The notes beneath the pieces are model-generated. The model was not told the DNA's origin. It did no database searches and was given only the letters and a program-made list of their open reading frames with translations. A stretch of 64,000 nt of DNA, taken from an uncultured Bacteroidia bacterium. Lineage in GTDB: Bacteria; Bacteroidota; Bacteroidia; Bacteroidales; UBA932. The position numbers and the translations under genes are program-made. Every line of letters begins with the position of its first letter. The stretch's first letter is position 1. Location of the stretch: NCBI GenBank assembly GCA_902782225.1, contig CACZMF010000015.1, positions 86,867 to 150,866 of the forward strand, given 5' to 3'. Shown here piece by piece: positions 1 through 64,000 of this stretch.

Positions 1-882
1 ATAGTAGGTCTCCTGTCCGGATGCGGTGATTTTCTGTCCGGAGAAGACATCGTACTTGTCGTTCGGAGCCAGTATCTTTCCGGCCATGTTGGCGGCGGAG
101 AAGAAAGGATGTGCCGCATCCGTGGTGAGGGTATAGACAGGTGCTATATTCTCGGAAGTGGATGAGAAATCGATGGTGGCGTAGCCGCTGTGGAGGAATA
201 GGTCCTGACCTTCATAGAGGGTGTTGATGCCCGTCAGCTCGATGTTGCTTTCGTTGGATTTGTTCTCGAGGGTCAGGCTGATGGCGGTGAAGAGGTGTTT
301 GCACTCAAGGGCGACGTAGGATTCATCGCCGGCGGAGGCATCACGCCTGACCACCTGCTTGGCAAATACGAAGTCATACTGAGGCACGCTGGGAAGGGCC
401 TGCCAGGTGTAGACCGGGGTCTGAAGCACACGCGTGCTTTCGTTGAAACTGACCGGGGCGCCGAAGAAATCCGACGTGGAAAGTCCCGAAGTGCCGCAGG
501 AGCGGTCGAAATCGAGCCAACCGAAGAAGGAATGGGTGCCGGATTTGGTCCAGCGGTATCCCGCCCCGCTCACGTAAGGCCAGTAGGTGCCGCCGTCGTA
601 GTGGATCTGGTCGTCGATATACTTGACGGTCTGGTCCGCAGTCACATCGGTGCTCACCCCACCGCTGGTGATAGTGCCCTCGAAGCCCGACAGGTAGTCG
701 TAGACCTTCATCCGGGTGCCGACAACATCGAGTCCGTCCGACTCAAGGAAACCCTTGGTCGTCAAGGCCGGATCGCCAAAGCGGATGTCTCCGCCGGCCG
801 TCTCGTTCTGCATCCGATTGCAGGACAAGACCGCGGCAAAGAGCGAAAGCGCTGCTATTATGTATGTTACGTTACGTTTCAT
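1..882 (-). CDS. fimbrillin-like lipoprotein 1 (3' end beyond window)
   Basis: The first 294 codons are visible and no stop is reached before the window edge. The start MKRNVTYIIAAL leads a lipoprotein signal with lipobox AVLSC (Cys21). A TWPY-like variant of the family motif is present (GGTYWPY), and a Thr-Thr-Lys-Gly stretch lies at residues 41-44, where its paralogs carry a putative protease site. It lacks the GVPTLFHHALA and MYADK motifs of the next six proteins, so it is the most divergent copy, perhaps a minor or tip subunit. It is last in the visible transcript, 43 bases after fimbrillin 2, behind a GC-rich hairpin. The family (FimA/Mfa1-like) forms type V pili in Bacteroidales; the exact role here is inferred. 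Confidence 0.75.
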   Translation of the reverse strand, partial: MKRNVTYIIAALSLFAAVLSCNRMQNETAGGDIRFGDPALTTKGFLESDGLDVVGTRMKVYDYLSGFEGTITSGGVSTDVTADQTVKYIDDQIHYDGGTYWPYVSGAGYRWTKSGTHSFFGWLDFDRSCGTSGLSTSDFFGAPVSFNESTRVLQTPVYTWQALPSVPQYDFVFAKQVVRRDASAGDESYVALECKHLFTAISLTLENKSNESNIELTGINTLYEGQDLFLHSGYATIDFSSTSENIAPVYTLTTDAAHPFFSAANMAGKILAPNDKYDVFSGQKITASGQETYY

Positions 883-890
883 ATTGGCGG

Positions 891-916
891 CCCGGAAGGG
901 TTTCACCCCCGCCGGG
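891..916 (-). other. intergenic hairpin between fimbrillins 2 and 1
   Basis: CCCGG (891-895) pairs with CCGGG (912-916), and an inner GGG/CCC pair continues the stem. Read on the transcribed strand it resembles the hairpins at 3176-3203 and 5515-5540 (GG-rich arm, central TGA, CCCT, CGGG). No U-run follows, so it does not look like an ordinary intrinsic terminator. It ends nine bases before the ATG of fimbrillin 1. Confidence 0.5.
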
Positions 917-925
917 TCAAAGGGT

Positions 926-2050
926 CTAGATGTTGATGGTAGCCACCACACCGACGTTGTCCCAGCCGTTCACGGCAGGGTCGAAGGTGATGATTGCATC
1001 CGTCAGGTCGGGATTGTTGGGATCCACGGGGTTGCTCGGATCGATGGGGCTGCCGCCGTTACCGTTGCTGGCGGTAGGAGCCACGGTGATCTTGTAGGTG
1101 ATCACCTGGTTCATCTGCCATGCAGGAAGGCTCACGAGGTAGAGATCTGCGCTCTTGGTGAAGGTCTCGTTCAGGAAATCGGCGCCGTTGCGCTTGGTGG
1201 CCACGGTCAGGCCGACGTTGATCTTCTGCTGGCCTGCTGCAAGAGTCTGGGGCAGAACGAAGAACTCGGAGATTGCCTCATACTCGTTGCCGGGGGTGAC
1301 AGCGCCGGAGAAGGTACCGTTCATGCTGGTGGTGGTGCCGGAGGGAGTCCACACGAAGTTGCCGTCAGCATCGGTAGGCCTGTCCCAGCCCACGATTCCG
1401 GTGGCGGGAGTGGAGGCGAGGTTGAGGGTGCAGCCACCAGCCTTGTAGAAGCCGCTCAGGGAGAGGCTGTTCACGTTCACGGTCCAGTCGGTCTCGGTGC
1501 CGTCGGCTTCCGTCTTGTGGTTGTAGGCAAGCTCCACGATCACTTTCACCTTGGCGAGGGCGTGGTGGAACACTGTAGGCACACCGTTGTAGCCGTTGAC
1601 ACCGTCGTCGACCTCATCCACGTTGTCGCTGTAACCGACAGCCTTGTCGGCATACATGATGTCGGTCTGGCCAGCCTCTACGTCGATTCCGGAATAGACA
1701 ATCTGGTTCTCGCTGATAGCTATTCCCGTCATGTTGTAGGGATAGTAGCAGAGGAAATCCACGGTGGTGTTCTTCGGCCAGTAGTAGGTGGTCGAAGGCT
1801 TCCACTTGGTGGTGGTGGAGTTGAAGGAGACCTCTTCATTGTCCATGAAGTAGGCTCCCACGGTACCGGCTGCCCAGGCGTAGGCACCGAAAGTCTCGGT
1901 GGTGGGGAACACAGTGCCGTCAATACCGACCTTGGTGATGTAGGACGCGGTCTGGAAGGAGACCTCACGCTGTGCGTGGTTGACCTGTACCTTGGTGCAG
2001 GCGACAGTCAGCAATGCTGCTGAAAGAACGATTGCAAAAAGCTTTTTCAT
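926..2050 (-). CDS. fimbrillin-like lipoprotein 2
   Basis: A 374-residue secreted lipoprotein: MKKLFAIVLSAALLTVAC gives a lipobox ending at Cys18. Family motifs run in order: ITKVG near residue 40 (putative processing site), YYWPK, DIMYADK, GVPTVFHHALAKV, and a C-terminal ITFDPAVNGW followed by a hydrophobic strand ending VVATINI. In type V pili the propeptide is removed by a trypsin-like protease and the freed groove accepts a strand from the next subunit; that mechanism is known for FimA and Mfa1 and is inferred here. It is most similar to copies 3 and 4. It follows fimbrillin 3 by only 8 bases, so the two are probably cotranslated. Confidence 0.85.
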   Translation of the reverse strand: MKKLFAIVLSAALLTVACTKVQVNHAQREVSFQTASYITKVGIDGTVFPTTETFGAYAWAAGTVGAYFMDNEEVSFNSTTTKWKPSTTYYWPKNTTVDFLCYYPYNMTGIAISENQIVYSGIDVEAGQTDIMYADKAVGYSDNVDEVDDGVNGYNGVPTVFHHALAKVKVIVELAYNHKTEADGTETDWTVNVNSLSLSGFYKAGGCTLNLASTPATGIVGWDRPTDADGNFVWTPSGTTTSMNGTFSGAVTPGNEYEAISEFFVLPQTLAAGQQKINVGLTVATKRNGADFLNETFTKSADLYLVSLPAWQMNQVITYKITVAPTASNGNGGSPIDPSNPVDPNNPDLTDAIITFDPAVNGWDNVGVVATINI

Positions 2051-2058
2051 ATCGATAA

Positions 2059-3144
2059 TTATAATTTGATTTCAGTATTGACAGTGACCTGCTCCCAGCC
2101 GGCAACTGCAGGATCGAAGGTTATGACGGTAGGATCGTCGGTATCGCCGGTGCTCGGAGTGAGGATAAACTTGTAGGTGATGTTCTGGTTGATGCCCCAG
2201 GCGGGGAGAGCCGCGCTGGAAAGGAGCGCCGGCACGTCGATGGCGGTCTCGGTGAGGATGAGCTTCTCGCCGGTGCCGTCGTTCTGGTCGCGGTAGGTCT
2301 TGATCGTGACGTTGAGGGTGACGCCCTGGCCTTCATTCAAGGCCTGCGGGAGCACCATGATGTTGGAATCAAGGTTCTGGAGCGATGTGGTGAGCTGGGT
2401 GAGGCCGGACACGTCGAGATTGAAGGAAGTGTTGCTTCCGTCGTTGGTCCACACGTTGGAGTCGGGCTTCTTCCAGGTGCCGTCGGTGTTGAGAGTCAGG
2501 GCAAGGGTGCCGGTGGTGCGGATACCCTGGAGCTGGATGCTGTTCACGGTGATTTCCCAGCGGGTCTTGTCGCCGGTGGATGCGGTCTTCTCAAGGTACG
2601 CGGCCTTGATCTGGAAGCTCACGCGGGCAAGGGCATGGTGGAAAAGGGTGGGAACGCCATTGTAGTAATAGGTATTGGCGTTGCCGGAAAGACCGCTCAC
2701 CTTATCGGCATACATCACGTCCACGCCGCGGTTGGCCTCCACGTTCCAGGCCGGATAGCTGATGCCGGTCTCGGTGATGGCGGGTTTCGGGGCGGCGCTT
2801 CCATCTGCAGTGTAGGGGGAATAGCAGATGAAATCGAGTTTACCGGACTTGGGCCAATAGTAGGTCGTGCCGGAAGGTATCCAGCGGTTGCCTGCGCTTT
2901 CGTAGGCCACCTGCTGGTTCACCATGAAATTGGCGTTGTCGGCAGGGTCGTCGCCCTTGAACCATGCGAAGGCACCGAAAGGCACTCCGGAGTAACCGTC
3001 CTTGTAGTCGGTGTTGGCCCTGGTCATGGCGCTGTGGCCGGCCACCTGGAAGGAAATCTCCTGGCTGGGACCGCTGACCTGGGTCATTGTGCAGGCGGCG
3101 AGTGTTGCGAGGGCCGCGGCTGCGATAAGGATTCTGGTCTTCAT
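2059..3144 (-). CDS. fimbrillin-like lipoprotein 3
   Basis: A 361-residue fimbrillin paralog with signal MKTRILIAAAALATLAAC (lipobox Cys18). Visible motifs are MTRAN with Arg42 as the likely processing site, TYYWPK, DVMYADK, GVPTLFHHALARV and the C-terminal ITFDPAVAGW block with a terminal beta strand (VNTEIKL). It heads the pair 3-2; a 102-base gap holding a hairpin separates it from copy 4 upstream. Its Arg at the site matches gingipain-R type cleavage in Porphyromonas, while neighbours 2, 4, 5 and 6 have Lys. Subunit function is inferred from family and context. Confidence 0.85.
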   Translation of the reverse strand: MKTRILIAAAALATLAACTMTQVSGPSQEISFQVAGHSAMTRANTDYKDGYSGVPFGAFAWFKGDDPADNANFMVNQQVAYESAGNRWIPSGTTYYWPKSGKLDFICYSPYTADGSAAPKPAITETGISYPAWNVEANRGVDVMYADKVSGLSGNANTYYYNGVPTLFHHALARVSFQIKAAYLEKTASTGDKTRWEITVNSIQLQGIRTTGTLALTLNTDGTWKKPDSNVWTNDGSNTSFNLDVSGLTQLTTSLQNLDSNIMVLPQALNEGQGVTLNVTIKTYRDQNDGTGEKLILTETAIDVPALLSSAALPAWGINQNITYKFILTPSTGDTDDPTVITFDPAVAGWEQVTVNTEIKL

Positions 3145-3175
3145 TTATTATCTTTAGTCTATTTGTTTCCTGGCA

Positions 3176-3203
3176 CCCGAAGGAGGGATCAACCTCCCCC
3201 GGG
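3176..3203 (-). other. intergenic hairpin between fimbrillins 4 and 3
   Basis: GGAGG (3182-3186) pairs with CCTCC (3193-3197), and the outer CCCG (3176-3179) pairs with CGGG (3200-3203). It lies in a 102-base spacer, 43 bases after the stop of fimbrillin 4 and 31 bases before the ATG of fimbrillin 3. It aligns with the hairpins in the 2/1 and 6/5 junctions. It may shape transcript stability, termination or translation of the downstream pair. Confidence 0.5.
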
Positions 3204-3246
3204 CAATATTTAGTGGCATTATGAAATTAACAAACTGTCAATGTCA

Positions 3247-4365
3247 TTAAAGCTGGATGGATGCTGCTGCGTCCACGACGGTCCAGTCTGCAACGGCAGG
3301 ATCGAAGGTGATGATGACATCGTTGGGGTTATCGTTGTTGTTCGGGTCGGCAATGGCCGTCGGCTTGATGCTGATAGTGTAAACGATGTTCTCGTTCATC
3401 TGCCAGGCCTTGAGGCTGGAGATGTCCTTGATGTCGATCGTGGGATTGAAATCTTCGTTGATTACCTTTCCGTTGGAGAGGGTGGTCTTGATGTGGACAG
3501 TAAGCTTGAGCTGCTGGGCACCTGCTTCGAGGACCTGAGGCATCACGAAGCCGGATGCGGCTGCGAGGTCCTGGGCGGTGGTGGTCAGGGTGACGCCGTC
3601 AGGATAAGTGGTGGCGTCGATCAGCTCCTGGTCGGATGTGGCACCGGAGAGGTTGGTCCAGACCTTGTAGTCGACGGAATTGACAGTGGTCACGGGCTTG
3701 TCCCAGCTCTTGCCGTCGGAGTTGAGGGCAAGGGCGCAGTCGCCGGTGGTCTTGAAACCGCCGATCTTGGCGCTGGTCACCTTCACTTCCCACTCTGTTT
3801 TGGTGTTGGTGGTAGGGTCGGTGTACTCTATGAAGTTAGCCTTGATCTTGAAGCTGAGCTTTGCAAGGGCGTGACGGAACACGGTGGGAACTCCGGAGAA
3901 GCCGGAATCTGCGGTACCGTCACCATCGGTAACTTCGTTCACGTTGGAAGAGCAGGTGGCCTTGTCTGCATACATCAGGTCGGTAGAACCTGCGGTGATG
4001 CCGGTGTAGGTGATGCTGTTCTTCGTGATGGCAGGGACGGTTCCTGCGGTGTCGGAAGTACCCTTGAAAGGAGAGTAGGAAATGAAGCTGATGGAGCCGG
4101 TCTTGGGCCAGTAGAAAGTGTGGTCCACGGTCTTCCACACGCCGCCGGACTTGTCAACCTTCTCGTTGACCATAAAGTCGTCGGTGTTGTTGAACCAGGC
4201 GTAGGAACCGAACGCTCCGTTGTCATAGACGGAACCGGTGGCCTTCGTCAGGCTGTTGGCGACCTCAAAGCTGATCTCACGCTGGGCGTCCCCTGTGGGA
4301 TTGACTTTGGTGCAGGCTGTCATAGCTGCTACGACAGCGGCCGCGATTAATAAAACCTTTTTCAT
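3247..4365 (-). CDS. fimbrillin-like lipoprotein 4
   Basis: The start chosen is the second of two in-frame ATGs six bases apart, giving MKKVLLIAAAVVAAMTAC with lipobox Cys18; the protein is 372 residues. It has SLTKATG at about residues 39-44 (processing site Lys41), TFYWPK, DLMYADK, GVPTVFRHALAKL and the C-terminal ITFDPAVADW with the last strand VVDAAASIQL. The gap to upstream copy 5 is 14 bases, so 5 and 4 form a tight pair. The closest relatives by eye are copies 2 and 3, which points to local duplication. It is probably a structural pilin variant. Confidence 0.85.
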   Translation of the reverse strand: MKKVLLIAAAVVAAMTACTKVNPTGDAQREISFEVANSLTKATGSVYDNGAFGSYAWFNNTDDFMVNEKVDKSGGVWKTVDHTFYWPKTGSISFISYSPFKGTSDTAGTVPAITKNSITYTGITAGSTDLMYADKATCSSNVNEVTDGDGTADSGFSGVPTVFRHALAKLSFKIKANFIEYTDPTTNTKTEWEVKVTSAKIGGFKTTGDCALALNSDGKSWDKPVTTVNSVDYKVWTNLSGATSDQELIDATTYPDGVTLTTTAQDLAAASGFVMPQVLEAGAQQLKLTVHIKTTLSNGKVINEDFNPTIDIKDISSLKAWQMNENIVYTISIKPTAIADPNNNDNPNDVIITFDPAVADWTVVDAAASIQL

Positions 4366-4379
4366 ATGCATATAAAGAT

Positions 4380-5456
4380 TTAGTCGTTAGGATAGGTGTA
4401 ACCTGCACTCTTCTCCTGCCAAGGCTCAACAGCGGGATCGAAGGTGACGGTCTTGTTGGGCTTGATGGTGATGGTGTAGGTGTACTTGTAGTTCATATTC
4501 CAAGCAGCAATGCTCTCGGTGGTGAAATCGGTAAGTTTGATTCCAGGGAGATCCACGGTCTCATAAATCTGCTCGGCATTATCGTAGTAGTGCTTCAGGG
4601 TGTAGTTCAGATCGATGGTAGCGCTGGCGGTAAGTGCCTGAGGAAGAACGCTGATGGCATCGAAGAATGTAAGACCTGCAGACACATTGGGAGCCACGGT
4701 GGTCTGGACAGCGCCAACGCTTGCAGTCACGGTAGCAGGGAGATTGGCATAAGTACCTGAAGGGGTCCAGTTGTAACCTGCGGTGGTATAAGGCCAAGCC
4801 TGTCCGGTTGAGCCGGGATCAGTGAAGGTGACAGTGAGGGAGCCCTTGTTGTCGTAGTTGAGAGCGAGGGAGTTGACGGTCAGGTCCCACTTGTTCTTGG
4901 TGTCGGTAATTCCGGAAGCATCAAACTTCACAATGACGCTGACCTGGGAAAGCAGGTGGTGGAAAAGAGTGGGTACGCCGGTCACGTCAGTGTTGGCGGT
5001 ACCATACTGCAGCCCATACACATTAGCGTTGGAGTTGGAGTAACGGTATGCTGCACTGGCAAGCATTGCATCATCAGTGATGGCAATGGTCTTGTTGGTA
5101 TAAGTGGCTGTTCCGTCTGTCATTGCGGGAACGGGAGTACCAGCATAGGAGAAGAAATTCACATAACCGGTCTTGGGCCAGAAATACACGCGGTCGGAGG
5201 ACCACTGCTTGTTGGCTTCCTGCCACTTGATGGTCTCGTTGGCCATGAAAGCCTGGGCGGCACCAGAGGTGGGGTGGAACCAAGCATAGGTGCTGAAAGT
5301 CTTGGACTCGTCAAACTTGACTTCTCCGGCCTTTGTCTGAGGTACATAATTGGCGACCTGGAAAGCGATAGGGCTCTCGGGTGCCTCGGTCACGTTTTTG
5401 GTGCAAGCGGCGCTGGCTACCAGGGCCACAGCTGCGATGATGAAATACTTTTTCAT
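4380..5456 (-). CDS. fimbrillin-like lipoprotein 5
   Basis: A longer open frame runs upstream through the intergenic hairpin, but the lipoprotein signal MKKYFIIAAVALVASAAC starts at the internal ATG used here (Cys18); the protein is 358 residues. It carries VPQTKAGEVKF with Lys42 as candidate cleavage site, VYFWPKTGYVNFFSY, GVPTLFHHLLSQV and VTFDPAVEPW. The MYADK block is altered to a longer DDAMLASAAYRY stretch, so it is intermediate between the 2-4 and 6-7 groups. Its tail (SAGYTYPND) is polar rather than a clean hydrophobic strand. The A-rich 58-base leader after the hairpin could serve translation initiation. Confidence 0.85.
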   Translation of the reverse strand: MKKYFIIAAVALVASAACTKNVTEAPESPIAFQVANYVPQTKAGEVKFDESKTFSTYAWFHPTSGAAQAFMANETIKWQEANKQWSSDRVYFWPKTGYVNFFSYAGTPVPAMTDGTATYTNKTIAITDDAMLASAAYRYSNSNANVYGLQYGTANTDVTGVPTLFHHLLSQVSVIVKFDASGITDTKNKWDLTVNSLALNYDNKGSLTVTFTDPGSTGQAWPYTTAGYNWTPSGTYANLPATVTASVGAVQTTVAPNVSAGLTFFDAISVLPQALTASATIDLNYTLKHYYDNAEQIYETVDLPGIKLTDFTTESIAAWNMNYKYTYTITIKPNKTVTFDPAVEPWQEKSAGYTYPND

Positions 5457-5514
5457 AATGCTTTGATTTTTAATGTTGGTGTTTGTTGTTGTTGTTTTGT
5501 CAATTGTTTTGCGA

Positions 5515-5540
5515 CCCGGGGCAGGGTCAGCCGCCCCTGG
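5515..5540 (-). other. intergenic hairpin between fimbrillins 6 and 5
   Basis: GGGGC (5518-5522) pairs with GCCCC (5533-5537) around a ten-base loop, with two further outer pairs after a mismatch. It starts about ten bases after the stop of fimbrillin 6 and lies 58 bases before the ATG of fimbrillin 5. It is the third member of the set at 891-916 and 3176-3203. An ACAACAACAACAAAC leader lies between hairpin and start. Confidence 0.5.
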
Positions 5541-5550
5541 CCAAAAGTCT

Positions 5551-6645
5551 TTAGATGCTGAGAGCCGGATCATTCACATTAACAGTCTCCCAATTAGCTT
5601 CGCTAGCAGGATCGAAGAGCACCCTGTTCTCGGAAGGCTCGACAATGAGGGTGTAGATGTACTTCTTGTTCTTTGCCCAGGAGCTGACAGAATTGCTGAG
5701 AGCTGTTCCAGTGGCTGCGTAGAACGGGATAGACTTGGTGATAAGCTCAGTGTTCGTCACTGCAGGGCTGGAATCGTTGTAGGTGGTCACAATCCTGATC
5801 TTGAAATTCAAGGCGAGTGCAGAAACGCTCTGGGGCAGAACGGTCTGGATAGCGTAAAGATCCTGGTTGGATGCAGTCAGTGGCAAATTGGATGCACTCT
5901 GGGTGCCGGCCGTACCGGTAGTTGACCATTCGCCGGTCCAGGCGACGAGCTGATTGGCAGAATTCGGATCTGCATTGGTCAAAGCGATGGAACCGGTGTT
6001 GTAGATGTTGCTGATGCTCACATTCTCGAGAGTGATAGCCCAGGTAACATTCGGATTGGAAGCGTTGCTTAACTTGCTTGCGCGGGCCTGAATCTGGAGC
6101 TGTGCAAGGGCGTGACGGAAGAGCGTGGGAACACCCTCGGTGACGCCGTCCTTGTCGTACTGATGGTGGTCGTTGTCCTTGAAGCGCCAGGCCTCGTCGG
6201 CATACATGATGTTGTCGCCGGTTCCGATTGTACGGTTGGTCCACTTAAGGGAGGTCTCGGTGACTTCTGTAGGTGTACCGGTCTTGTCGTACCAGGACAC
6301 GAAGTTGATGTAGCTGCTTTCGCCCTTCGGCCAGTAATAGTCGTGGGAAGGAGCCCACTCCTTGTCAGTAGCGTTCCAGCTGATGGTTTCGCCGGAGGCG
6401 CCGAAGAAATCCTGGGTGGTGTCAGTTACGCCTTCAGCGTGCAGGAAGCCCTTTGACTTGAAATAAGCGGTAGAAGGATCGGCAAATTCGCTGAGGAATG
6501 AAACCTCACCGGCCTTGGTCTGGGGCACGTAGTTGGCGGCCGCGAAGGTCACCTTCCTGGCGGGAGCGTCGTTGGTCACGACCTTGGTGCAGGAAGCGCT
6601 GATTGCAAGCGCTGCAGCTGCGAGAATGATGAAATACTTGTTCAT
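5551..6645 (-). CDS. fimbrillin-like lipoprotein 6
   Basis: A 364-residue lipoprotein with MNKYFIILAAAALAISASC (Cys19). The processing-site block VPQTKAGEVSF (Lys44) is nearly the same as in copy 5. Further motifs are QDFFGASGET, SHDYYWPK, INFVSWYDK, NIMYADEAWRF, GVPTLFRHALAQL and VLFDPASEANW. Copies 6 and 7 share the DFFGA and NFVSWYDK blocks that 2-5 lack, so they are a recent pair; copy 1 has a related DFFGAP. The gap to copy 7 is 27 bases. It is probably a pilus shaft or accessory subunit. Confidence 0.85.
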   Translation of the reverse strand: MNKYFIILAAAALAISASCTKVVTNDAPARKVTFAAANYVPQTKAGEVSFLSEFADPSTAYFKSKGFLHAEGVTDTTQDFFGASGETISWNATDKEWAPSHDYYWPKGESSYINFVSWYDKTGTPTEVTETSLKWTNRTIGTGDNIMYADEAWRFKDNDHHQYDKDGVTEGVPTLFRHALAQLQIQARASKLSNASNPNVTWAITLENVSISNIYNTGSIALTNADPNSANQLVAWTGEWSTTGTAGTQSASNLPLTASNQDLYAIQTVLPQSVSALALNFKIRIVTTYNDSSPAVTNTELITKSIPFYAATGTALSNSVSSWAKNKKYIYTLIVEPSENRVLFDPASEANWETVNVNDPALSI

Positions 6646-6672
6646 AATGCTTGAATATTTTATTGTTTGTTG

Positions 6673-7755
6673 TTATTCGAGATACATCTTGTTGTTCGGA
6701 TCGCTCACCCAGTCGGTGCAGACCGGATCGAAGAGTATGAGATTGGTCTTGGGATTGATTGTGATCGTGTAGGTGATGCTCTGGTTCATATCCCAGGAAC
6801 CGGATTCGGAAGTAAACGACGACAGGGCGATGGTCTTATGGAGACGCTCGATAATGTAGTTGTTGCCTGTGCTGTCGAAATCGGTGCGGATAGCGTAGTC
6901 GAAGCTCAGCTGCATATCGGTAGTGGGCTGAGGGAGCACGCTGCGGGTATTCATAATGACGACCGGCTGGTCGTTGACTGTCAGGTTGGTGGTCTGTCCT
7001 GCACGGGACAGGGTGTCGGCAGCGCCGGAGAGCGACCATGCAGGATTAGAACCCTGGGTACCGGTCCACCATGCGCGAGTGCCGGTGCTGCCCGGGTCTG
7101 CGTTGGTCAGGGACAGGGTGCCCTGCTTGCGCACGCCCTCGAGCTTGAAGTTGGTGATGCTGACGCTCCAGGTGGTAGTGCCCTCGGACACGGGAGTGGC
7201 TTTGGCCTGGAATTTTACGCGGGCGAGTGCGTGGTGGAATAGGGTGGGCACGCCTTCGCTGACGCCGCTAGTGGCGACATACTGGGTGGCGTTGTCGTTG
7301 TAGCGCCAAGCCACGTCTGCGAACATGATGTTGTCGTCGGCGGCGAGGGTGCGGCTGCTACCGTCGATAACCCAGCTCATAGCTGTCTGGCTGGCAGTGG
7401 CCGGCTGGCCGTTCTTATCATACCAAGACACGAAGTTGACGTAGCTGCTGGCGGCCTTCGGCCAGTAGTAGTCGTGGCTGGGAGCCCATTCCGGAGTGGT
7501 GGAATCGTAGGCAATGGTCTCTCCGGCAGCGCCGAAGAAGTCCTGCACACCGCTCACGCCCTCTGCATAGAGGAAGCCCTTGGAGCTGAAGGAGGTGATG
7601 CCTTCGGAATCGAGGGATACGGCACGGGTCTGCGGTACATAGCTGCCCACCGAGAAGGTGACCTTCTTCCCGGGCACAGGATCCATCTCCACCCTGGTGC
7701 AACCCCAGAGGGCCACCAGAACGGCGAGAATCGCTATGTACAGCCTGTGCTTCAT
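6673..7755 (-). CDS. fimbrillin-like lipoprotein 7 (first fimbrillin of the operon)
   Basis: A 360-residue protein starting MKHRLYIAILAVLVALWGC (Cys19 lipobox), with VPQTRAVSLD (Arg44 candidate processing site), QDFFGAAGET, SHDYYWPK, VNFVSWYDK, NIMFADVAWRY, GVPTLFHHALARV and ILFDPVCTDW. Its last residues (SDPNNKMYLE) are polar. Its ATG shares a single base with the stop of the DUF5119 gene, so translation is probably coupled. It is nearest to the operon promoter of all the fimbrillins, so it may be made in the largest amount if the downstream hairpins reduce read-through. Confidence 0.85.
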   Translation of the reverse strand: MKHRLYIAILAVLVALWGCTRVEMDPVPGKKVTFSVGSYVPQTRAVSLDSEGITSFSSKGFLYAEGVSGVQDFFGAAGETIAYDSTTPEWAPSHDYYWPKAASSYVNFVSWYDKNGQPATASQTAMSWVIDGSSRTLAADDNIMFADVAWRYNDNATQYVATSGVSEGVPTLFHHALARVKFQAKATPVSEGTTTWSVSITNFKLEGVRKQGTLSLTNADPGSTGTRAWWTGTQGSNPAWSLSGAADTLSRAGQTTNLTVNDQPVVIMNTRSVLPQPTTDMQLSFDYAIRTDFDSTGNNYIIERLHKTIALSSFTSESGSWDMNQSITYTITINPKTNLILFDPVCTDWVSDPNNKMYLE

Positions 7756-8753
7756 TACAGTATGATATCGCCGCCGGTTTCCTGCTGGCCCTGGCCGGGA
7801 TTCACTATGGTCCAGGTCTCATCTATAAGCAGCCAGTGGTGCTCGATGGCGTCCTGGCTCTTGAAAACGGTATCGAGGTTGATGTCTTTCTGCTGAAGGT
7901 TGCCGGCCACGTCCACCACGTTGAAGGTCACGTGGAGATTGGAGGTCGCTTCGGGGATCTTGCCGAAGGTGTTGAACACGGCGCAGAGCACGTCCTTGTT
8001 CTCGCCGGGGAGCCTGGGATCCTGGCTCTTGAGCATCTCGAAGCAGACGGCGGCCGTGGGATCCAGGGTGCGCTCGTTGAGACCGAAGTGGTTCGACGGG
8101 CTCAGACCGTTGATGATGGCAGTGGCGCTGGAGGCGTACTGCATGCCCTCGACGTGAATTTGGATGTAATATGTATCGACGACGGTGGTAGCGACGGTCT
8201 TGATCACCACCAGAGTGTCGCGCGGGGACACGCGGAGATTGTGCTCGCGGGCCACCATGAGGTGGTCGGGCTCGTAGTTGATATGCACGTTGTCGTATTC
8301 TCCTGCCTTGGTGCCGAGGTAGCGGGTGCGCATTGCGTCGGGAATCTCGCTGGTGTAGCCAAGGATGCTGTTCTCGTTGTTCTCTCCTGAAACCTGGGTC
8401 GTCGGGGTGTCGAAGTTGTAGATGAGGAAGTCGTAGTTGCCGTAGCTGATGTTCAGCATGCCGCTGAGCACCTGGTCGCCGTTCTCCTCGGTCTTCTGGG
8501 AGATGAAGGACTGGGTCAGCAGGTTCCTGGTGCCGGGGTCATAGACCATGACACGCATCATATCGGTGTTGACGTTCGGCACGGGGATGTTTTCGTTGTA
8601 GACGTCGCAGCTGACGTTGGCCACGGCCTTCACGTTCACATCCACGCGTATAGCCACCTGCTCCATCATATCTTCGAGGGGGCGGCGGATGCAGGAAAGG
8701 GCGGAGGCCAGGATGACAGCGGCCAGAGCGATGCGGATGACGTGCTTACTCAT
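7755..8753 (-). CDS. DUF5119 lipoprotein (Mfa2/FimB-like pilus anchor candidate)
   Basis: A 332-residue protein from the internal start MSKHVIRIALAAVILASALSC (Cys21 lipobox); 14 codons of open frame precede it but carry no signal. The overall pattern matches the DUF5119 family found next to DUF3575 and fimbrillin genes in Bacteroides: CDVYNENIPVPN, YDFLIYNFDT, NYEPDHLMVAR, VVDTYYIQIHVEGMQYASSA and IEHHWLLIDETWTI. The role, anchoring or length control of the pilus at the outer membrane, is inferred from position and from Mfa2-like neighbours elsewhere. Its ATG overlaps the DUF3575 stop (ATGAGTAA), a strong sign of translational coupling. Confidence 0.75.
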   Translation of the reverse strand: MSKHVIRIALAAVILASALSCIRRPLEDMMEQVAIRVDVNVKAVANVSCDVYNENIPVPNVNTDMMRVMVYDPGTRNLLTQSFISQKTEENGDQVLSGMLNISYGNYDFLIYNFDTPTTQVSGENNENSILGYTSEIPDAMRTRYLGTKAGEYDNVHINYEPDHLMVAREHNLRVSPRDTLVVIKTVATTVVDTYYIQIHVEGMQYASSATAIINGLSPSNHFGLNERTLDPTAAVCFEMLKSQDPRLPGENKDVLCAVFNTFGKIPEATSNLHVTFNVVDVAGNLQQKDINLDTVFKSQDAIEHHWLLIDETWTIVNPGQGQQETGGDIIL

Positions 8754-9936
8754 AGCTGACCCTCCTTTTCTGCTTGATGTTGATAGGCACCACAAGGCTG
8801 ACTTTCAGCTTGGTGGGTCCCAGCCACGACACGGTGCCGGTCACGTAGGGGTTGCGGATCAGCTTGTCGTAGACGTCGGTGGGAAGATAGTTCCTGTAGT
8901 CGGCGTGGAGGAAACCAAGCCCGAGGCTCAGCTCCAGGTTGGCCCACTTCTCGCGGCCGAGAGTGGTGGTCCAGCCGCCGGTCACGCCTGCGGACCAGTA
9001 TTCACCCTGATAGTCCAAGGAGCTGCGCCACTGGAAGTCAAACTTGGAGGACATTCCATACACGCCCGCGAAGAAGCCGCGCAGCTTCTCGGCGCCCCTG
9101 GGATCCCAGGACTTGAACCAGTAGCGGGCCTCGACGCCGAGCTCCCACATCTGCAGGCAGTACATGTTGCTGGTCTCCCACCAGGGGAAGATGTCCTCGA
9201 CCACGAACGACAGACGATCCCACACCGGAACTTCGATTTCCACGTTGTAGGCGGTCAGGAGGTCGTAGATAAGGTTGGACTTCACGGCTGCGATGGTGAC
9301 AGGGTATTTCTCAAATTCCTCGGCATAGGAAACCAGGCCGGGAATGGTGATGGCGGGAAGGGGCTCGAAGGAAACCGCGAGCTCATCTTCGGGAAGGTCG
9401 AGCACGTAGCGGGACTCGTCGATGACGAAAGGCTCGCCCAGACCGGGAACGGGAATCAGGATGTCGTAGGGGAAGCTCAGGCGGAAAGCGGCATAGCGCA
9501 GGCGCACGAGCTCGCTGTTGTCCGAAGGCCACTCCTCGATTCCGGACTCGACGGTGATCTTGCCGGCCAGGGCGGGATATGCACTCTCGAGATAGGAGCG
9601 CATGGACTCGGCACGCCGGGCGGCGAGGATGGTGTTCTTCTTGCGGGAGCCGTCCGGCGAGGCAAAGGCCACGACCTTGACCTGCTCCACGAGATCGGCG
9701 CCATGAGCACGGACCGTGCTGTCAAGACGGGCGAGAGTGGTGGGGTTGTCGAGGTAGTCGGGGCTGAAAGTATAGACGTCGACGGGGAAGAAGATGCGGA
9801 AATCGTAGGCGAATTCACCAAGTGCCACACGGTCCTGAGCCCTGACGGACAGGCAGAACAAAAGCGCCACGACCAGAACCAGAGTGGGCCTGATTGCAAG
9901 CGCAAAATTGTGGAAAAGTTGAATTCTAGCCAACAT
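8746..9936 (-). CDS. DUF3575 outer-membrane protein with OmpA-like N-terminal part
   Basis: 396 residues; a hydrophobic signal (LALAIRPTLVLVVALLFCLSVRAQ, shown in part) is followed by a periplasmic part resembling OmpA-like folds (VVAFASPDGS, LAARRAESMRSYL) at about residues 85-120. The C-terminal half from about residue 210 has alternating beta-strand patterns ending VSLVVPINIKQKRRVSYE, matching DUF3575, a predicted outer-membrane beta-barrel common upstream of fimbrillin genes. It is first in the operon, about 40 bases after a good TAAATTTG promoter. It may serve as an outer-membrane platform for pilus export or anchoring; that role is not shown by the sequence. Confidence 0.75.
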   Translation of the reverse strand: MLARIQLFHNFALAIRPTLVLVVALLFCLSVRAQDRVALGEFAYDFRIFFPVDVYTFSPDYLDNPTTLARLDSTVRAHGADLVEQVKVVAFASPDGSRKKNTILAARRAESMRSYLESAYPALAGKITVESGIEEWPSDNSELVRLRYAAFRLSFPYDILIPVPGLGEPFVIDESRYVLDLPEDELAVSFEPLPAITIPGLVSYAEEFEKYPVTIAAVKSNLIYDLLTAYNVEIEVPVWDRLSFVVEDIFPWWETSNMYCLQMWELGVEARYWFKSWDPRGAEKLRGFFAGVYGMSSKFDFQWRSSLDYQGEYWSAGVTGGWTTTLGREKWANLELSLGLGFLHADYRNYLPTDVYDKLIRNPYVTGTVSWLGPTKLKVSLVVPINIKQKRRVSYE

Positions 9937-9976
9937 TATCTTATTAAATCTAATATCGCCCCCGCGAAAAAACGTG

Positions 9977-10008
9977 CAAATTTAAGTAAAAATTTTTTAC
10001 GATTCAAA
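9977..10008 (-). promoter_or_regulatory. Bacteroidota-type promoter of the fimbrial operon
   Basis: On the minus strand TTTG (10005-10008) is followed after 20 bases by TAAATTTG (9977-9984), an exact match to TTTG-N19-21-TAnnTTTG. The start codon of the DUF3575 gene is 40 bases downstream. Confidence 0.7.
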
Positions 10009-10046
10009 AATAATTCAAAAAAAGTGAAAATTTTTTTTAGAAATTA

Positions 10047-10078
10047 TTTGTGATTTATAAATTATTTCCTTACTTTTG
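10047..10078 (+). promoter_or_regulatory. Bacteroidota-type promoter of the regulator module
   Basis: TTTG (10047-10050), 20 bases, then TACTTTTG (10071-10078); the next gene starts at 10120. The two divergent promoters are 38 bases apart across an AT-only stretch with long A and T runs, a natural place for the AraC-type regulator encoded downstream to bind. Confidence 0.7.
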
Positions 10079-10119
10079 TGGTGAAAACAAAATTGATATA
10101 GTCTTTTTATCAACAGGTT

Positions 10120-11202
10120 ATGAACAAAAAGTCCATATTATTATTAATAATGGTATACTCCGCAGCCCTTTTCTCCTGCACCAAACTGGATGACGGGCCG
10201 GTGATGGAGCCGCAGTCCAGACAAAAGCGTATGGACTTTGATATCCTGGTGACAAGAGACGGAGAGGTCATCGAAAAGGGCAGGACCGGAGTGATGACGC
10301 GCTCTGACGTCGACGCCGACGACAAACTCGCCACGATGGACACCGACATTCCATTCGGATTGATAGGTATAGATTTCGAAAAAGGCCAGCTGGTCCTCGA
10401 CAATGCGAAGATCAATGGAGACGGTATCGGATACAGCACCGCCTTCGACGGCTTTATGTGGAACGGAATCAACAAACTATCTCTAAGCGCCTACTACCCT
10501 TATGTCAATGAAGTAGACTACGGCTCAGGATTCGAAAACTATGCCATACCGTATTCTGTCAAGGAGACGGAAGCCGGGCCGCTGGTGTCAAAGACCGTAG
10601 AGCGCGCTATAAATCAATTGAATATGATTCCCCTGGTGTTCCAGCATATCACTAATGATATAGGTTATAAGATATGCGACATAACGCCGGACAAGAATCT
10701 CCAGGGCCTTATCCACCTGAAGAAGATGACAGCCACCAATGTGGCCTCCGCCGGCGTGTTCGTCAACGACGTCGTCTCCGGCTCCGGCAACTGGCACAAG
10801 CAGGGCTACTACCGCAAGGTCGTGGTGTTCGAGGGCGACGCCGTGGTGGGTGTGGGCTCCGAAAATGAAAAGTTCGTCGGCTACGACAGCCTGGTGGACC
10901 GCCTGTCCCAAAGCCACAGGTATTATTCCATTCCCGACGACATCGAGATGGGCAAGCAATGTGTGGAAGTGGTGTTCGATGTGGACGGATTCCAGCTCAA
11001 TAATTTCTACTACAAGCCGCTCAAGGACCAGGTGCGCAAGTTCATGCTGTATGGACTGCTGCCCGACAATGTGTTCGTCTACGGCAAACAATACACGTTC
11101 CACATCGGTCTGGACCTGAGTTCCATCTACCGTGAGATCACCTTCGCCCCTGCAGTGGCCGACTGGGAGACGACGATCTACGAAAACAACGACGACTTTT
11201 GA
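10120..11202 (+). CDS. fimbrillin-like lipoprotein 8, leading the regulator operon
   Basis: 360 residues; MNKKSILLLIMVYSAALFSC gives a lipobox at Cys20. The fimbrillin pattern is recognisable but divergent: MTRSDVDAD near residues 59-67, LSLSAYYPYV, MIPLVFQHI in place of GVPTLFHHA, and ITFAPAVADW near the end. The C-terminus is acidic (IYENNDDF) instead of a hydrophobic donor strand, so it may cap the fibre or act as a sensor rather than polymerise. It points away from the main pilus operon and overlaps the AraC-type regulator, which suggests a linked role, perhaps signalling pilus state. That is inference. Confidence 0.75.
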   Translation: MNKKSILLLIMVYSAALFSCTKLDDGPVMEPQSRQKRMDFDILVTRDGEVIEKGRTGVMTRSDVDADDKLATMDTDIPFGLIGIDFEKGQLVLDNAKINGDGIGYSTAFDGFMWNGINKLSLSAYYPYVNEVDYGSGFENYAIPYSVKETEAGPLVSKTVERAINQLNMIPLVFQHITNDIGYKICDITPDKNLQGLIHLKKMTATNVASAGVFVNDVVSGSGNWHKQGYYRKVVVFEGDAVVGVGSENEKFVGYDSLVDRLSQSHRYYSIPDDIEMGKQCVEVVFDVDGFQLNNFYYKPLKDQVRKFMLYGLLPDNVFVYGKQYTFHIGLDLSSIYREITFAPAVADWETTIYENNDDF

Positions 11203-12557
11203 TACGCACCCTGATCATATTCGCACCGTTGTTCGTGTGTGTGTTCTGGATAATCGTCCACAGGATGATTGCACCCAGGACAGAATCGCATATACCATTT
11301 ATGATTCTGCTGCTGGTCACGTCCATAGCCGTGTTTGCCAACAGCATCTTAAGCGACTATTCCACATCGGCGGAATTGAAAAACTACGCCATCCTGATGA
11401 AGCAGGTCACGACCACGAGCATAGTGCCGCTGGCTATCATGTTCATACGCCGAATCAGGAAAATCGGCAGGCGTCAGCACCCGATGGAACTGCTGTGGAT
11501 TATAGCGCCGGTGATTCTCGGCACAGCTTCGATGTTGCTGTATATGCTGAGCGGAGAGGAAAGCATAAGCGAACTGATGAGGGAGGTGCACAACAGCGGC
11601 TACAATGGCGCCCACAAGTTTGAGCACACCCTTCCTTTCGTTTTTTACGTCTTTACCCATACTATATTCAGCATAGTTATCTTCGTGGAGATAATTTGGT
11701 TTGTCCTTTATTCCATCGTCCTCTTCCACAAGGAACATTTTAAGATCGGCAATTTCGTCAGGTTTTATATAAAAGGTGAAAGGATCAAGACGGTCGAGCT
11801 GCAGTATTTCTACATACTGACGCTCGCCATCATTTTCAGTATGCACTTCTTCAGCGCCCTGGACATTACGGCTGATTTCCTGGTGTGGAATATCGTTATC
11901 TCGTTCCTTATCTGCTTCAGCATGTTCGCCGTTGCCTACATTGCCCTTTTCGGCTCGAAAAAGACCCTCACAAGGAAGGAAATGAGCAATGGCTGGCGCT
12001 ACAACTTCAACGTCCACAACAAGCAGGAAATCGTGGAAGAAATGATGGCCGACCTGCTCGAAGACGCCGAAGAGGAGGCCCTGCTGCACATCCAGGCAAA
12101 GATAGGCGAGAATCTCCACGTCGAAGAGATCAAGGGAGAAGACGTGATCACGGAGCCGGCGCGCGCCGAGCACCTGTTCTCCACTGTGGCCAAATCTTGG
12201 GAGGAAGACGAACTGTTCAAGCGCTTCCAGCACCTCATGGTCGAAGAAAAGATATTCCTCCAGCCCAAGCTCACGCTCAACGACGTTGCCGACATGCTGG
12301 AGTCCAACACGACATACATCTCCAAGATGGTCAACAACGCCTACAACCTTGGCTTCCCCGAACTCGTGAACACCCTGCGCATCGACTATGCCGAGCAATA
12401 TATCCTCAACCACAAAGGAGCCAAACAGGACGAAATCGCGACCCGTTGCGGATTCCTCAGCGCTTCGTCGTTCAACACCATCTTCAAGCGCATCACGGGT
12501 GTGACGCCCAAGATCTGGGTAGCTTCGGCTGAGCTCCAGCATCAGACACGCAAATGA
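11199..12557 (+). CDS. seven-helix membrane protein with C-terminal AraC-type DNA-binding domain
   Basis: 452 residues. About seven hydrophobic helices occupy residues 1-255, then a cytoplasmic linker, then an AraC/XylS double helix-turn-helix at about 360-445 (LTLNDVADMLESNTTYISKM, EIATRCGFLSASSFNTIFKR, ITGVTPKIW). The start is a TTG in the tetranucleotide TTGA shared with the upstream stop; the next ATG would remove the first helix. It probably senses an envelope or membrane signal and controls the divergent fimbrial promoter directly. Membrane-tethered AraC regulators occur in Bacteroidota; the target is inferred from position. It overlaps the receiver gene by ATGA. Confidence 0.8.
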   Translation: MIRTLIIFAPLFVCVFWIIVHRMIAPRTESHIPFMILLLVTSIAVFANSILSDYSTSAELKNYAILMKQVTTTSIVPLAIMFIRRIRKIGRRQHPMELLWIIAPVILGTASMLLYMLSGEESISELMREVHNSGYNGAHKFEHTLPFVFYVFTHTIFSIVIFVEIIWFVLYSIVLFHKEHFKIGNFVRFYIKGERIKTVELQYFYILTLAIIFSMHFFSALDITADFLVWNIVISFLICFSMFAVAYIALFGSKKTLTRKEMSNGWRYNFNVHNKQEIVEEMMADLLEDAEEEALLHIQAKIGENLHVEEIKGEDVITEPARAEHLFSTVAKSWEEDELFKRFQHLMVEEKIFLQPKLTLNDVADMLESNTTYISKMVNNAYNLGFPELVNTLRIDYAEQYILNHKGAKQDEIATRCGFLSASSFNTIFKRITGVTPKIWVASAELQHQTRK

Positions 12558-12934
12558 CAGACTATTCCAGCTACAATATCCTCATCGTCGACGACGTCCC
12601 CCTCAATCTTATGATTGTCAGCAAGATGCTCGGAAAATACAATTTCCGGGTGCGCACGGCGGACGGCGGGCAGAAAGCGCTGGACGAGGTGGAAGCGGAG
12701 AGGCCGAGCATTATCCTGCTCGACATTATGATGCCGGATGTGGACGGTTTCGAAGTACTGCGGCGCCTTGGTGCCAACCCGGAGACCAGACTGATCCCGG
12801 TAATCGTGCTTTCCGCGCTGAACGCAAACGAGGATATAGTGCGCGCCTACAATCTCGGCGCCAAAGATTTCATCACCAAGCCCATCCTGATGGAGAAGCT
12901 GATCAACAGCGTGTCCGTCAATCTGAATCTTTAA
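12554..12934 (+). CDS. stand-alone response-regulator receiver (CheY-like)
   Basis: 126 residues, a single receiver domain with no output domain. The expected residues are present: acidic pair Asp13-Asp14 (LIVDDVP), phosphoacceptor Asp57 (LLDIMMPDVDGFE), Ser87 (VLSAL) and Lys109 (DFITKP). No histidine kinase is encoded nearby, so its phosphodonor must be elsewhere. The four-base overlap with the membrane AraC gene suggests that it modulates that regulator or relays a signal to it. It ends next to the convergent U32 gene. Confidence 0.85.
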   Translation: MTDYSSYNILIVDDVPLNLMIVSKMLGKYNFRVRTADGGQKALDEVEAERPSIILLDIMMPDVDGFEVLRRLGANPETRLIPVIVLSALNANEDIVRAYNLGAKDFITKPILMEKLINSVSVNLNL

Positions 12935-12935
12935 A

Positions 12936-14669
12936 TCAAAGGGGACGGAGTACCGTCATCTCGCAGCGCCCGCAGTCGAATCCTAGCGGGAGGCGGCGGC
13001 CGTTGTTGACGAGGAACAGCGGGCCCGTCGGGGCCGCTCCCTGCCAGCGGGGGCAAAGGCCGAGCTCATACTTGATACAGTAGCGCGTGCGCATCAGTTC
13101 CGACTCACTCGCGGGCTGCGGCCGTATCTGCGAAGCGTCAGGCACCCGGCGGGCGGGGCGCTCAGCTGCAAGCGGCATCTCATCCAGGCGCGCGGCTATT
13201 TCCCGGCGCATCGAATTGATTGCGGCAGCCCCGAGGTGCGGCAGGTCGCCATCTGCCGAGACACCGGCAACGGTAAAAATGTAGATGCCGCTGCGCTTGG
13301 AAAGCTGCTCTCGCAGCATCGCCTCGGCGCGCTCGCGGTTCTGCGCGCTCTGCTCGCCGAACGGGAAACGGGCGCTGAGCCTGCGTCCGTCTTCGGAGAG
13401 AGCATCCACCACGATTTCCTCTCCTATATTAATATAAAGAGCCACAGCGAGTTCGCGCTTCGGGGCATTCGCCTCCAGCTCCCGCTCGAAAGCGGCGTTG
13501 ATGTTGCGATAGATACGCGCTCCCGGCTTCAGGCCGTCCACTTTCTTGCAGATAATGTCCAGGCCCTCGCAGCGGTCGGCGCGAAAGCCGCGGATCGCGC
13601 TGCCGACCGTGAACGCGAAGCCGTCGCCGTTGGCGAGCCTGAGCCCCGGCTTGGAAGCACGGACAGACACCCGCAGGGAGCCGTCGCCCGCCGGACGCAC
13701 GGCCGCAACTTCCCCTATCCACTCCCCCATTGCCTTCGGGGCGTCCATCGAAGACCACTTCCCCTTTTCGGCATCCAGCCACCACTGCGTGTAGCCGCGG
13801 TTGAAAGTCTTGTCGGAATCGGGCACGAAGCCGCCCGTGACCTTGCCGAAGGATGCCCTGCGGTAGCGCCCGGGCTCGCGCGCCACCAGCTCGTCCAGCG
13901 CCAGGCTGTACTCCCGCACCACATTTTTCACGTAGGAAGCATTCTTGAGGCGTCCTTCTATTTTAAATGAACACACGCCCGCGCGCGCGAGGTCGCCAAG
14001 CCGGTGGAGCAGCTTGAAATCGCGCAGCGACAGCAGCGCCTTGTCTTTTGCAAGCACCCTCCCGCCGGCATCCACGAGGTCGTAGAGCGAGCGGCAGGCC
14101 TGGATGCAGTCGCCACGGTCGGCGCTGCGCCCGTCCAGGTACTCCGAAAGCCGGCAGTCGCCGCTGTAGCACACGCAAAGCGCCCCGTGCACGAAGAATT
14201 CCACCTCGCAGCTCACGGCGGCGCAGATTTCGCGCACCTGCTGCAGGCTGAGCCCGCGCTCCAGGATGATGCGGGCGCAGCCCAGCTCTTCAAAATGCCG
14301 GGCCCGCTCCACGTCGCGTATGGCGCACTGCGTCGATGCGTGCATCGGGCGCACGATATCGGAAAACGTCAGCAGGCGCTCCTCCCTGAAAATGAACGCG
14401 TCCACACCGGCCTCCTGCGCGCCGAGCATCAGGGAATGCACCTCATCCCACTCGTCGTCGTAGACTACGGTGTTGACAGTCAAAAAAATACGCGCACCGA
14501 AACGGTGGGCGTAGGCGCAAAGCTCACTGATGTCCTCCAGGCTGTTGCCTGCGGCCTTGCGGTTGCCAAACGAAGGGCCGGCAATGTAAACGGCGTCGGC
14601 ACCGCAGTCTATTGCCGCGATGCCGACAGCCTTGTCTTTGGCCGGAGCCAGAAGCTCGAGGGCCTGCAT
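12936..14669 (-). CDS. U32 family peptidase-like protein (TrhP/RlhA relative)
   Basis: 577 residues. The N-terminal ELLAPAKDKAVGIAAIDCGADAVYIAG and the family signature EFFVHGALCVCYSGDCRLS with its clustered cysteines identify peptidase family U32. Proteins with this layout in E. coli (RlhA, TrhP) hydroxylate RNA bases and are not proven proteases, so an RNA-modification role is more likely than proteolysis. A four-Cys set near the C-terminus (CIKYELGLC, CGRC) could bind a metal or Fe-S cluster. It starts two bases after the TPR gene and is likely cotranscribed with it. Confidence 0.8.
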   Translation of the reverse strand: MQALELLAPAKDKAVGIAAIDCGADAVYIAGPSFGNRKAAGNSLEDISELCAYAHRFGARIFLTVNTVVYDDEWDEVHSLMLGAQEAGVDAFIFREERLLTFSDIVRPMHASTQCAIRDVERARHFEELGCARIILERGLSLQQVREICAAVSCEVEFFVHGALCVCYSGDCRLSEYLDGRSADRGDCIQACRSLYDLVDAGGRVLAKDKALLSLRDFKLLHRLGDLARAGVCSFKIEGRLKNASYVKNVVREYSLALDELVAREPGRYRRASFGKVTGGFVPDSDKTFNRGYTQWWLDAEKGKWSSMDAPKAMGEWIGEVAAVRPAGDGSLRVSVRASKPGLRLANGDGFAFTVGSAIRGFRADRCEGLDIICKKVDGLKPGARIYRNINAAFERELEANAPKRELAVALYINIGEEIVVDALSEDGRRLSARFPFGEQSAQNRERAEAMLREQLSKRSGIYIFTVAGVSADGDLPHLGAAAINSMRREIAARLDEMPLAAERPARRVPDASQIRPQPASESELMRTRYCIKYELGLCPRWQGAAPTGPLFLVNNGRRLPLGFDCGRCEMTVLRPL

Positions 14670-14671
14670 TA

Positions 14672-15601
14672 CTAGAGACTCTTCAGGGCCTTCTGTGCGT
14701 CTGCGCCGTATTTGGGATCGGTCACAGCCTTGGAGAAGAATTCCTTGGCCTTGGCGTTGTTCTTGGCCTGCTGGTAGAGGGCGCCCACGGTGTAGGCCAC
14801 CTGGCCGGCGTTCTTGGCGTCGGGAGCGGCCTCAAGATACTGCTCGAAGTACTTGATGGCGTCGGCGTTCTTGCCGGCAAGCTGGGAAGCCTGTCCGGCC
14901 ACCTGGAGGGCCTGGGGATTGGCAGCAAACTCATTGCTGGCCACGGCCTCCTGCACGGCGTCGGAATATTTCTTGGCCTTCAGGGAAGCCACGGAGCGCT
15001 TCAGGTAGAGCTTGCCGAGCTGGGAGTTGGCGTTCTTCTCCTGGCCATTGGCGGCTGCGGTCTTGTAGGCCTCGACGGCCTCGTCGCCACGGCCGGCAGC
15101 CTCAAGGGCCATGCCCAGACGGAGAGCGGCCACGCCGTTGGCCGGCACGAGCTCGAGGGCCTTGGAATAGACCTCGACCGCACCTGCATAATCCTTGTCA
15201 TTCAGGAGAGCGCCACCCTTCTGCATATATATCTGGGGAATAAGGTCTTCGGCTTTCTTGGCAAGATCCTCGTCGCCATATTCCCTGGCCACTGCGATAG
15301 TCTCCTGGAACATTGCGATTGCCTCGTCGTAGCGCTTTTCCTTAAGCTCTTCCTTGGCCATTGCATTCATGGTCTTGGGGATGATATCCTTGCAAGTTGC
15401 GACGAGTTCGAGTCCTTCGTCTCCGCAAGCCTCGGCCATCTTGAGGGCCTCTTTGAAGCCTGCAAGAGCAGTGGCGTACTCGCCTGCCGAGAGGGAATCG
15501 TTTGCCAGCTTGGCGGTCTCGGTGGCTTCGGCCATACTTTGTGCCGACATCACTGCGGCGGCAGCAAACAGAGCTGCGAGAGTAACAATAATCTTTTTCA
15601 T
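14672..15601 (-). CDS. secreted tetratricopeptide-repeat protein
   Basis: 309 residues with signal peptide MKKIIVTLAALFAAAAVMSAQS. After it come several 34-residue TPR units rich in Ala, Leu, Tyr and Glu (ALAGFKEALKMAEACGDEG, AGAVEVYSKALELVP, ADAIKYFEQYLEAAPDAKNA). TPR arrays are protein-binding scaffolds; the location is periplasmic or surface-associated. No lipobox and no catalytic domain are seen, and the partner is unknown. A TAACTTTG box lies about 38 bases upstream. Confidence 0.8.
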   Translation of the reverse strand: MKKIIVTLAALFAAAAVMSAQSMAEATETAKLANDSLSAGEYATALAGFKEALKMAEACGDEGLELVATCKDIIPKTMNAMAKEELKEKRYDEAIAMFQETIAVAREYGDEDLAKKAEDLIPQIYMQKGGALLNDKDYAGAVEVYSKALELVPANGVAALRLGMALEAAGRGDEAVEAYKTAAANGQEKNANSQLGKLYLKRSVASLKAKKYSDAVQEAVASNEFAANPQALQVAGQASQLAGKNADAIKYFEQYLEAAPDAKNAGQVAYTVGALYQQAKNNAKAKEFFSKAVTDPKYGADAQKALKSL

Positions 15602-15638
15602 CTTATCCTGTTTTTGGTTTATTCTGACGAACGAATTG

Positions 15639-15646
15639 CAAAGTTA
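15639..15646 (-). promoter_or_regulatory. -7 box of the TPR gene
   Basis: TAACTTTG on the minus strand, 38 bases before the TPR start; no clear TTTG at the right upstream spacing. Confidence 0.45.
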
Positions 15647-15680
15647 ACATTTTTTATTACATTTTGCGTGCCAAAATTGC

Positions 15681-15688
15681 TATCTTTG
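15681..15688 (+). promoter_or_regulatory. -7 box of aspA
   Basis: TATCTTTG, with the aspA ATG 24 bases downstream; the -33 element is not conserved. Confidence 0.5.
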
Positions 15689-15711
15689 CCTCGCAACACT
15701 AAACAACTATC

Positions 15712-17124
15712 ATGTCTGAAATGAAATACAGGGTCGAAAGCGACCTGATCGGCGAACTCAAAGTTCCCGCCGACGCCTACTACGGAGTCCAGACCCAGAG
15801 GGCTCTCGAGAACTACAGGATTTCCACCACCCGGATGTGCCACTACCCCGAGTACATCATCGCCATCGCATACGTGAAGATGGCTGCGGCAAGCGCCAAC
15901 GCCGAACTCGGCGTGCTCGACAAGGGCATTGCAGACGCAATCATCGCCGCCTGCCGGGAAATCGTGGACGGAAAGTTCCACGACCAGTTCCCCGTGGATA
16001 TGATGCAGGGCGGAGCCGGCACTTCCGTGAACATGAACGCCAATGAGGTCATCGCCAACCGCGCCCTCGAGCTGATGGGCCACAAGAAGGGCGAATACCA
16101 GTTCTGCTCCCCCAACGACCACGTCAACTGCGCCCAGTCCACCAACGACGCCTACCCCACCGCTTTCCGCTACACCTTCGTGCGCATGAACCGCCACCTC
16201 GTGGCCAGCCTCAAGGACCTGATTGCCAGCCTGCGCGCCAAGGGCGAGGAGTTCAAGGACATCATCAAGATGGGCCGCACCCAGCTGCAGGACGCCGTGC
16301 CTATGACCTCCGGCCAGGAATTCAACGCCTTTGCCAACAACCTGGAGGAAGAAATTGCCAACCTGGAGCGTAACGTGGTGCTGCTCAAGGAAATAAATAT
16401 GGGAGGCACCGCCATCGGCACCGGCCTCAACGCCGTGCCCGGCTTTGCCGAACTCTGCACCAGGCGCCTTTCCGAGTTCAGCGGCGACCAGTTCATCAAG
16501 GCCCCCGACCTCGTGGAGGCGACCCCCGACACCGGCGCCTACGTGTCCTATTCCGCCGCCCTCAAGCGCCTCGCCATCAAGCTTTCGAAGATCTGCAACG
16601 ACCTGCGCCTCATGGCTTCCGGCCCCCGCTGCGGCCTCCACGAAATCAACCTGCCGCCTATGGCTCCCGGCTCCTCCATCATGCCCGGCAAGGTCAACCC
16701 CGTGATACCCGAAGTGACCAACCAGGTATGTTTCAAGGTGATAGGCAACGACACCACCGTGGCGTTCGCCGCCGAGGCGGGCCAGCTCCAGCTCAACGTG
16801 ATGGAGCCCGTGATCGCCCAGTCCATCCTGGAAAGCGTGACCTGGCTGCGCAATGCCATCGATACCCTGCGCACCCGCTGCATCGAAGGCATCACCGTCA
16901 ACGCCGACCACTGCTACGAGATGGTCAGAAACTCCATCGGCATCGTGACCGCCCTCAATCCTTATATAGGATACAAGGCCTCAACGAAGGTTGCCAAGGA
17001 AGCCCTTGAGACCGGCCGCAGCGTCTATGACCTCGTGCTGGAGCACGGCTACATGACCAAGGAGAAGCTCGACGAGGCCCTCGATCCCAAGGCGATGACG
17101 GCTTCGCACGAACTGCTGAAGTAA
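15712..17124 (+). CDS. aspA: aspartate ammonia-lyase
   Basis: 470 residues, full length for aspartase; catalyses L-aspartate to fumarate plus ammonia in the cytoplasm as a homotetramer. The superfamily signature GSSIMPGKVNP is at about residues 320-330, with the catalytic serine in the SSIMPGK loop. GRTQLQDAVPMTSGQEF and DTGAYVSYSAALKRLA are typical of aspartase rather than class II fumarase. In anaerobic Bacteroidota it feeds aspartate into the fumarate/succinate route. The next gene starts six bases later. Confidence 0.93.
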   Translation: MSEMKYRVESDLIGELKVPADAYYGVQTQRALENYRISTTRMCHYPEYIIAIAYVKMAAASANAELGVLDKGIADAIIAACREIVDGKFHDQFPVDMMQGGAGTSVNMNANEVIANRALELMGHKKGEYQFCSPNDHVNCAQSTNDAYPTAFRYTFVRMNRHLVASLKDLIASLRAKGEEFKDIIKMGRTQLQDAVPMTSGQEFNAFANNLEEEIANLERNVVLLKEINMGGTAIGTGLNAVPGFAELCTRRLSEFSGDQFIKAPDLVEATPDTGAYVSYSAALKRLAIKLSKICNDLRLMASGPRCGLHEINLPPMAPGSSIMPGKVNPVIPEVTNQVCFKVIGNDTTVAFAAEAGQLQLNVMEPVIAQSILESVTWLRNAIDTLRTRCIEGITVNADHCYEMVRNSIGIVTALNPYIGYKASTKVAKEALETGRSVYDLVLEHGYMTKEKLDEALDPKAMTASHELLK

Positions 17125-17130
17125 ACTGAA

Positions 17131-19683
17131 GTGAAACGTCTGATCCTGGCACTGGTGGCGGCTGTGGCCTCCCTGATGCTCTGCGGCGAAGGCCGCGGAC
17201 AGGGCCTGCCGTCGCTTGCCAAGGCCCCCGAAATCACCGTCGGGCGCCTTCCGGACGGCGTTTCCTACTATCTTGTCAAGAACGACGACGCCCCCGGGCT
17301 TGCCGACTTCGCCCTCGTGCAGGGCAGGCGCCCGGACAGGAACGGCCCCCGGCGCGACCTCGTGAGCCTGCCCCATTTCCATGGGCGCAAGCCCTATGAG
17401 TTCCTCGCCGGCAGCGGCGTGCGCTACGGGGAGCGCGGCTTCATCCAGCACCTCCGCGACGCCACGGTGTTCCGTTTCGCCAACGTGCCCGTGTTCAATT
17501 CGGACGTGTCGGATTCGACGCTACTGATGATGTTCGACATCGTGCGCTCGTCGCCCTACGGGCAGGCGCTCATCATCAGCGGCAACATCGACGTGGCCGC
17601 AATCAGCGAGCGCATCCGCATCCTGTCGATGACCGTCTCCCAGCGCGAAGACGCCGGTTTTTCCGACGACTACAGCTGGCGGCCCCAGGCGGAGGCGTCC
17701 GTGACCACAGGCACCGCCCCGGTGGGCACCATCATCATCCACTACCGCTCGCCGCGCACCGACCGTGAGCTTATGAACACCATCCAGCCGGTGATGAGCA
17801 AGCTGCTTGCCACCGAGCTCGGCGTGATCCTGGAGCACAGGCTGCGGGCGGCGTTCGCAAGCGCCTCCGTGCCGCTCGCCGACTACCGCTACCGCTACAC
17901 CGGCAGCGACGAGACCGCCGGCGACGAGATGTTCTCCATTGCGGTCCACACCGCCCCCGAGCATCTGGAAAAGGCCCTCAGCACCGCCGGAGGCGTGCTT
18001 TCCACGCTCGACGCCGAAGGGCCGACGACCGAAGAACTGTCGTTCGCGCGTAGCGTGATAGCGGAAGGGGTGGCACGGGACGTGGCCGGCTCGCGGCTGA
18101 CCAACAGCCAGTACGTCGACAAGTGCGTGGCCGCCTACCTCTACGGCGCCAACCTCGCTTCGACCGCGGCCATCAGCGCCGTCTACACCGGGCGCAAGCT
18201 GGACCTGGAGCGCGAGAGGGAGCTGCTGAGCCGCTACGTGTCCGCCACGCTGTCGCCCCGGCGCAACCTCCACCTCCATGTGCGTAACCCGGTCAAACTC
18301 AGCGAATCACGTGCGCTTGACATCTTCCTGAAAGGGTGGGAAGGCGGCATCCCGGCACTTGGCGCCACCCCGCTTCCGGAAGACACGCTGAAGCTTGCCA
18401 CCAGCCGTAAGAAAGTGAAAATCAAGACCAACACCACCGACCCGTTCAGCGGGGGCAAGATATGGACCTTCTCCAACGGCATCAGCGTGGTGTTCAAGAA
18501 AGCTTCTATCGGCGGCACTTTCCACTACGGCCTGATGATGAAGGGCGGATGGACGGAAATCCCCGGAATCAAGGGCTCAGAAGCGGCGTTCGTGGGCGAC
18601 GTCATAGGGCTGCGGCGCACCGCCGGCATGAGCGGGGAGCACTTTCGGGATCTGCTGGCAATGTACGGAGTGTCAATGAGTTCCGAAGCCACGCTTTCAG
18701 ATGTGCGCTACTACGGGAGCGCCCCGCGAAAGTCGCTGACGCTGCTCCTGAAGGCGATGCTCTCGCTCACCGGCGCCTCCGAGCCGGACCCCGAGGCCTA
18801 CAAGCGCTACTGCAGCGAGAAAGCGGTGCGCCTGCAGCGGGACAAGTTCTCGGCCGAGGGCACCCGCGCGGTGCTGGACAGCATCATGTGCCCCGGCTAC
18901 GCATTCGCTTCCGGAAGCCTCCCGGAAGTCCCGGGCAGCGACTTCCCGGACAGGGTGGGGGCGTATCTGAAGCGCAAGGGCGAGACCATGCGCAACGCCA
19001 CCATCGTGTTGGTCGGCGACCTTGATGAAGAAGCCACGCAAAAGATTCTGTGCCAGTATCTTGGCGGCTTCACGACCCAGCAGCAGAGGGTGGTGCGGCC
19101 CCGCCTCGCCTTCCCCCTGCGTGACTGCTGGTCCACAAGTTCCACCCTCGGCGGCTGGCGCGACAAAGGCGTCACGGTGTCGGTCAGCGCCCTGTGGCCG
19201 TTCTCCGCGGAAAGCAATATGTGCCTGAGCCTCGGTTGCACCGTGCTGGAAGCGGAACTTTCCAGGGCCCTCGCCTCCACAGGCTACCGCTTCACGGTGA
19301 CGCGCAGCGCTGAACTGCTGCCCGCGGAAAGGCTGACGGTCTATGTGAACTGCAACCCCTGCATCGCTTCAGGCCTGCCGGAAGACGTCTCTCCGGCCTA
19401 CCCGGCCCAGGTGCTGAACGCCGTGCGCGAAGTGCTGCACAGGCTGGCGGTCAGGGAGGTGGATCCGGCGCTGCTCGCTTCCTGCAAGACCCTTCTGACC
19501 GGCACCCTGAGCGCACAGAACGCCGATCCCCGGCACCTTCGCGACCAGATTCTCTACCGGAGCGCCCTTGGACGGGACCTGACGGGCGGCTACAAAGAAC
19601 GCATCAAGGCCGTGAGCGCTTCCGACATCAGGGCTATGTTCGAGGCCCTGTCGGAGAGCCAGTGTGAATTCGTGGTGCAATGA
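17131..19683 (+). CDS. secreted M16 (insulinase-like) protein without the zinc motif
   Basis: 850 residues from a GTG start giving signal MKRLILALVAAVASLMLCGEG. The two-lobed M16 layout is clear: LPDGVSYYLVKNDDAPG opens the first lobe and FSNGISVVFKKASIGGTFHYG the second. The active-site HxxEH expected about 40 residues after LPDG is absent; that place reads LPHFHGRKPYE. The second lobe has no such motif either, so it is probably a non-catalytic chaperone-like or partner subunit. Downstream features of M16, such as LSGDxD-like IISGNIDVAAI, remain. It overlaps the DUF3109 gene by four bases. Confidence 0.8.
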   Translation: MKRLILALVAAVASLMLCGEGRGQGLPSLAKAPEITVGRLPDGVSYYLVKNDDAPGLADFALVQGRRPDRNGPRRDLVSLPHFHGRKPYEFLAGSGVRYGERGFIQHLRDATVFRFANVPVFNSDVSDSTLLMMFDIVRSSPYGQALIISGNIDVAAISERIRILSMTVSQREDAGFSDDYSWRPQAEASVTTGTAPVGTIIIHYRSPRTDRELMNTIQPVMSKLLATELGVILEHRLRAAFASASVPLADYRYRYTGSDETAGDEMFSIAVHTAPEHLEKALSTAGGVLSTLDAEGPTTEELSFARSVIAEGVARDVAGSRLTNSQYVDKCVAAYLYGANLASTAAISAVYTGRKLDLERERELLSRYVSATLSPRRNLHLHVRNPVKLSESRALDIFLKGWEGGIPALGATPLPEDTLKLATSRKKVKIKTNTTDPFSGGKIWTFSNGISVVFKKASIGGTFHYGLMMKGGWTEIPGIKGSEAAFVGDVIGLRRTAGMSGEHFRDLLAMYGVSMSSEATLSDVRYYGSAPRKSLTLLLKAMLSLTGASEPDPEAYKRYCSEKAVRLQRDKFSAEGTRAVLDSIMCPGYAFASGSLPEVPGSDFPDRVGAYLKRKGETMRNATIVLVGDLDEEATQKILCQYLGGFTTQQQRVVRPRLAFPLRDCWSTSSTLGGWRDKGVTVSVSALWPFSAESNMCLSLGCTVLEAELSRALASTGYRFTVTRSAELLPAERLTVYVNCNPCIASGLPEDVSPAYPAQVLNAVREVLHRLAVREVDPALLASCKTLLTGTLSAQNADPRHLRDQILYRSALGRDLTGGYKERIKAVSASDIRAMFEALSESQCEFVVQ

Positions 19684-20264
19684 GCGGAGCTTTCGGCACC
19701 ATTATCCAGATAGGCGACATCCTTGTGTCCGAGGACGTGGTGCAGGAGTACTTTGCCTGCGACTACGAGTCCTGCAAGGGGATCTGCTGCATAGAGGGCG
19801 ACGCCGGCGCGCCGCTCCAGGAGCGGGAACTGCCCGGGCTCGAACGGGATTACCCGCGCTACTGCGGCGAGATGCTCGAAGCCGGGCGCGAGGCGGTCTC
19901 GCTCAACGGATTCTTCGAAATCGACCCCGAGGGAGACCTGGTCACGCCGCTGGTGCCCGGCTCCTCGGCCTGCGCCTTCGCGCACTTTCGCGACGACGGC
20001 TCATGTCTCTGTGCCATAGAGAAATGCGGCTGCACCAAGCCCGAGTCCTGCTCTCTGTATCCGGTGCGGGTGACCCGCTTCAAGGGCGGCGGCCTGGCCC
20101 TGAACCTCCACAAGTGGGACATCTGCCGCTGCGCCTTCGAGAAGGGCCGACGCGAAGGCATCCGCGCCTACCAGTTCCTCCGGAAGCCCCTCACCGACGT
20201 CTTCGGCGCCGACTTCTACTCCGCCCTCTGCGCCGCCGCCGACCACATCCTCGCCAGCAAGTAG
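19680..20264 (+). CDS. DUF3109 cysteine-rich protein
   Basis: 194 residues with many cysteines in fixed spacing: CDYESCKGICCIEGDAGAP near the start, CAFAHF, CLCAIEKCGC, then SCSLYPVRV and WDICRC. This matches DUF3109, common in Bacteroidota and related to YkgJ-type putative metal-chelating (zinc or Fe-S) domains. Biochemical function is not established. It overlaps the M16 gene by ATGA, so the two are probably made together, but no functional link is known. A 44-base spacer separates it from the convergent MATE gene. Confidence 0.8.
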   Translation: MSGAFGTIIQIGDILVSEDVVQEYFACDYESCKGICCIEGDAGAPLQERELPGLERDYPRYCGEMLEAGREAVSLNGFFEIDPEGDLVTPLVPGSSACAFAHFRDDGSCLCAIEKCGCTKPESCSLYPVRVTRFKGGGLALNLHKWDICRCAFEKGRREGIRAYQFLRKPLTDVFGADFYSALCAAADHILASK

Positions 20265-20308
20265 CGCCGCCAGCGAGCCCCGCGGCCGTGGGAAGGGCGG
20301 CCATTATC

Positions 20309-21748
20309 TCACGCTGAGACCTTGGAAAGGATGTCGCGCCGGTAGGTGAGCGACAGGCATACGGTGCGGGCGGCGAGATGCACGAAATAGGCCGCCAGCA
20401 GCACGTGAAGGCAGATGTCCGCCGCCGTTCCGGCCGCCACCATTCCAGCCGCCGAAGCGCCGTCGGCCCCCGTCAGCGCCGCGCCGCCGCCAAGCCAGCG
20501 CCAGCCGAACCAGGTGGCGAAAAAGCCCAGCAGGGCCACGGCCATCGAGAGGAAGAGGCTCCGGGAGGCGGTGGCGCCCAGATAGATGCCGTCCCAGGTG
20601 AAGGCGGCGCAGCCGAGCGGCGGCATCACGAGCAGCCACGGCAGGAAGCGCCGGCAGGTCTCCACGACGGCGTCGTCGGATGTGAACAGGCGCACCAGCG
20701 GCTCTCCGGTGAGCGCGTATCCACCGATAGAAAGCACCGCTATGCTCATGCTCCACACAAACACGTAACGCACTGTCTTTCGCAGCATTACCCTATCCTG
20801 CGCCCCGATGAAACGCCCCGACAGCGCCTCGCCGGCGTAGGCGAACCCGTCCGTGAAATAAGAGAAAATCATCAGCAGCTGCATCATGATCGAAGAGCAC
20901 GCCAGCAGCACGTCCCCGAACGCCGAGGCGATGATGGTGTAACCCATGTAAATGCCCGTGAAGCACAGCGAACGCCCCAGCAGGTTGCCGTTCATTTTCA
21001 GGAACGGCACCATGTTTCGCGCCCGCAGCAGCTCAGCGGCGTCCTCCCGCCGCACGGTGCCGAGCACGTGGCGGTACTTCCTGAAACACACGGTGATAGC
21101 ATACGCCAGACCCGCATACTGGGCCACCAGCGTGCCCGCCGCGATGCCGTCGAAGCCGATGCCGCCCCACCCGAAAATGCCGAAGGTCAGCACGACCGAC
21201 GCCCAGATGTTGGTGATATTGACCACCAGGTCCGTCCACATCGAGCTCATCGAGTCCTGCATCCCCACGAACCAGCCGCGGAACACCATCAGCCCCAGGG
21301 TGGCCGGAACCGCCCAGATGCGCACGCTGAAGTAGCGCAGGGCCAGTTCACACACACGCGGCGTGGCGCTTACGACCAGCAGTCCGAGCCTTGCCAGCGG
21401 CCGCTGCAACACCAGTATCAGCAAGGCCACCGCCGCGGCAAATGCCAGCCCGCGGAAGAAAATGTCGGCACACTCCCTCCGGTTCTCGCGCCCGAAGGCC
21501 TGCGCCGTGAGCCCGCCGGTGCCCGTGCGGAGGAAGAAAAAGTTCCAGTAGAGAAGGTTCAGCAGCATGGCGCCCACGCTGATGCCGCCTATGAACACGG
21601 CAGAGCCGCCGTCGGCATCGACAAGGTGGCCGGCGAGGGCCGTGTCCACCATCCCCACCAGCGGGACGGTGAGGTTCGCCAGGATGCTGGGCACCGAAAG
21701 GCGCAGGATTTCCCGGTTGAGCGCGCTGTCTGACAGAATGTGTTTCAC
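20309..21748 (-). CDS. MATE family efflux transporter
   Basis: 479 residues with about 12 hydrophobic helices in two homologous halves. The N-terminal block LSVPSILANLTVPLVGMVDTALAGHL is typical of MATE exporters, and TGTGGLTAQAFGREN follows the third helix. These antiporters use an Na+ or H+ gradient to expel cationic drugs or metabolites; the substrate cannot be read from the sequence. It resembles the DinF branch. It is divergent from the dehydrogenase and stands alone. Confidence 0.88.
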   Translation of the reverse strand: MKHILSDSALNREILRLSVPSILANLTVPLVGMVDTALAGHLVDADGGSAVFIGGISVGAMLLNLLYWNFFFLRTGTGGLTAQAFGRENRRECADIFFRGLAFAAAVALLILVLQRPLARLGLLVVSATPRVCELALRYFSVRIWAVPATLGLMVFRGWFVGMQDSMSSMWTDLVVNITNIWASVVLTFGIFGWGGIGFDGIAAGTLVAQYAGLAYAITVCFRKYRHVLGTVRREDAAELLRARNMVPFLKMNGNLLGRSLCFTGIYMGYTIIASAFGDVLLACSSIMMQLLMIFSYFTDGFAYAGEALSGRFIGAQDRVMLRKTVRYVFVWSMSIAVLSIGGYALTGEPLVRLFTSDDAVVETCRRFLPWLLVMPPLGCAAFTWDGIYLGATASRSLFLSMAVALLGFFATWFGWRWLGGGAALTGADGASAAGMVAAGTAADICLHVLLAAYFVHLAARTVCLSLTYRRDILSKVSA

Positions 21749-21807
21749 GTTGGACGCAAAATTAAAAAATGTTTCCTAAATTCGCAGGACAATTTCTATC
21801 ATTTACG

Positions 21808-22830
21808 ATGAAAGCACTTAATCTCCACGCCGTCGGCGACCTGCGCTATGAAGAGGTTCCCGATCCCATCCGCCAGGAAGGCGAAGTCCTGTTGAAAATC
21901 AAGGCCTGCGGCATCTGCGGCAGCGATATCCCCCGCATATTCAAGAAAGGCACATACCATTTCCCGACCATCCCCGGGCACGAGTTCTCGGGCGAAATCA
22001 TCGACGCCGACAAGCCGGAGCTCATCGGGAAGAAGGCGGCGGTATTCCCGCTGCTACCCTGCCGGAAATGCGCTTCCTGCCAGGTGGGTGAGTATGCCCA
22101 GTGCAGCGACTACGACTACTACGGGTCCCGCCGTGACGGCGCCTACGCCGAGTATCTGGCCGTCAAGGAATGGAACCTCGTGCCTTTCGAGGGCATCAGT
22201 TATGAGGAAGCGGCGATGTGTGAGCCCGCAGCCGTGGCGCTCCACGCCGTCGGCCTGGCCGACATCAAGATCGGCGACACCGTGGCGGTGTTCGGCGCCG
22301 GCCCCATCGGTATGATGCTGGCTTTGTGGTGCAAGGCCTCGGGCGCCGCAAAGGTAATCCTCTGCGACATCGACCCGGCCAAGGTGGAATTTGCCGCGAA
22401 GATGGGCTTCGACGCCGTGAACAGCGCGCAGACCGATGCCGCCGAATATATAAAGGAAGCCACCGGCGGGCGCGGGGCCGATGCCTGCATAGAAGGCGCC
22501 GGCGCCACCCAAACCTGGGAAAGCTGCATCAAGGCGGTCAGGAGCTTCGGACACGTGGTCTGCATGGGCAACCCATTCGGCGACATGACCCTCACCCAGG
22601 GCACCTACAGCCAGCTCCTGCGCAAGCAGCTGACCATACGCGGCACCTGGAACAGCTCCTACAACGACGCCCACAACGACTGGCGCACCGCCCTGGACGC
22701 CATCACCAAGCACATCGTGGACGTTCGCCCGCTCATCACCCACCGTTTCGCCCTGAAGGACTACAAGCAGGCCTTCGACATGATCCTCGCCCGCAAGGAG
22801 TTCTACAGCAAGGTGATGTTCGTGGACTAG
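21808..22830 (+). CDS. zinc-dependent medium-chain dehydrogenase (sorbitol/galactitol type)
   Basis: 340 residues from the ATG of MKALNLHAVGDL; 13 codons of open frame upstream look non-coding. Catalytic zinc ligands are CGICGSD and GHE; the structural zinc is held by PCRKCASCQVGEYAQC; VAVFGAGPIGMM is the NAD(P) binding loop. The closest pattern is galactitol-1-phosphate 5-dehydrogenase or L-threonine/sorbitol dehydrogenase, but no PTS or sugar genes are near to fix the substrate. It probably oxidises a polyol with NAD+. Confidence 0.8.
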   Translation: MKALNLHAVGDLRYEEVPDPIRQEGEVLLKIKACGICGSDIPRIFKKGTYHFPTIPGHEFSGEIIDADKPELIGKKAAVFPLLPCRKCASCQVGEYAQCSDYDYYGSRRDGAYAEYLAVKEWNLVPFEGISYEEAAMCEPAAVALHAVGLADIKIGDTVAVFGAGPIGMMLALWCKASGAAKVILCDIDPAKVEFAAKMGFDAVNSAQTDAAEYIKEATGGRGADACIEGAGATQTWESCIKAVRSFGHVVCMGNPFGDMTLTQGTYSQLLRKQLTIRGTWNSSYNDAHNDWRTALDAITKHIVDVRPLITHRFALKDYKQAFDMILARKEFYSKVMFVD

Positions 22831-22859
22831 TGGCAAATATCAGTTTTTGTGAAAAAATT

Positions 22860-22890
22860 TTTGGTGTTTAGAAAAAACGTAGTATATTTG
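22860..22890 (+). promoter_or_regulatory. promoter of the tRNA-Gly gene
   Basis: TTTG (22860-22863), 19 bases, TATATTTG (22883-22890); the tRNA begins ten bases later. Confidence 0.7.
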
Positions 22891-22900
22891 CAGTCCCAAT

Positions 22901-22976
22901 GCGGAAATAGCTCAGTTGGTAGAGCGCAACCTTGCCAAGGTTGAGGTCGCGGGTCCGAGCCCCGTTTTCCGCTCCA
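22901..22976 (+). tRNA. tRNA-Gly (anticodon GCC)
   Basis: The acceptor GCGGAAA pairs with TTTCCGC, the D-arm reads GCTCAGTTGGTAGAGC, the anticodon stem CAACC/GGTTG holds the loop TTGCCAA with anticodon GCC at 22934-22936, and the T-arm GCGGGTCCGAGCCCCGT is present. The 3' CCA is encoded (22974-22976). A strong promoter precedes it and a terminator follows, so it is a single-gene unit. Confidence 0.95.
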
Positions 22977-22980
22977 AAAA

Positions 22981-23010
22981 GGCCTTCCAGATATCTGGAG
23001 GGCCTTTTTT
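22981..23010 (+). terminator. intrinsic terminator after tRNA-Gly
   Basis: A ten-pair stem from GGCCTTCCAG (22981-22990) to CTGGAGGGCC (22995-23004), loop ATAT, followed by six T. Confidence 0.85.
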
Positions 23011-23056
23011 CGTGCATCTCGCCGCACGCTACGGGGGCGCGGAAAGCCTGCTACCG

Positions 23057-23683
23057 CTACTTGCGGTTGTCGAGGATCTTGACGCCGGGGTAGTCGGAGG
23101 GGTTGAAAGTCACCAGTGATTCGGAGACGCCGAAGGCGATGTCCCGCATAGTGAGGGTGATGCCGGACACGGTGGCCCGCAGGCTGACGGGATAGTAGCT
23201 GCCCTTGGCCACTACCAGATCCATAGACTTCGGAGCGTCCTTGTCGCGGTTGGACCGGAGCTTGCGGCAGAGCAGGTACCAGGCGTCGTCGGTCTCATCC
23301 TTCAGGATGATCTCGTAGCCTTCGATGATGCCGCTGAACATTGCCGCGTCGCCGTCGGTGCTGGATTTATCAGACACGGTCCAGTCCTTGATCTCCACCT
23401 GGTTCTTGTCGGAATCATAGACCCACTGGGACTTGCCGTCGGTCCACGTGACCATCGCCACGCCCATCAGGTCGGCCTCGACGCGGGCCTTGTCGCCAAG
23501 GGTGTAGGACCTCGAGACCATCGAACCCACGATGGGCATCTTGACCTCGATCACGAGTGAAACCCCCTCTTTTTCGTGTTCCTTCATCACGTCGTCCATC
23601 CGCGCCACTATCTCCTGCGGGGTCTGGGCCAAGGCCGCAACGGCAGCGAAAAGGGCCAGAATGAATGTTGCTGTCGCTTTCAT
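23057..23683 (-). CDS. LolA-like outer-membrane lipoprotein carrier
   Basis: 208 residues with signal MKATATFILALFAAVAALAQ and no lipobox, so it is periplasmic. The pattern of short beta strands (VSLVIEVKMPIVGSMVSRSY, RVEADLMGVAMVTWTDGKSQWVY) and the conserved tail of the LolA-like fold (VTFNPSDYPGVKILD) support a lipoprotein-carrier protein. The Bacteroidota version is divergent from E. coli LolA, so binding of lipoproteins is inferred from fold. It lies one base after the cysteine desulfidase gene, probably in the same transcript. Confidence 0.7.
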   Translation of the reverse strand: MKATATFILALFAAVAALAQTPQEIVARMDDVMKEHEKEGVSLVIEVKMPIVGSMVSRSYTLGDKARVEADLMGVAMVTWTDGKSQWVYDSDKNQVEIKDWTVSDKSSTDGDAAMFSGIIEGYEIILKDETDDAWYLLCRKLRSNRDKDAPKSMDLVVAKGSYYPVSLRATVSGITLTMRDIAFGVSESLVTFNPSDYPGVKILDNRK

Positions 23684-23684
23684 A

Positions 23685-24968
23685 TTATTGCTTATGGGTC
23701 ATTATGTCAAGGACCATCTTGTCGGTCTCACGCATACCGAGGGAGCCGAGGCGGGTGAGGTTGTGGATGCAACGGTCCACGTCGTCCTCTATCAGGCCCT
23801 CCACGCAGCTCACGGAGTGGTTCTGGACGGCCAGCATGGCGCTGAGCACAGCCGTGGACACTCCGCTGCTCACCTTCAGGGCGCAACTGGGCTTGGCTCC
23901 GTCGCACACCATGCCGGCAAGGTTGGCAATCATATTCTTCACGCTCGCGGCCACCTGCTCGTAGCCGCCGCCCATCAAGAAGGTGAGGCCGCAGCTGCTG
24001 CCGGTCGACGCCACCACGCAGCCGCACAAGGCGCTCAGGCGTCCGAGGCTCTGCTTGATGTAGATGGCGGTCAGGTGGCTGAGCACGAGGGCGCGCGTCA
24101 GCTCCTCCTCGGTGTTGTGGTTCTCTCGCGCGAAGACCACCACCGGGAGCGTGGCCGCGATGCCCTGGTTGCCGCTTCCGGAATTGCTCATCACCGGGAT
24201 CATCGCCCCGGCCATACGGGCGTCGCAAGCGCTTGACGTTGCGCTGATTATGTGGCTGAAAATAGTGTCTCCGAAAATGCCCTTCCCGAGCGGGCGGGAA
24301 AGCGTTTTGCCGAGTTCGTGGCCGTAGTTGCCCTTCAGCGCCTCCTCGGCGGCCGCTTCGTTGAGGCGGCGGGACTCGTTGATGAATTCTATGTCCTCGA
24401 GCGGGGCCGTGGTGGCGAATTCCCAGACGCGGCGCAGCGTGAGTTCCTCTTCGCGCCCGTCGGCATCCGCCGGCGCTCCGAGCGAAGCGCGCTCGTCCAG
24501 CCCCTGGCACGCGGGCCCATCCAGGAAGACCAGGCGCGTGTGGTCCCTGGCGATGATGGCCCTGGATTCGCGCCCGCCCTCGGAAGAGCAGCGCACGTCG
24601 ATGTAGAGCACCTCGGCGCTATCCGTGGTAAGGCCTATCCTGAGCCCGCCGGCGGCAAGCCAGGCCTTCGCCCGCGCCACGGCAGCGGGTGTGCTATCTT
24701 TCAGAACTTCAAGCTGATACGAGCTCTTCCCCACCAGGGCTCCGAGGGCCACGGCGATGGGAAGGCCGGTCATCCCGGTGCCGGGAATGCCCACACCCAT
24801 GGCGTTTTTCAGGATGTTGGCACTGAGCTTCACATCAATTGCCGAAGGTTCGGCGCCGAGCGCTTCGGTGGCATAAGCGGTGCACAGAGCGACGGCGGCC
24901 GGCTCCGTGCAACCCATTGCGGGCACGACCTCCCGCTTGATAAGGTCGATAATCTGGGCGTTGTTCAT
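23685..24968 (-). CDS. cyuA: L-cysteine desulfidase (UPF0597 / serine dehydratase alpha-like)
   Basis: 427 residues from the second in-frame ATG (MNNAQIIDLIKREVVPAMGC). This start sits only six bases from a promoter box, which excludes the earlier ATG. The family has Fe-S ligands, here in PAMGCTEPAA, with others in AGMVCDGAKPSCALK; MSNSGSGNQGIAATLPV is the conserved central loop. The enzyme breaks L-cysteine into pyruvate, ammonia and sulfide in anaerobes. It resembles YhaM/CyuA of E. coli. The cysteine link to the distant suf genes of this window is only thematic. Confidence 0.82.
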   Translation of the reverse strand: MNNAQIIDLIKREVVPAMGCTEPAAVALCTAYATEALGAEPSAIDVKLSANILKNAMGVGIPGTGMTGLPIAVALGALVGKSSYQLEVLKDSTPAAVARAKAWLAAGGLRIGLTTDSAEVLYIDVRCSSEGGRESRAIIARDHTRLVFLDGPACQGLDERASLGAPADADGREEELTLRRVWEFATTAPLEDIEFINESRRLNEAAAEEALKGNYGHELGKTLSRPLGKGIFGDTIFSHIISATSSACDARMAGAMIPVMSNSGSGNQGIAATLPVVVFARENHNTEEELTRALVLSHLTAIYIKQSLGRLSALCGCVVASTGSSCGLTFLMGGGYEQVAASVKNMIANLAGMVCDGAKPSCALKVSSGVSTAVLSAMLAVQNHSVSCVEGLIEDDVDRCIHNLTRLGSLGMRETDKMVLDIMTHKQ

Positions 24969-24974
24969 TAAATG

Positions 24975-25006
24975 CAAAAATAGAGAACAGATTTCACATT
25001 GCCAAA
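24975..25006 (-). promoter_or_regulatory. promoter of the desulfidase gene, near-leaderless
   Basis: On the minus strand TTTG (25003-25006), 20 bases, TATTTTTG (24975-24982). Only six bases separate the box from the ATG, so the mRNA leader should be a few bases at most. Confidence 0.55.
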
Positions 25007-25013
25007 AAATACC

Positions 25014-25021
25014 TATATTTG
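25014..25021 (+). promoter_or_regulatory. -7 box of the sphingolipid operon
   Basis: TATATTTG with the serine palmitoyltransferase ATG 25 bases downstream; the -33 region is not clear. Confidence 0.5.
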
Positions 25022-25045
25022 CAAGCTAAAGTACTGATACCTGAA

Positions 25046-26236
25046 ATGGAAAAATTATTAAACAAGACCTGCGAGAAATACACATTGGCCGAAGAGGTCA
25101 AGGCAAAGGGCATCTACCCCTACTATCGTCCTATTTCTTCCGGTCAGGATCCGCTGGTCACAATGGCCGACGGCTCCAAGGTGCTGATGTTCGGCTCCAA
25201 TTCCTACCTCGGACTTTCCGATGATCCCCGGCTCAAGGAAGCTGCATGCGCGGCTATCCAGAAATACGGCACCAGCTGCTCCGGCAGCCGTTTCCTCAAC
25301 GGCACCCTCGACATCCACGAGGAGCTCGAAGAGAAGCTCGCCCGCTTCGTGGGCAAAGACGAGGCCGTCACCTACAGCACCGGCTTCCAGGTCAACCTCG
25401 GAGTCGTGGGCTGTCTGGGATTCAGGGGAGGATTCATCTTCCTCGACGCTCTCGACCACGCCTGCATCATCGACGGCAGCCGCCTGAGTTTCAGCGAAGT
25501 ACGCAAGTTCCGCCACAACGACATGGCCGACCTCGAGAAGAAGCTCTGGCTCACCCCGAGGCACGCCAACAAACTCATCGTCGTGGACGGCGTGTACTCC
25601 ATGGAAGGCGACCTCGCGCCCGTGCCGCAGCTGGTCGAACTCTGCGAAAAATACAACGCCTCGCTGATGATAGACGACGCCCACGGCCTCGGAGTCTTCG
25701 GCAAGAACGGTTCCGGCACCGCCAGCCACTTTGGCCTCACCGACAAAGTGGACCTCATAATGGGCACATTCTCGAAGAGTTTCGGCTCCCTTGGCGGATT
25801 CATCGCCGGCGACCGCTCCGTCATCGAATACCTCAAGCACAACTCCCGCTCCCTCATCTTCAGCGCCTCCATGACGCCCGCCGCCGTGGCAGCCGCCAGC
25901 AAGGCCCTCGACATCATGCAGGAGGAGCCCGAGCGCATCGAACACCTCTGGAAGCTCACCGAGCACGCCCATAAGGCATTCAAGGACAACGGATTCGACA
26001 TAGGCCACACCGAGTCCCCCATCATCCCGCTCTTCGTGCGCGACACCTTCAAGGCCATGACCATAGTCAAGCTGGCCTACGAAGCCGGCGTGTTCATCAC
26101 CCCGGTCATCGCCCCCGCCGTGCCCGAGAAGGACGTGCTTATCCGCTTCGCGCTGATGGCCACCCACAGCATCGAACAGGTCGACGAGGCCGTCGAAAAA
26201 CTGACCAAAATCTTCAAGGAACTCGAAGTCTTATGA
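25046..26236 (+). CDS. spt: serine palmitoyltransferase
   Basis: 396 residues from ATG MEKLLNKTCEKYTLAEEVK. A fold-type I PLP enzyme of the alpha-oxoamine synthase family that joins serine and a fatty acyl thioester to 3-ketosphinganine, the first step of sphingolipid synthesis. Visible are SNSYLGLSDDPR, the dimer and substrate loop GTSCSGSRFLNG, DDAHGLGVFG, and the PLP lysine in TFSKSFGSLGGF (about Lys244). Sphingolipids are a hallmark of Bacteroidales. The stop overlaps the SDR gene by ATGA. Confidence 0.92.
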   Translation: MEKLLNKTCEKYTLAEEVKAKGIYPYYRPISSGQDPLVTMADGSKVLMFGSNSYLGLSDDPRLKEAACAAIQKYGTSCSGSRFLNGTLDIHEELEEKLARFVGKDEAVTYSTGFQVNLGVVGCLGFRGGFIFLDALDHACIIDGSRLSFSEVRKFRHNDMADLEKKLWLTPRHANKLIVVDGVYSMEGDLAPVPQLVELCEKYNASLMIDDAHGLGVFGKNGSGTASHFGLTDKVDLIMGTFSKSFGSLGGFIAGDRSVIEYLKHNSRSLIFSASMTPAAVAAASKALDIMQEEPERIEHLWKLTEHAHKAFKDNGFDIGHTESPIIPLFVRDTFKAMTIVKLAYEAGVFITPVIAPAVPEKDVLIRFALMATHSIEQVDEAVEKLTKIFKELEVL

Positions 26237-27027
26237 TAATCCTGATCACCGGCATCACCTCCGGCTTCGGCCGCGCAATGGCAGAGCGCCTGCACGCCGA
26301 CGGCCACACCGTCTACGGCACCCACCGCAACGCCACTGAATTCATCCCCGGGGTCCGCTACATAAAGGCGGACGCCCAGAACGAGCAGGACTGCGAGGCG
26401 GCAGTGAAGCAGGTGCTGGATGCGGAAGGACGCATCGACGTGTTCATCAACAACGCCGGCATGGGCATAGGCGGCCCGCTGGAATTCACCTCCCTGGAAG
26501 ACGCACAGCGCCAGATGGACGTGAACTGGATGGGCATGGTGCGCTTCCTGCACTGGGTGGTGCCCGCGATGCGTGGGCAGGGCGGAGGTAAAATCATCTG
26601 CTTCAGCTCGATAGGCGGCCTGATGGGACTCCCCTTCCAGGGCCTGTATTCCGCCAGCAAGTTCGCCATCGAGGGCTATTGCGAGGCCCTGCGTCTGGAG
26701 ACGAAAGCCTTCGGCATCAAGGTGGTCGTGATAGAGCCGGGCGACTTTGCCACCAACTTCACCGCAAAGCGCAAGAGCGTCTCCGACCCCAGGGCATACG
26801 AGGTCTACAAGACCTACGCCAAGTCCCTTGCCAGCATCGAGCACGACGAGACCTCCGGGCTCAAGCCCGAGTTCCTCGCCTCCAAGATCAGCCGGATAGT
26901 GAAGGCCCGCAACCCCCGTTACAACTACATCATTTCCACGCTGGAGCAGCGCCTGAGCGTGATTCTCAAGGCCATCCTGCCCCCCAGCTGGTTCGCCGCA
27001 ATTCTGGGAAGCTACTACAAACTATAG
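26233..27027 (+). CDS. short-chain dehydrogenase/reductase, candidate 3-ketosphinganine reductase
   Basis: 264 residues. The Rossmann motif is TGITSGFG, NNAG is present (FINNAGMGIGG), the catalytic serine is in CFSSIGG and the Tyr-x-x-x-Lys is YSASK (about Tyr139, Lys143). Translational overlap with serine palmitoyltransferase suggests reduction of its product to sphinganine, as done by an SDR in Bacteroides; no motif proves the substrate. A C-terminal hydrophobic stretch (LSVILKAILPPSWFAAILGS) could attach it to the membrane, as in known ketosphinganine reductases. Its stop shares one base with the next start. Confidence 0.8.
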   Translation: MIILITGITSGFGRAMAERLHADGHTVYGTHRNATEFIPGVRYIKADAQNEQDCEAAVKQVLDAEGRIDVFINNAGMGIGGPLEFTSLEDAQRQMDVNWMGMVRFLHWVVPAMRGQGGGKIICFSSIGGLMGLPFQGLYSASKFAIEGYCEALRLETKAFGIKVVVIEPGDFATNFTAKRKSVSDPRAYEVYKTYAKSLASIEHDETSGLKPEFLASKISRIVKARNPRYNYIISTLEQRLSVILKAILPPSWFAAILGSYYKL

Positions 27028-28901
27028 TGAAAACCACATTTTCAATACACTACCAAACGCAGTGGGGCGAGAGCCTCTGCGTGGTGCTGCAGGATAAGAA
27101 ACACCCTATGGAATGGCACGACGGCGCCGTCTGGACCGCCACCATCAACGTGTCTGCAGCCGCACTCAAAGACTACTACTACATAGTGATGCGCGACGGC
27201 GTGATCGCCCGCAGCGAATGGGAGCACCACAGCGCCGCAGCCGCGCCCGTGATCGAAGACCACTGGCACGACTGCCCGTTCGAAGGCTGCCCGTTCGTGC
27301 GCAGGCACACGGCCGGAATCTTCGACCGCCCGGGCTTCCGGGGAGCAGGCACCGCCGTGCCCGTGTTCTCGCTTCGCGGCGAGGGCGACTTCGGCATCGG
27401 CGACTTCCGCGACCTGCGCCCGCTCGTGGACTGGGCCGCGGCCACAGGCCAGTGCATCATCCAGCTGCTGCCCGTGGGTGACACTACCCGCCGCGGCGAG
27501 TGGAAAGACTCCTATCCCTACAGCCCCATATCCTCATTCGCCCTCCATCCCCTCTACCTGCGCCTGCAGGAGATCGGAGTGAAGGAAGACGCCGCTTTCC
27601 GCCGCGTGCAGAAGGAACTGAACGCGCTGCCGGAGCTGGACTATCCGAGGGTGTTCAAGGAGAAGATGTCCCGCGTGCGCAAGGCGTGGCAGGACCACGG
27701 CGCAAAGGACTGCGGGAGCGCTGCATTCCGCCGCTTCTGCAAGGCCAACGCCTACTGGCTCGACGAGTACGCCGGGTTCTGCGCCAGGCGCGACTCCAAC
27801 GAGCCCGACTACTGGCGCTGGATCCAGTGGCACCTGGACCGCCAGTTCGCGGAAGAGGCCGCCTACGCCCGCAGCAAGGGCGTGCACTTCAAGGGAGACC
27901 TCCCCATCGGGGTGAGTGCCGACAGTGCCGACGCATATTTCCACCCGCAGCTCTTCAACCTCGACTCGAGCGCCGGCGCCCCGCCGGATTTCTTCAGCGC
28001 CGAGGGCCAGAACTGGGGTTTCCCCACCTACAACTGGGACGAAATGGCCAGGGACGGCTACGCCTGGTGGAAATCGCGCCTGCGCAAGATGAGCGAGTAC
28101 TTCGACGCCTTCCGCATCGACCACATCCTGGGATTCTTCCGCATCTGGGAGATACCCAAGGAATACAGCAGCGGCTCCATGGGCCACTTCAACCCCGCCA
28201 TCCCCTACCGCCGCGAGGAAATCGAGGCCATGGGACTCCCCCTCGAGGGCCTGTTCCTGCCAGATCCCCGCAACGAAGGGTGCGTGCAGCCGCGCATCCT
28301 CCCCGAATCCGCCGGCCTGCCCCAGTGGCAGCAGGAGAGCTTCGGGGCCATCTACAACGACTTTTTCTACCACCGCAACGATGAATTGTGGCGCCGCAAC
28401 GCCGAGCGCAAGCTCCCCGAACTGCTGGATGCCACCGGCATGCTCGCCTGCGGTGAAGACCTCGGGATGGTGCCCGACTGCGTGCCCGGAGTGATGGAGC
28501 ACGAGAGCATCCTGTCCCTGGAAATGACCAGCATGGACAAGGGACGCCCCTGGCCGGCTCTTGCCGTGTGCGCCACCAGTTCCCACGACATGGCCACGCT
28601 GCGCATGCAGTTCGCCGAGGAGAACGGCCGCGACATGGAGCCCTGGGAGGTGCGCCGCGTGCTGTGGGACCATCTGTCCAGCCAGCCCATGCTCGCCATT
28701 TTCCCGCTGCAGGACTGGGTGGCCCTCGACGGCCGCCTGCGCCGCCCCGACTATGAGAATGAACGTATCAACCAGCCGGCCGACCCCGCCCACCACTGGC
28801 GCTTCCGCATGCACCTGACCATGGAGCAGCTCCGCGACGCCACCGGCCTCCGCACCGAGGTCACCGGCCTGCTTAAAGATTCAAACAGATACAACATATG
28901 A
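27027..28901 (+). CDS. malQ: 4-alpha-glucanotransferase (GH77) with N-terminal starch-binding domain
   Basis: 624 residues. The GTG at 27027 overlaps the SDR stop (TAGTG); open frame before it is antisense-like sequence inside the SDR gene. Residues 1-100 form a CBM20-like domain (TTFSIHYQTQWGESLCVV). GH77 follows, with nucleophile Asp in FRIDHILGFFR (about 365), acid/base Glu in CGEDLGMVP (about 477) and the third Asp in TSSHDMATLR (about 521). It moves glucan segments between maltodextrins. Many Bacteroidota homologs are near 890 residues with two CBM20 domains; this one appears to have one. Confidence 0.88.
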   Translation: MKTTFSIHYQTQWGESLCVVLQDKKHPMEWHDGAVWTATINVSAAALKDYYYIVMRDGVIARSEWEHHSAAAAPVIEDHWHDCPFEGCPFVRRHTAGIFDRPGFRGAGTAVPVFSLRGEGDFGIGDFRDLRPLVDWAAATGQCIIQLLPVGDTTRRGEWKDSYPYSPISSFALHPLYLRLQEIGVKEDAAFRRVQKELNALPELDYPRVFKEKMSRVRKAWQDHGAKDCGSAAFRRFCKANAYWLDEYAGFCARRDSNEPDYWRWIQWHLDRQFAEEAAYARSKGVHFKGDLPIGVSADSADAYFHPQLFNLDSSAGAPPDFFSAEGQNWGFPTYNWDEMARDGYAWWKSRLRKMSEYFDAFRIDHILGFFRIWEIPKEYSSGSMGHFNPAIPYRREEIEAMGLPLEGLFLPDPRNEGCVQPRILPESAGLPQWQQESFGAIYNDFFYHRNDELWRRNAERKLPELLDATGMLACGEDLGMVPDCVPGVMEHESILSLEMTSMDKGRPWPALAVCATSSHDMATLRMQFAEENGRDMEPWEVRRVLWDHLSSQPMLAIFPLQDWVALDGRLRRPDYENERINQPADPAHHWRFRMHLTMEQLRDATGLRTEVTGLLKDSNRYNI

Positions 28902-30436
28902 CACAGGATGAACTTTTCAAAGTGCTTGTAGCACACTGCAAAGAGTACGGTTTTATTTTCCCTTCAAGCGAGATCTACGACGGCCTGGCCGCTGTCTATG
29001 ACTATGGCCAGATGGGCGTCGAGCTGAAAAACAACATAAAGCAGTATTGGTGGAACGCAATGACCCGCCTCAACGAGAACATCGTGGGCATTGATTCCTG
29101 CATCTTCATGCACCCCCGCATCTGGGAGGCCTCCGGCCACGTGGGCGCCTTCAACGACCCGCTGATCGACAACAAGGACTCCAAGAAAAGGTACCGCGCC
29201 GACGTGCTGATCGAGGATTTCCTCGGGAAGATAGAGGAAAAGATCAACAAGGAAGTCGAAAAGGGCCGCAAGCGCTTCGGCGAGGCCTTCGACGAGGCAC
29301 AGTTCCGCGCCACCAACCCCAACGTGCTGCGCGAGCAGGCCAAATACGACGAGGTCCACGGCCGCTACAAGAAGGCGGAAGACGCCAACGACCTTGCCGA
29401 GTACCGCCAGATCATCATAGACAACAATATTGTCTGCCCCATCAGCGGCACCTGCAACTGGACCGACGTGCGCCAGTTCAACCTGATGTTCCAGACCTCG
29501 ATGGGCTCCACGGCTGAAGGCGCCAGCACCATCTACCTGCGTCCCGAGACCGCCCAGGGCATCTTCGTGAACTACCTCAACGTCCAGAAGACCGGCCGCA
29601 TGAAGATACCTTTCGGCATCGCCCAGATCGGCAAGGCCTTCCGCAACGAGATAGTGGCCCGTCAGTTCATCTTCCGCATGAGGGAGTTCGAGCAGATGGA
29701 GATGCAGTTCTTCATCAAGCCCGGCACCGAGCTTGAGTGGTTCAAGAAGTGGAAGGAGCAGCGCATGAAGTGGCACGTCAACATCGGCATGGGAGCGGAG
29801 AACTACCGCTTCCACGACCACGAAAAGCTGGCACACTACGCCAACGCCGCCACCGACATCGAGTTCCAGTTCCCCTTCGGATTCAAGGAGCTGGAAGGCA
29901 TCCACAGCCGCACCAACTGGGACCTCGGAAGGCACCAGCAGTACTCCGGCCGCAAGATCGAGTACTTCGACCCGGAGGAAGGCGCCGCCTACACTCCCTA
30001 CGTGGTGGAAACCTCGATCGGCGTGGACCGTATGGTGCTCGCAGTGCTCAGCCACTCCTACAAGGAGGAGAAGCTGGACAACGGCGAGACCCGCGTGGTG
30101 CTGAGCATCCCCGCTCCCCTCGCGCCCGTCAAGGCCGCGGTGCTGCCTCTCGTCAAGAAGGACGGCCTGCCCGAACTCGCGCAGAAGGTGATGGACCAAC
30201 TGAAGTTCGACTTCAACTGCCAGTATGAGGAGAAGGACTCCATCGGCAAGCGCTACCGCCGCCAGGACGCCATCGGCACGCCGTACTGCATCACCGTGGA
30301 CCATCAGTCCCTCGAGGACGGCTGCGTGACCGTGCGCGAGCGCGATACCATGAGCCAGGAGCGCGTCCCCATCACGGAGCTCCGCGCCCTCATCGACAAG
30401 CGCGTCAACCTCAACAACCTCCTCCGCAACCTGTAG
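28898..30436 (+). CDS. glyQS: glycyl-tRNA synthetase (alpha2 type)
   Basis: 512 residues, the eukaryote-like single-chain class II enzyme. Class II motifs are visible: RPETAQGIFVNY, the motif 2 region FRNEIVARQFIFRMREFEQMEMQ, and GVDRMVLAVL for motif 3. The C-terminal anticodon-binding domain begins near APLAPVKAAVLPLV. It charges tRNA-Gly with glycine. The start overlaps the glucanotransferase stop by ATGA, so four unrelated-function genes form one transcript; a tRNA-Gly gene lies 6 kb away. An Ile-rich Bacteroidota insertion separates the first motifs. Confidence 0.95.
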   Translation: MTQDELFKVLVAHCKEYGFIFPSSEIYDGLAAVYDYGQMGVELKNNIKQYWWNAMTRLNENIVGIDSCIFMHPRIWEASGHVGAFNDPLIDNKDSKKRYRADVLIEDFLGKIEEKINKEVEKGRKRFGEAFDEAQFRATNPNVLREQAKYDEVHGRYKKAEDANDLAEYRQIIIDNNIVCPISGTCNWTDVRQFNLMFQTSMGSTAEGASTIYLRPETAQGIFVNYLNVQKTGRMKIPFGIAQIGKAFRNEIVARQFIFRMREFEQMEMQFFIKPGTELEWFKKWKEQRMKWHVNIGMGAENYRFHDHEKLAHYANAATDIEFQFPFGFKELEGIHSRTNWDLGRHQQYSGRKIEYFDPEEGAAYTPYVVETSIGVDRMVLAVLSHSYKEEKLDNGETRVVLSIPAPLAPVKAAVLPLVKKDGLPELAQKVMDQLKFDFNCQYEEKDSIGKRYRRQDAIGTPYCITVDHQSLEDGCVTVRERDTMSQERVPITELRALIDKRVNLNNLLRNL

Positions 30437-30556
30437 CGGCTACGGCGTGAGCTTTAGAGGCTCCTTCGGGCTCTACTGGTGCTGCCACAGACGCCCGTCA
30501 CTGCGCCCCACACCGCCAGCGTGAGACATAACCAGCTGAACTACAGCAACATGCAT

Positions 30557-30628
30557 AAACCCGATTGCACCAAACCGCGCAATCGGGTTTTAACAACGTG
30601 CTGCTAATCAGCGCGTTACTACTCACGC
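30557..30628 (+). repeat. left copy of a 72-bp inverted two-hairpin repeat (REP-like)
   Basis: Hairpin A: AAACCCGATTGC and GCAATCGGGTTT around a ten-base loop. Hairpin B: AACGTGCTG and CAGCGCGTT around CTAAT, with one G-U pair. The reverse complement of 32763-32834 matches it at 66 of 72 positions. The repeat covers the last ten bases of the transposase gene. Hairpin A followed by TTTT may also end the glyQS transcript. Confidence 0.75.
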
Positions 30629-31542
30629 CCAATCCGTATCCTCAGGTACTTCGCCAATTGCTCCCCAGGGACGGCCATGTTTTTCAGCACCTCAAAGAAC
30701 AACTCTTCCCGTTGCGGTTCGCTCAGCTGAAATATCTGGTGAATATCCTTCAGGTTCAGCCGCTGCTTCAGGTACTGGCTGATGCGGGAGTAGTAAACAT
30801 CTGATTTTCCGGTGAATATCTCATTAAGATCATGCTCCGATCCAGTGCTGCAGTGCATGGCGTGGAGCATGTTTTCGTAAGATCCGAAGAGTGAAATAGC
30901 GTAACTGTAGTCTATGACGTTATACAGTGAGATGATATAATCCGTCATCTGGGCCCGTTCCTTTGTGTCCAGCTTGCTATAAATCCGCTTCAAAAAACCG
31001 TAGTTCAGATGACGGTTGTTGTCGTGCTCAATTTTAACCTGCTTCAGGGCCTTTCTCATCTCCCAGGAAGCGTCACGAAGCACCAGAGGCTCAGAAAAAG
31101 GATGGTCCGATTCGGCATAAGCCAGGAAATTCCACCTGTATTGTTCAGCCCTTTCGCATATCCGGCGTTCCACGGGGTTGTTGCCCAGATAAATGATATT
31201 GGTTCTTGCCGCTTTGTCCCCTATTTTTGGGACACTTCCGAAACGATGCCTGAACAACGGCGTTGTCCTGTTGCATTCTATATTATTCAAAAACGCAAAG
31301 CGGCAGGTAACTGCCTGGATGAATGACGACAGATCCTTTCTTCTTCCGGCGACCGAACTGTTGTGAATATGGTCCGGCATAAGGGTAAGCGCCACCGCTT
31401 TGATGTCGAACTTTTTGATGATTGTGCAGAACAGCGTGAAGTATACCAGGCAGTCGAATACGTTGTAAAACAACACGAAACCGAGGACGGTTCTTTGATA
31501 ACAATGGTTTAAAATCCCACGAATGACTTTACGGCTTTTCAT
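30619..31542 (-). CDS. RAYT-type transposase (Y1/REP-associated family), possibly inactive
   Basis: 307 residues. LMPDHIH (His58, His60) is the HUH metal motif of Y1 transposases, and IIYLGNNPVERRICERAEQY followed by RW is the family's conserved helix; PLFRHRF matches the block after the catalytic helix. The region where the nucleophilic tyrosine normally lies reads FIQAVTCRFAFLNN, with no Tyr, so strand transfer may be lost; the alignment is by eye. C-terminal residues 175-307 form an extra alpha-helical domain. Base composition is more AT-rich than neighbours, as expected for a mobile gene. Members of this family act on REP palindromes, and such repeats flank this gene. Confidence 0.75.
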   Translation of the reverse strand: MKSRKVIRGILNHCYQRTVLGFVLFYNVFDCLVYFTLFCTIIKKFDIKAVALTLMPDHIHNSSVAGRRKDLSSFIQAVTCRFAFLNNIECNRTTPLFRHRFGSVPKIGDKAARTNIIYLGNNPVERRICERAEQYRWNFLAYAESDHPFSEPLVLRDASWEMRKALKQVKIEHDNNRHLNYGFLKRIYSKLDTKERAQMTDYIISLYNVIDYSYAISLFGSYENMLHAMHCSTGSEHDLNEIFTGKSDVYYSRISQYLKQRLNLKDIHQIFQLSEPQREELFFEVLKNMAVPGEQLAKYLRIRIGRE

Positions 31543-31618
31543 AGTGCGAAAGTTTAAGTGAACAATAGTAGTGATTAAATTCGAAATAACAATAAAAATG
31601 CTAACTTAGTGGGTAATT

Positions 31619-32749
31619 ATGGATACAAAAAAGAATAAAGAGGCCGGCGGACGCCTCGCCAGTCTGGATGCCCTGAGGGGCTTCGACATGTTGTTCATCA
31701 TCGGCTTCGCCACGCTTCTGGGGTGGATTTGCAAGCTGTTCCCAGGGGGCGAGAACTGCTGGCTCAGCATACAGATGGGCCACGTGGCCTGGGACGGCCT
31801 GAGGCACCACGACACCATATTCCCGCTGTTCCTGTTCATCGCCGGCATATCCTTTCCCTTCTCCTACGCCAAGATGCAGGAAAAGGGCAAGACGCGCTGG
31901 CAGATATACTGGAAAATCATACGCCGCGGGCTCATCCTGTTCTTCTTCGGCCTGCTGTGCAACGGCCTGCTGAAGTTCCATTGGAGCGACATGCGCATCT
32001 GGAGCGTGCTGGCGCGCATCGGCTTGGCGTGGATGTTCGCAGCGCTGCTGTTCATCAACTTCAAGCCCTCCGTGCGTGCGGTGATCGCCGTCGTGATACT
32101 TGTCGGCTACTGGCTGCTGCTGCGGTTCGTGCCGGCTCCGGACGCGCCCGCGGGTGCCGGTCCCTTCTCCTTCGAAGGCAACCTGGTGGGTTACGTGGAC
32201 CGCTGCCTCTTCCCGGGGCACCTGTATAAGGGTGACGGCGGCGTCTTCGATCCCGAAGGCACCCTGAGCACGCTCCCCGCAATCGTCACTGCGATGCTGG
32301 GTATGTTCACCGGAGAGTGGGTGCGAAGGAAAAGCGTGAGCGAGAACAAGAAGGTGCTGTGGATGGTCACGGCGGCCGCCGTGCTGCTGGTCGTCGGCCT
32401 CGTGTGGTCGCGCTGGTTCCCGCTGAACAAGAAGCTGTGGAGCAGCACTTTCGTACTTGTGGTGGCGGCGTATTCGCTGGCGTTATTCGCTCTGTTCTAC
32501 TGGATTATTGACGTCAAGGGCTGGAAGAAATGGAGCTTTCCCCTGGCCGTGATAGGCATGAACTCCATCACCATCTACATGGCCCCGAGGATCATTGACT
32601 TCAAGTACGCCACCAACTTCTTCATCGGCGGCCTGTGCTCGTTCATGGGTCCTGTCTGGGCTAAGATCGTGTGGTATATCGGCTTCCTCGCGCTTGAGTG
32701 GCTGTTCCTTTATTTCCTCTACAAAAAGAAGATTTTCCTGCGGGTGTAG
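31619..32749 (+). CDS. DUF5009 / HGSNAT-like membrane acyltransferase
   Basis: 376 residues with about ten transmembrane helices. RLASLDALRGFDMLFIIGF at the N-terminus and the DTIFPLFLFIAGISFPFSY helix identify the DUF5009 / heparan-alpha-glucosaminide N-acetyltransferase-like family (NagX relatives). MNSITIYMA near residue 316 is the second conserved block. Such proteins are thought to move acetyl groups across the membrane to amino sugars; the acceptor is unknown. The gene lies within the inverted repeat pair, back to back with the transposase, so it may have moved with the element. Confidence 0.75.
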   Translation: MDTKKNKEAGGRLASLDALRGFDMLFIIGFATLLGWICKLFPGGENCWLSIQMGHVAWDGLRHHDTIFPLFLFIAGISFPFSYAKMQEKGKTRWQIYWKIIRRGLILFFFGLLCNGLLKFHWSDMRIWSVLARIGLAWMFAALLFINFKPSVRAVIAVVILVGYWLLLRFVPAPDAPAGAGPFSFEGNLVGYVDRCLFPGHLYKGDGGVFDPEGTLSTLPAIVTAMLGMFTGEWVRRKSVSENKKVLWMVTAAAVLLVVGLVWSRWFPLNKKLWSSTFVLVVAAYSLALFALFYWIIDVKGWKKWSFPLAVIGMNSITIYMAPRIIDFKYATNFFIGGLCSFMGPVWAKIVWYIGFLALEWLFLYFLYKKKIFLRV

Positions 32750-32762
32750 GCTGCCGGCGGCA

Positions 32763-32834
32763 GCGTGAGCGGTAACGTGCTGATTAGCAGCACGTTGTTA
32801 AAACACGATTGCTCTGTTTGGTGCAATCGGGTTT
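32763..32834 (-). repeat. right copy of the 72-bp inverted two-hairpin repeat
   Basis: Lies 13 bases after the acyltransferase stop in opposite orientation to the left copy. Hairpin B is perfect here (AACGTGCTG, ATTAG, CAGCACGTT). Hairpin A has one mismatch. The six differences from the left copy sit mostly in loops and at the edge. Confidence 0.75.
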
Positions 32835-32970
32835 GCGGATGTTATTGAGATTCGAGGAGTTATGGCTCACGGAGGAGGGATTTGAGATGAAAGCGGGCGG
32901 GCGTATATATAAAATATGCGCGTGCAGGACTATTTTTTGGCTTTTTTATAGTTTGTTCCAATAAAAATGC
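32835..32970. other. non-coding leader region before secDF
   Basis: AT-rich upstream sequence with no supported gene. It contains a GTATATATAAAATATGC stretch and leads into the secDF promoter box. Confidence 0.5.
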
Positions 32971-32978
32971 TAACTTTG
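32971..32978 (+). promoter_or_regulatory. -7 box of secDF
   Basis: TAACTTTG, 39 bases before the secDF ATG; a TTTG lies 15 bases upstream, closer than the usual 19-21. Confidence 0.5.
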
Positions 32979-33017
32979 CAAACTATTTTTGGACTTTAAT
33001 TATTATTAACCATAGTT

Positions 33018-36000
33018 ATGCAAAGCAAAGGAGCAATCAGACTTGTAGCAATACTGCTCGCAATTGCCTGCCTCTGGCAGCTTTCCTTCACCGCTGTGAC
33101 CAGCTTCCAGGAGAAGAAAGCACAAAAGGCCGCCGCCGCAAAGGCCGAGGCGTTCAGCCAGACTCCCGCATTCGCGAAGATTGCTGCAGAGGATCAAGCT
33201 TATTTCCTTGATTCACTCAAGAAGAACGAAGAAAAGAGGTTCACAGACTCTGTTTCTTCCCAGAAAGTTTATTTTGGCAACACATTCAAAGAAGTAAAGG
33301 CCAAGGAGATCAACCTCGGTCTGGACCTCAAGGGTGGTATGAACGTCATGCTGCAGGTGCAGCTCGAGGACCTCGTGCGCGCCCTGTCCGGCAACAACGT
33401 GAGCCCCGAGTTCCAGAAGGCTATCGCCCTTGCCAAGGAGCGTTCCGTCGGTTCGCCCTCCGACTTCATAACCCTTTTCGCAGAGGCCTGGAAGGAGACT
33501 TCCGGCGGCCAGAGGCTTTCCCAGGTGTTCGGCACCTATGAAATGCGCGACCGCATCAAGCCCGAGTCCACCGACGAACAGGTGGTCTCCGTGATCAAGG
33601 AAGAAGCCGAGAGCGCAATCGCCAACTCATTCAACGTGCTCCGCAACCGTATCGACCGTTTCGGCGTGACCCAGCCTTCCATCCAGAAGATCGGCAACAC
33701 CGGCCGCATCCTCGTGGAACTCCCTGGCGTGAAGGAGCCTGAGCGTGTGCGTAAGCTCCTCCAGGGCACCGCATCCCTTGAGTTCTGGACCACGTTCGAC
33801 GCCTCCGAAATCACTCCCTACCTCCAGGAGGCCAACGCCCTTCTGGCAGAGTATGCTGCAAGTGAAGAGGCTGTCGAGCCCGAGGCAAAGCCCGCTGAGG
33901 GTGAGGACCTCGTGGCCGAGGAAATCAAGGCCCAGGCCGAAGACGAGGCCAATCTGGACGCCTACAAGAAGGCCAATCCCCTCTTCGCAGTGCTCCAGCC
34001 CTCCGGCTACCGCGGCAATGCCTGCATCGGTTTCGCAGCCGCTGCCGACACCGCAGCCGTGGGCAAGTACCTCCGCATGCCCGAGGTTGCAGCCCTCTTC
34101 CCCGCCGAATTCCGCCCCATGTGGAGCGTGAAGCCCTCCGAGATGATGGAGTCCGACAACATCTTCGAACTCATCGCCATCAAGTCCTCCAGCCGTGACG
34201 GCAAGGCCCCTCTCGACGGTGGCGTGGTCACCGACGCCCGCGTGACCACCAACGACCGCCGCGGCGGCAGCCCTTCCGTGTCCATGACCATGAACGCTGA
34301 AGGCGCCAACATCTGGGCCCGCCTGACCAAGGACAACATCGGCAAGCAGATCGCCATCGTGCTCGACGGCACCGTGTATTCCTACCCTACCGTGAACGGT
34401 GAAATCACCGGCGGTTCTTCCGAAATCAGCGGCAACTTCTCCATGGAGGAAGCGACCGACCTTACCAACGTCCTCAAGTCCGGTAAACTCCCCGCCCCCG
34501 CATCCATCGTGCAGGAGCAGGTCGTGGGTCCTTCCCTCGGTGCAGAGTCCATCCGTTCCGGTCTCATTTCCTTCATCATCGCGTTCATCCTGGTGCTCAT
34601 CTACATGATCATCTTCTACAAGGGAGCTGGTCTCGTGGCTGACATAGCACTGCTCACCAACGTGCTTCTCCTCTTCGGTACCCTCGCATCCTTCGGCGCC
34701 GTGCTCACCCTCCCGGGTATCGCCGGTCTCGTGTTGACGCTGGGTATGGCAGTGGACGCCAACGTTATTATATATGAGCGTATCAAGGAAGAGCTCAAGG
34801 CCGGCAAGGGTCTCGGCAAGGCCGTCCACGACGGTTACGCCAACGCCTACTCCGCCATCATCGACGGACAGGTGACCACCCTCCTCACGGGTCTCGTGCT
34901 GTTCTTCTTCGGTTCCGGCCCCATCAAGGGCTTCGCCACCACCCTCATCATCGGTATCATCACCTCAGTGCTCACCAGCATCTTCATCACCCGCCTCATC
35001 ATCGACGACCGCGTGAACAAGGGCAAGAACGTGAGCTTCGAGTGGAACTGGTCCCGTAACTTCCTGAAGAACACCCACATCGACTTCATCAAGGGCCGCA
35101 AGTACTCCTACATCATCTCCGGCGCCCTGATCCTCATCGCAATCGGTTCCATCGCATTCAAGGGCTTCACCTACGGTGTCGACTTCACCGGCGGCCGCAC
35201 CTATGTGGTCCGCTTCGACCAGCCCGTGACCGCCGAGGCCGTGCGTGCTGCAGTCAACACCACCTTCAACGCGGCAGACCCCGAGTCCTCCGTGGAAGTC
35301 AAGCAGTTCGGTGGTGACTCCCAGATGAAGATCACGACCTCCTACAAGGTCAAGGACGAGTCCTCTTCCGTGGACACCGAAATCGAAGGCATGCTGTTCG
35401 AATCCCTGAAGGGCTTCTTCAAGGAAGACATCCAGCTCAGCGATTTCACCTCCACCCTGGAGAACCCCAACGGTATCATTTCTTCCGACAAGGTCGGCGC
35501 CTCCATTGCAAGCGACATCAAGCGTTCCGCAATCATCTCCGTGCTCCTCGCCCTCCTCATCATCTTCGCCTACATCGCATGGCGATTCAAGGGCTGGAAC
35601 TGGGGTCTCGGCGGCGTGGTGTCCCTGGCGCACACTGCCATCATCCTGATCGGCTTCTTCTCGCTCTTCAGCGGTATCCTGCCGTTCAACCTGGATGTGG
35701 ACCAGACCTTCATCGCGGCCATCCTGACCATCATCGGATACGCTATCAACGATAACGTGGTTATCTTCGACCGTATCCGTGAGAATCTCGGCCTGCACCC
35801 TAACGACGACTTCAAGGATATGGTCAACAAGTCTCTCAACCAGACCCTGACCCGTACGGTCAACACCTCCGTATCCACCTTGCTGCCTATGCTCGCCATC
35901 GCCTTCTTCGGCGGCGAAAGCATCCGTGGTCTCTCCGTCGCCCTGTGCCTCGGTATCCTCGTCGGTACCTACGCTTCCATCATGATCGGTACCCCTATCA

Positions 36001-36038
36001 TGTACGACAGCACCCGCAGGGCCGCCAGCAAGAAGTAA
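33018..36038 (+). CDS. secDF: protein translocase SecDF fusion
   Basis: 1006 residues, SecD and SecF joined, as usual in Bacteroidota. The SecD part has NLGLDLKGGMNVMLQV at about residue 93, a large periplasmic domain (NVLRNRIDRFGVTQPSIQ, RILVELPGV), and helices from about 515 with GLVLTLGMAVDANVIIYERI. SecF begins near 690 (GVDFTGGRTYVVRF) and ends with AINDNVVIFDRIREN and TLLPMLAIAFFGGESIRG. It uses proton flow to pull proteins through SecYEG. A 60-residue Glu/Ala-rich insertion near 285-325 (VEPEAKPAEGEDLVAEE) is a lineage-specific linker. Confidence 0.95.
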   Translation: MQSKGAIRLVAILLAIACLWQLSFTAVTSFQEKKAQKAAAAKAEAFSQTPAFAKIAAEDQAYFLDSLKKNEEKRFTDSVSSQKVYFGNTFKEVKAKEINLGLDLKGGMNVMLQVQLEDLVRALSGNNVSPEFQKAIALAKERSVGSPSDFITLFAEAWKETSGGQRLSQVFGTYEMRDRIKPESTDEQVVSVIKEEAESAIANSFNVLRNRIDRFGVTQPSIQKIGNTGRILVELPGVKEPERVRKLLQGTASLEFWTTFDASEITPYLQEANALLAEYAASEEAVEPEAKPAEGEDLVAEEIKAQAEDEANLDAYKKANPLFAVLQPSGYRGNACIGFAAAADTAAVGKYLRMPEVAALFPAEFRPMWSVKPSEMMESDNIFELIAIKSSSRDGKAPLDGGVVTDARVTTNDRRGGSPSVSMTMNAEGANIWARLTKDNIGKQIAIVLDGTVYSYPTVNGEITGGSSEISGNFSMEEATDLTNVLKSGKLPAPASIVQEQVVGPSLGAESIRSGLISFIIAFILVLIYMIIFYKGAGLVADIALLTNVLLLFGTLASFGAVLTLPGIAGLVLTLGMAVDANVIIYERIKEELKAGKGLGKAVHDGYANAYSAIIDGQVTTLLTGLVLFFFGSGPIKGFATTLIIGIITSVLTSIFITRLIIDDRVNKGKNVSFEWNWSRNFLKNTHIDFIKGRKYSYIISGALILIAIGSIAFKGFTYGVDFTGGRTYVVRFDQPVTAEAVRAAVNTTFNAADPESSVEVKQFGGDSQMKITTSYKVKDESSSVDTEIEGMLFESLKGFFKEDIQLSDFTSTLENPNGIISSDKVGASIASDIKRSAIISVLLALLIIFAYIAWRFKGWNWGLGGVVSLAHTAIILIGFFSLFSGILPFNLDVDQTFIAAILTIIGYAINDNVVIFDRIRENLGLHPNDDFKDMVNKSLNQTLTRTVNTSVSTLLPMLAIAFFGGESIRGLSVALCLGILVGTYASIMIGTPIMYDSTRRAASKK

Positions 36039-36060
36039 TCTTTCAAGCATTAAGATATTA

Positions 36061-36091
36061 AACGCCGCAGCTTCCCGCCGCGGCGTTTTTT
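36061..36091 (+). terminator. intrinsic terminator of secDF
   Basis: AACGCCGC (36061-36068) pairs with GCGGCGTT (36080-36087), followed by a T run ending at 36091. Confidence 0.85.
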
Positions 36092-36120
36092 GTATCATCG
36101 TGATAGTCAATCATTTCTGC

Positions 36121-36153
36121 ATCTCCTATGCTCCCTTTTACCCCATAGGAGAT
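36121..36153. repeat. ten-base perfect inverted repeat before array 1
   Basis: ATCTCCTATG (36121-36130) and CATAGGAGAT (36144-36153) with a 13-base loop. The right arm runs into ATTAGCAACAC (36152-36162), whose reverse complement GTGTTGCTAAT is at 36570-36580, so an 11-base inverted pair brackets the tandem array. Confidence 0.55.
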
Positions 36154-36205
36154 TAGCAACACACTGACAGATAGCGAGTTAGGGAAAACGGCCGCATTGC
36201 TGCGC

Positions 36206-36545
36206 GCGAAGACGACGGGGAGGCGTTGCGGTTGTCCTCGAGAACAGGAAACGGGGAGAACGGCAGCAAAATTGTGCGCGAAGACGATGGAGAGGCGTTG
36301 CGGTTGTCCTCGCGTGCAGGAAACGGGGAGAACGGCAGCAAAATTGTGCGCGAAGACGACGGGTAGACGTTGCGGTTGTCTTCGCGAGCAGGAAACGGGG
36401 AGAATGGCGGCAAAACTGTGCGCGAGGACGACGGAGAGGCGGCGCGGTTGTCCTCGCGTGCAGGAAACCGTGCAAATGGCCGCAAAACTGTGCGCGAAGA
36501 CGATGGAGAGGCGGCGCGGTTGTCCTCGCGGAGAGTGTGTTGCGG
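36206..36545. repeat. 72-bp tandem repeat array 1 (about 4.7 units)
   Basis: Units start at 36206, 36278, 36350, 36422 and 36494, exactly 72 bases apart; the last is cut short. Each opens with GCGAAGAC (one unit GCGAGGAC), and 20 bases later the complementary GTC(C/T)TCGC, so the first 36 bases can fold into a hairpin. The second 36 bases (GCAGGAAACGGGGAGAACGG-type) are also conserved. The period divides by three and stops are few, so several frames stay open on both strands by accident. No start signal or codon pattern supports a protein. Related to array 2. Confidence 0.85.
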
Positions 36546-36575
36546 AGAAATAGCTGAAATGGCTGGCGGGTGTTG

Positions 36576-36660
36576 CTAATGGTACAGTTGCCAGCACCAT
36601 TGGCGGCAGAAGCAGGCGTGTTTCGCGACTAATGGTACAACGGAAAGCACCATTGGCGGC
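36576..36660. repeat. two copies of a 32-bp hairpin unit with different loops
   Basis: CTAATGGTACA plus seven bases plus GCACCATTGGCGGC occurs at 36576-36607 and 36629-36660, 53 bases apart. AATGGT pairs with ACCATT in each; the bases between the arms differ between copies while the arms are identical. Confidence 0.65.
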
Positions 36661-36711
36661 AACGCGGAGAATACGCGCGAGGGCTGCAGCGCGCATTACA
36701 AATAATAATTG

Positions 36712-36719
36712 TATATTTG
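36712..36719 (+). promoter_or_regulatory. -7 box of msrA, near-leaderless
   Basis: TATATTTG with only seven bases between it and the msrA ATG; no clear -33 element. Confidence 0.5.
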
Positions 36720-36726
36720 AGCCGGT

Positions 36727-37335
36727 ATGAAGGAAATCTATTTTGCAGCGGGGTGCTTCTGGGGAGCACAGCATTTTTTTGCCGGGGTGGACGGCGTGAA
36801 GGAGGCCGTGGCGGGTTATGCCAACGGAAAGGGAGAGAATCCGTCCTATGAGCAGGTTTACACGGACACCACGGGGTTTGCCGAGACGGTGCGCGTGAGT
36901 TACGACCCGGGGAGGGTCAGCCTGAAGGAACTGACGGAACTGTATTTCACCATCATAGACCCGCTGAGCCTGAACAGGCAGGGCGGAGACGTTGGAACGC
37001 GCTACAGGACCGGTGTATATTACACGGATCCGGCGGAAAGGGCCATTATAGAGGCCGTTTTCCAGGCCGAGGAGAAGCGCGTGGGCGCGGCCCTGGCCGT
37101 CGAGCTGGAGCCGCTGCGGAACTTCTACCTGGCCGAGGAGCGTCATCAGGATTACCTTGACAAGAACCCGGGCGGATACTGCCACGTGCCTCTCAAGACC
37201 TTCCGCTACCTGCGCCTGTATCAGGACCTCAAGCTTGTCCTGGAGGGAGAGCCCGACCCCATTGCCCGCATGGCCAATACGGCCGCCATGGTCCATGAAC
37301 GCATGCACTTTTCTGGACCGGGTTCTATCGCGTGA
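36727..37335 (+). CDS. msrA: peptide-methionine (S)-S-oxide reductase, 5' part of a frameshifted MsrA-fRMsr fusion
   Basis: 202 residues. The MsrA domain (about 1-160) repairs S-form methionine sulfoxide: the active site is GCFWG (Cys10), with NPSYEQVYTDTTGFAE, GTRYRTGVYY and GGYCHV following. Residues about 165-195 (YQDLKLVLEGEPDPIARMAN) are not MsrA; they match the N-terminus of free-methionine-R-sulfoxide reductase. After HERMHF the frame slips and ends SGPGSIA. Adding one T to the TTTT run at 37309-37312 would read HFFWTGFYRVIGNEL straight into the next frame. Confidence 0.88.
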   Translation: MKEIYFAAGCFWGAQHFFAGVDGVKEAVAGYANGKGENPSYEQVYTDTTGFAETVRVSYDPGRVSLKELTELYFTIIDPLSLNRQGGDVGTRYRTGVYYTDPAERAIIEAVFQAEEKRVGAALAVELEPLRNFYLAEERHQDYLDKNPGGYCHVPLKTFRYLRLYQDLKLVLEGEPDPIARMANTAAMVHERMHFSGPGSIA

Positions 37336-37628
37336 TAGGCAACGAGCTGGTTCTGGGGCCGTTCCAGGGGCCGGAGGCGTGCTTCCGAATAGGCTATTGC
37401 AAGGGCGTGTGCGGCACCGCGTGGAAGGAAGGACGCACCGTGGTGGTACCGGACGTAGAGCTGTTCCCCGGCCACATCGCCTGCTCTTCCCTCTCCCGCA
37501 GCGAGATTGTGGTTCCCGTCCGCAAGGGCGGAGAGATCGCCGCCGTCCTGGACATCGACAGCAAGGAGCTGGCCACCTTCGACGCCACCGACGCCCTCTG
37601 GCTGGAAAAAATTGCAACGCTTTATTAA
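37332..37628 (+). pseudogene. free methionine-R-sulfoxide reductase (GAF), 3' part after the frameshift
   Basis: 98 residues in the shifted frame: NELVLGPFQGPEACFRI, GVCGTAW, VVVPDVELFPGHIACSSLSR and SEIVVPV with VLDIDS. These are the core and all three usual cysteines of fRMsr (MsrC/YebR type), which reduces free Met-R-sulfoxide. The N-terminal third of the domain is in the upstream frame. Either one base is missing in the assembly and the real product is one protein of about 300 residues, or the gene is broken. Reinitiation at the ATA/GTG near the junction is possible but would give an incomplete GAF fold. Confidence 0.75.
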
Positions 37629-37629
37629 T

Positions 37630-39687
37630 ATGGTCAATCGTATTTTAGTTTTCCTGGCCCTGATGGTGTGGGGGCCCCTGTCCGCCCGGGAGGCGGTGAC
37701 GCCGGAAGTCATTATCCCTCGCGTAGCTTCCTATACGCTTGCGGACGGCAGTTTTACGCCGGCAGTCGGCAGCACTTTCTCTGTAGAGGCAAAAGGCGCT
37801 GACGGCGCGGAAGCATTCTGCGCTTATCTGGAGAGCCTGTCCTTCGTCAAAGACGGTACGAAAAAAGCCGCCATGCGCTTCAAGGTAGGGCCGGCCGTGC
37901 TCAAAGGCAAGCCGGAGGAAGCATATGTGATGACCATCGGCAAAAAGGGCATCTCCGTGGAAGCCGCCGGGTTCGACGGAGCTTTCTACGCCGTGCAGTC
38001 GCTGCTCCAGATGCTCCACGCGTCCGAGGACGGAGCCCTCGCCGCCTGCCGTATAGAAGACAGCCCAAGGTTCCGGCACCGCGGCCTTATGCTCGACGTT
38101 TCCCGCCACTTCCAGAGCAAGGACTTCATCCTGAAGCTGTTGGACGCCATGGCGCTCATCAAGATGAACCGCTTCCACTTCCATATCACGGACAACCAGG
38201 GATGGCGCATCGCCCTGGACTGCGCCCCGGAGATGGTTCAGAAGGCGGCGTTCGGCAGCAGCAAGTTTTACAACAACATCCTGTCCAGGATGCCCATCGG
38301 ATTCTGCGACGTTCCGGAAGGGTATGTAACCGGCACCGTATATGACGACGGCCGTATCTACGGCGGCTACTATTCAAAGGAGGACATTCGGGAAATCGTG
38401 GACCACGCCGCCGCGCTGCACATCACTGTCGTTCCCGAAATTGAGCTGCCCGGCCACAACAGGGAGCTGCTCCACGTGCACCCGGAGTTCTACTGTGACG
38501 GCGAACACGTGGTGGACAACGTGTTCTGCGCCGGCAACGACGATGCCCTGCGGTTTTTCGAGCGCGTGTTGGAAGAGGTGATGGAGCTGTTCCCCTCCCA
38601 ATACATCCATATAGGCGGTGACGAGGCCGACAAGGACAACTGGGCTCACTGCTCCCGCTGCCGGGAACGGATGAAGGCCGAGGGCCTGAAAGACGAGTTC
38701 GAGCTCCAAAGCTACGTGATTCGCCGCATAGACAAGTTCGTGAGCGAGCGGGGCCGGAGGATCGTCGGTTGGGACGAAATCCTCCAGGGAGGCCTGTCGG
38801 ACAACGCCACCGTGATGTCCTGGCGCGGAACGGACGGCGGCATCAAGGCCATGGAGATGGACCACGACGTGATAATGTCCCCCAACACCTACTATTATTT
38901 CGATTACGGGCAGGACGCTCCGTACAAGGAGCCCATCGCGTTCAGGTCATATCTCCCGCTGGAGACCGTGTACAACTATGATCCGGAGGATATGGGAGGG
39001 CATCTCCTTGGCGTACAGGCCAACCTGTGGACGGAATGCGTCATCGACCCGGGGCATTGTGAGCATATGTTCTATCCCCGCGCGTACGCCGTGGCGGAAA
39101 CCGGCTGGAGCCCCGCGGGCCTCAAGGATTACGAGTCTTTCCGCCGCCGTGCGCTGGTCCTCAACAAGTGGCTGATGGAGCAGGGGTACGATTGCTTTGA
39201 CCTGGAGCACGAGGCGGGCGAGCGTCCCGAGGCCCTGAAGGAAACATTCAACCTCGCCAAGGGGTCCAAGGCGGTCCTGAAACTCGGCGACGGCCCCGCA
39301 GAAGACGCGTCGATCCTCGTGGACGGATATCTCGGAAAGTGGGACATCCACTCCGGGAAGACCTGGAAGAATGTTCGCCGCAAGGAGTTCTGCGCAGACA
39401 TCGACCTTGGATGCGAGAAGGACATCCACTACCTGGGCGCCGAATTCGTGGATTATCCAATACGCGGCTACAACGTTCCGGCCGACACGGAGTTCTACGT
39501 CTCGTCCGACGGCGTGAATTACACCCGTGTGGACGTGCCGCAGGCCAGGCTGTCCACCGGCCGCAAGCACTTCCAGATCTACACCGTAGGCTCCCCCGTC
39601 AACATCAAGGCTAGGTATATCCGGCTGATATTCAACACCGGAAGCACAAAATTCGGCTGCGGAATCAGCGAGATTCTGGTATCGTAA
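37630..39687 (+). CDS. secreted beta-N-acetylhexosaminidase (GH20)
   Basis: 685 residues from ATG MVNRILVFLALMVWGPLSAR, a signal peptide. The GH20b-like domain occupies about 25-135, then the TIM barrel (RHRGLMLDVSRHF, MNRFHFHITDNQGWR). The catalytic pair is Asp331-Glu332 in HIGGDEADKDNW. The last 120 residues form a galactose-binding-like beta sandwich. It removes terminal GlcNAc or GalNAc from host glycans or cell-wall chains in the periplasm or outside. It follows the GAF stop by one base and shares no clear theme with it. Confidence 0.9.
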   Translation: MVNRILVFLALMVWGPLSAREAVTPEVIIPRVASYTLADGSFTPAVGSTFSVEAKGADGAEAFCAYLESLSFVKDGTKKAAMRFKVGPAVLKGKPEEAYVMTIGKKGISVEAAGFDGAFYAVQSLLQMLHASEDGALAACRIEDSPRFRHRGLMLDVSRHFQSKDFILKLLDAMALIKMNRFHFHITDNQGWRIALDCAPEMVQKAAFGSSKFYNNILSRMPIGFCDVPEGYVTGTVYDDGRIYGGYYSKEDIREIVDHAAALHITVVPEIELPGHNRELLHVHPEFYCDGEHVVDNVFCAGNDDALRFFERVLEEVMELFPSQYIHIGGDEADKDNWAHCSRCRERMKAEGLKDEFELQSYVIRRIDKFVSERGRRIVGWDEILQGGLSDNATVMSWRGTDGGIKAMEMDHDVIMSPNTYYYFDYGQDAPYKEPIAFRSYLPLETVYNYDPEDMGGHLLGVQANLWTECVIDPGHCEHMFYPRAYAVAETGWSPAGLKDYESFRRRALVLNKWLMEQGYDCFDLEHEAGERPEALKETFNLAKGSKAVLKLGDGPAEDASILVDGYLGKWDIHSGKTWKNVRRKEFCADIDLGCEKDIHYLGAEFVDYPIRGYNVPADTEFYVSSDGVNYTRVDVPQARLSTGRKHFQIYTVGSPVNIKARYIRLIFNTGSTKFGCGISEILVS

Positions 39688-39700
39688 ACTTAGTTTTTCC

Positions 39701-39731
39701 ATTGCCAATTCAAAGAATATTTGTACTTTTG
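39701..39731 (+). promoter_or_regulatory. promoter of the pyrG-carAB-purF operon
   Basis: ATTG (39701-39704), 19 bases, TACTTTTG (39724-39731); pyrG starts 26 bases later. Confidence 0.6.
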
Positions 39732-39757
39732 GGCCCGGCTTAGTTTTAGTGTTTTTT

Positions 39758-41365
39758 ATGAGTTCAAGTCGGAGAATCCCCAGGTACATCTTTGTAACGG
39801 GAGGAGTTGTCTCCTCATTAGGCAAGGGGATCATTTCATCCAGCATCGGCCGCCTGCTCCAAAGTTGCGGCTACAGCGTAACCATCCAGAAATTCGACCC
39901 GTACATCAACATCGATCCGGGCACCCTCAATCCGTACGAGCACGGTGAGTGCTACGTGACGGAGGACGGTGTTGAGACGGACCTCGACCTGGGTCACTAC
40001 GAGCGCTTTACCGGCATCCGGACCACCGTGCACAATTCCGTGACCACGGGCAAGGTCTATCAGGTGGTCATAGAGAAGGAGCGCCGCGGCGACTACCTCG
40101 GAAAGACCATCCAGGTGGTGCCGCACATCACCAACGAAATCAAGGACAGGATCAAGGCGAACGCCGCCGGCGGCGAATTCGACTTCATCATCACCGAGAT
40201 CGGCGGAACCATCGGCGACATTGAGAGCGCCCCGTTCCTGGAGGCTATACGCCAGCTCCGCTGGGAGCTCGGCGGCAATGCCATCTGCATACACCTGACC
40301 TATGTCCCCTACCTCAAAGCCGCGGGCGAGCTCAAGACCAAGCCCACGCAGCACTCCGTCAAGGAGCTGCAGAGCCTCGGAATTCAGCCGGACATCCTCA
40401 TCCTGCGTACGGAAAGGCACCTGGGCAAGGAAATCCTCCAGAAGGTTGCGGCATTCTGCAACGTCGGACCAGACTGCGTGGTGCAGAGCGAGGACCTGCC
40501 GAGCATCTACGAGGTTCCGCTGAACATGCACAAGCAGGGCCTTGACAGGTCCATCCTTGCCAGGTTCGGCATGGAGAATTCCGAGGGCCACGAACAGTCC
40601 CTCCAGCAGTGGGAGGAGTTCGTACGCAAGGAAAAGGAGCTGAAATCCACCGTCAAAGTGGGTCTGGTAGGCAAATACGACCTTCAGGACGCCTACAAGA
40701 GCATACGCGAGAGCCTTCACATCGCCGGCATCCACGCAGGCAAGAAGGTGGAGATACAGTTCGTCAACAGCGAACACATAGACGCCTCCAACGTGCAGGA
40801 AATGCTGACCGGATACGACGGCATTGTGATCTGCCCCGGCTTCGGCTCCAGGGGCATAGACGGCAAGATAGAGGCCGTCCACTACGCCCGCACGCACAAT
40901 ATTCCCACCTTCGGCATCTGCCTCGGCATGCAGATGATGGTCATAGAGTTCGCCCGCAACGTGCTCGGCCTCAACGGCGCCCACAGCTCCGAAATCGACC
41001 CCGCAACGCCGTACAACGTAATAGACCTGATGGAAAGCCAGAAGGCCCTGAAGCGCCTCGGCGGCACCATGCGACTGGGCGCATACGCCTGCGACCTTCT
41101 GCCCGGCAGCAGGGTCAGGGCCATCTACGGGAAAGACACCATACGCGAACGCCACCGCCACCGCTACGAGTTCAACAACGCCTACAAGGAGCGTTACGAG
41201 CAGGCCGGCATGCGCTGCACTGGCAGGAACCCTGAGAACGACCTGGTGGAGATAGTGGAGATTCCGGACCTCAAGTGGTTCATCGGCACACAGTTCCACC
41301 CGGAGTACTCGTCCACTGTGCTTTCCCCGCACCCCCTTTTCATGGACTTTATCAATGTCTTGTAG
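39758..41365 (+). CDS. pyrG: CTP synthase
   Basis: 535 residues; the ATG of MSSSRRIPRYIFVTGGVVSSLGKG is chosen over a GTG nine bases earlier. The amidoligase domain (1-270) has the ATP loop and DPYINIDPGTLNPYEHGEC; the glutaminase domain (about 295-535) has GFGSRGIDGK, the Cys nucleophile in FGICLGMQ, and FHPEYSS. It makes CTP from UTP, glutamine and ATP. It is first of four linked genes; carA follows three bases after the stop. Confidence 0.96.
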   Translation: MSSSRRIPRYIFVTGGVVSSLGKGIISSSIGRLLQSCGYSVTIQKFDPYINIDPGTLNPYEHGECYVTEDGVETDLDLGHYERFTGIRTTVHNSVTTGKVYQVVIEKERRGDYLGKTIQVVPHITNEIKDRIKANAAGGEFDFIITEIGGTIGDIESAPFLEAIRQLRWELGGNAICIHLTYVPYLKAAGELKTKPTQHSVKELQSLGIQPDILILRTERHLGKEILQKVAAFCNVGPDCVVQSEDLPSIYEVPLNMHKQGLDRSILARFGMENSEGHEQSLQQWEEFVRKEKELKSTVKVGLVGKYDLQDAYKSIRESLHIAGIHAGKKVEIQFVNSEHIDASNVQEMLTGYDGIVICPGFGSRGIDGKIEAVHYARTHNIPTFGICLGMQMMVIEFARNVLGLNGAHSSEIDPATPYNVIDLMESQKALKRLGGTMRLGAYACDLLPGSRVRAIYGKDTIRERHRHRYEFNNAYKERYEQAGMRCTGRNPENDLVEIVEIPDLKWFIGTQFHPEYSSTVLSPHPLFMDFINVL

Positions 41366-41368
41366 ATA

Positions 41369-42448
41369 ATGGAAGACGCAAAACTGATACTGGAAGACGG
41401 GTCTGTCTTCCCCGCCAAATCCTTCGGGCACCGGAAATCCGTCTCCGGCGAGCTGGTATTCTATACCGCGATGACCGGCTACCCCGAGAGCCTGACAGAC
41501 CCCTCCTACAAGGGCCAGATCCTGGTCCCGACCTACCCTATGATAGGCAATTACGGCGTCCCGCCCCAGGACAGGGTGGACGGCGTATCCAAATACTTCG
41601 AGTCTGAAAAGATACAGTGTACCGCGCTGGTCATCTCCGATTACTCGGAACACAGCAGCCACTGGGACTCCTGCGAAAGCCTGGGAGCGTGGCTCAAGTC
41701 CGAGCAGGTCCCAGGCCTTTGCGGCGTTGACACCCGAGCCCTGACAAAGAAGCTCCGCGAGGAGGGCTCCATGCTGGGAAAGATAGTCTTCGGCGATGAG
41801 GATGTCCCCTTCTACGACCCCGACAAGGACAACCTCGTAGCGATGGTATCTTCCAGGGAAACAATGCAATACGGCACCGGAAAGTACAAGGTGCTGCTGG
41901 TGGACTGCGGCATGAAGAACAACATCCTCCGCTGCCTCCTCAAGCACGACGTAACCGTCAAGCGCGTCCCCTGGGACTACGACTTCACCAAGGAAGATTA
42001 CGACGGCCTCTTCATCTCCAACGGCCCCGGCGACCCGGTGATGTGCGAGTCAACCATCAACAACCTCCGCAAAGCCATCAAGGAAGACCGGCCCATCATG
42101 GGCATCTGCCTCGGCAACCAGCTTCTGGCACTCGCCGCCGGCGCCCGTACCTACAAACTGAAGTACGGCCACCGTTCCCACAACCAGCCGGTGAAGGTCC
42201 CAGGATCGCACCGCTGTTTCATCACCTCGCAGAACCACGGCTTCGCGATAGACGAGAGCACCCTCCCGCCGGACTGGGAACCTATGTTTACCAACCTCAA
42301 CGACGGCACCAACGAGGGCATCAGGCACATCTCCAAGCCCTTCTTCTCCACACAGTTCCATCCGGAAGCGTCCAGCGGCCCGGTAGATACCGAGTCCCTG
42401 TTCTCCGCCTTCATCGACAACATCAGGAAATACAGAAATGAGAGATAA
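41369..42448 (+). CDS. carA: carbamoyl-phosphate synthase small subunit
   Basis: 359 residues. The N-terminal domain reads LILEDGSVFPAKSFGH, with TGYPESLTDPSYKGQIL and the conserved GVDTRALTKKLRE. The C-terminal class I glutaminase has SNGPGDP, the nucleophile Cys in MGICLGNQLLALAAG, and FHPEASSGP. It releases ammonia from glutamine for CarB. Its stop overlaps carB by 11 bases, so the two subunits are coupled in translation. Confidence 0.96.
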   Translation: MEDAKLILEDGSVFPAKSFGHRKSVSGELVFYTAMTGYPESLTDPSYKGQILVPTYPMIGNYGVPPQDRVDGVSKYFESEKIQCTALVISDYSEHSSHWDSCESLGAWLKSEQVPGLCGVDTRALTKKLREEGSMLGKIVFGDEDVPFYDPDKDNLVAMVSSRETMQYGTGKYKVLLVDCGMKNNILRCLLKHDVTVKRVPWDYDFTKEDYDGLFISNGPGDPVMCESTINNLRKAIKEDRPIMGICLGNQLLALAAGARTYKLKYGHRSHNQPVKVPGSHRCFITSQNHGFAIDESTLPPDWEPMFTNLNDGTNEGIRHISKPFFSTQFHPEASSGPVDTESLFSAFIDNIRKYRNER

Positions 42449-45400
42449 CAGCATAAAAACGGTACTCCTTCTCGGCTCGGGCGCGCTCAAGATAGGCCAG
42501 TCCGGAGAGTTCGACTATTCCGGCTCCCAGGCCCTCAAGGCCCTGCGGGAAGAGGGAATAAAGACCGTCCTGGTCAACCCCAACGTGGCCACAGTACAGA
42601 CCTCCGAGGGCATCGCTGACAAGACCTACTTCCTGCCGGTGACGCCGGATTTCGTCACGAAGGTGATAGTCAAGGAACGTCCGGATGCAATAATGCTCTC
42701 CTTCGGCGGCCAGACGGCGCTCAACTGCGGCGTGGAGCTGTACAACAGCGGCGTGCTGCGCCGGTACGGCGTGAGGGTGCTCGGCACCCCCGTGGAGGCC
42801 ATCGTCAAGACTGAGGACCGAGACCTCTTCGCCCACAAGATGAAGGAGATAGGCGTGAAGACGCCGGACAGCGTGGCCGTGGAATCGGTGGAACAGGCAC
42901 TGGAGGTCGTGGGAAAGATAGGCTACCCCGTGATCGTCCGTGCGGCATACACGCTCGGTGGCCTGGGTTCCGGCTTCTGCTCCAACGATACGGAGCTCCG
43001 CGAACTCGCGGCTACCGCATTCTCGTACTCCCCGCAGATCCTCGTGGAGAAGTCTCTTAAGGGATGGAAGGAGATCGAGTATGAAGTGGTGCGCGACAAG
43101 TACGACAACTGCATCACCGTCTGCAACATGGAGAACTTCGACCCCCTCGGAATACACACCGGGGAGAGCATCGTCGTGGCCCCGTCGCAGACACTGAGCG
43201 ACCACGAGTACCACATGCTGCGGGAGACCGCCATACGCATCGTGCGCCATATGGGCATCGTGGGCGAATGCAACGTGCAGTACGCCCTGGACCCGGAATC
43301 TGACGACTACAGGGTCATCGAGGTGAACGCGCGCCTCAGCCGCTCCTCCGCCCTTGCGTCCAAGGCTACGGGCTATCCGCTGGCCTTCGTGGCCGCCAAG
43401 CTCGGCCTCGGCTACGGTCTGGACGAAATCCCCAACGCCGTGACCAAGGTGACGTCCGCCTGCTTCGAGCCGGCGCTGGACTACGTAGTCTGCAAGATCC
43501 CCCGCTGGGACCTCGGCAAGTTCGAAGGCGTCTCCAATCTGCTGGGCTCGTCCATGAAGTCCGTGGGCGAGGTCATGGCCATAGGCCGCACCTTCGAGGA
43601 GGCCATCCAGAAGGGCCTCAGGATGACGGGCAACGGGCTCCGCGGCTTCGTCTGCAACCCCATTTCCGTACCCGACGTGGAATACGAACTCGCCAACCCC
43701 TCCGACAAGCGCATCCTTGCCATAGAGCAGGCCTTCCGCGCCGGAATGACGGTTGACCAGATCCACGCCATAACGATGATAGACAAGTGGTTCCTGTACC
43801 GCCTGGAGGCCATCCACGACTTCGTACAGGAGCTCAAGGCCGTGGAGAGCGAGGACAAGCTGGACTCCGAAACCCTGCTCCGCGCAAAGCGGCTGGGCTT
43901 CTCCGACTGGCAGATAGGCAACCTCATCATGCCGGGCGCGAACATAGACACCCACGAGCGCGGCTACATGATCCGCAGGCTCCGCAAGTCACGCGGCATC
44001 CTGCCGTGCGTCAAGCAGATAGACACGCTCGCCGGCGAGTACCCCGCACTCACGAACTACCTGTACCTCACCTACTCCGGCTGCGAGAACGACATCAGCC
44101 ACGAGAAGGACGGCAAGTCCGTCATCGTGCTGGGCAGCGGCGCCTACAGGATAGGCAGCAGCGTGGAGTTCGACTGGAGCTCCGTTACGGCCGTCAAGAA
44201 GATCCAGGAGCTGGGCTACAGGGCCATAATGATCAACTACAACCCCGAGACCGTCAGCACGGACTACGACGTCTGCGACCGCCTCTACTTCGACGAGCTC
44301 TCCCTGGAGAGGGTGCTGGATATCTGCGAGATGGAACAGCCGCTGGGCGTCATTGTCTCTACCGGCGGCCAGATTCCCAACAACCTGGCAATGCCGCTGG
44401 CGCGCATGGGCGTGCGCATCCTGGGCACGTCCGCCGAGTCCATCGACATGGCGGAGGACCGCGAGAAGTTCTCCCGCCTCTGCGACTCCATCGGCGTGGA
44501 CCAGCCGCACTGGAAGGAGCTGGACAGCATCGAGGACATATATTCCTTTGCTGACGAGGTTGGCCTCCCCATCATGATACGCCCGTCGTACGTCCTTTCC
44601 GGCGCCGCCATGAAGGTGGTCACGAGCCGCGAGGAGCTGCGCGACGCCCTCACCAACGCCGCCGTCGTGAGCCCGGAGCACCCTGTCGTGGCCACGGAGT
44701 TCATCTCCAGGGCCAAGGAGGTGGAGATCGACGCCGTGGCGCAGCGGGGCCAGATAAAGTGCTACGCCATCAGCGAGCACGTGGAGTTCGCCGGCGTCCA
44801 TTCGGGAGACGCAACCGTGGTCTTCCCCGCCCAGAAACTCTATTACGAGACCATACGCCGCATCAAGCGCATCTCCTCAAAGATAGCGGCGGCGCTGAAC
44901 ATTTCAGGCCCCTTCAACATCCAGTTCCTCGCCCGCGACAACTCGCTGCGCGTGATTGAATGCAACCTGCGTGCGTCCAGGAGCTTCCCCTTCGTGTCCA
45001 AGATCACCAAGTTCAACTTCATCGGCATGGCGACCGAGATCATGCTGGGGAAGGACGTGGAGCCGTACGGCAAGTCGTTCGCGGACATCGACTACGTGGG
45101 CGTGAAGTGCTCGCAGTTCTCTTTCGCCCGTCTGCTGCATGCGGACCCCATACTCGGCGTTGACATGGCCTCCACCGGCGAGGTCGCATGCATCGGCGAC
45201 AACTACTACGAGGCCCTGCTGAAGGGCATGCTGTCCGTCGGATACACCATTCCGCCGAGGGACAAGGGCGTCCTGATTTCGTCCGGTCCCGCCCAGTCCA
45301 AGGCCGAGCTGCTCGAGGCGACCCGCCTGCTGACGGACCACGGATACACCATCTACGCCACCTCCGGAACGGCCACATACCTGCAGCAGAACGGCATAGA

Positions 45401-45665
45401 CGCGTTCGTGCTGCACTGGCCGGACTCCGACAAGAAGCCCAACGTGGACACGTACCTGCGGGAGCGGAAGATCGGCCTCGTCATCAACATCCCCAAGAAC
45501 TACAGTACCCGCGAGCTGGCGAACGGCTTTGCCATCCGCAGGACGGCCATAGACTTCAACATACCGCTTATCACGAACGCCCGCCTGGCGAGCGCCTTCA
45601 TCAAAGCGCTGTGCGAAATCGGCACGGAAGGCCTTGCGGTGCGCGCCTGGAACGACTATCAGTAG
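42438..45665 (+). CDS. carB: carbamoyl-phosphate synthase large subunit
   Basis: 1075 residues. Two duplicated ATP-grasp halves: the first with GSGALKIGQSGEFDYSG and AYTLGGLGSGF, the second from about 560 with LGSGAYRIGSSVEFDWSS and RPSYVLSGAAMKVV. A final MGS-like regulatory domain (from about 930, LLTDHGYTIYATSGTATYL) normally binds allosteric effectors. It forms carbamoyl phosphate from bicarbonate, ammonia and two ATP for pyrimidine and arginine synthesis. It sits one base before purF. Confidence 0.96.
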   Translation: MRDNSIKTVLLLGSGALKIGQSGEFDYSGSQALKALREEGIKTVLVNPNVATVQTSEGIADKTYFLPVTPDFVTKVIVKERPDAIMLSFGGQTALNCGVELYNSGVLRRYGVRVLGTPVEAIVKTEDRDLFAHKMKEIGVKTPDSVAVESVEQALEVVGKIGYPVIVRAAYTLGGLGSGFCSNDTELRELAATAFSYSPQILVEKSLKGWKEIEYEVVRDKYDNCITVCNMENFDPLGIHTGESIVVAPSQTLSDHEYHMLRETAIRIVRHMGIVGECNVQYALDPESDDYRVIEVNARLSRSSALASKATGYPLAFVAAKLGLGYGLDEIPNAVTKVTSACFEPALDYVVCKIPRWDLGKFEGVSNLLGSSMKSVGEVMAIGRTFEEAIQKGLRMTGNGLRGFVCNPISVPDVEYELANPSDKRILAIEQAFRAGMTVDQIHAITMIDKWFLYRLEAIHDFVQELKAVESEDKLDSETLLRAKRLGFSDWQIGNLIMPGANIDTHERGYMIRRLRKSRGILPCVKQIDTLAGEYPALTNYLYLTYSGCENDISHEKDGKSVIVLGSGAYRIGSSVEFDWSSVTAVKKIQELGYRAIMINYNPETVSTDYDVCDRLYFDELSLERVLDICEMEQPLGVIVSTGGQIPNNLAMPLARMGVRILGTSAESIDMAEDREKFSRLCDSIGVDQPHWKELDSIEDIYSFADEVGLPIMIRPSYVLSGAAMKVVTSREELRDALTNAAVVSPEHPVVATEFISRAKEVEIDAVAQRGQIKCYAISEHVEFAGVHSGDATVVFPAQKLYYETIRRIKRISSKIAAALNISGPFNIQFLARDNSLRVIECNLRASRSFPFVSKITKFNFIGMATEIMLGKDVEPYGKSFADIDYVGVKCSQFSFARLLHADPILGVDMASTGEVACIGDNYYEALLKGMLSVGYTIPPRDKGVLISSGPAQSKAELLEATRLLTDHGYTIYATSGTATYLQQNGIDAFVLHWPDSDKKPNVDTYLRERKIGLVINIPKNYSTRELANGFAIRRTAIDFNIPLITNARLASAFIKALCEIGTEGLAVRAWNDYQ

Positions 45666-45666
45666 C

Positions 45667-47043
45667 ATGTTTTCATCGATACACGAGGAGTGCGGAGTGT
45701 TCGGCGTCTTTGGCGTCGAAGGGGCCGCCGGTATCGTGCGGACAGGGCTTGCATACCTGCAGCACCGCGGGCAGGAGGGATGCGGCATCGCATGGTCCGG
45801 CAGGGACTGGAGCGTGCGCCTGCAGAAGGGCCTGGGGCTGATTTCCGAGGTCTTCGGCGGCGGCGTGCCGGACGGCGGCGACAGCGTCTGCGCCATCGGC
45901 CACGTGCGCTACGGGACCTCCGGCGGCGGCGAGGTGGAGAACGTGCAGCCGTTCGTTTTCCGGCGGCGCTTCGGCGACTACGCCACCGCGCACAACGGCA
46001 ACATCGTGAACGCCGGCGAGCTGGCGAACGCCCTCTCCACACGCGGCTCGCTGCTGCATTCTTCGTCCGACAGCGAGGTGTTCGGGGCCCTGTTCGGCGA
46101 GTGCCGGGGCGGGGCGCTTTCGTCCCGGCTGCTCGGGCCCGTGCTGAACCAGATAGACGGCGCCTTTTCGCTCCTCGTCCTCACCCGCGACGCCATGTTC
46201 GCCTGCCGCGACAAGTACGGCCTGCGGCCGCTGTCCGTCGGACGGCTGGGGAACGGGTACGTGGCCGGCAGCGAGACGTGCGCGCTGTACGCCGTGGGGG
46301 CGCGGGACGTGCGGGACGTGCGGCCGGGCGAGATCGTGCGCATCTCCGCGGGCGGAATGGAGAGCACGCAGTACTCGTCGTTCACGCAGAATGCGATGTG
46401 CGCCATGGAGTACATCTACTTCGCGCGCCCGGACAGCGACATCGAGGGCATCAACGTGCACGCGTTCCGCAAGGAGTGCGGGCGTGCGCTTTTCCGGGAG
46501 AGCCCGTGCGGCGCGGACATGGTCATCGGCGTCCCGGATTCGGGGCTCAGCGGGGCCATGGGTTATTCCGAGGCGGCCGGCATCCCCCTCGAGCAGGGGC
46601 TGATCAAGAACGCCTACGTCGCGCGCACCTTCATCCAGCCGACGCAGGAAATGCGCATGAACGGAGTCAGGATGAAGCTTTCGCCCGTTGGGTCGCTGAT
46701 CAAGGGCAAGCGGGTGGTGGTGATCGACGATTCCATCGTGCGCGGCACCACGTCGCGCCAGCTGGTCCGCATGCTGCGGGACGCCGGCGCTGCGGAGATC
46801 CACATGCGCATCACCAGCCCGCCGCTCAGGTACCCCTGCTTCTACGGGGTTGACATCTCCTCCCGCAACGAGCTTATCTCCGCGCACCGCAGCACGGAGG
46901 AGGTCTGCCGCTTCATCGGCGCCGACTCCCTCGCCTTCATCTCCGAGGACGGCCTCCTGCAGGCCGGCCGCCGCAGCGGCCTCTGCCTCGCCTGCTTCTC
47001 CGGCAAATACCCCACCGACCTCTACTCCCACGAGCTGGAGTAA
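45667..47043 (+). CDS. purF: amidophosphoribosyltransferase
   Basis: 458 residues. The start is set by the pattern MFSSIHEECGVFGV, where the Cys after a short propeptide becomes the N-terminal nucleophile in homologs. The glutaminase domain has GHVRYGTSGGG and AHNGNI; the PRPP site is VVVIDDSIVRGTTSRQLVRM. It starts purine synthesis by making phosphoribosylamine. Two late cysteines (YPCFYGVDI, LCLACFSG) fit the Fe-S ligands of Bacillus-type enzymes. It is the only purine gene in this otherwise pyrimidine operon. Confidence 0.94.
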   Translation: MFSSIHEECGVFGVFGVEGAAGIVRTGLAYLQHRGQEGCGIAWSGRDWSVRLQKGLGLISEVFGGGVPDGGDSVCAIGHVRYGTSGGGEVENVQPFVFRRRFGDYATAHNGNIVNAGELANALSTRGSLLHSSSDSEVFGALFGECRGGALSSRLLGPVLNQIDGAFSLLVLTRDAMFACRDKYGLRPLSVGRLGNGYVAGSETCALYAVGARDVRDVRPGEIVRISAGGMESTQYSSFTQNAMCAMEYIYFARPDSDIEGINVHAFRKECGRALFRESPCGADMVIGVPDSGLSGAMGYSEAAGIPLEQGLIKNAYVARTFIQPTQEMRMNGVRMKLSPVGSLIKGKRVVVIDDSIVRGTTSRQLVRMLRDAGAAEIHMRITSPPLRYPCFYGVDISSRNELISAHRSTEEVCRFIGADSLAFISEDGLLQAGRRSGLCLACFSGKYPTDLYSHELE

Positions 47044-47081
47044 AGGGCGCGCGTTGCGAAAAACGCCGGCAAACCCGCTGT

Positions 47082-47105
47082 CATTCTGAGCGAAGCGAAG
47101 AATCT
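47082..47105. repeat. copy of a dispersed motif ATTCTGAGCGAAGCGAAGAA
   Basis: The string around ATTCTGAGCGAAGCGAAGAA, ending ATCTC, is recognised from intergenic regions of many bacterial genomes, usually in hairpins or repeat debris. Here it stands directly before array 2, and its GCGAAG overlaps in sequence with the start of each 72-bp unit. Confidence 0.5.
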
Positions 47106-47112
47106 CTTATTC

Positions 47113-47458
47113 GCGAAGACGATGCGGAGGCCCGTTCGTTGTCTTCGCGCGCAGAAAACAGGGCAAACGGCCGCGAATCCGTTTGCGAAGACGATGCGGA
47201 GGCCCGTTCGTTGTCTTCGCGCGCAGAAAACAGGGCAAACGGCCGCGAATCCGTTCGCGAAGACGATGCGGAAGCCCGCTCGTTGTCCTCGCACGCAGAA
47301 TACAGGACAAACGGCCGCGAATCCGTTCGCGAAGACGATGCGGAGGCCCGTTCGTTGTCTTCGAGCGCAGAATACAGGACAAACGGCCGCGAATCCGTTC
47401 GCGAAGACGATGCGGAGGCCCGTTCATTGTCTTCGAGCGCAGAATACAGGGCAAACGG
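47113..47458. repeat. 72-bp tandem repeat array 2 (about 4.8 units)
   Basis: Units start at 47113, 47185, 47257, 47329 and 47401, again exactly 72 bases. The first 36 bases are GCGAAGAC, a 20-base middle, then GTCTTCGC or a near variant; the second 36 bases carry GCAGAAAACAGGGCAAACGG. Internal identity is high. Length, palindromic core and the order of blocks match array 1, although the sequences have drifted. Frames are open on both strands for the same trivial reason. The array lies between purF and an AT-rich orphan gene. Confidence 0.85.
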
Positions 47459-47561
47459 CGGCCTTGCAATTGCAAATCTATACAAAACCGACTATCTTTA
47501 CGGAGCTTACTGGAGATTCAACGGCAACTACTGGGACAAAAACGCAAACAATAATAAGGTG

Positions 47562-48026
47562 ATGAAAAAACACATAGTTTTTCTATTGTTTTGTATGACC
47601 ATCTTTTGTCAGTTGCATGCTCAGACATCTGGGCTGGATTATTATTCTTATCCGGTAATCGTTTTAATTGATAATTTACCACAAAGTATTAAGTCTGAGG
47701 TACTTGACAGTTTGTACTATCAAAAGCTGAATGATGCAGATTATACTTCTTTCGTGACACTAGACCACACAAACGGAATAACAAAACTGAACGTCCGTTC
47801 TAAGAGAGCAAAAGATGGTTTTCTTTTCGTGAATGAGTATGTAAGGGATTGCGCCGCAAGAGACTCCCTGGTCAGTCTTGTATACGTTTATAATGATGAA
47901 ACGATCAAGACAAAGAAAGATGTCTCCCGCATGCTAAGATTAAGAAAAAAGCGGATCCGGGTTAAAGATATTAAGAAAGATGATCAAACGGGCACAATAA
48001 CCGTCTTTGTCGTCAATAAGAAATAG
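47562..48026 (+). CDS. small secreted protein of unknown function
   Basis: 154 residues. The ATG after GGTG gives a good signal peptide (MKKHIVFLLFCMTIFCQLHA, cut before QTSG). The open frame extends upstream through array 2, but that part is repeat sequence and not a credible N-terminus. The mature part is mixed alpha/beta with a basic tail (LRLRKKRIRVKDIKKDD). No family is recognised. The coding sequence is much more AT-rich than all neighbours, which suggests recent acquisition. A TATCTTTA near-promoter lies about 65 bases upstream. Confidence 0.65.
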   Translation: MKKHIVFLLFCMTIFCQLHAQTSGLDYYSYPVIVLIDNLPQSIKSEVLDSLYYQKLNDADYTSFVTLDHTNGITKLNVRSKRAKDGFLFVNEYVRDCAARDSLVSLVYVYNDETIKTKKDVSRMLRLRKKRIRVKDIKKDDQTGTITVFVVNKK

Positions 48027-48031
48027 CGAAA

Positions 48032-48064
48032 AACGCCGGCCACCCGCAAGGGGTAGCCGGCGTT
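48032..48064 (-). terminator. terminator of the DUF4923 gene
   Basis: AACGCCGGC (48032-48040) pairs with GCCGGCGTT (48056-48064). On the minus strand the stem is followed by a T run. It may also stop the convergent orphan gene. Confidence 0.75.
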
Positions 48065-48087
48065 GAACATTACAGCGATCTGTAAAC

Positions 48088-48699
48088 TTACTTTTCGAGC
48101 TTGAAGCCGAGCTTAACGCCCTTGGCGTTGGCGAGCATCGACTGCACGGAGCCGAGGGTGGAATTGTTGGCCACCTTGTTGACAACCTCCAGCACCTTGG
48201 AGATCCAGCCCACGAACTTGTCGGCGTCAAAGAGGATCTCGCAGCCGGTGGCATTGGTCTTGATGGTGCCTACGAGCTTGAAGGTGAAGAGCTTGGCGAA
48301 GTTGATCGTGAGCTTGCTGCCTTCCTTGGTCCAGGTGCCGGGGAGGTTGATCTTGCCGGCGTTGAGGGTGAAGGAACCGTCGTCCTTGAAGTTAAGGGTG
48401 GCCACGCCGGGCTTGATGCCTGCCTTGGCGAGCAGCTCGTCGCACTTCTTCTCGATGGTGCCGGAGCCGGCAGAGGTGGCAAGGCTGGAGAGGATGTCGT
48501 CGGAGCTTGCGCCGATGGCGATGCCCTGATACTTCCAGGATCCCTTGATGTCGAATGCAGTTGTGGCTGCACCCTTGCCGGAGATGACGTCACCGACCTT
48601 CTCGGTCGCTACTTTGAGGAAATCGTCGAGCCAGCTCTGGGCTGATGCTGTGGTCGCGCAAAGCACGAGTGCGCTGAGGATAACAAAAACTTTTTTCAT
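48088..48699 (-). CDS. DUF4923 secreted protein
   Basis: 203 residues from the internal ATG MKKVFVILSALVLCATTASAQ, a clean signal peptide; the longer frame upstream overlaps the neighbouring gene's end. GSWKYQGIAIGASSDDIL, CDELLAKAGIKPG and a predicted lipocalin-like barrel (FKDDGSFTLNAGKINLPGTW) match DUF4923, a Bacteroidales family of unknown role. The distance to the upstream ThiL-like gene is 20 bases, so they may share a transcript. Confidence 0.78.
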   Translation of the reverse strand: MKKVFVILSALVLCATTASAQSWLDDFLKVATEKVGDVISGKGAATTAFDIKGSWKYQGIAIGASSDDILSSLATSAGSGTIEKKCDELLAKAGIKPGVATLNFKDDGSFTLNAGKINLPGTWTKEGSKLTINFAKLFTFKLVGTIKTNATGCEILFDADKFVGWISKVLEVVNKVANNSTLGSVQSMLANAKGVKLGFKLEK

Positions 48700-48719
48700 A
48701 TTAACTAATAAATTAATGG

Positions 48720-49715
48720 TTAATCTTTTAATGGCCACCCGGGGGCGGACACCGGATGCTCCAGCCCGTCGGGGCTCACAAGCACCGCGCCCACGTCGCT
48801 CTGGGCCAGGTGCCCGATGATGTCGAAGGCCTGGAAATCGTGGCGGAAACGTTCAAACTGCGATATCGGCACCACGAGCAGCACGCGGCAGTCGTCACCC
48901 CCGTTCATCGCGGCCGACACAGGATCGAGGTCCAGCATCTTGCCAAGGTCGAAACTGCCGCCTTCGAAGGGAATGCGGTCCGCATAGACCTTTGCGCCCA
49001 GCCCCGTGCTCCCGACCAGCCGCAGCAGCGCGTCGGCAAGCCCGCGGTCCACGAAGAGCGACGCGGACGGGGTGATCCCGGAATCACGCAGGGCGTCCGG
49101 AAGACCGGCAGGCAGCTCAGGCTTAAGGTAGGCCGCCACCAGCATACGGAAGCGCTCCAGCTCGCTGTCCGGACCGTCGGCGCCCCCGTCGAAACGGGCC
49201 TTGCCGCGCTCCAGCACCTGCAGGCCAAGGTAGGCCGCACCAAGCGCGCCGGACACACAGATCAGGTCTTTGGAGGCCGGCGCCGGGCGCTCTCCAGAAG
49301 GCGCACAACCAACGACAGAAACGCTGATAGTCAGACCGTTGCGCGAAGGCTGCAGGTCCAGCGAGAGGGAAGTGTAGCCGAATTCGGAAGCTGCCGCGAC
49401 GACTCCGCCCCACAGCTCCCGCACCCGTTCGAAATCGAGCTTCGCGGAGAGCCCCAGCACCACCGAAAGCGAGCGGGGAGTTGCCAGCGAAGCGTATAGC
49501 TCGCCCGTCACTCCGGCCACGCTCTTGTAGCCCAGGTGCTTGAGCGGAAAATACACAAGGTCGAAATCTATGCCCTCCAGAAGCACACGCGAGGCCGGCA
49601 CCACGCTTTCGCCCGCCGGCGCCTCGAAACGCCCGTCGGAAAACGGCGCGTACGGCGTGCCTTCGAACAGCAGCCTTATGGCTTCGCGGCGACCCAGTTG
49701 ATCGAAATCCTGCAT
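48720..49715 (-). CDS. ThiL-like protein lacking the catalytic acidic motifs
   Basis: 331 residues. The backbone matches Bacteroides thiamine-monophosphate kinase: LLEGIDFDLVYFPLKHLGYK, SVVLGLSAKL, DLICVSGALGAAYLGLQVLE, KVYADRIPF, AAMNGGDDCRVLLVVP. Yet the residues that bind Mg and nucleotide in ThiL are changed: the early GDDA block reads FSDGRF, the TTD before LLEG reads PAS, the VNFSD block reads AGVTGE, GGDT reads SLDL, and DISDGLS reads VDRGLA. It is therefore probably an inactive or repurposed paralog. No other thiamine gene is near. Fold assignment is firmer than function. Confidence 0.72.
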   Translation of the reverse strand: MQDFDQLGRREAIRLLFEGTPYAPFSDGRFEAPAGESVVPASRVLLEGIDFDLVYFPLKHLGYKSVAGVTGELYASLATPRSLSVVLGLSAKLDFERVRELWGGVVAAASEFGYTSLSLDLQPSRNGLTISVSVVGCAPSGERPAPASKDLICVSGALGAAYLGLQVLERGKARFDGGADGPDSELERFRMLVAAYLKPELPAGLPDALRDSGITPSASLFVDRGLADALLRLVGSTGLGAKVYADRIPFEGGSFDLGKMLDLDPVSAAMNGGDDCRVLLVVPISQFERFRHDFQAFDIIGHLAQSDVGAVLVSPDGLEHPVSAPGWPLKD

Positions 49716-49782
49716 AACGCAAATATAAAAAACTTTTTCACAAGCAAGGCATTTTCGGCGTTCATATTATCATTAATTCTTT

Positions 49783-49790
49783 TATCTTTG
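49783..49790 (+). promoter_or_regulatory. -7 box of dnaE, near-leaderless
   Basis: TATCTTTG with four bases before the ATG. The N-terminus encoded there is the conserved DnaE start, so the start codon is not in doubt. Transcription from this box would give almost no leader. Confidence 0.5.
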
Positions 49791-49794
49791 CGTT

Positions 49795-52700
49795 ATGTCA
49801 TTCGTCCATCTGCACGTCCATACCCAGTACTCGATTCTTGACGGTCTGTCCGACATCAAGAAGCTTTTCGCCCGCGCCCGCGAACTGAAAATGCCCGCCA
49901 TCGCCATCACCGACCACGGCAACATGTACGGCGTCAAGGAGTTCCTCAAATGGGGCTGGGACAAGTCCAACCTGGGCCCGGACAAGAAGCCAATCGTGAA
50001 GCCGCTGATCGGATGCGAGGTCTATGTGACCCGCCACTACGACCACCGCCTCAAGGACAACGACCACAAGAACTACTACCACCTCATCCTCCTCGCCAAG
50101 AACTACAACGGCTACAAGAACCTGATGAAGATCTGCTCCGAAGGCTTCATCGAAGGCTTCTACTACAGGCCCCGCGTGACGCACGAGATAATAGAGAAAT
50201 ACCACGAAGACCTCATCTGCAGCTCCGCCTGCCTCGCCGGGGAAGTGTCCAAAAACCTAATGGCCGGCGACTACGAAGGCGCCCGCAAGGCCGCAGAATG
50301 GCACCGGTCCGTGTTCGGCGACGACTACTACCTGGAAGTGATGCTCCACAAGACCGAGGTGGAAGGCCTGCCGCCAGAGGCATACGACCGCATCTTCGAG
50401 GTCGGACGGCAGCAGGAAATAGTCAACGAAGGCATCTTCAGGCTCTCCGATGAGCTGGGAATCAAGGTGGTGGCCACCAACGACGCCCACTTCATCAACC
50501 GCGAGGACGGCCCGGTCCACGACCGCCTCATCTGCCTCACCACCAACGCCAATGTCAGCGACCCGAAGCGCCTGCGCTACACCCAGCAGGAATTCATAAA
50601 GAGCGAAGAGGAGATGGCGGCTCTCTTCCCGGACCACCCGGAAGCCCTTGCCAACACCCTCGAAGTGGCCTCGAAGATAGAGGCCTACAAGATCGACCGC
50701 CCCCACGTGCTCCCGAAATACGAAATCGACCCGGAATTCCTGTCCAACATCGACGCCAAGCTGGAGCAGTACAAAGACATCATCGACGAAGGCCGCTACA
50801 GCATCACCAAAGACAAGGACGGCAACATCGAGAGCAAGGAGTACCGCGGCGACGAGTTCTGCCGCTCCGTGGCCTTCCTCTGCGAGCTGACCTACCGCGG
50901 CGCAGCCCAACGATACGGCGCCACCCTAAACGACGAGCAGGCCGAGCGCATCGATTTCGAGCTCAAGACCATCTCCAAGATGGGCTTCCCGGACTACTTC
51001 CTGATCGTCCAGGACTACATCGCCGCCTCCCGCAAGAACGGCTACCTGGTGGGCCCGGGGCGAGGCTCGGCGGCCGGCTCCGTGGTGGCTTACTGCTTGG
51101 GTATCACCAATTTGGACCCGATCAAATACAAGCTCCTGTTCGAGCGTTTCCTCAACCCGGACCGCATTTCGATGCCGGATATCGACGTGGACTTCGAGAA
51201 CCTGCTGGACGCCCACGAATACGTCGAACACACCTACGGCGAAGACCACGTGTCCCGCGTCATCACCTTCGGCACCATGGCCGCCAAGAGCGCCATCAAG
51301 GACGTGGCCCGCATCAGCGAAGTGAGCATCGACGAATCCAACCGCCTCTCGAAGATGGTTCCGGACCGCCTGAGCGAGAAGGTGGAGAAAAAATACCCCT
51401 TCAACCCCAAGCTGGACGAGCTGAAGCCGGGCTTCAAGGTGGTAGAGGAAGAGGTGGAAATCGACGGGCAGAAGCAGATGCGCACCTTCCAGAAAGGCAT
51501 GGAAGAGGTGGATGCGAAAATCACCCTTTCCAACTGCTACCGCCTCGTGCCGGAATTCAGGAACGAGCTGGAAAACGGCCCCGACATCAACAAGGAGGTG
51601 CTCAAGTACGCCCAGAAACTGGAAGGCTGCATACGCCAGGTGGGCGTCCACGCATGCGCCACAATCATCGGCCGCGGCAACCTGACCGACTACATCCCCA
51701 TCTGCCTGTCCAAAGACAAGGAGACCGGCAAGGACGTCTGGACCTCCCAGTACGACGGCCACTACATCGAAGACGTGGGCATGCTGAAAATGGACTTCCT
51801 GGGCCTCATTACCCTCAGCATCATCCACGAAACCCTCCGCAACATCAAGCAGCGCCACGGCATCGACATCGACATCGAGGCCATCGACATCGCCGACAAA
51901 CCCACCCTGGAGCTCTACGGCCGCGGCGACACCACCGTCATCTTCCAGTTTGAATCCGAAGGCATGAAAAGCTGGCTCCAGCGCCTGAAGCCGGAGCGTT
52001 TCGAGGACCTCATCGCTATGAACGCCCTCTACAGGCCGGGGCCTATGGACTACATTCCCGACTTCGTGGCCCGCAAGCAGGGGCAGCAGAAGATAGAATA
52101 CGACCTCCCCGAAATGGAGGAGTTCCTCGACGAGACCTACGGAATCACCGTCTATCAGGAGCAGGTGATGCTCCTCAGCCGCAAGCTCGCAAATTTCACG
52201 AAGGGCGAAGCGGACCGCCTGCGCAAGGCAATGGGCAAGAAGAAGATAGACGAAATGATGGTCCTGAAAGACAAGTTCATGAGCCAGGGTCAGGCCAACG
52301 GCCATCCGGAAAAGACCCTGGACAAGATCTGGAAGGACTGGGAAAAATTCGCCCAATACGCATTCAACAAGTCCCACGCCACCTGCTACGCCTGGGTCAG
52401 CTACCAGACAGGCTGGCTCAAGTGCCACTACACCGCTGAATTCTTCGCCGCCAACCTCTCCTGCAACCTGGGCAACATGGATGAGATCAAGAAGATAATG
52501 GCGGATTGCAAGCTCCACGACATCAAGGTGTTAAGCCCTGATGTCAACGAATCTGAAGCCCGGTTCACCGTGAACCGCGAGGGCAATATCCGCTTCGGCC
52601 TGGGCGGCCTGAAGAGCTTCAGCTCCAACGCCGTGGACTCCATCATCGCGGAAAGGGCTGAAAACGGCCCGTTCTCGGACGTTTTCGACTTCGTGGAGAG

Positions 52701-53676
52701 AATGGCCGAGAGAAGCGCAAAGGACTCCAAAAACGTGGTTATGACGGCAAAGGCGCTGGAAATCCTGGCCCTGGCCGGCGCATTCGACTCCTTCGGCTAC
52801 CGCAGGAGCCAGTTCTTCGCACCGGGCGAGAGCGGAGAGCGCTTCATAGACGAGCTCTCGCGCTATATGGATCTGTTCAAGACCGACAAGATGGACAATT
52901 CCCTGTCGCTCTTCGGCGAAGTGGAGGAGCTCAAGCCGCGCCGCCCCGTGATGCCGCAGGTTCCCGAAGACGAGAACACCCTGGCCCTCCTCCAGGAGGA
53001 GCGCAACTACGTGGGGATGTACCTGAGCGCCCATCCTCTCGACAGATATTCCTTTGAAATAGAGAACTTTACCAACCTCTCCACCGGCCGGCTCGCAGAC
53101 AAGATCCAGGAGGCCGAAAAGGAAAACAAGAAATACAGCTGCTCCGTGGCCGGCATCGTCACCGACATCAAGACAATGACCACCAAGACCGGCTCCCCGG
53201 GCGCCCGCGTGACCCTCGAAGACTACAACGGCCACTACGAATTCGCGCTCTTCGGCAATGACTACGAGAACTACATTGCCTATATGAAGCCCCACGAGTA
53301 CCTCTACATCCAGGGCGAAATCGACGAGCGCTACCGCCTCAAGCCAGAAGAGCGCGCGCAGGGGAAAACGGCCCCCTACACGTTTAAAATAAAGAAAGTG
53401 GTCCTTCTTGGCAACGTGGCGGAGAATTTCATCACGGGATTCACCGTGGAGATCGACACTTCGCTTCTGAACCCGTCCTTCCGCAAGGACCTGGTCTCGC
53501 TGCTCAAGGAGAACAAGGGCAAGATTCCCCTGTCTGTGAAGGTGCGCGACCGGGCCACCAGCTACAATCTGGAATTCCACTCCAAGAAGTTCGGCGTGGC
53601 AGTGACGAACGATTTCATCCAGCGCCTCCGCTACATCGGCCTCAGCTACTCCGTCCAGAAAAAACCAGGAGCGTAA
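49795..53676 (+). CDS. dnaE: DNA polymerase III subunit alpha
   Basis: 1293 residues, within the Bacteroidota range. The PHP domain opens with FVHLHVHTQYSILDG and has AITDHGNMYG; the polymerase core has VGPGRGSAAGSVVAYCLGIT, PDIDVDFE (catalytic Asp pair) and GITVYQEQVMLL; the tail carries a helix-hairpin region and an OB fold (YSCSVAGIVTDIKTMTTK). It copies the chromosome as part of the replicative holoenzyme. Its last 31 bases overlap the convergent folK gene. Confidence 0.96.
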   Translation: MSFVHLHVHTQYSILDGLSDIKKLFARARELKMPAIAITDHGNMYGVKEFLKWGWDKSNLGPDKKPIVKPLIGCEVYVTRHYDHRLKDNDHKNYYHLILLAKNYNGYKNLMKICSEGFIEGFYYRPRVTHEIIEKYHEDLICSSACLAGEVSKNLMAGDYEGARKAAEWHRSVFGDDYYLEVMLHKTEVEGLPPEAYDRIFEVGRQQEIVNEGIFRLSDELGIKVVATNDAHFINREDGPVHDRLICLTTNANVSDPKRLRYTQQEFIKSEEEMAALFPDHPEALANTLEVASKIEAYKIDRPHVLPKYEIDPEFLSNIDAKLEQYKDIIDEGRYSITKDKDGNIESKEYRGDEFCRSVAFLCELTYRGAAQRYGATLNDEQAERIDFELKTISKMGFPDYFLIVQDYIAASRKNGYLVGPGRGSAAGSVVAYCLGITNLDPIKYKLLFERFLNPDRISMPDIDVDFENLLDAHEYVEHTYGEDHVSRVITFGTMAAKSAIKDVARISEVSIDESNRLSKMVPDRLSEKVEKKYPFNPKLDELKPGFKVVEEEVEIDGQKQMRTFQKGMEEVDAKITLSNCYRLVPEFRNELENGPDINKEVLKYAQKLEGCIRQVGVHACATIIGRGNLTDYIPICLSKDKETGKDVWTSQYDGHYIEDVGMLKMDFLGLITLSIIHETLRNIKQRHGIDIDIEAIDIADKPTLELYGRGDTTVIFQFESEGMKSWLQRLKPERFEDLIAMNALYRPGPMDYIPDFVARKQGQQKIEYDLPEMEEFLDETYGITVYQEQVMLLSRKLANFTKGEADRLRKAMGKKKIDEMMVLKDKFMSQGQANGHPEKTLDKIWKDWEKFAQYAFNKSHATCYAWVSYQTGWLKCHYTAEFFAANLSCNLGNMDEIKKIMADCKLHDIKVLSPDVNESEARFTVNREGNIRFGLGGLKSFSSNAVDSIIAERAENGPFSDVFDFVERMAERSAKDSKNVVMTAKALEILALAGAFDSFGYRRSQFFAPGESGERFIDELSRYMDLFKTDKMDNSLSLFGEVEELKPRRPVMPQVPEDENTLALLQEERNYVGMYLSAHPLDRYSFEIENFTNLSTGRLADKIQEAEKENKKYSCSVAGIVTDIKTMTTKTGSPGARVTLEDYNGHYEFALFGNDYENYIAYMKPHEYLYIQGEIDERYRLKPEERAQGKTAPYTFKIKKVVLLGNVAENFITGFTVEIDTSLLNPSFRKDLVSLLKENKGKIPLSVKVRDRATSYNLEFHSKKFGVAVTNDFIQRLRYIGLSYSVQKKPGA

Positions 53677-54098
53677 AGAACTTGCTGAAGCAGCGGAGCG
53701 ACAAACGGGCGGGTGCTGACCTGGGGGTGGGGGATAGTGAGCTCAGGGGTCCGGAGAGAGAGGGAGCCGTAGAGGAGGATGTCGATATCGATGATGCGGT
53801 CGTGGTAGATGCGGGAGCCATCGGGGCCGTAGGCGGGAGGATCGGTGCGCCCCATCGAGCGCTCTATCCGCTTACAGATCTGCAGGATACGCTCCGGACT
53901 CCGGGCGCTTTCATAGACCACCACGGCATTCAGGAACGGGGGTCCCGAGAAGCCGCAGGCCTCCGTCTCCAAAATCTCCGACATGCGCAGCCGGCGCCCC
54001 TTGAAGGCACGGTCCAAGGCCGCGAGGGCCGTCTGCAGATTGGCCTCACGGTCGCCCAGATTGGTGCCGAGCAAAAGGTAAAGTTCCCTAAGTTTCAT
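53646..54098 (-). CDS. folK: 2-amino-4-hydroxy-6-hydroxymethyldihydropteridine diphosphokinase
   Basis: 150 residues from the ATG that overlaps the upstream stop by one base (TGATG); the longer open frame before it lies inside the neighbour. LYLLLGTNLGDREANLQTAL, PPFLNAVVVYES, RSMGRTDPPAYGPR-like loop and DRIIDIDILLYG are the HPPK motifs, the last two Asp binding Mg. It transfers pyrophosphate from ATP in folate synthesis. It is last in the operon with the suf genes. Confidence 0.9.
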   Translation of the reverse strand: MKLRELYLLLGTNLGDREANLQTALAALDRAFKGRRLRMSEILETEACGFSGPPFLNAVVVYESARSPERILQICKRIERSMGRTDPPAYGPDGSRIYHDRIIDIDILLYGSLSLRTPELTIPHPQVSTRPFVAPLLQQVLYAPGFFWTE

Positions 54099-54454
54099 CA
54101 GAATTCCGGATCCCAGCCGAGAGCCACTCGCGCCTCGTCGGAGAGCATGCTCTGGTCCCACACCGGGTCGAAAGTGAGCTCGATTTCGCACTTCTGCACG
54201 CCTGGGGTGTTCTCCACGCTGTACTTCACCTCCGCAAGCACCTCGTCCGCCATAGGGCAGTTCGGGGCGGTGAAGGTCATCTTTATGTACACCTCGTGCG
54301 CCTTGCTGATGTTGAGTTCGTAGATCAGGCCGAGGTCGTAGATGTTCACGGGGATTTCCGGATCGTAAACCTGCTTCAGGGCCAGAATCACGTCGTCGTA
54401 GAGCGGCGCCAGGGCCTTGACGTCTTCGGGCGTCAGCACATTGTTCTCATTCAT
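54098..54454 (-). CDS. SufT/MIP18-like Fe-S assembly protein (DUF59)
   Basis: 118 residues from MNENNVLTPEDVKALAPLYD; this ATG overlaps the sufE stop by eight bases. DPEIPVNIYDLGLIYELNI, MTFTAPNCPMADEVL and VELTFDP-like EIELTFDPVWDQSML define the DUF59/MIP18 family. The conserved Cys (APNCP) probably handles an iron-sulfur cluster on its way to target proteins. Position after sufS and sufE supports this. No SufBCD is encoded here, so the scaffold must be elsewhere. Confidence 0.87.
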   Translation of the reverse strand: MNENNVLTPEDVKALAPLYDDVILALKQVYDPEIPVNIYDLGLIYELNISKAHEVYIKMTFTAPNCPMADEVLAEVKYSVENTPGVQKCEIELTFDPVWDQSMLSDEARVALGWDPEF

Positions 54455-54857
54455 TTTCAGCAGCTTTAGAGCGGATGGTAGCAATCATCGAGACCAGCCC
54501 GTTGGCTCTGGTGGGCGAAAGGTTTTCCTTCAGCCCCAGGGCGTCGAGGAAAGAAAAATCGTCCGCAAGTATCTCCTGGGGAGTGCGGCCGGAGTAGACG
54601 CCCACAAGCAGGGAAATGATGCCCTTGGTGATGATGGCGTCGCTGTCGGCGGAGAAGACAAGCACTCCGTCCCGCTTCTCGCAATCCAGCCAAACCCTTG
54701 ATTGACAGCCCTTTATGAGACGGTCTTCGGTTTTCTTTTCTTCGGGAAGGCCTTCCAGCCCCTTTCCCAGTTCGATAAGGTATTCGTATTTATCCAGCCA
54801 CTCCTCGTAGAGCGAGAAGTCGTCGATTATCTCCTGTTGTTTCTCCTTCAGTGTCAT
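54447..54857 (-). CDS. sufE: cysteine desulfuration protein SufE
   Basis: 136 residues from MTLKEKQQEIIDDFSLYEEW, whose ATG lies in the sufS stop (ATGA). The active cysteine is in LIKGCQSRVWL (Cys51), which takes the persulfide from SufS; GLVSMIATIRSKA closes the fold. It lifts SufS activity and passes sulfur to the SUF scaffold. The order sufS-sufE with overlap points to equal synthesis. Confidence 0.92.
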   Translation of the reverse strand: MTLKEKQQEIIDDFSLYEEWLDKYEYLIELGKGLEGLPEEKKTEDRLIKGCQSRVWLDCEKRDGVLVFSADSDAIITKGIISLLVGVYSGRTPQEILADDFSFLDALGLKENLSPTRANGLVSMIATIRSKAAENE

Positions 54858-56053
54858 TTCAGCATCGATATCGCTTTGCGCAGCGAAGATAAGAAATATT
54901 CTGCTTCCTGCATCGTGTTGTACGGCGCAAAAGAGGCGCGCAGCATCCCCGTGACCCCGAAGCGGTCCATAAGCGGCTCCGCGCACATCTGCCCGGAACG
55001 CACTGCAACGCCCATTTTGTCCAGGATGAGCGCCAGATCCTCGTGGTGCGCCCCTTCCACGGCAATCGAGAACACCGGCACCTTGCGGCTGAGGTCCGGC
55101 GTGGTGCCGAAGAGGCGTACGCCAGGCATGGCGGAGAGCTCACGGTACACGTGCTCCGTGATGCACTCGTCCTGCTGCATGGAGCGCAGGCACTCAATTG
55201 CGGGCACGAAACAGGGTGTGCCGGAAATGTTCTGCGTGCCGGCTTCGAATTTCTGCGGCAGGGGAGCGTAGGTGGTCTCTTCCCAGCGCACCGTCTGTAT
55301 CATCTCGCCGCCGCCGAACATCGGAGGCATCTGCTCCAGCAGGGCGCGGCGCCCCCAGAGCACGCCGGTGCCAGGGGCTCCGTACATTTTATGCCCCGAA
55401 AAAGCATAAAAATCACAGTCCAGCGCCTGCACGTCAACTTTCTGATGCACAATGCCTTGCGCGCCGTCCACCAGGATCCTGGCGCCCGCCGCGTGCGCCG
55501 CGTCCGCAATTTCCCGCACCGGATTCACAAGGCCGAGCACGTTGGAGACGTGAGCCACGCAGACGAGCCGCGTGCGAGAGCTCAGCAAAGAGGGGAGGAG
55601 GTCGAGCCGCAGGGCGCCGCTCTCATCGACCTGAAGCACCTTAAGCACCGCGCCTTTCCGGCGGCAGAGCATCTGCCAGGGCACTATGTTTGAATGGTGC
55701 CCTGCCTCGTCCACCAGGATTTCGTCCCCCTCGCCGATGAATGCTTCGCCGAAGCTCCAGGCAGCGAGGTTAAGGGAGTGCGTGGCCCCGGAAGTGAAGA
55801 TAACTTCCTCACGCTCAGGGGCATTGATAAACTCGCGCACGGCATCCCTGGCCGCTTCGTAGGCCTCGGTCGCTTCCGTGGCCACACGGTGGACGGCGCG
55901 GTGGAGGTTGGCGGTGCGCATCGAGGATATTTCGTCCCAGCAGGCGGTCACGCTTCGAGGCCGCAGGGAAGTGGCCGCATTGTCGAGATAGACAAGCGGC
56001 TTGCCATAGACCGTGCGGCCCAGCTGGGGGAATTCGTTTCTTAAATCACACAT
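54854..56053 (-). CDS. sufS: cysteine desulfurase SufS
   Basis: 399 residues. PLP lysine is Lys222 in FSGHKMYGAPGTG, the mobile-loop cysteine is Cys357 in VRSGQMCAEPLM (type II desulfurase), and LDNAATS and EAGHHSNIVPW are conserved. It converts cysteine to alanine and a bound persulfide used in Fe-S clusters. It overlaps the epimerase stop by eight bases and sufE by four. Confidence 0.93.
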   Translation of the reverse strand: MCDLRNEFPQLGRTVYGKPLVYLDNAATSLRPRSVTACWDEISSMRTANLHRAVHRVATEATEAYEAARDAVREFINAPEREEVIFTSGATHSLNLAAWSFGEAFIGEGDEILVDEAGHHSNIVPWQMLCRRKGAVLKVLQVDESGALRLDLLPSLLSSRTRLVCVAHVSNVLGLVNPVREIADAAHAAGARILVDGAQGIVHQKVDVQALDCDFYAFSGHKMYGAPGTGVLWGRRALLEQMPPMFGGGEMIQTVRWEETTYAPLPQKFEAGTQNISGTPCFVPAIECLRSMQQDECITEHVYRELSAMPGVRLFGTTPDLSRKVPVFSIAVEGAHHEDLALILDKMGVAVRSGQMCAEPLMDRFGVTGMLRASFAPYNTMQEAEYFLSSLRKAISMLK

Positions 56054-57170
56054 TTTTCAGTCCGAGTCCGGGGCCTTCCGGCAGCACCATCAGGCCGTCA
56101 CGAACTATCATTCCTTTATATAAATCGTTGGTTATCAATAAATTACCATCTATATCGCAAAAGTCTGCGGCAGGAGCGAGATGCGCTGCAGCTGTGCACG
56201 CGCAGGAGGTCTCGGTCATACATCCCACCATCACCTTCATCCCTTCAGCCCGGGCGTATGCTATCATTTTCCGTGCCTCCAGAAGGCCGGCGCTTTTCAT
56301 GAGCTTTATATTGATTCCCGAGTACGCGCCCTTGAGGGCCGGGATGTCCCTTAGCCGCTGCACGGCTTCGTCGGCAATTATAGGCAGGGGGCTGCGCTCG
56401 GTGATCCAGGCGGTGTCGTCGAGCCGCTCCTTTGCCAGGGGCTGCTCCACCAGCTGCACTCCCTGCTCCTTCAGCCAGAATATCACATCCAGCGCCTTGG
56501 CGCGGTCTTTCCATCCCTGGTTAGCATCCACCACCAGAGGCAGGTCGGTGATTTCACGGATGGTGCGGATCATCTGCTCGTCGGTGTCGAGGCCAACTTT
56601 GACCTTCAGCACTTTGTAGAGCCCAGCGCATTCACGGGTCTTTTCCCGCACCACTTCCGGGGTGTCGATACCTATCGTGAAGCTGGTGGGGCCGGCCTTG
56701 GCGGGGTTGTAGCCCCACATTTTGTAGAGCGGCACGCCGAGCGTCTGGCCCACCAGGTCGTGGAGAGCAATATCAACGGCGGCCTTGGCAGGGGAGTCTC
56801 CGTCCGACAGATCATCCAGATAAGCCATTATGTCCTCCAGCAGGAAGGGGCTTTCGAAGCGGCCCAGATCCACTTTTGAAAGGAATGCGCAGACGCTTTC
56901 CACCGTGTGGCCAAGGTAGGGCGGCATCGACGCTTCGCCGTGGCCGGTGAGCCCTTCCCATTCGATTTCGACCTGGACGCCGGGGGTGGTTTTGCGGCTG
57001 TAGCTGGACACGGTGAAGGTGTGGGCAAGAGTGAGTTCGTAGGGGCGGAAACTCAGGGTCATGCGACCGCCTCCGGCCTTGGTCTTCGGGGCGGCGGGGA
57101 AGCGGCAGGAACTCAGGCCGGCCGCGATTGCGACTCCGGCCGATGCGGCTATAAACTCTCTTCTGTCCAT
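56046..57170 (-). CDS. exported dipeptide epimerase (enolase superfamily, L-Ala-D/L-Glu type)
   Basis: 374 residues. The N-terminus MDRREFIAASAGVAIAAGLSSC has a twin-arginine pattern and a lipobox. The barrel carries LKVKVG (catalytic Lys pair), VVDANQGW, LVEQPL and IIADEAV as metal ligands, and the second lysine in INIKLMKSAG. Such enzymes epimerise dipeptides from peptidoglycan turnover, so periplasmic placement fits. It is first of the operon with sufS, whose role is not evidently related. The mRNA would start within a few bases of the ATG. Confidence 0.82.
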   Translation of the reverse strand: MDRREFIAASAGVAIAAGLSSCRFPAAPKTKAGGGRMTLSFRPYELTLAHTFTVSSYSRKTTPGVQVEIEWEGLTGHGEASMPPYLGHTVESVCAFLSKVDLGRFESPFLLEDIMAYLDDLSDGDSPAKAAVDIALHDLVGQTLGVPLYKMWGYNPAKAGPTSFTIGIDTPEVVREKTRECAGLYKVLKVKVGLDTDEQMIRTIREITDLPLVVDANQGWKDRAKALDVIFWLKEQGVQLVEQPLAKERLDDTAWITERSPLPIIADEAVQRLRDIPALKGAYSGINIKLMKSAGLLEARKMIAYARAEGMKVMVGCMTETSCACTAAAHLAPAADFCDIDGNLLITNDLYKGMIVRDGLMVLPEGPGLGLKNV

Positions 57171-57174
57171 ACTA

Positions 57175-57182
57175 CAAAATTA
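57175..57182 (-). promoter_or_regulatory. -7 box of the epimerase-suf operon, near-leaderless
   Basis: TAATTTTG on the minus strand, four bases from the ATG. No exact TTTG at the expected distance. Confidence 0.45.
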
Positions 57183-57194
57183 AGAATATTTCAG

Positions 57195-57202
57195 TAATTT
57201 TG
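57195..57202 (+). promoter_or_regulatory. -7 box of ruvA
   Basis: TAATTTTG, 19 bases before the ruvA ATG. It is back to back with the box of the epimerase operon, 12 bases away. Confidence 0.45.
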
Positions 57203-57221
57203 TGGAAAATACTATTGGATT

Positions 57222-57815
57222 ATGCTTGATTATATTTCCGGTCGCATTGCAGAACTCACTCCCACCCGCACTGTCGTGGATAACGCCGGCCTTGGCTACA
57301 GCCTTGAGATTTCCCTCCAGACTTATGAGCAGCTTGAAGGCAAGGGCGAGGCCGTGGTCTATGTCCAGACACAGATGAACCAGCGGGACGGGACGAGCGT
57401 CGATTACGGCTTTGCGAGCAAGGACGAGAGGGAGTTGTTCCGCCTTATCACCGGCGTCTCCGGATTCGGTGCCGCATCGGCGAGGATGCTGTTGTCGTCG
57501 ATGACTTCCGAAGAGTTGAGAGAGGCAATCATCTCCGAAAATGTCAACGCGCTTAAATCTGTCAAGGGTGTCGGACTCAAGACCGCCCAGCGGATGATTC
57601 TCGAGCTCAAGGACAAGATCGTGAAGGGCGACGGCACCAGCAGCGACGCGCTGTTTGTCTCCGACACCAATTCTGCCGCCGAAGAGGCCGGCAGCGCCCT
57701 CCAGATGCTCGGCTTCTCCAAGCCCAACATCAACAAGGCCATCCAGGCCATCCTCAAAGCCAACCCCCGCGCCTCCGTCGAGCAAATAATTAAATCCGCA
57801 CTCCAGATGCTCTGA
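57222..57815 (+). CDS. ruvA: Holliday junction helicase subunit RuvA
   Basis: 197 residues. Domain I starts MLDYISGRIAELTPT and DNAGLGYSLEIS; the two helix-hairpin-helix motifs are LITGVSGFGAASARMLL and LKSVKGVGLKTAQRMILEL; domain III, which contacts RuvB, ends IIKSALQML. It binds four-way junctions and loads RuvB. ruvB is not adjacent. The last five codons form the left arm of a 14-base inverted repeat. Confidence 0.93.
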   Translation: MLDYISGRIAELTPTRTVVDNAGLGYSLEISLQTYEQLEGKGEAVVYVQTQMNQRDGTSVDYGFASKDERELFRLITGVSGFGAASARMLLSSMTSEELREAIISENVNALKSVKGVGLKTAQRMILELKDKIVKGDGTSSDALFVSDTNSAAEEAGSALQMLGFSKPNINKAIQAILKANPRASVEQIIKSALQML

Positions 57816-57923
57816 TGCCAGAGCATCTGGAGCAACTATTATCCCCCTGCACCCCCAGGGGAGAAGGGGAAGGTTCCCCTTCCGCGGCTCACGCCGCTAT
57901 CCCCTCTGTCGGCGCTTAGCGCC
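57801..57923. repeat. run of four hairpins behind ruvA
   Basis: In order: CTCCAGATGCTCTG/CAGAGCATCTGGAG (57801-57832, 14 perfect pairs across the ruvA stop); CCCCTG/CAGGGG (57844-57861); GAAGGGGAA/TTCCCCTTC (57863-57882); GCGGC/GCCGC (57884-57897); then GGCGC/GCGCC (57911-57923). The first could end ruvA transcription, though no T run follows. Confidence 0.65.
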
Positions 57924-57950
57924 TCCAATACCTAGCTTACGCCAACTAAA

Positions 57951-58060
57951 GGTGGTGGGGTGTACCGCTAAAAAATGTGCCACCCTCGGCAACATAAGAG
58001 GGAGGGTGCCCTTTAGGGAGGGGTCGCGAAGCGACTTTTTTAGCGGTACACCCCACCACC
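57951..58060. repeat. 110-bp element with 25-base perfect inverted ends
   Basis: The left arm GGTGGTGGGGTGTACCGCTA plus five A (57951-57975) is perfectly complementary to 58036-58060. The 60-base centre contains CACCCTC/GAGGGTG and GTCGC/GCGAC hairpins and no gene. The form resembles a small non-autonomous mobile element or a structured RNA. It lies six bases from a parS-like site. Confidence 0.7.
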
Positions 58061-58066
58061 TAAAAA

Positions 58067-58082
58067 GGTTCCACGTGGAACA
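58067..58082. promoter_or_regulatory. parS-like site 1
   Basis: GGTTCCACGTGGAACA differs from the palindromic centromere site TGTTCCACGTGGAACA only at the first base. It lies between the hairpin element and the mnmG stop. Confidence 0.6.
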
Positions 58083-58083
58083 A

Positions 58084-59973
58084 TTAGCGGCCGAAGTAGA
58101 CGAGGAGGACTGAGATGTCGGAAGGGGAGACGCCGGAGATGCGGGAGGCCTGGCCGATTGTGTGGGGCGTGTAGCGCTTGAACTTCTGGCGGCACTCGAT
58201 GGTGAGGCCGGAGATGCGGTCGAAATCAAAGCCATCAGGAATGGCAAGATCTTCGAGCCTTCGCATCTTCTCGACCAGCTGACGCTCCCGGTCGATATAA
58301 CCTTTATATTTAAGATTAATCTCCACGGACTCCACAACCTTGGGATCCGGAATACCGCTTAGGCCGAATCGTTCGAATGTTCCACGTGGAACAAAACGCA
58401 GTACATCAAGCAACGAAAGCTCAGGCCTGGTAGCAATATCAGAAACACGTTTTGACTCAGAAAGCGCAGCAGAGCCAGACTCAACGAGGAAAGGATTAAC
58501 CGAAGGAGCGGTCAGATTCGTAGAATCGCAAAGGCGTGTTAAAGAAGCGGCATCTTCATATTTGCGAACGCAGGAAGCATACCTTTCTTCAGAAGCCAAA
58601 CCTATTTCAAACGAGCGGGGAGTCAACCTCTGGTCTGCGTTATCCTGACGCAACAGGATACGATACTCGGCACGCGAGGTGAACATGCGATAAGGTTCAT
58701 CGACCCCTTTGGTGATAAGGTCATCGATCAGAACTCCGATATATGCTTCGTCGCGCCTTAGCACAAAAGGATCTTTACCAGACACGGAAAGAGCAGCGTT
58801 GATTCCTGCCATCAATCCCTGCGCAGCAGCTTCTTCATAACCCGTAGTGCCATTGACCTGACCTGCAAGATAGAGGTTGTCGATCACCCGGGACTCAAGC
58901 GTAGGCTTAAGCTGGGTGGGGTCGAAGAAGTCGTACTCCACAGCATACGCCGGACGGAATACCCGCACGTTTGCCATCCCTTCCATAGCCCGCAGCGCAT
59001 CCATCTGAACCTCGAAAGGAAGAGAGGAAGAGAAGCCCTGGAGGTAATACTCATTAGTGCCGTAACCTTCCGGCTCCAGGAACAGCTGATGTGCGTCATT
59101 ATCCGGAAACACCCTCAACTTGTCCTCAATACTCGGACAGTAGCGCGGTCCTCTGCCATGGATGACGCCGGTGAAAAGAGGAGAGTCTCCGAATCCTTTG
59201 CGAAGCCTCTCGTGGACTTCGACATTCGTGTGAAGAATATAGCAGTCCATCTGCCGGCCGGATTTCTGGACTCGGGAAGGAAGGTCAAGAAAAGAAAAAC
59301 GTTCCGGCGAGGGATCGCCATGCTGGCAGAGAAGAGCGGAAGTATCGACAGACGTGATGTCTATCCTCGGAGGGGTGCCGGTCTTCATACGGTCCGAAAT
59401 AAGGCCGTGCTCGACAAGCTGGCAGGTCAGGCCATTGGAAGCACGCTCCCCGATACGGCCGCCCAAAAGTTGCCGACGCCCGACGAACAGCTTTCCGGAA
59501 AGGAAGGTCCCGGCCGTCAAAATAAGCTTCTGACACTTAAATATTTGACCGTCTGCCGTACGGATGCCGCAAATTTTTGAATTCTCAAAGAGAAGAGAAT
59601 CCGCCAAACTCTCGTAAATGCTTAATCCATAAGTATTTAGCAACACGGAGCGCCAATTCAGCGAAAATCGGATTTTATCGCACTGGGCCCTGGGGCTCCA
59701 CATCGCCGGCCCTTTGGACTTGTTGAGCATGCGGAACTGCAGGGTCGACTGGTCAGTGACGATTCCGCTCATTCCGCCGAGCGCATCGATCTCCCGGACG
59801 ATCTGTCCCTTCGCAATTCCTCCGATCGCAGGATTGCAGGACATCTTCGCCACGGCCACAGAATCCATCGTGATAAGAAGCACCGAGCATCCGAGGCGGG
59901 CGGCAGCCACAGCAGCTTCACATCCGGCGTGCCCGGCACCGACCACTATTATGTCGAAACTGTTACTTCCCAC
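58084..59973 (-). CDS. mnmG: tRNA uridine-5-carboxymethylaminomethyl synthesis enzyme MnmG (GidA)
   Basis: 629 residues. FAD binding GAGHAGCEAAVAAARLG opens the protein; CNPAIGGIAKGQIVREIDALGG, GTFLSGKLFVG and GQVNGTTGYEEAAAQGLMAG follow. With MnmE it modifies wobble uridine-34 of several tRNAs. The C-terminal segment has FVPRGTFERFGLSGI, coded over a parS-like palindrome, and this stretch is unusual for the family. It overlaps ybeY by 11 bases. In many bacteria this gene is near the replication origin and parAB. Confidence 0.95.
   Translation of the reverse strand: MGSNSFDIIVVGAGHAGCEAAVAAARLGCSVLLITMDSVAVAKMSCNPAIGGIAKGQIVREIDALGGMSGIVTDQSTLQFRMLNKSKGPAMWSPRAQCDKIRFSLNWRSVLLNTYGLSIYESLADSLLFENSKICGIRTADGQIFKCQKLILTAGTFLSGKLFVGRRQLLGGRIGERASNGLTCQLVEHGLISDRMKTGTPPRIDITSVDTSALLCQHGDPSPERFSFLDLPSRVQKSGRQMDCYILHTNVEVHERLRKGFGDSPLFTGVIHGRGPRYCPSIEDKLRVFPDNDAHQLFLEPEGYGTNEYYLQGFSSSLPFEVQMDALRAMEGMANVRVFRPAYAVEYDFFDPTQLKPTLESRVIDNLYLAGQVNGTTGYEEAAAQGLMAGINAALSVSGKDPFVLRRDEAYIGVLIDDLITKGVDEPYRMFTSRAEYRILLRQDNADQRLTPRSFEIGLASEERYASCVRKYEDAASLTRLCDSTNLTAPSVNPFLVESGSAALSESKRVSDIATRPELSLLDVLRFVPRGTFERFGLSGIPDPKVVESVEINLKYKGYIDRERQLVEKMRRLEDLAIPDGFDFDRISGLTIECRQKFKRYTPHTIGQASRISGVSPSDISVLLVYFGR
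58378..58393. promoter_or_regulatory. parS-like site 2, inside mnmG
   Basis: TGTTCCACGTGGAACA, a perfect 16-base palindrome identical to a known bacterial parS variant, in the coding sequence near the 3' end of mnmG, 311 bases from site 1. Confidence 0.72.
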
Positions 59974-60397
59974 TGTCCATCAAAAGTTGACGCTGGCCAA
60001 GATAGTAGTTTTCCTTCTGACGCATCTGCTTCACATCTTCCTCGGTATGGTCGTCATAACCGATGAGATGCAGAAGACCGTGCACAATGACGCGGTGCAG
60101 CTCCTCATCGAACTCGGTTCCATAGAAAACGGCATTTTCACGCACTGTGTCGATGCTGATGAAAAGGTCTCCCGACACCATGGGCTTCTCGGAATAATCG
60201 AATGTGATGATGTCCGTATAGTAATCGTGGCCTAAATATTGCAAGTTAATGCCAAGTATATAAGGGTCGGAGCAGAAAATTATATTAAGGTCTCCGAGTT
60301 TGCATATCTCACTCTCGGCCACGAAACGTAGCCAGCGATTATTGAAAAGTCTGTTTTTGTAGTCGAATTTGACGTCCTCGCAAAAGTACCTTACCAT
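59963..60397 (-). CDS. ybeY: rRNA maturation endoribonuclease YbeY
   Basis: 144 residues from MVRYFCEDVKFDYKNR; an ATG eight codons upstream is less likely. The zinc site HGLLHLIGYDDHTEED (three His) is complete, and SYDYYTDIITFDYSE-like YLGHDYYTDIITFDYSEKP precedes it. It trims the 3' end of 16S rRNA and takes part in ribosome quality control. Lower GC than its neighbours. Confidence 0.92.
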   Translation of the reverse strand: MVRYFCEDVKFDYKNRLFNNRWLRFVAESEICKLGDLNIIFCSDPYILGINLQYLGHDYYTDIITFDYSEKPMVSGDLFISIDTVRENAVFYGTEFDEELHRVIVHGLLHLIGYDDHTEEDVKQMRQKENYYLGQRQLLMDSGK

Positions 60398-60435
60398 AAC
60401 GGAATGTATTACAAGGCGCAAATCTACAACAAAAA

Positions 60436-60466
60436 TTGGAATTGAATTTAATAATTTATATATTTA
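60436..60466 (+). promoter_or_regulatory. possible promoter of tonB
   Basis: TTGG at 60436-60439, about 19 bases, then TATATTTA (60459-60466), one base off the consensus; the start is 31 bases downstream. Confidence 0.4.
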
Positions 60467-60497
60467 CGGCTTGAATAGACAATAAACAATAAACTAT

Positions 60498-61187
60498 ATG
60501 GAAGTTAAGAAATCAGAAAAAGCCAGTCTGGAGAACAAGAGATTCTTGTTCGTCGAGATAGGTTTCGTCGTCGCTCTGCTGGCAGTGCTCGGCGCATTCG
60601 AGTGGAGCAGCAAGGAAAAGGCCGACACTTCCCTTCTTGCTGAAAACTCGGAAATCATTGATGAAGAGATCATTCCGATCACTCAGGAAACCCCTCCCCC
60701 GCCCCCCGAAATGGCGAAGGTCCCTATCCTGTCAGACCGTATCGACATCATCGATGACGATATAAAGGTCAACGACAACATCATCAACCTCGAAGACGAC
60801 GCCAACCTCGGTGTTGAAATCCAGGACTACGTCGAAGAGGTCAAGGAAGAGGTCGTGGAAGAGGAGACCATTCCTTTCCAGCTCGTGGAAGAGAAGCCCA
60901 AATTCCAGGGTGGCGATGCGAATGATTTCTCCAAGTGGGTGAACCAGCGCCTCAACTACCCCGATGTCGCCAAGGAAAATGGTGTGCAGGGCCGTGTGAT
61001 GCTTCAGTTCACCGTCGGTACCGACGGTTCCGTGTCCGGAGTCAAGGTGCTCCGTGGCGTGGATCCTTCCCTAGACAAGGAGGCCGTGCGCGTTGTGTCT
61101 ATGTCCCCGAAGTGGACCCCCGGCAAGCAGCGCGACCGCAAGGTGAAGGTCACCTACACCTTCCCTGTGATCTTCCAGTTGAGGTAA
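60498..61187 (+). CDS. tonB: energy transducer TonB
   Basis: 229 residues. One helix (FLFVEIGFVVALLAVLGAFE) near the N-terminus anchors it in the inner membrane; the short Pro-rich stretch TPPPPPEM and an acidic, Val/Glu-rich periplasmic linker follow. The C-terminal domain (about 135-229) has FSKWVNQRLNYPDVAKENGV and the conserved GRVMLQFTVGTDGSVSGVKV. It passes proton-motive energy to outer-membrane receptors. No exbB, exbD or receptor is nearby. Confidence 0.9.
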   Translation: MEVKKSEKASLENKRFLFVEIGFVVALLAVLGAFEWSSKEKADTSLLAENSEIIDEEIIPITQETPPPPPEMAKVPILSDRIDIIDDDIKVNDNIINLEDDANLGVEIQDYVEEVKEEVVEEETIPFQLVEEKPKFQGGDANDFSKWVNQRLNYPDVAKENGVQGRVMLQFTVGTDGSVSGVKVLRGVDPSLDKEAVRVVSMSPKWTPGKQRDRKVKVTYTFPVIFQLR

Positions 61188-61204
61188 TTATCAGCAACTC
61201 AAAT

Positions 61205-61237
61205 AAAAAGGCTGTCCCCGACCGGATGGCCTTTTTT
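61205..61237 (+). terminator. intrinsic terminator of tonB
   Basis: AAAAAGGC pairs with GGCCTTTTTT across a 15-base loop, with the T run at the end; hflX starts ten bases later. Confidence 0.75.
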
Positions 61238-61246
61238 CGATAGGGA

Positions 61247-62431
61247 ATGGAAGAAAGAGCAGCAGAAAAAGCCGTATTCGTGGGAATCATCCGTCAGGGT
61301 GAGGACGAACGCAAAATCAAGGAATACCTGGACGAACTGGAGTTCCTGGCCGACACCGCAGGCGTGGCCGGAGACAAGAAGTTCGTGCAGAAGCTGGACA
61401 AGCCGGAAAAAGCCACCTACATACGCAGCGGCAAGCTGGCCGAAATCGCCGCATACTGCGAAGAGCACGCAATCAACTACGTGATCTTCGACGATGAGCT
61501 CACGGCGATGCAGCAGCGCAACGTGGAAAAGGTAATAAAGACCGCGGCCGTCATCGACAGGACAAGCCTCATCCTGGAAATATTCTCCCAGCGGGCGAAG
61601 ACCTCATACGCCAAAATGCAGGTGGAACTGGCGCGCTACAACTATATGCTGCCGCGCCTCGCCGGTATGTGGACCCACCTGGAGCGCCAGAGGGGCGGTA
61701 TCGGCACCCGCGGCGGTATGGGTGAAAGCCAGATAGAGGTGGACCGCCGAATCGTGCGCGAGCGCATCGCCCGCCTGAAGGAGCAGCTGCGCAAGGTGGA
61801 CAAACAGATGGCCACACAGCGCAGCAACCGCGGCAGCCTCGTGCGCCTCTCGCTCGTGGGCTACACCAACGTGGGCAAGAGCACGCTTATGAACCTGCTG
61901 TCAAAATCCTCCGTTTTCGCTGAAAACAAGCTGTTTGCGACGCTCGACACCACAGTGCGCAAGGTGGTGATCGAGAACTGCCCGTTCCTGCTGAGCGACA
62001 CCGTGGGTTTCATCCGCAAGCTTCCCACTCAGCTCATCGAAGCGTTCAAGAGCACCCTTGACGAGGTGCGGGAGGCCGACGTGCTGGTGCACGTCGTGGA
62101 CGTGTCCGCTCCGGACTTCGAGGAACAGATGGAGGTTGTGGAGCGCACGCTCTGGGACATAGGTGCTGGGGATAAGCCTCAGTACGTGATTTTCAACAAG
62201 ATAGACAATTATCAATTCACCCCGTACGACGAGTTCTCGCTGACCCTTAAATCTAAGGAGAACCGCACCCTGGAGGAAATAAAGCAGGAGTGGATCGAGG
62301 AGAAGAAGGTGCCCTGCATCTTTATGTCCGCCCTCAGCCGGGAAGGCCTGCCGAAACTTCGCAGCGACATCTACAAGATGGTCGCCGAAATCCACGCCGG
62401 CCGCTGGCCGTTCAACAATTTCCTGTGGTAG
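61247..62431 (+). CDS. hflX: ribosome-associated GTPase HflX
   Basis: 394 residues. The HflX domain covers about 1-190, with the glycine-rich GGIGTRGGMGESQIEVDRR. The G domain has G1 GYTNVGKSTLMN, G3 DTVGFI, and G4 FNKID. HflX splits stalled 70S ribosomes under stress. Length is typical. The neighbouring membrane gene starts just after it. Confidence 0.93.
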   Translation: MEERAAEKAVFVGIIRQGEDERKIKEYLDELEFLADTAGVAGDKKFVQKLDKPEKATYIRSGKLAEIAAYCEEHAINYVIFDDELTAMQQRNVEKVIKTAAVIDRTSLILEIFSQRAKTSYAKMQVELARYNYMLPRLAGMWTHLERQRGGIGTRGGMGESQIEVDRRIVRERIARLKEQLRKVDKQMATQRSNRGSLVRLSLVGYTNVGKSTLMNLLSKSSVFAENKLFATLDTTVRKVVIENCPFLLSDTVGFIRKLPTQLIEAFKSTLDEVREADVLVHVVDVSAPDFEEQMEVVERTLWDIGAGDKPQYVIFNKIDNYQFTPYDEFSLTLKSKENRTLEEIKQEWIEEKKVPCIFMSALSREGLPKLRSDIYKMVAEIHAGRWPFNNFLW

Positions 62432-62448
62432 GGAAAAGAAGCATAAGT

Positions 62449-63051
62449 GTGTGGAAAATCCTGCTGGCGGTGGTCCTGCTGACGGGAAGCACATTCATAT
62501 ATCTTATCTTCCGGACCGACGAAACGATAGGTTTTAAACTGCTTTCCGGCATGGGACTCGGCAATATCCTTTACAGCCTTAAAAATGCCCTGTTAGTGTG
62601 GCACTTGCCGGCTTTCGTGGTCTATTCGCTCCCGGATGGTCTGTGGCTGCTTTCATATATGCTGGTGGCCGATGCGCTCATTCCGGTCCATCCTGTCAAA
62701 GCGTTGTGGCTGATGGCGCTTCCGGCGAACGCGATAAGCACGGAAATCGCTCAGTACTGGCACATTATGCCGGGGATTTATGATGTGCAGGATATGGCCT
62801 GCTATCTCGTCCCGACGATTGCTTATATGATCCTGTGGAAAAACGCATCGACTTCCTGGCGGCATATCGGCTTCGAAGACCTGATGTTCGCCCCGCTCCT
62901 GCTGGTCGGCTACCTATGGCTCGCCGGCGCCTCGGTGGACCGCCTCCACACCCCTTTCGTCATCGTTTGTGCCATCTTCTGCTCCGCCCTGATGGTCATC
63001 AACTACATCCTCTTTTTTCGAGTTTGTAAGTTCGAAAAAATACACCATTGA
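62449..63051 (+). CDS. VanZ-like integral membrane protein
   Basis: About 200 residues from a GTG (VWKILLAVVLLTG); a GTG at 62425 inside hflX is an alternative. Six hydrophobic helices cover most of the protein. The segment ISTEIAQYWHIMPGIYDVQD, with an acidic residue in each of two adjacent parts, resembles the conserved block of VanZ-like proteins. The role of those proteins is unclear, though one in enterococci gives teicoplanin tolerance. Confidence in the family is moderate. Confidence 0.6.
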   Translation: MWKILLAVVLLTGSTFIYLIFRTDETIGFKLLSGMGLGNILYSLKNALLVWHLPAFVVYSLPDGLWLLSYMLVADALIPVHPVKALWLMALPANAISTEIAQYWHIMPGIYDVQDMACYLVPTIAYMILWKNASTSWRHIGFEDLMFAPLLLVGYLWLAGASVDRLHTPFVIVCAIFCSALMVINYILFFRVCKFEKIHH

Positions 63052-63236
63052 TTATCAATAGGTTACAAAGGCGTTTATAAGTTATTTTTTTGCATATGAC
63101 TTATCAACCCCGTAACTTGGCAAAAAATATTTGTGATGGCAATGCAAGATTGGGATTTTTAGCGCGTTTATCAGTCAAAAAGACAAAAAAATGAAACGGA
63201 TATAGAGTATTATAATCACTATTTAAGAACATGTGT
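63052..63236. other. AT-rich non-coding spacer
   Basis: No gene, RNA or clear promoter is seen. It holds runs of A and T and three TTATCA words (63052, 63101, 63168), each two mismatches from the DnaA box. It probably includes the outer flank of the insertion sequence on the right. Confidence 0.5.
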
Positions 63237-63256
63237 GTCCACTAAAAGTTGTGGAC
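63237..63256. repeat. short hairpin near the IS end
   Basis: GTCCAC and GTGGAC around TAAAAGTT, 21 bases beyond the transposase stop. It could be part of the terminal inverted repeat or a terminator of the IS; the other end is outside the window. Confidence 0.4.
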
Positions 63257-63276
63257 GATTATTATAAGTTTAACAT

Positions 63277-64000
63277 TTAAAACAAAGTCGGTTCACTTGA
63301 ACCATCCAGTTCATTGACAATATTGTAGTTAGGTTTCCCGAAGAGTTTGTCGAGCGGCGTTTTCTCTGTTAATGAGACACTTACGAGCTGTAGCATCTCA
63401 TAGATAGGCCTGCTGATTTCCATCTTCTTCTGCACGATTGCCATCATACAATAGGCGGTTATTGCAGTGTAGATTTGGATTCTCACGGCGTTCTCGGATT
63501 CACCCCAGAACTTTTTTATCTTCAGATGTTGCTTCAACCACTTGAAGAAGAGCTCGATCTGCCAACGGTTACGGTAGAGTTCGGCGACCATCATTGGGCT
63601 GATATCCAGCGCGTTAGTGAAGAATATGAACTTCCGATGCTCCTCTTCATCCCAGTAGATGATACGTCTGATATTCTCAGGGTACTTCCACCTGGTCCCT
63701 TCTCCGTTCATATATCCGATAGCATCGGATAGGATGCCGGATCCTGGGGGGAATCGCCTCTTCCACCTTACTGGCACGAAGTCATTGTTCTTCTTGCCGC
63801 GAACGATGAAGTAGGCTCCGATGGCATTGATTCGATACAGTCTAGCGAAGTCGTTGTAACCACGGTCGAAGATGTAGAACGAGTTCTTTTCATACGGGAT
63901 AACATCCATCGCATTCATGTCGTGAACCCTGGCTTCCGTTATGTGAAAGAACGTTGGGATCTGCGTTTCAAGATCGTACAATGTGTGGACTTTGATACCG
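63277..64000 (-). mobile_element. IS4-type transposase, 5' end beyond the window
   Basis: The visible 240 codons begin GIKVHTLYDLETQIPTFFHI and contain FDRGYND with the second catalytic Asp, and YRNRWQIELFFKWLKQHLKI, the YREK signature with the catalytic Glu. Both fit a DDE transposase of the IS4 group common in Bacteroidota. The N-terminal third, with the first Asp, is missing because of the window edge, not because of damage. Composition is lower in GC than neighbouring genes. Confidence 0.88.

Follow-up and report, generated by a model that had tools for sequence, protein, structure and literature searches.

Two tandem arrays with the same 72-bp period and clearly different sequences lie in separate intergenic regions of one bacterial contig, which raises the question of what kind of element they are made of and what multiplies it. 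The DNA studied comes from an uncultured Bacteroidia bacterium (assembly GCA_902782225.1, contig CACZMF010000015.1). The window, as we call the whole 64,000-nucleotide stretch that was analysed, corresponds to C15:86867-150866 of the genome G000 (2.58 Mb, 34 contigs, 92% complete). Very probably, each array is a BIME-like tract built from a REP-type element, with a ~40-bp imperfect palindrome and then a ~32-bp linker per unit, and the partner of this element is a RAYT-like Y1 transposase of a distinct ~320-aa group.

Tandem Repeats Finder placed array 1 at 36182-36530 (period 72, 4.8 copies, 87% matches) and array 2 at 47110-47459 (period 72, 4.9 copies, 94% matches). A covariance model of the 72-bp unit, R1, recovered five units in each array, all on the plus strand and at 72-bp spacing (Table 1). 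Both arrays are intergenic and located behind the 3' ends of same-strand genes. Judging from our own reading of the open reading frames, array 1 lies between what we take to be SecDF-like and MsrA-like genes, and array 2 behind a presumably PurF-like gene. Mean unit identity was 0.806 within array 1 and 0.903 within array 2, compared with 0.66 between the two arrays. These results bear out an earlier, sequence-only reading, which had described head-to-tail 72-bp arrays of about five intergenic units, with units closer to each other within an array than between arrays. The same reading had split the unit into two halves of 36 bases, but the 36-bp rows of Tandem Repeats Finder match at only 51-57%, and the unit divides into palindrome and linker instead. 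The GCGAAGAC...GTCTTCGC core proposed for both arrays is present mainly in array 2, whereas array 1 mostly has GTCCTCG.

Table 1. Window coordinates of the two arrays and of example parts of their units.
Feature	Position	Strand	Description
Array 1	36203..36553	+	five 72-bp units; unit 5 stops shortly past palindrome
Array 2	47110..47469	+	five 72-bp units; repeat similarity until about 47459
Example palindrome, array 1 unit 2	36277..36314	+	model positions 3-40; weak ssDNA fold, z -1.2 / -1.3
Example palindrome, array 2 unit 1	47112..47149	+	model positions 3-40; good ssDNA fold on both strands, z -3.3 / -3.2
Linker, array 2 unit 1	47150..47181	+	three short A-tracts, ~10 bp spacing

A CRISPR array was ruled out, as the linkers recur together with the palindromes and there are no differing spacers. 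Several frames are open across the arrays because 72 is divisible by three; they were taken as spurious and a coding repeat was rejected.

A pattern search with the palindrome hit units in both arrays and, at two sites elsewhere, four more; the reversed control matched none. Stem cells pair in 93.1% of cases, against at most 64.8% when slid. All units of an array share one orientation, and no inverted pair forms the unit. Within the family the arms are kept as sequence, wobbles included (columns 13/52 are G-T in 92 of 108 cells), which implies that the two strands are unequal. Folded as single-stranded DNA, the array 2 palindrome is good and the array 1 palindrome weak (Table 1); for a palindrome on contig C25, one strand folds better than the other (z -2.3 vs -0.4). 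The linkers in the window have A-tracts about 10 bp apart.

Such hairpins could also act in RNA, if the units were a structured RNA or terminator family transcribed behind genes. The location of both arrays past 3' ends of same-strand genes and the good folds in array 2 agree with this, and REPs elsewhere can act in mRNA, as described in PMC3733652. However, one tRNA was the sole Rfam match over the window at gathering score, and stem covariation within the family did not rise above shuffles, even with 110 distinct rows. Furthermore, the element is sporadic, with R1 matches at E <= 1e-4 in 7 of 300 genomes of the genus, and 11 regions that follow the gene 5' of array 1 in congeners, among them one that stops ~200 nt past this gene, gave no R1 match at E <= 1. 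RNA elements, one of the options raised from the sequence, are thus a very improbable explanation.

The REP-type element is found well beyond the two arrays, as expected for the family of structured intergenic repeats that the sequence-only reading had suspected and for which it had proposed a genome-wide covariance search. With R1, 22 units were detected in G000 at 10 sites, six of them single units; both window arrays were placed as intergenic, and the remaining sites were judged from ORF maps. In the correct orientation, the units found on other contigs can be aligned to both arrays across the full 72 bp. Among 61 genomes, four (G000, G004, G011 and G027), all from one genus, had R1 matches at E <= 0.01. 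In the fetched stretches, and after removal of opposite-strand duplicates, G004 has 55 units at 15 sites and G011 25 units at 13 sites. Several 72-bp arrays sit at contig ends in these assemblies. An assembly artefact without other genomic copies is unlikely, because the same family is present in other genomes of the genus. In the search for an empty site, none of the matches listed from outside G000 spans both flanks. Among the papers listed in open-literature searches, none deals with the 72-bp element. Within the scope of these searches it was right to call this element undescribed, but its kind is known, namely that of REP/BIME elements with a RAYT transposase.

Tandem arrays may also arise as plain minisatellites, that is, from chance intergenic sequences grown by slippage or unequal recombination without a transposase. 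Identity across the family has the corresponding pattern, with 0.805 for unit pairs from one array (119 pairs) and 0.698 for pairs from different arrays of the same genome (1615 pairs), and some local growth of arrays probably occurs whichever reading holds. As the whole explanation, though, minisatellites are very unlikely: homologous full units occur at all ten separate G000 sites, single units included, and repeats of unrelated sequence with the same step lie beside related transposase genes.

The candidate partner of the REP-type element is encoded directly next to it in two congeners. This gene encodes 327 or 325 aa, and the array begins 8 nt (locus L078, G011) and 6 nt (L076, G004) past its stop codon; both loci also have inverted element copies ~2 kb upstream of the gene. 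At a third locus (L127, by its length of 56,516 bp the same contig as G137:C45; 62% identical), R1 gives weaker hits, located ~15 nt past the aligned gene and, in inverted orientation, ~1.8 kb upstream. A transposase gene flanked by its own palindrome, a REPtron, is clear in G011 and G004, and weak in G137. Searches for the protein covered the 61-genome set and the seven R1-positive genomes of the genus. Six of these seven have a protein with at least 51% identity to P0001, the G011 protein (P0002 is that of G004), and G129, with one weak element, has no such protein at E <= 1e-8. Among the 61 genomes, exactly the four R1-positive ones have such a protein, be it complete or fragmented, and the other congeners have relatives at 34-44% identity or less. 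The 61-genome search gave no sign of the transposase gene as a high-copy mobile unit.

The predicted nature of this protein is suggested by motifs and fold; sequence profiles are weak. H50, H52 and Y107 are invariant in all 19 members, and in alignment A3 of the proteins the Y-motif Y[VIT][LI][RK][NQ] is followed by a conserved HH. Neither P0001 nor P0002 had a Pfam match. The Y1_Tnp profile matched 4 of the 19 members (best E 1.2e-4), and the NCBIfam profile REP_Tyr_transpos matched 10 (best E 1.8e-10), with P0002 far below the cut-off. When the PDB was searched with a structure model of the transposase (mean pLDDT 89.5), the top match, at E 3.5e-5, was 4er8, a complex of the E. coli RAYT with a REP hairpin; transposases of the IS200/IS605 type came next. 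We regard the probable partner as a RAYT-like Y1 enzyme of the HUH/tyrosine kind, in a ~320-aa group of its own.

In G011 and G004 the transposase is adjoined by D1, an HTH protein with Myb-like and sigma-region-4-like HTH matches, and in G000:C29 D1 adjoins the transposase remnant. In L130, L133 and L132 (the last, by its length of 39,369 bp, the same contig as G299:C47), the transposase gene is directly preceded by a second small gene, D2. Between D1/D2 and the transposase, G011 and G004 have a serpin-type lipoprotein gene, which the inverted arrays enclose (L078 2985-4208 and L076 3417-4643; Pfam Serpin match of the L078 copy, E 1.3e-99). The proximity of D1 to the transposase at these loci, G000:C29 included, together with the conserved arms and the phased A-tracts, could point to an array of sites for a host DNA-binding protein, for example D1 itself. 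Yet, within the stretches fetched for the best 80 of 223 relatives, D1 was found in just 6 loci (D2 in 5), and different loci have unrelated palindromes. This explanation is very improbable, and binding by a host protein may come in addition to the main explanation instead of replacing it. Of the binding sites suggested from the sequence, only a reading as hairpins for a REP-type transposase fits.

Another RAYT-like gene is located in the window itself (30619-31542, minus strand; REP_Tyr_transpos E 1.2e-6). It was rejected as the partner, since its flanks carry another inverted repeat: this gene, of a different group, and a neighbour gene lie at 30513-32878 between inverted repeats of 116 nt, which are 80% complementary and have their own palindrome. 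No R1 match at E <= 0.01 was found at any of the six Y1_Tnp genes found, with the flanks read directly for three of them (L022, L025 and L026). At L022 (G000:C24), a further RAYT-like gene (1380-2349) has its own palindrome, TGCCTGCA...TGCAGGCA, on both sides. Other short repeats occur around the arrays. Two palindromes of another kind (AATGGT...ACCATT; 36571-36665) adjoin array 1, which also has one part of a TTAGCAACAC/GTGTTGCTAA pair on each side. Immediately before array 2, at 47080-47105, lies GTCATTCTGAGCGAAGCGAAGAATCT, a single copy in the window; sequences resembling it adjoin elements or genes in L016, L019 and L217. On two contigs, 22-bp tandem repeats of the form TTGGCGCAGGT..CCCACT.TCT are found near the element (L007 1121-1197 and L008 1265-1364).

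In G000 the cognate gene is present as a decayed remnant. Contig C29 encodes homologues of D1 (81% identity) and D2 (74%), the small genes found upstream of the G011 transposase, with one element upstream of D1. Behind them are fragments matching residues 1-8 and 45-60 of P0001; the rest of P0001 was not found there, nor was an intact cognate transposase gene found in this 92% complete genome. A more distant, intact relative (C16:6742-7698, 51%) has a different palindrome, of which two units precede the gene and three follow it, with a step of ~72. A pattern search of G000 for this second palindrome family gave six palindromes on C1, C11 and C16 (control 0), those on C1 forming a 73-bp array of 3.5 copies. 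The G000 copies of the 72-bp element are probably relics, unless the C16 relative acts on them in trans.

The wider collection holds many relatives at 50-62% identity, mostly beside other palindromes. Across the loci of the best 80 of 223 relatives, R1 matched at E < 1e-3 only in L125, L126, L127 and L150. A repeat step of 71-74 or 82-83 was present in at least one flank of 70 of these 80 loci; L125 is among the other ten because its array runs into the contig end. A tandem repeat search of L244 gave 23-bp repeats only. The best lag fell into these bins, which were set after seeing the data, for 48 of the 78 flanks upstream and 55 of the 79 downstream, compared with 70 of 717 more distant segments. 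At a score cut-off of 23 out of 36, likewise set afterwards, flank lags were 71 (3 flanks), 72 (41), 73 (20), 74 (2), 81 (2), 82 (7), 83 (5) and 84 (1), with none at 75-80 and twelve further flanks at ten other lags. The control segments peak at 72 too (39/717 in the first lag scan, 15/642 with the score cut), probably due to coding periodicity. In the protein tree of the 80, the longer step arises in separate places, some labels being doubtful (L141, L166 and L185; sound by eye are L148, L167, L182, L184, L193, L194 and L199).

Paired palindromes were readable in 33 loci, from which 51 pairs, several of them poor, were read out. Their similarity was 0.30 for protein pairs with at least 70% identity (8 pairs), and below 70% identity the means were 0.173-0.198 vs 0.16 for shuffled palindromes. 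Palindrome and protein similarity were not significantly related across the 33 loci (rho 0.045; 228 of 999 permutations as high). The palindromes read out at related loci are mostly unrelated in sequence. Linker A-tract distances were at 8-11 or 18-20 in 26 of 34 cases, where shuffles predict about a third, again with bins set after seeing the data.

The near-constant helical spacing is the surprising part of the system. The step of ~7 or 8 helical turns and the phased A-tracts suggest that palindrome pairs are handled together, perhaps as duplex. Tentatively, and with more doubt than confidence, we propose that this RAYT group measures DNA: the palindromes of a pair would share one helix face at a distance of ~7 or 8 turns, phased A-tracts would bend the linker, and the true substrate would be a two-hairpin unit, in contrast to previously described REPs. 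Spacing rather than sequence would then be the conserved signal, as the step is kept while the palindromes diverge beyond recognition. The jump between the shorter and the longer step would also be explicable by gain or loss of one ~10-bp linker motif.

For the multiplication of the element, a mechanism can be sketched from the known systems (background from PMC6006769, PMC3733652 and PMC8266576). In this literature, TnpA-REP binds single-stranded REP hairpins and makes its cut close to the foot, and it may mobilise REPs as non-autonomous elements. By analogy, the enzyme considered here would bind the palindrome hairpin in single-stranded DNA and cut near its foot. The palindrome-plus-linker would be the moving unit, joined at new sites or beside existing copies. 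Joining beside existing palindromes would result in head-to-tail 72-bp arrays, the units of which could then be homogenised within one array by slippage or local recombination. This would account for a class of 72-bp arrays. How REPs multiply is a long-open question, and here dozens of natural transposase-palindrome pairs with nearly fixed geometry are available. Since some genomes combine many repeats with an intact gene (G004, G011), while the gene has decayed in another (G000), it becomes possible to test specificity, spacing and what happens to the repeats once the enzyme is lost.

The closest parallel is the E. coli REP/BIME-RAYT (TnpA-REP) system, which shares intergenic multi-copy imperfect palindromes, tandem tracts, a transposase gene flanked by its own palindrome, and the RAYT-like enzyme fold predicted here. 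Unlike in that system, GT[AG]G was found within 6 nt of the foot in none of the 33 loci (background 0.04, ~1.3 expected by chance), so that the element is not a classical GTAG REP. In contrast to E. coli BIMEs, the units are head to tail, not alternating, with a near-constant step of 72-73 or 82-83 bp, and in contrast to a REPIN, made of two inverted REPs, all units within an array have one orientation. IS200/IS605 insertion sequences share the enzyme core fold, the transposases of IS608 and ISDra2 ranking behind 4er8 in the structure search, but here palindromes are present at many places without the gene, which was not seen moving as a high-copy unit. Bertels group 5 is said to be TnpA-Y1 subclass 2.6, from Bacteroidetes. 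The sections of PMC6006769 on subclass 2.6 describe the same phylum, and atypical flanking structures without GT[AG]G that have copies elsewhere in the genome; by that description, the enzymes here are set apart by their ~320 aa and other Y-motif (there a median of 179 aa, NH[LIV]H and YIH[QN]NP). Subclass 2.3 is similar in length, with a median of 325 aa and a large distal domain, but it is characterised by NHYH and YVDLNP, belongs to gammaproteobacterial orders, and has no REP reported in the sections describing it (PMC6006769). Subclass 2.2 enzymes, given there as 165 aa, are about half as long. Compared by eye, and with alignment A3, the length and HuH/W/Y motifs match no row of subclasses 1.1-3 in Table 1 of PMC6006769. 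The system works like REP/BIME-RAYT, and its enzyme group is, by length and motif as judged by eye, outside the published subclasses.
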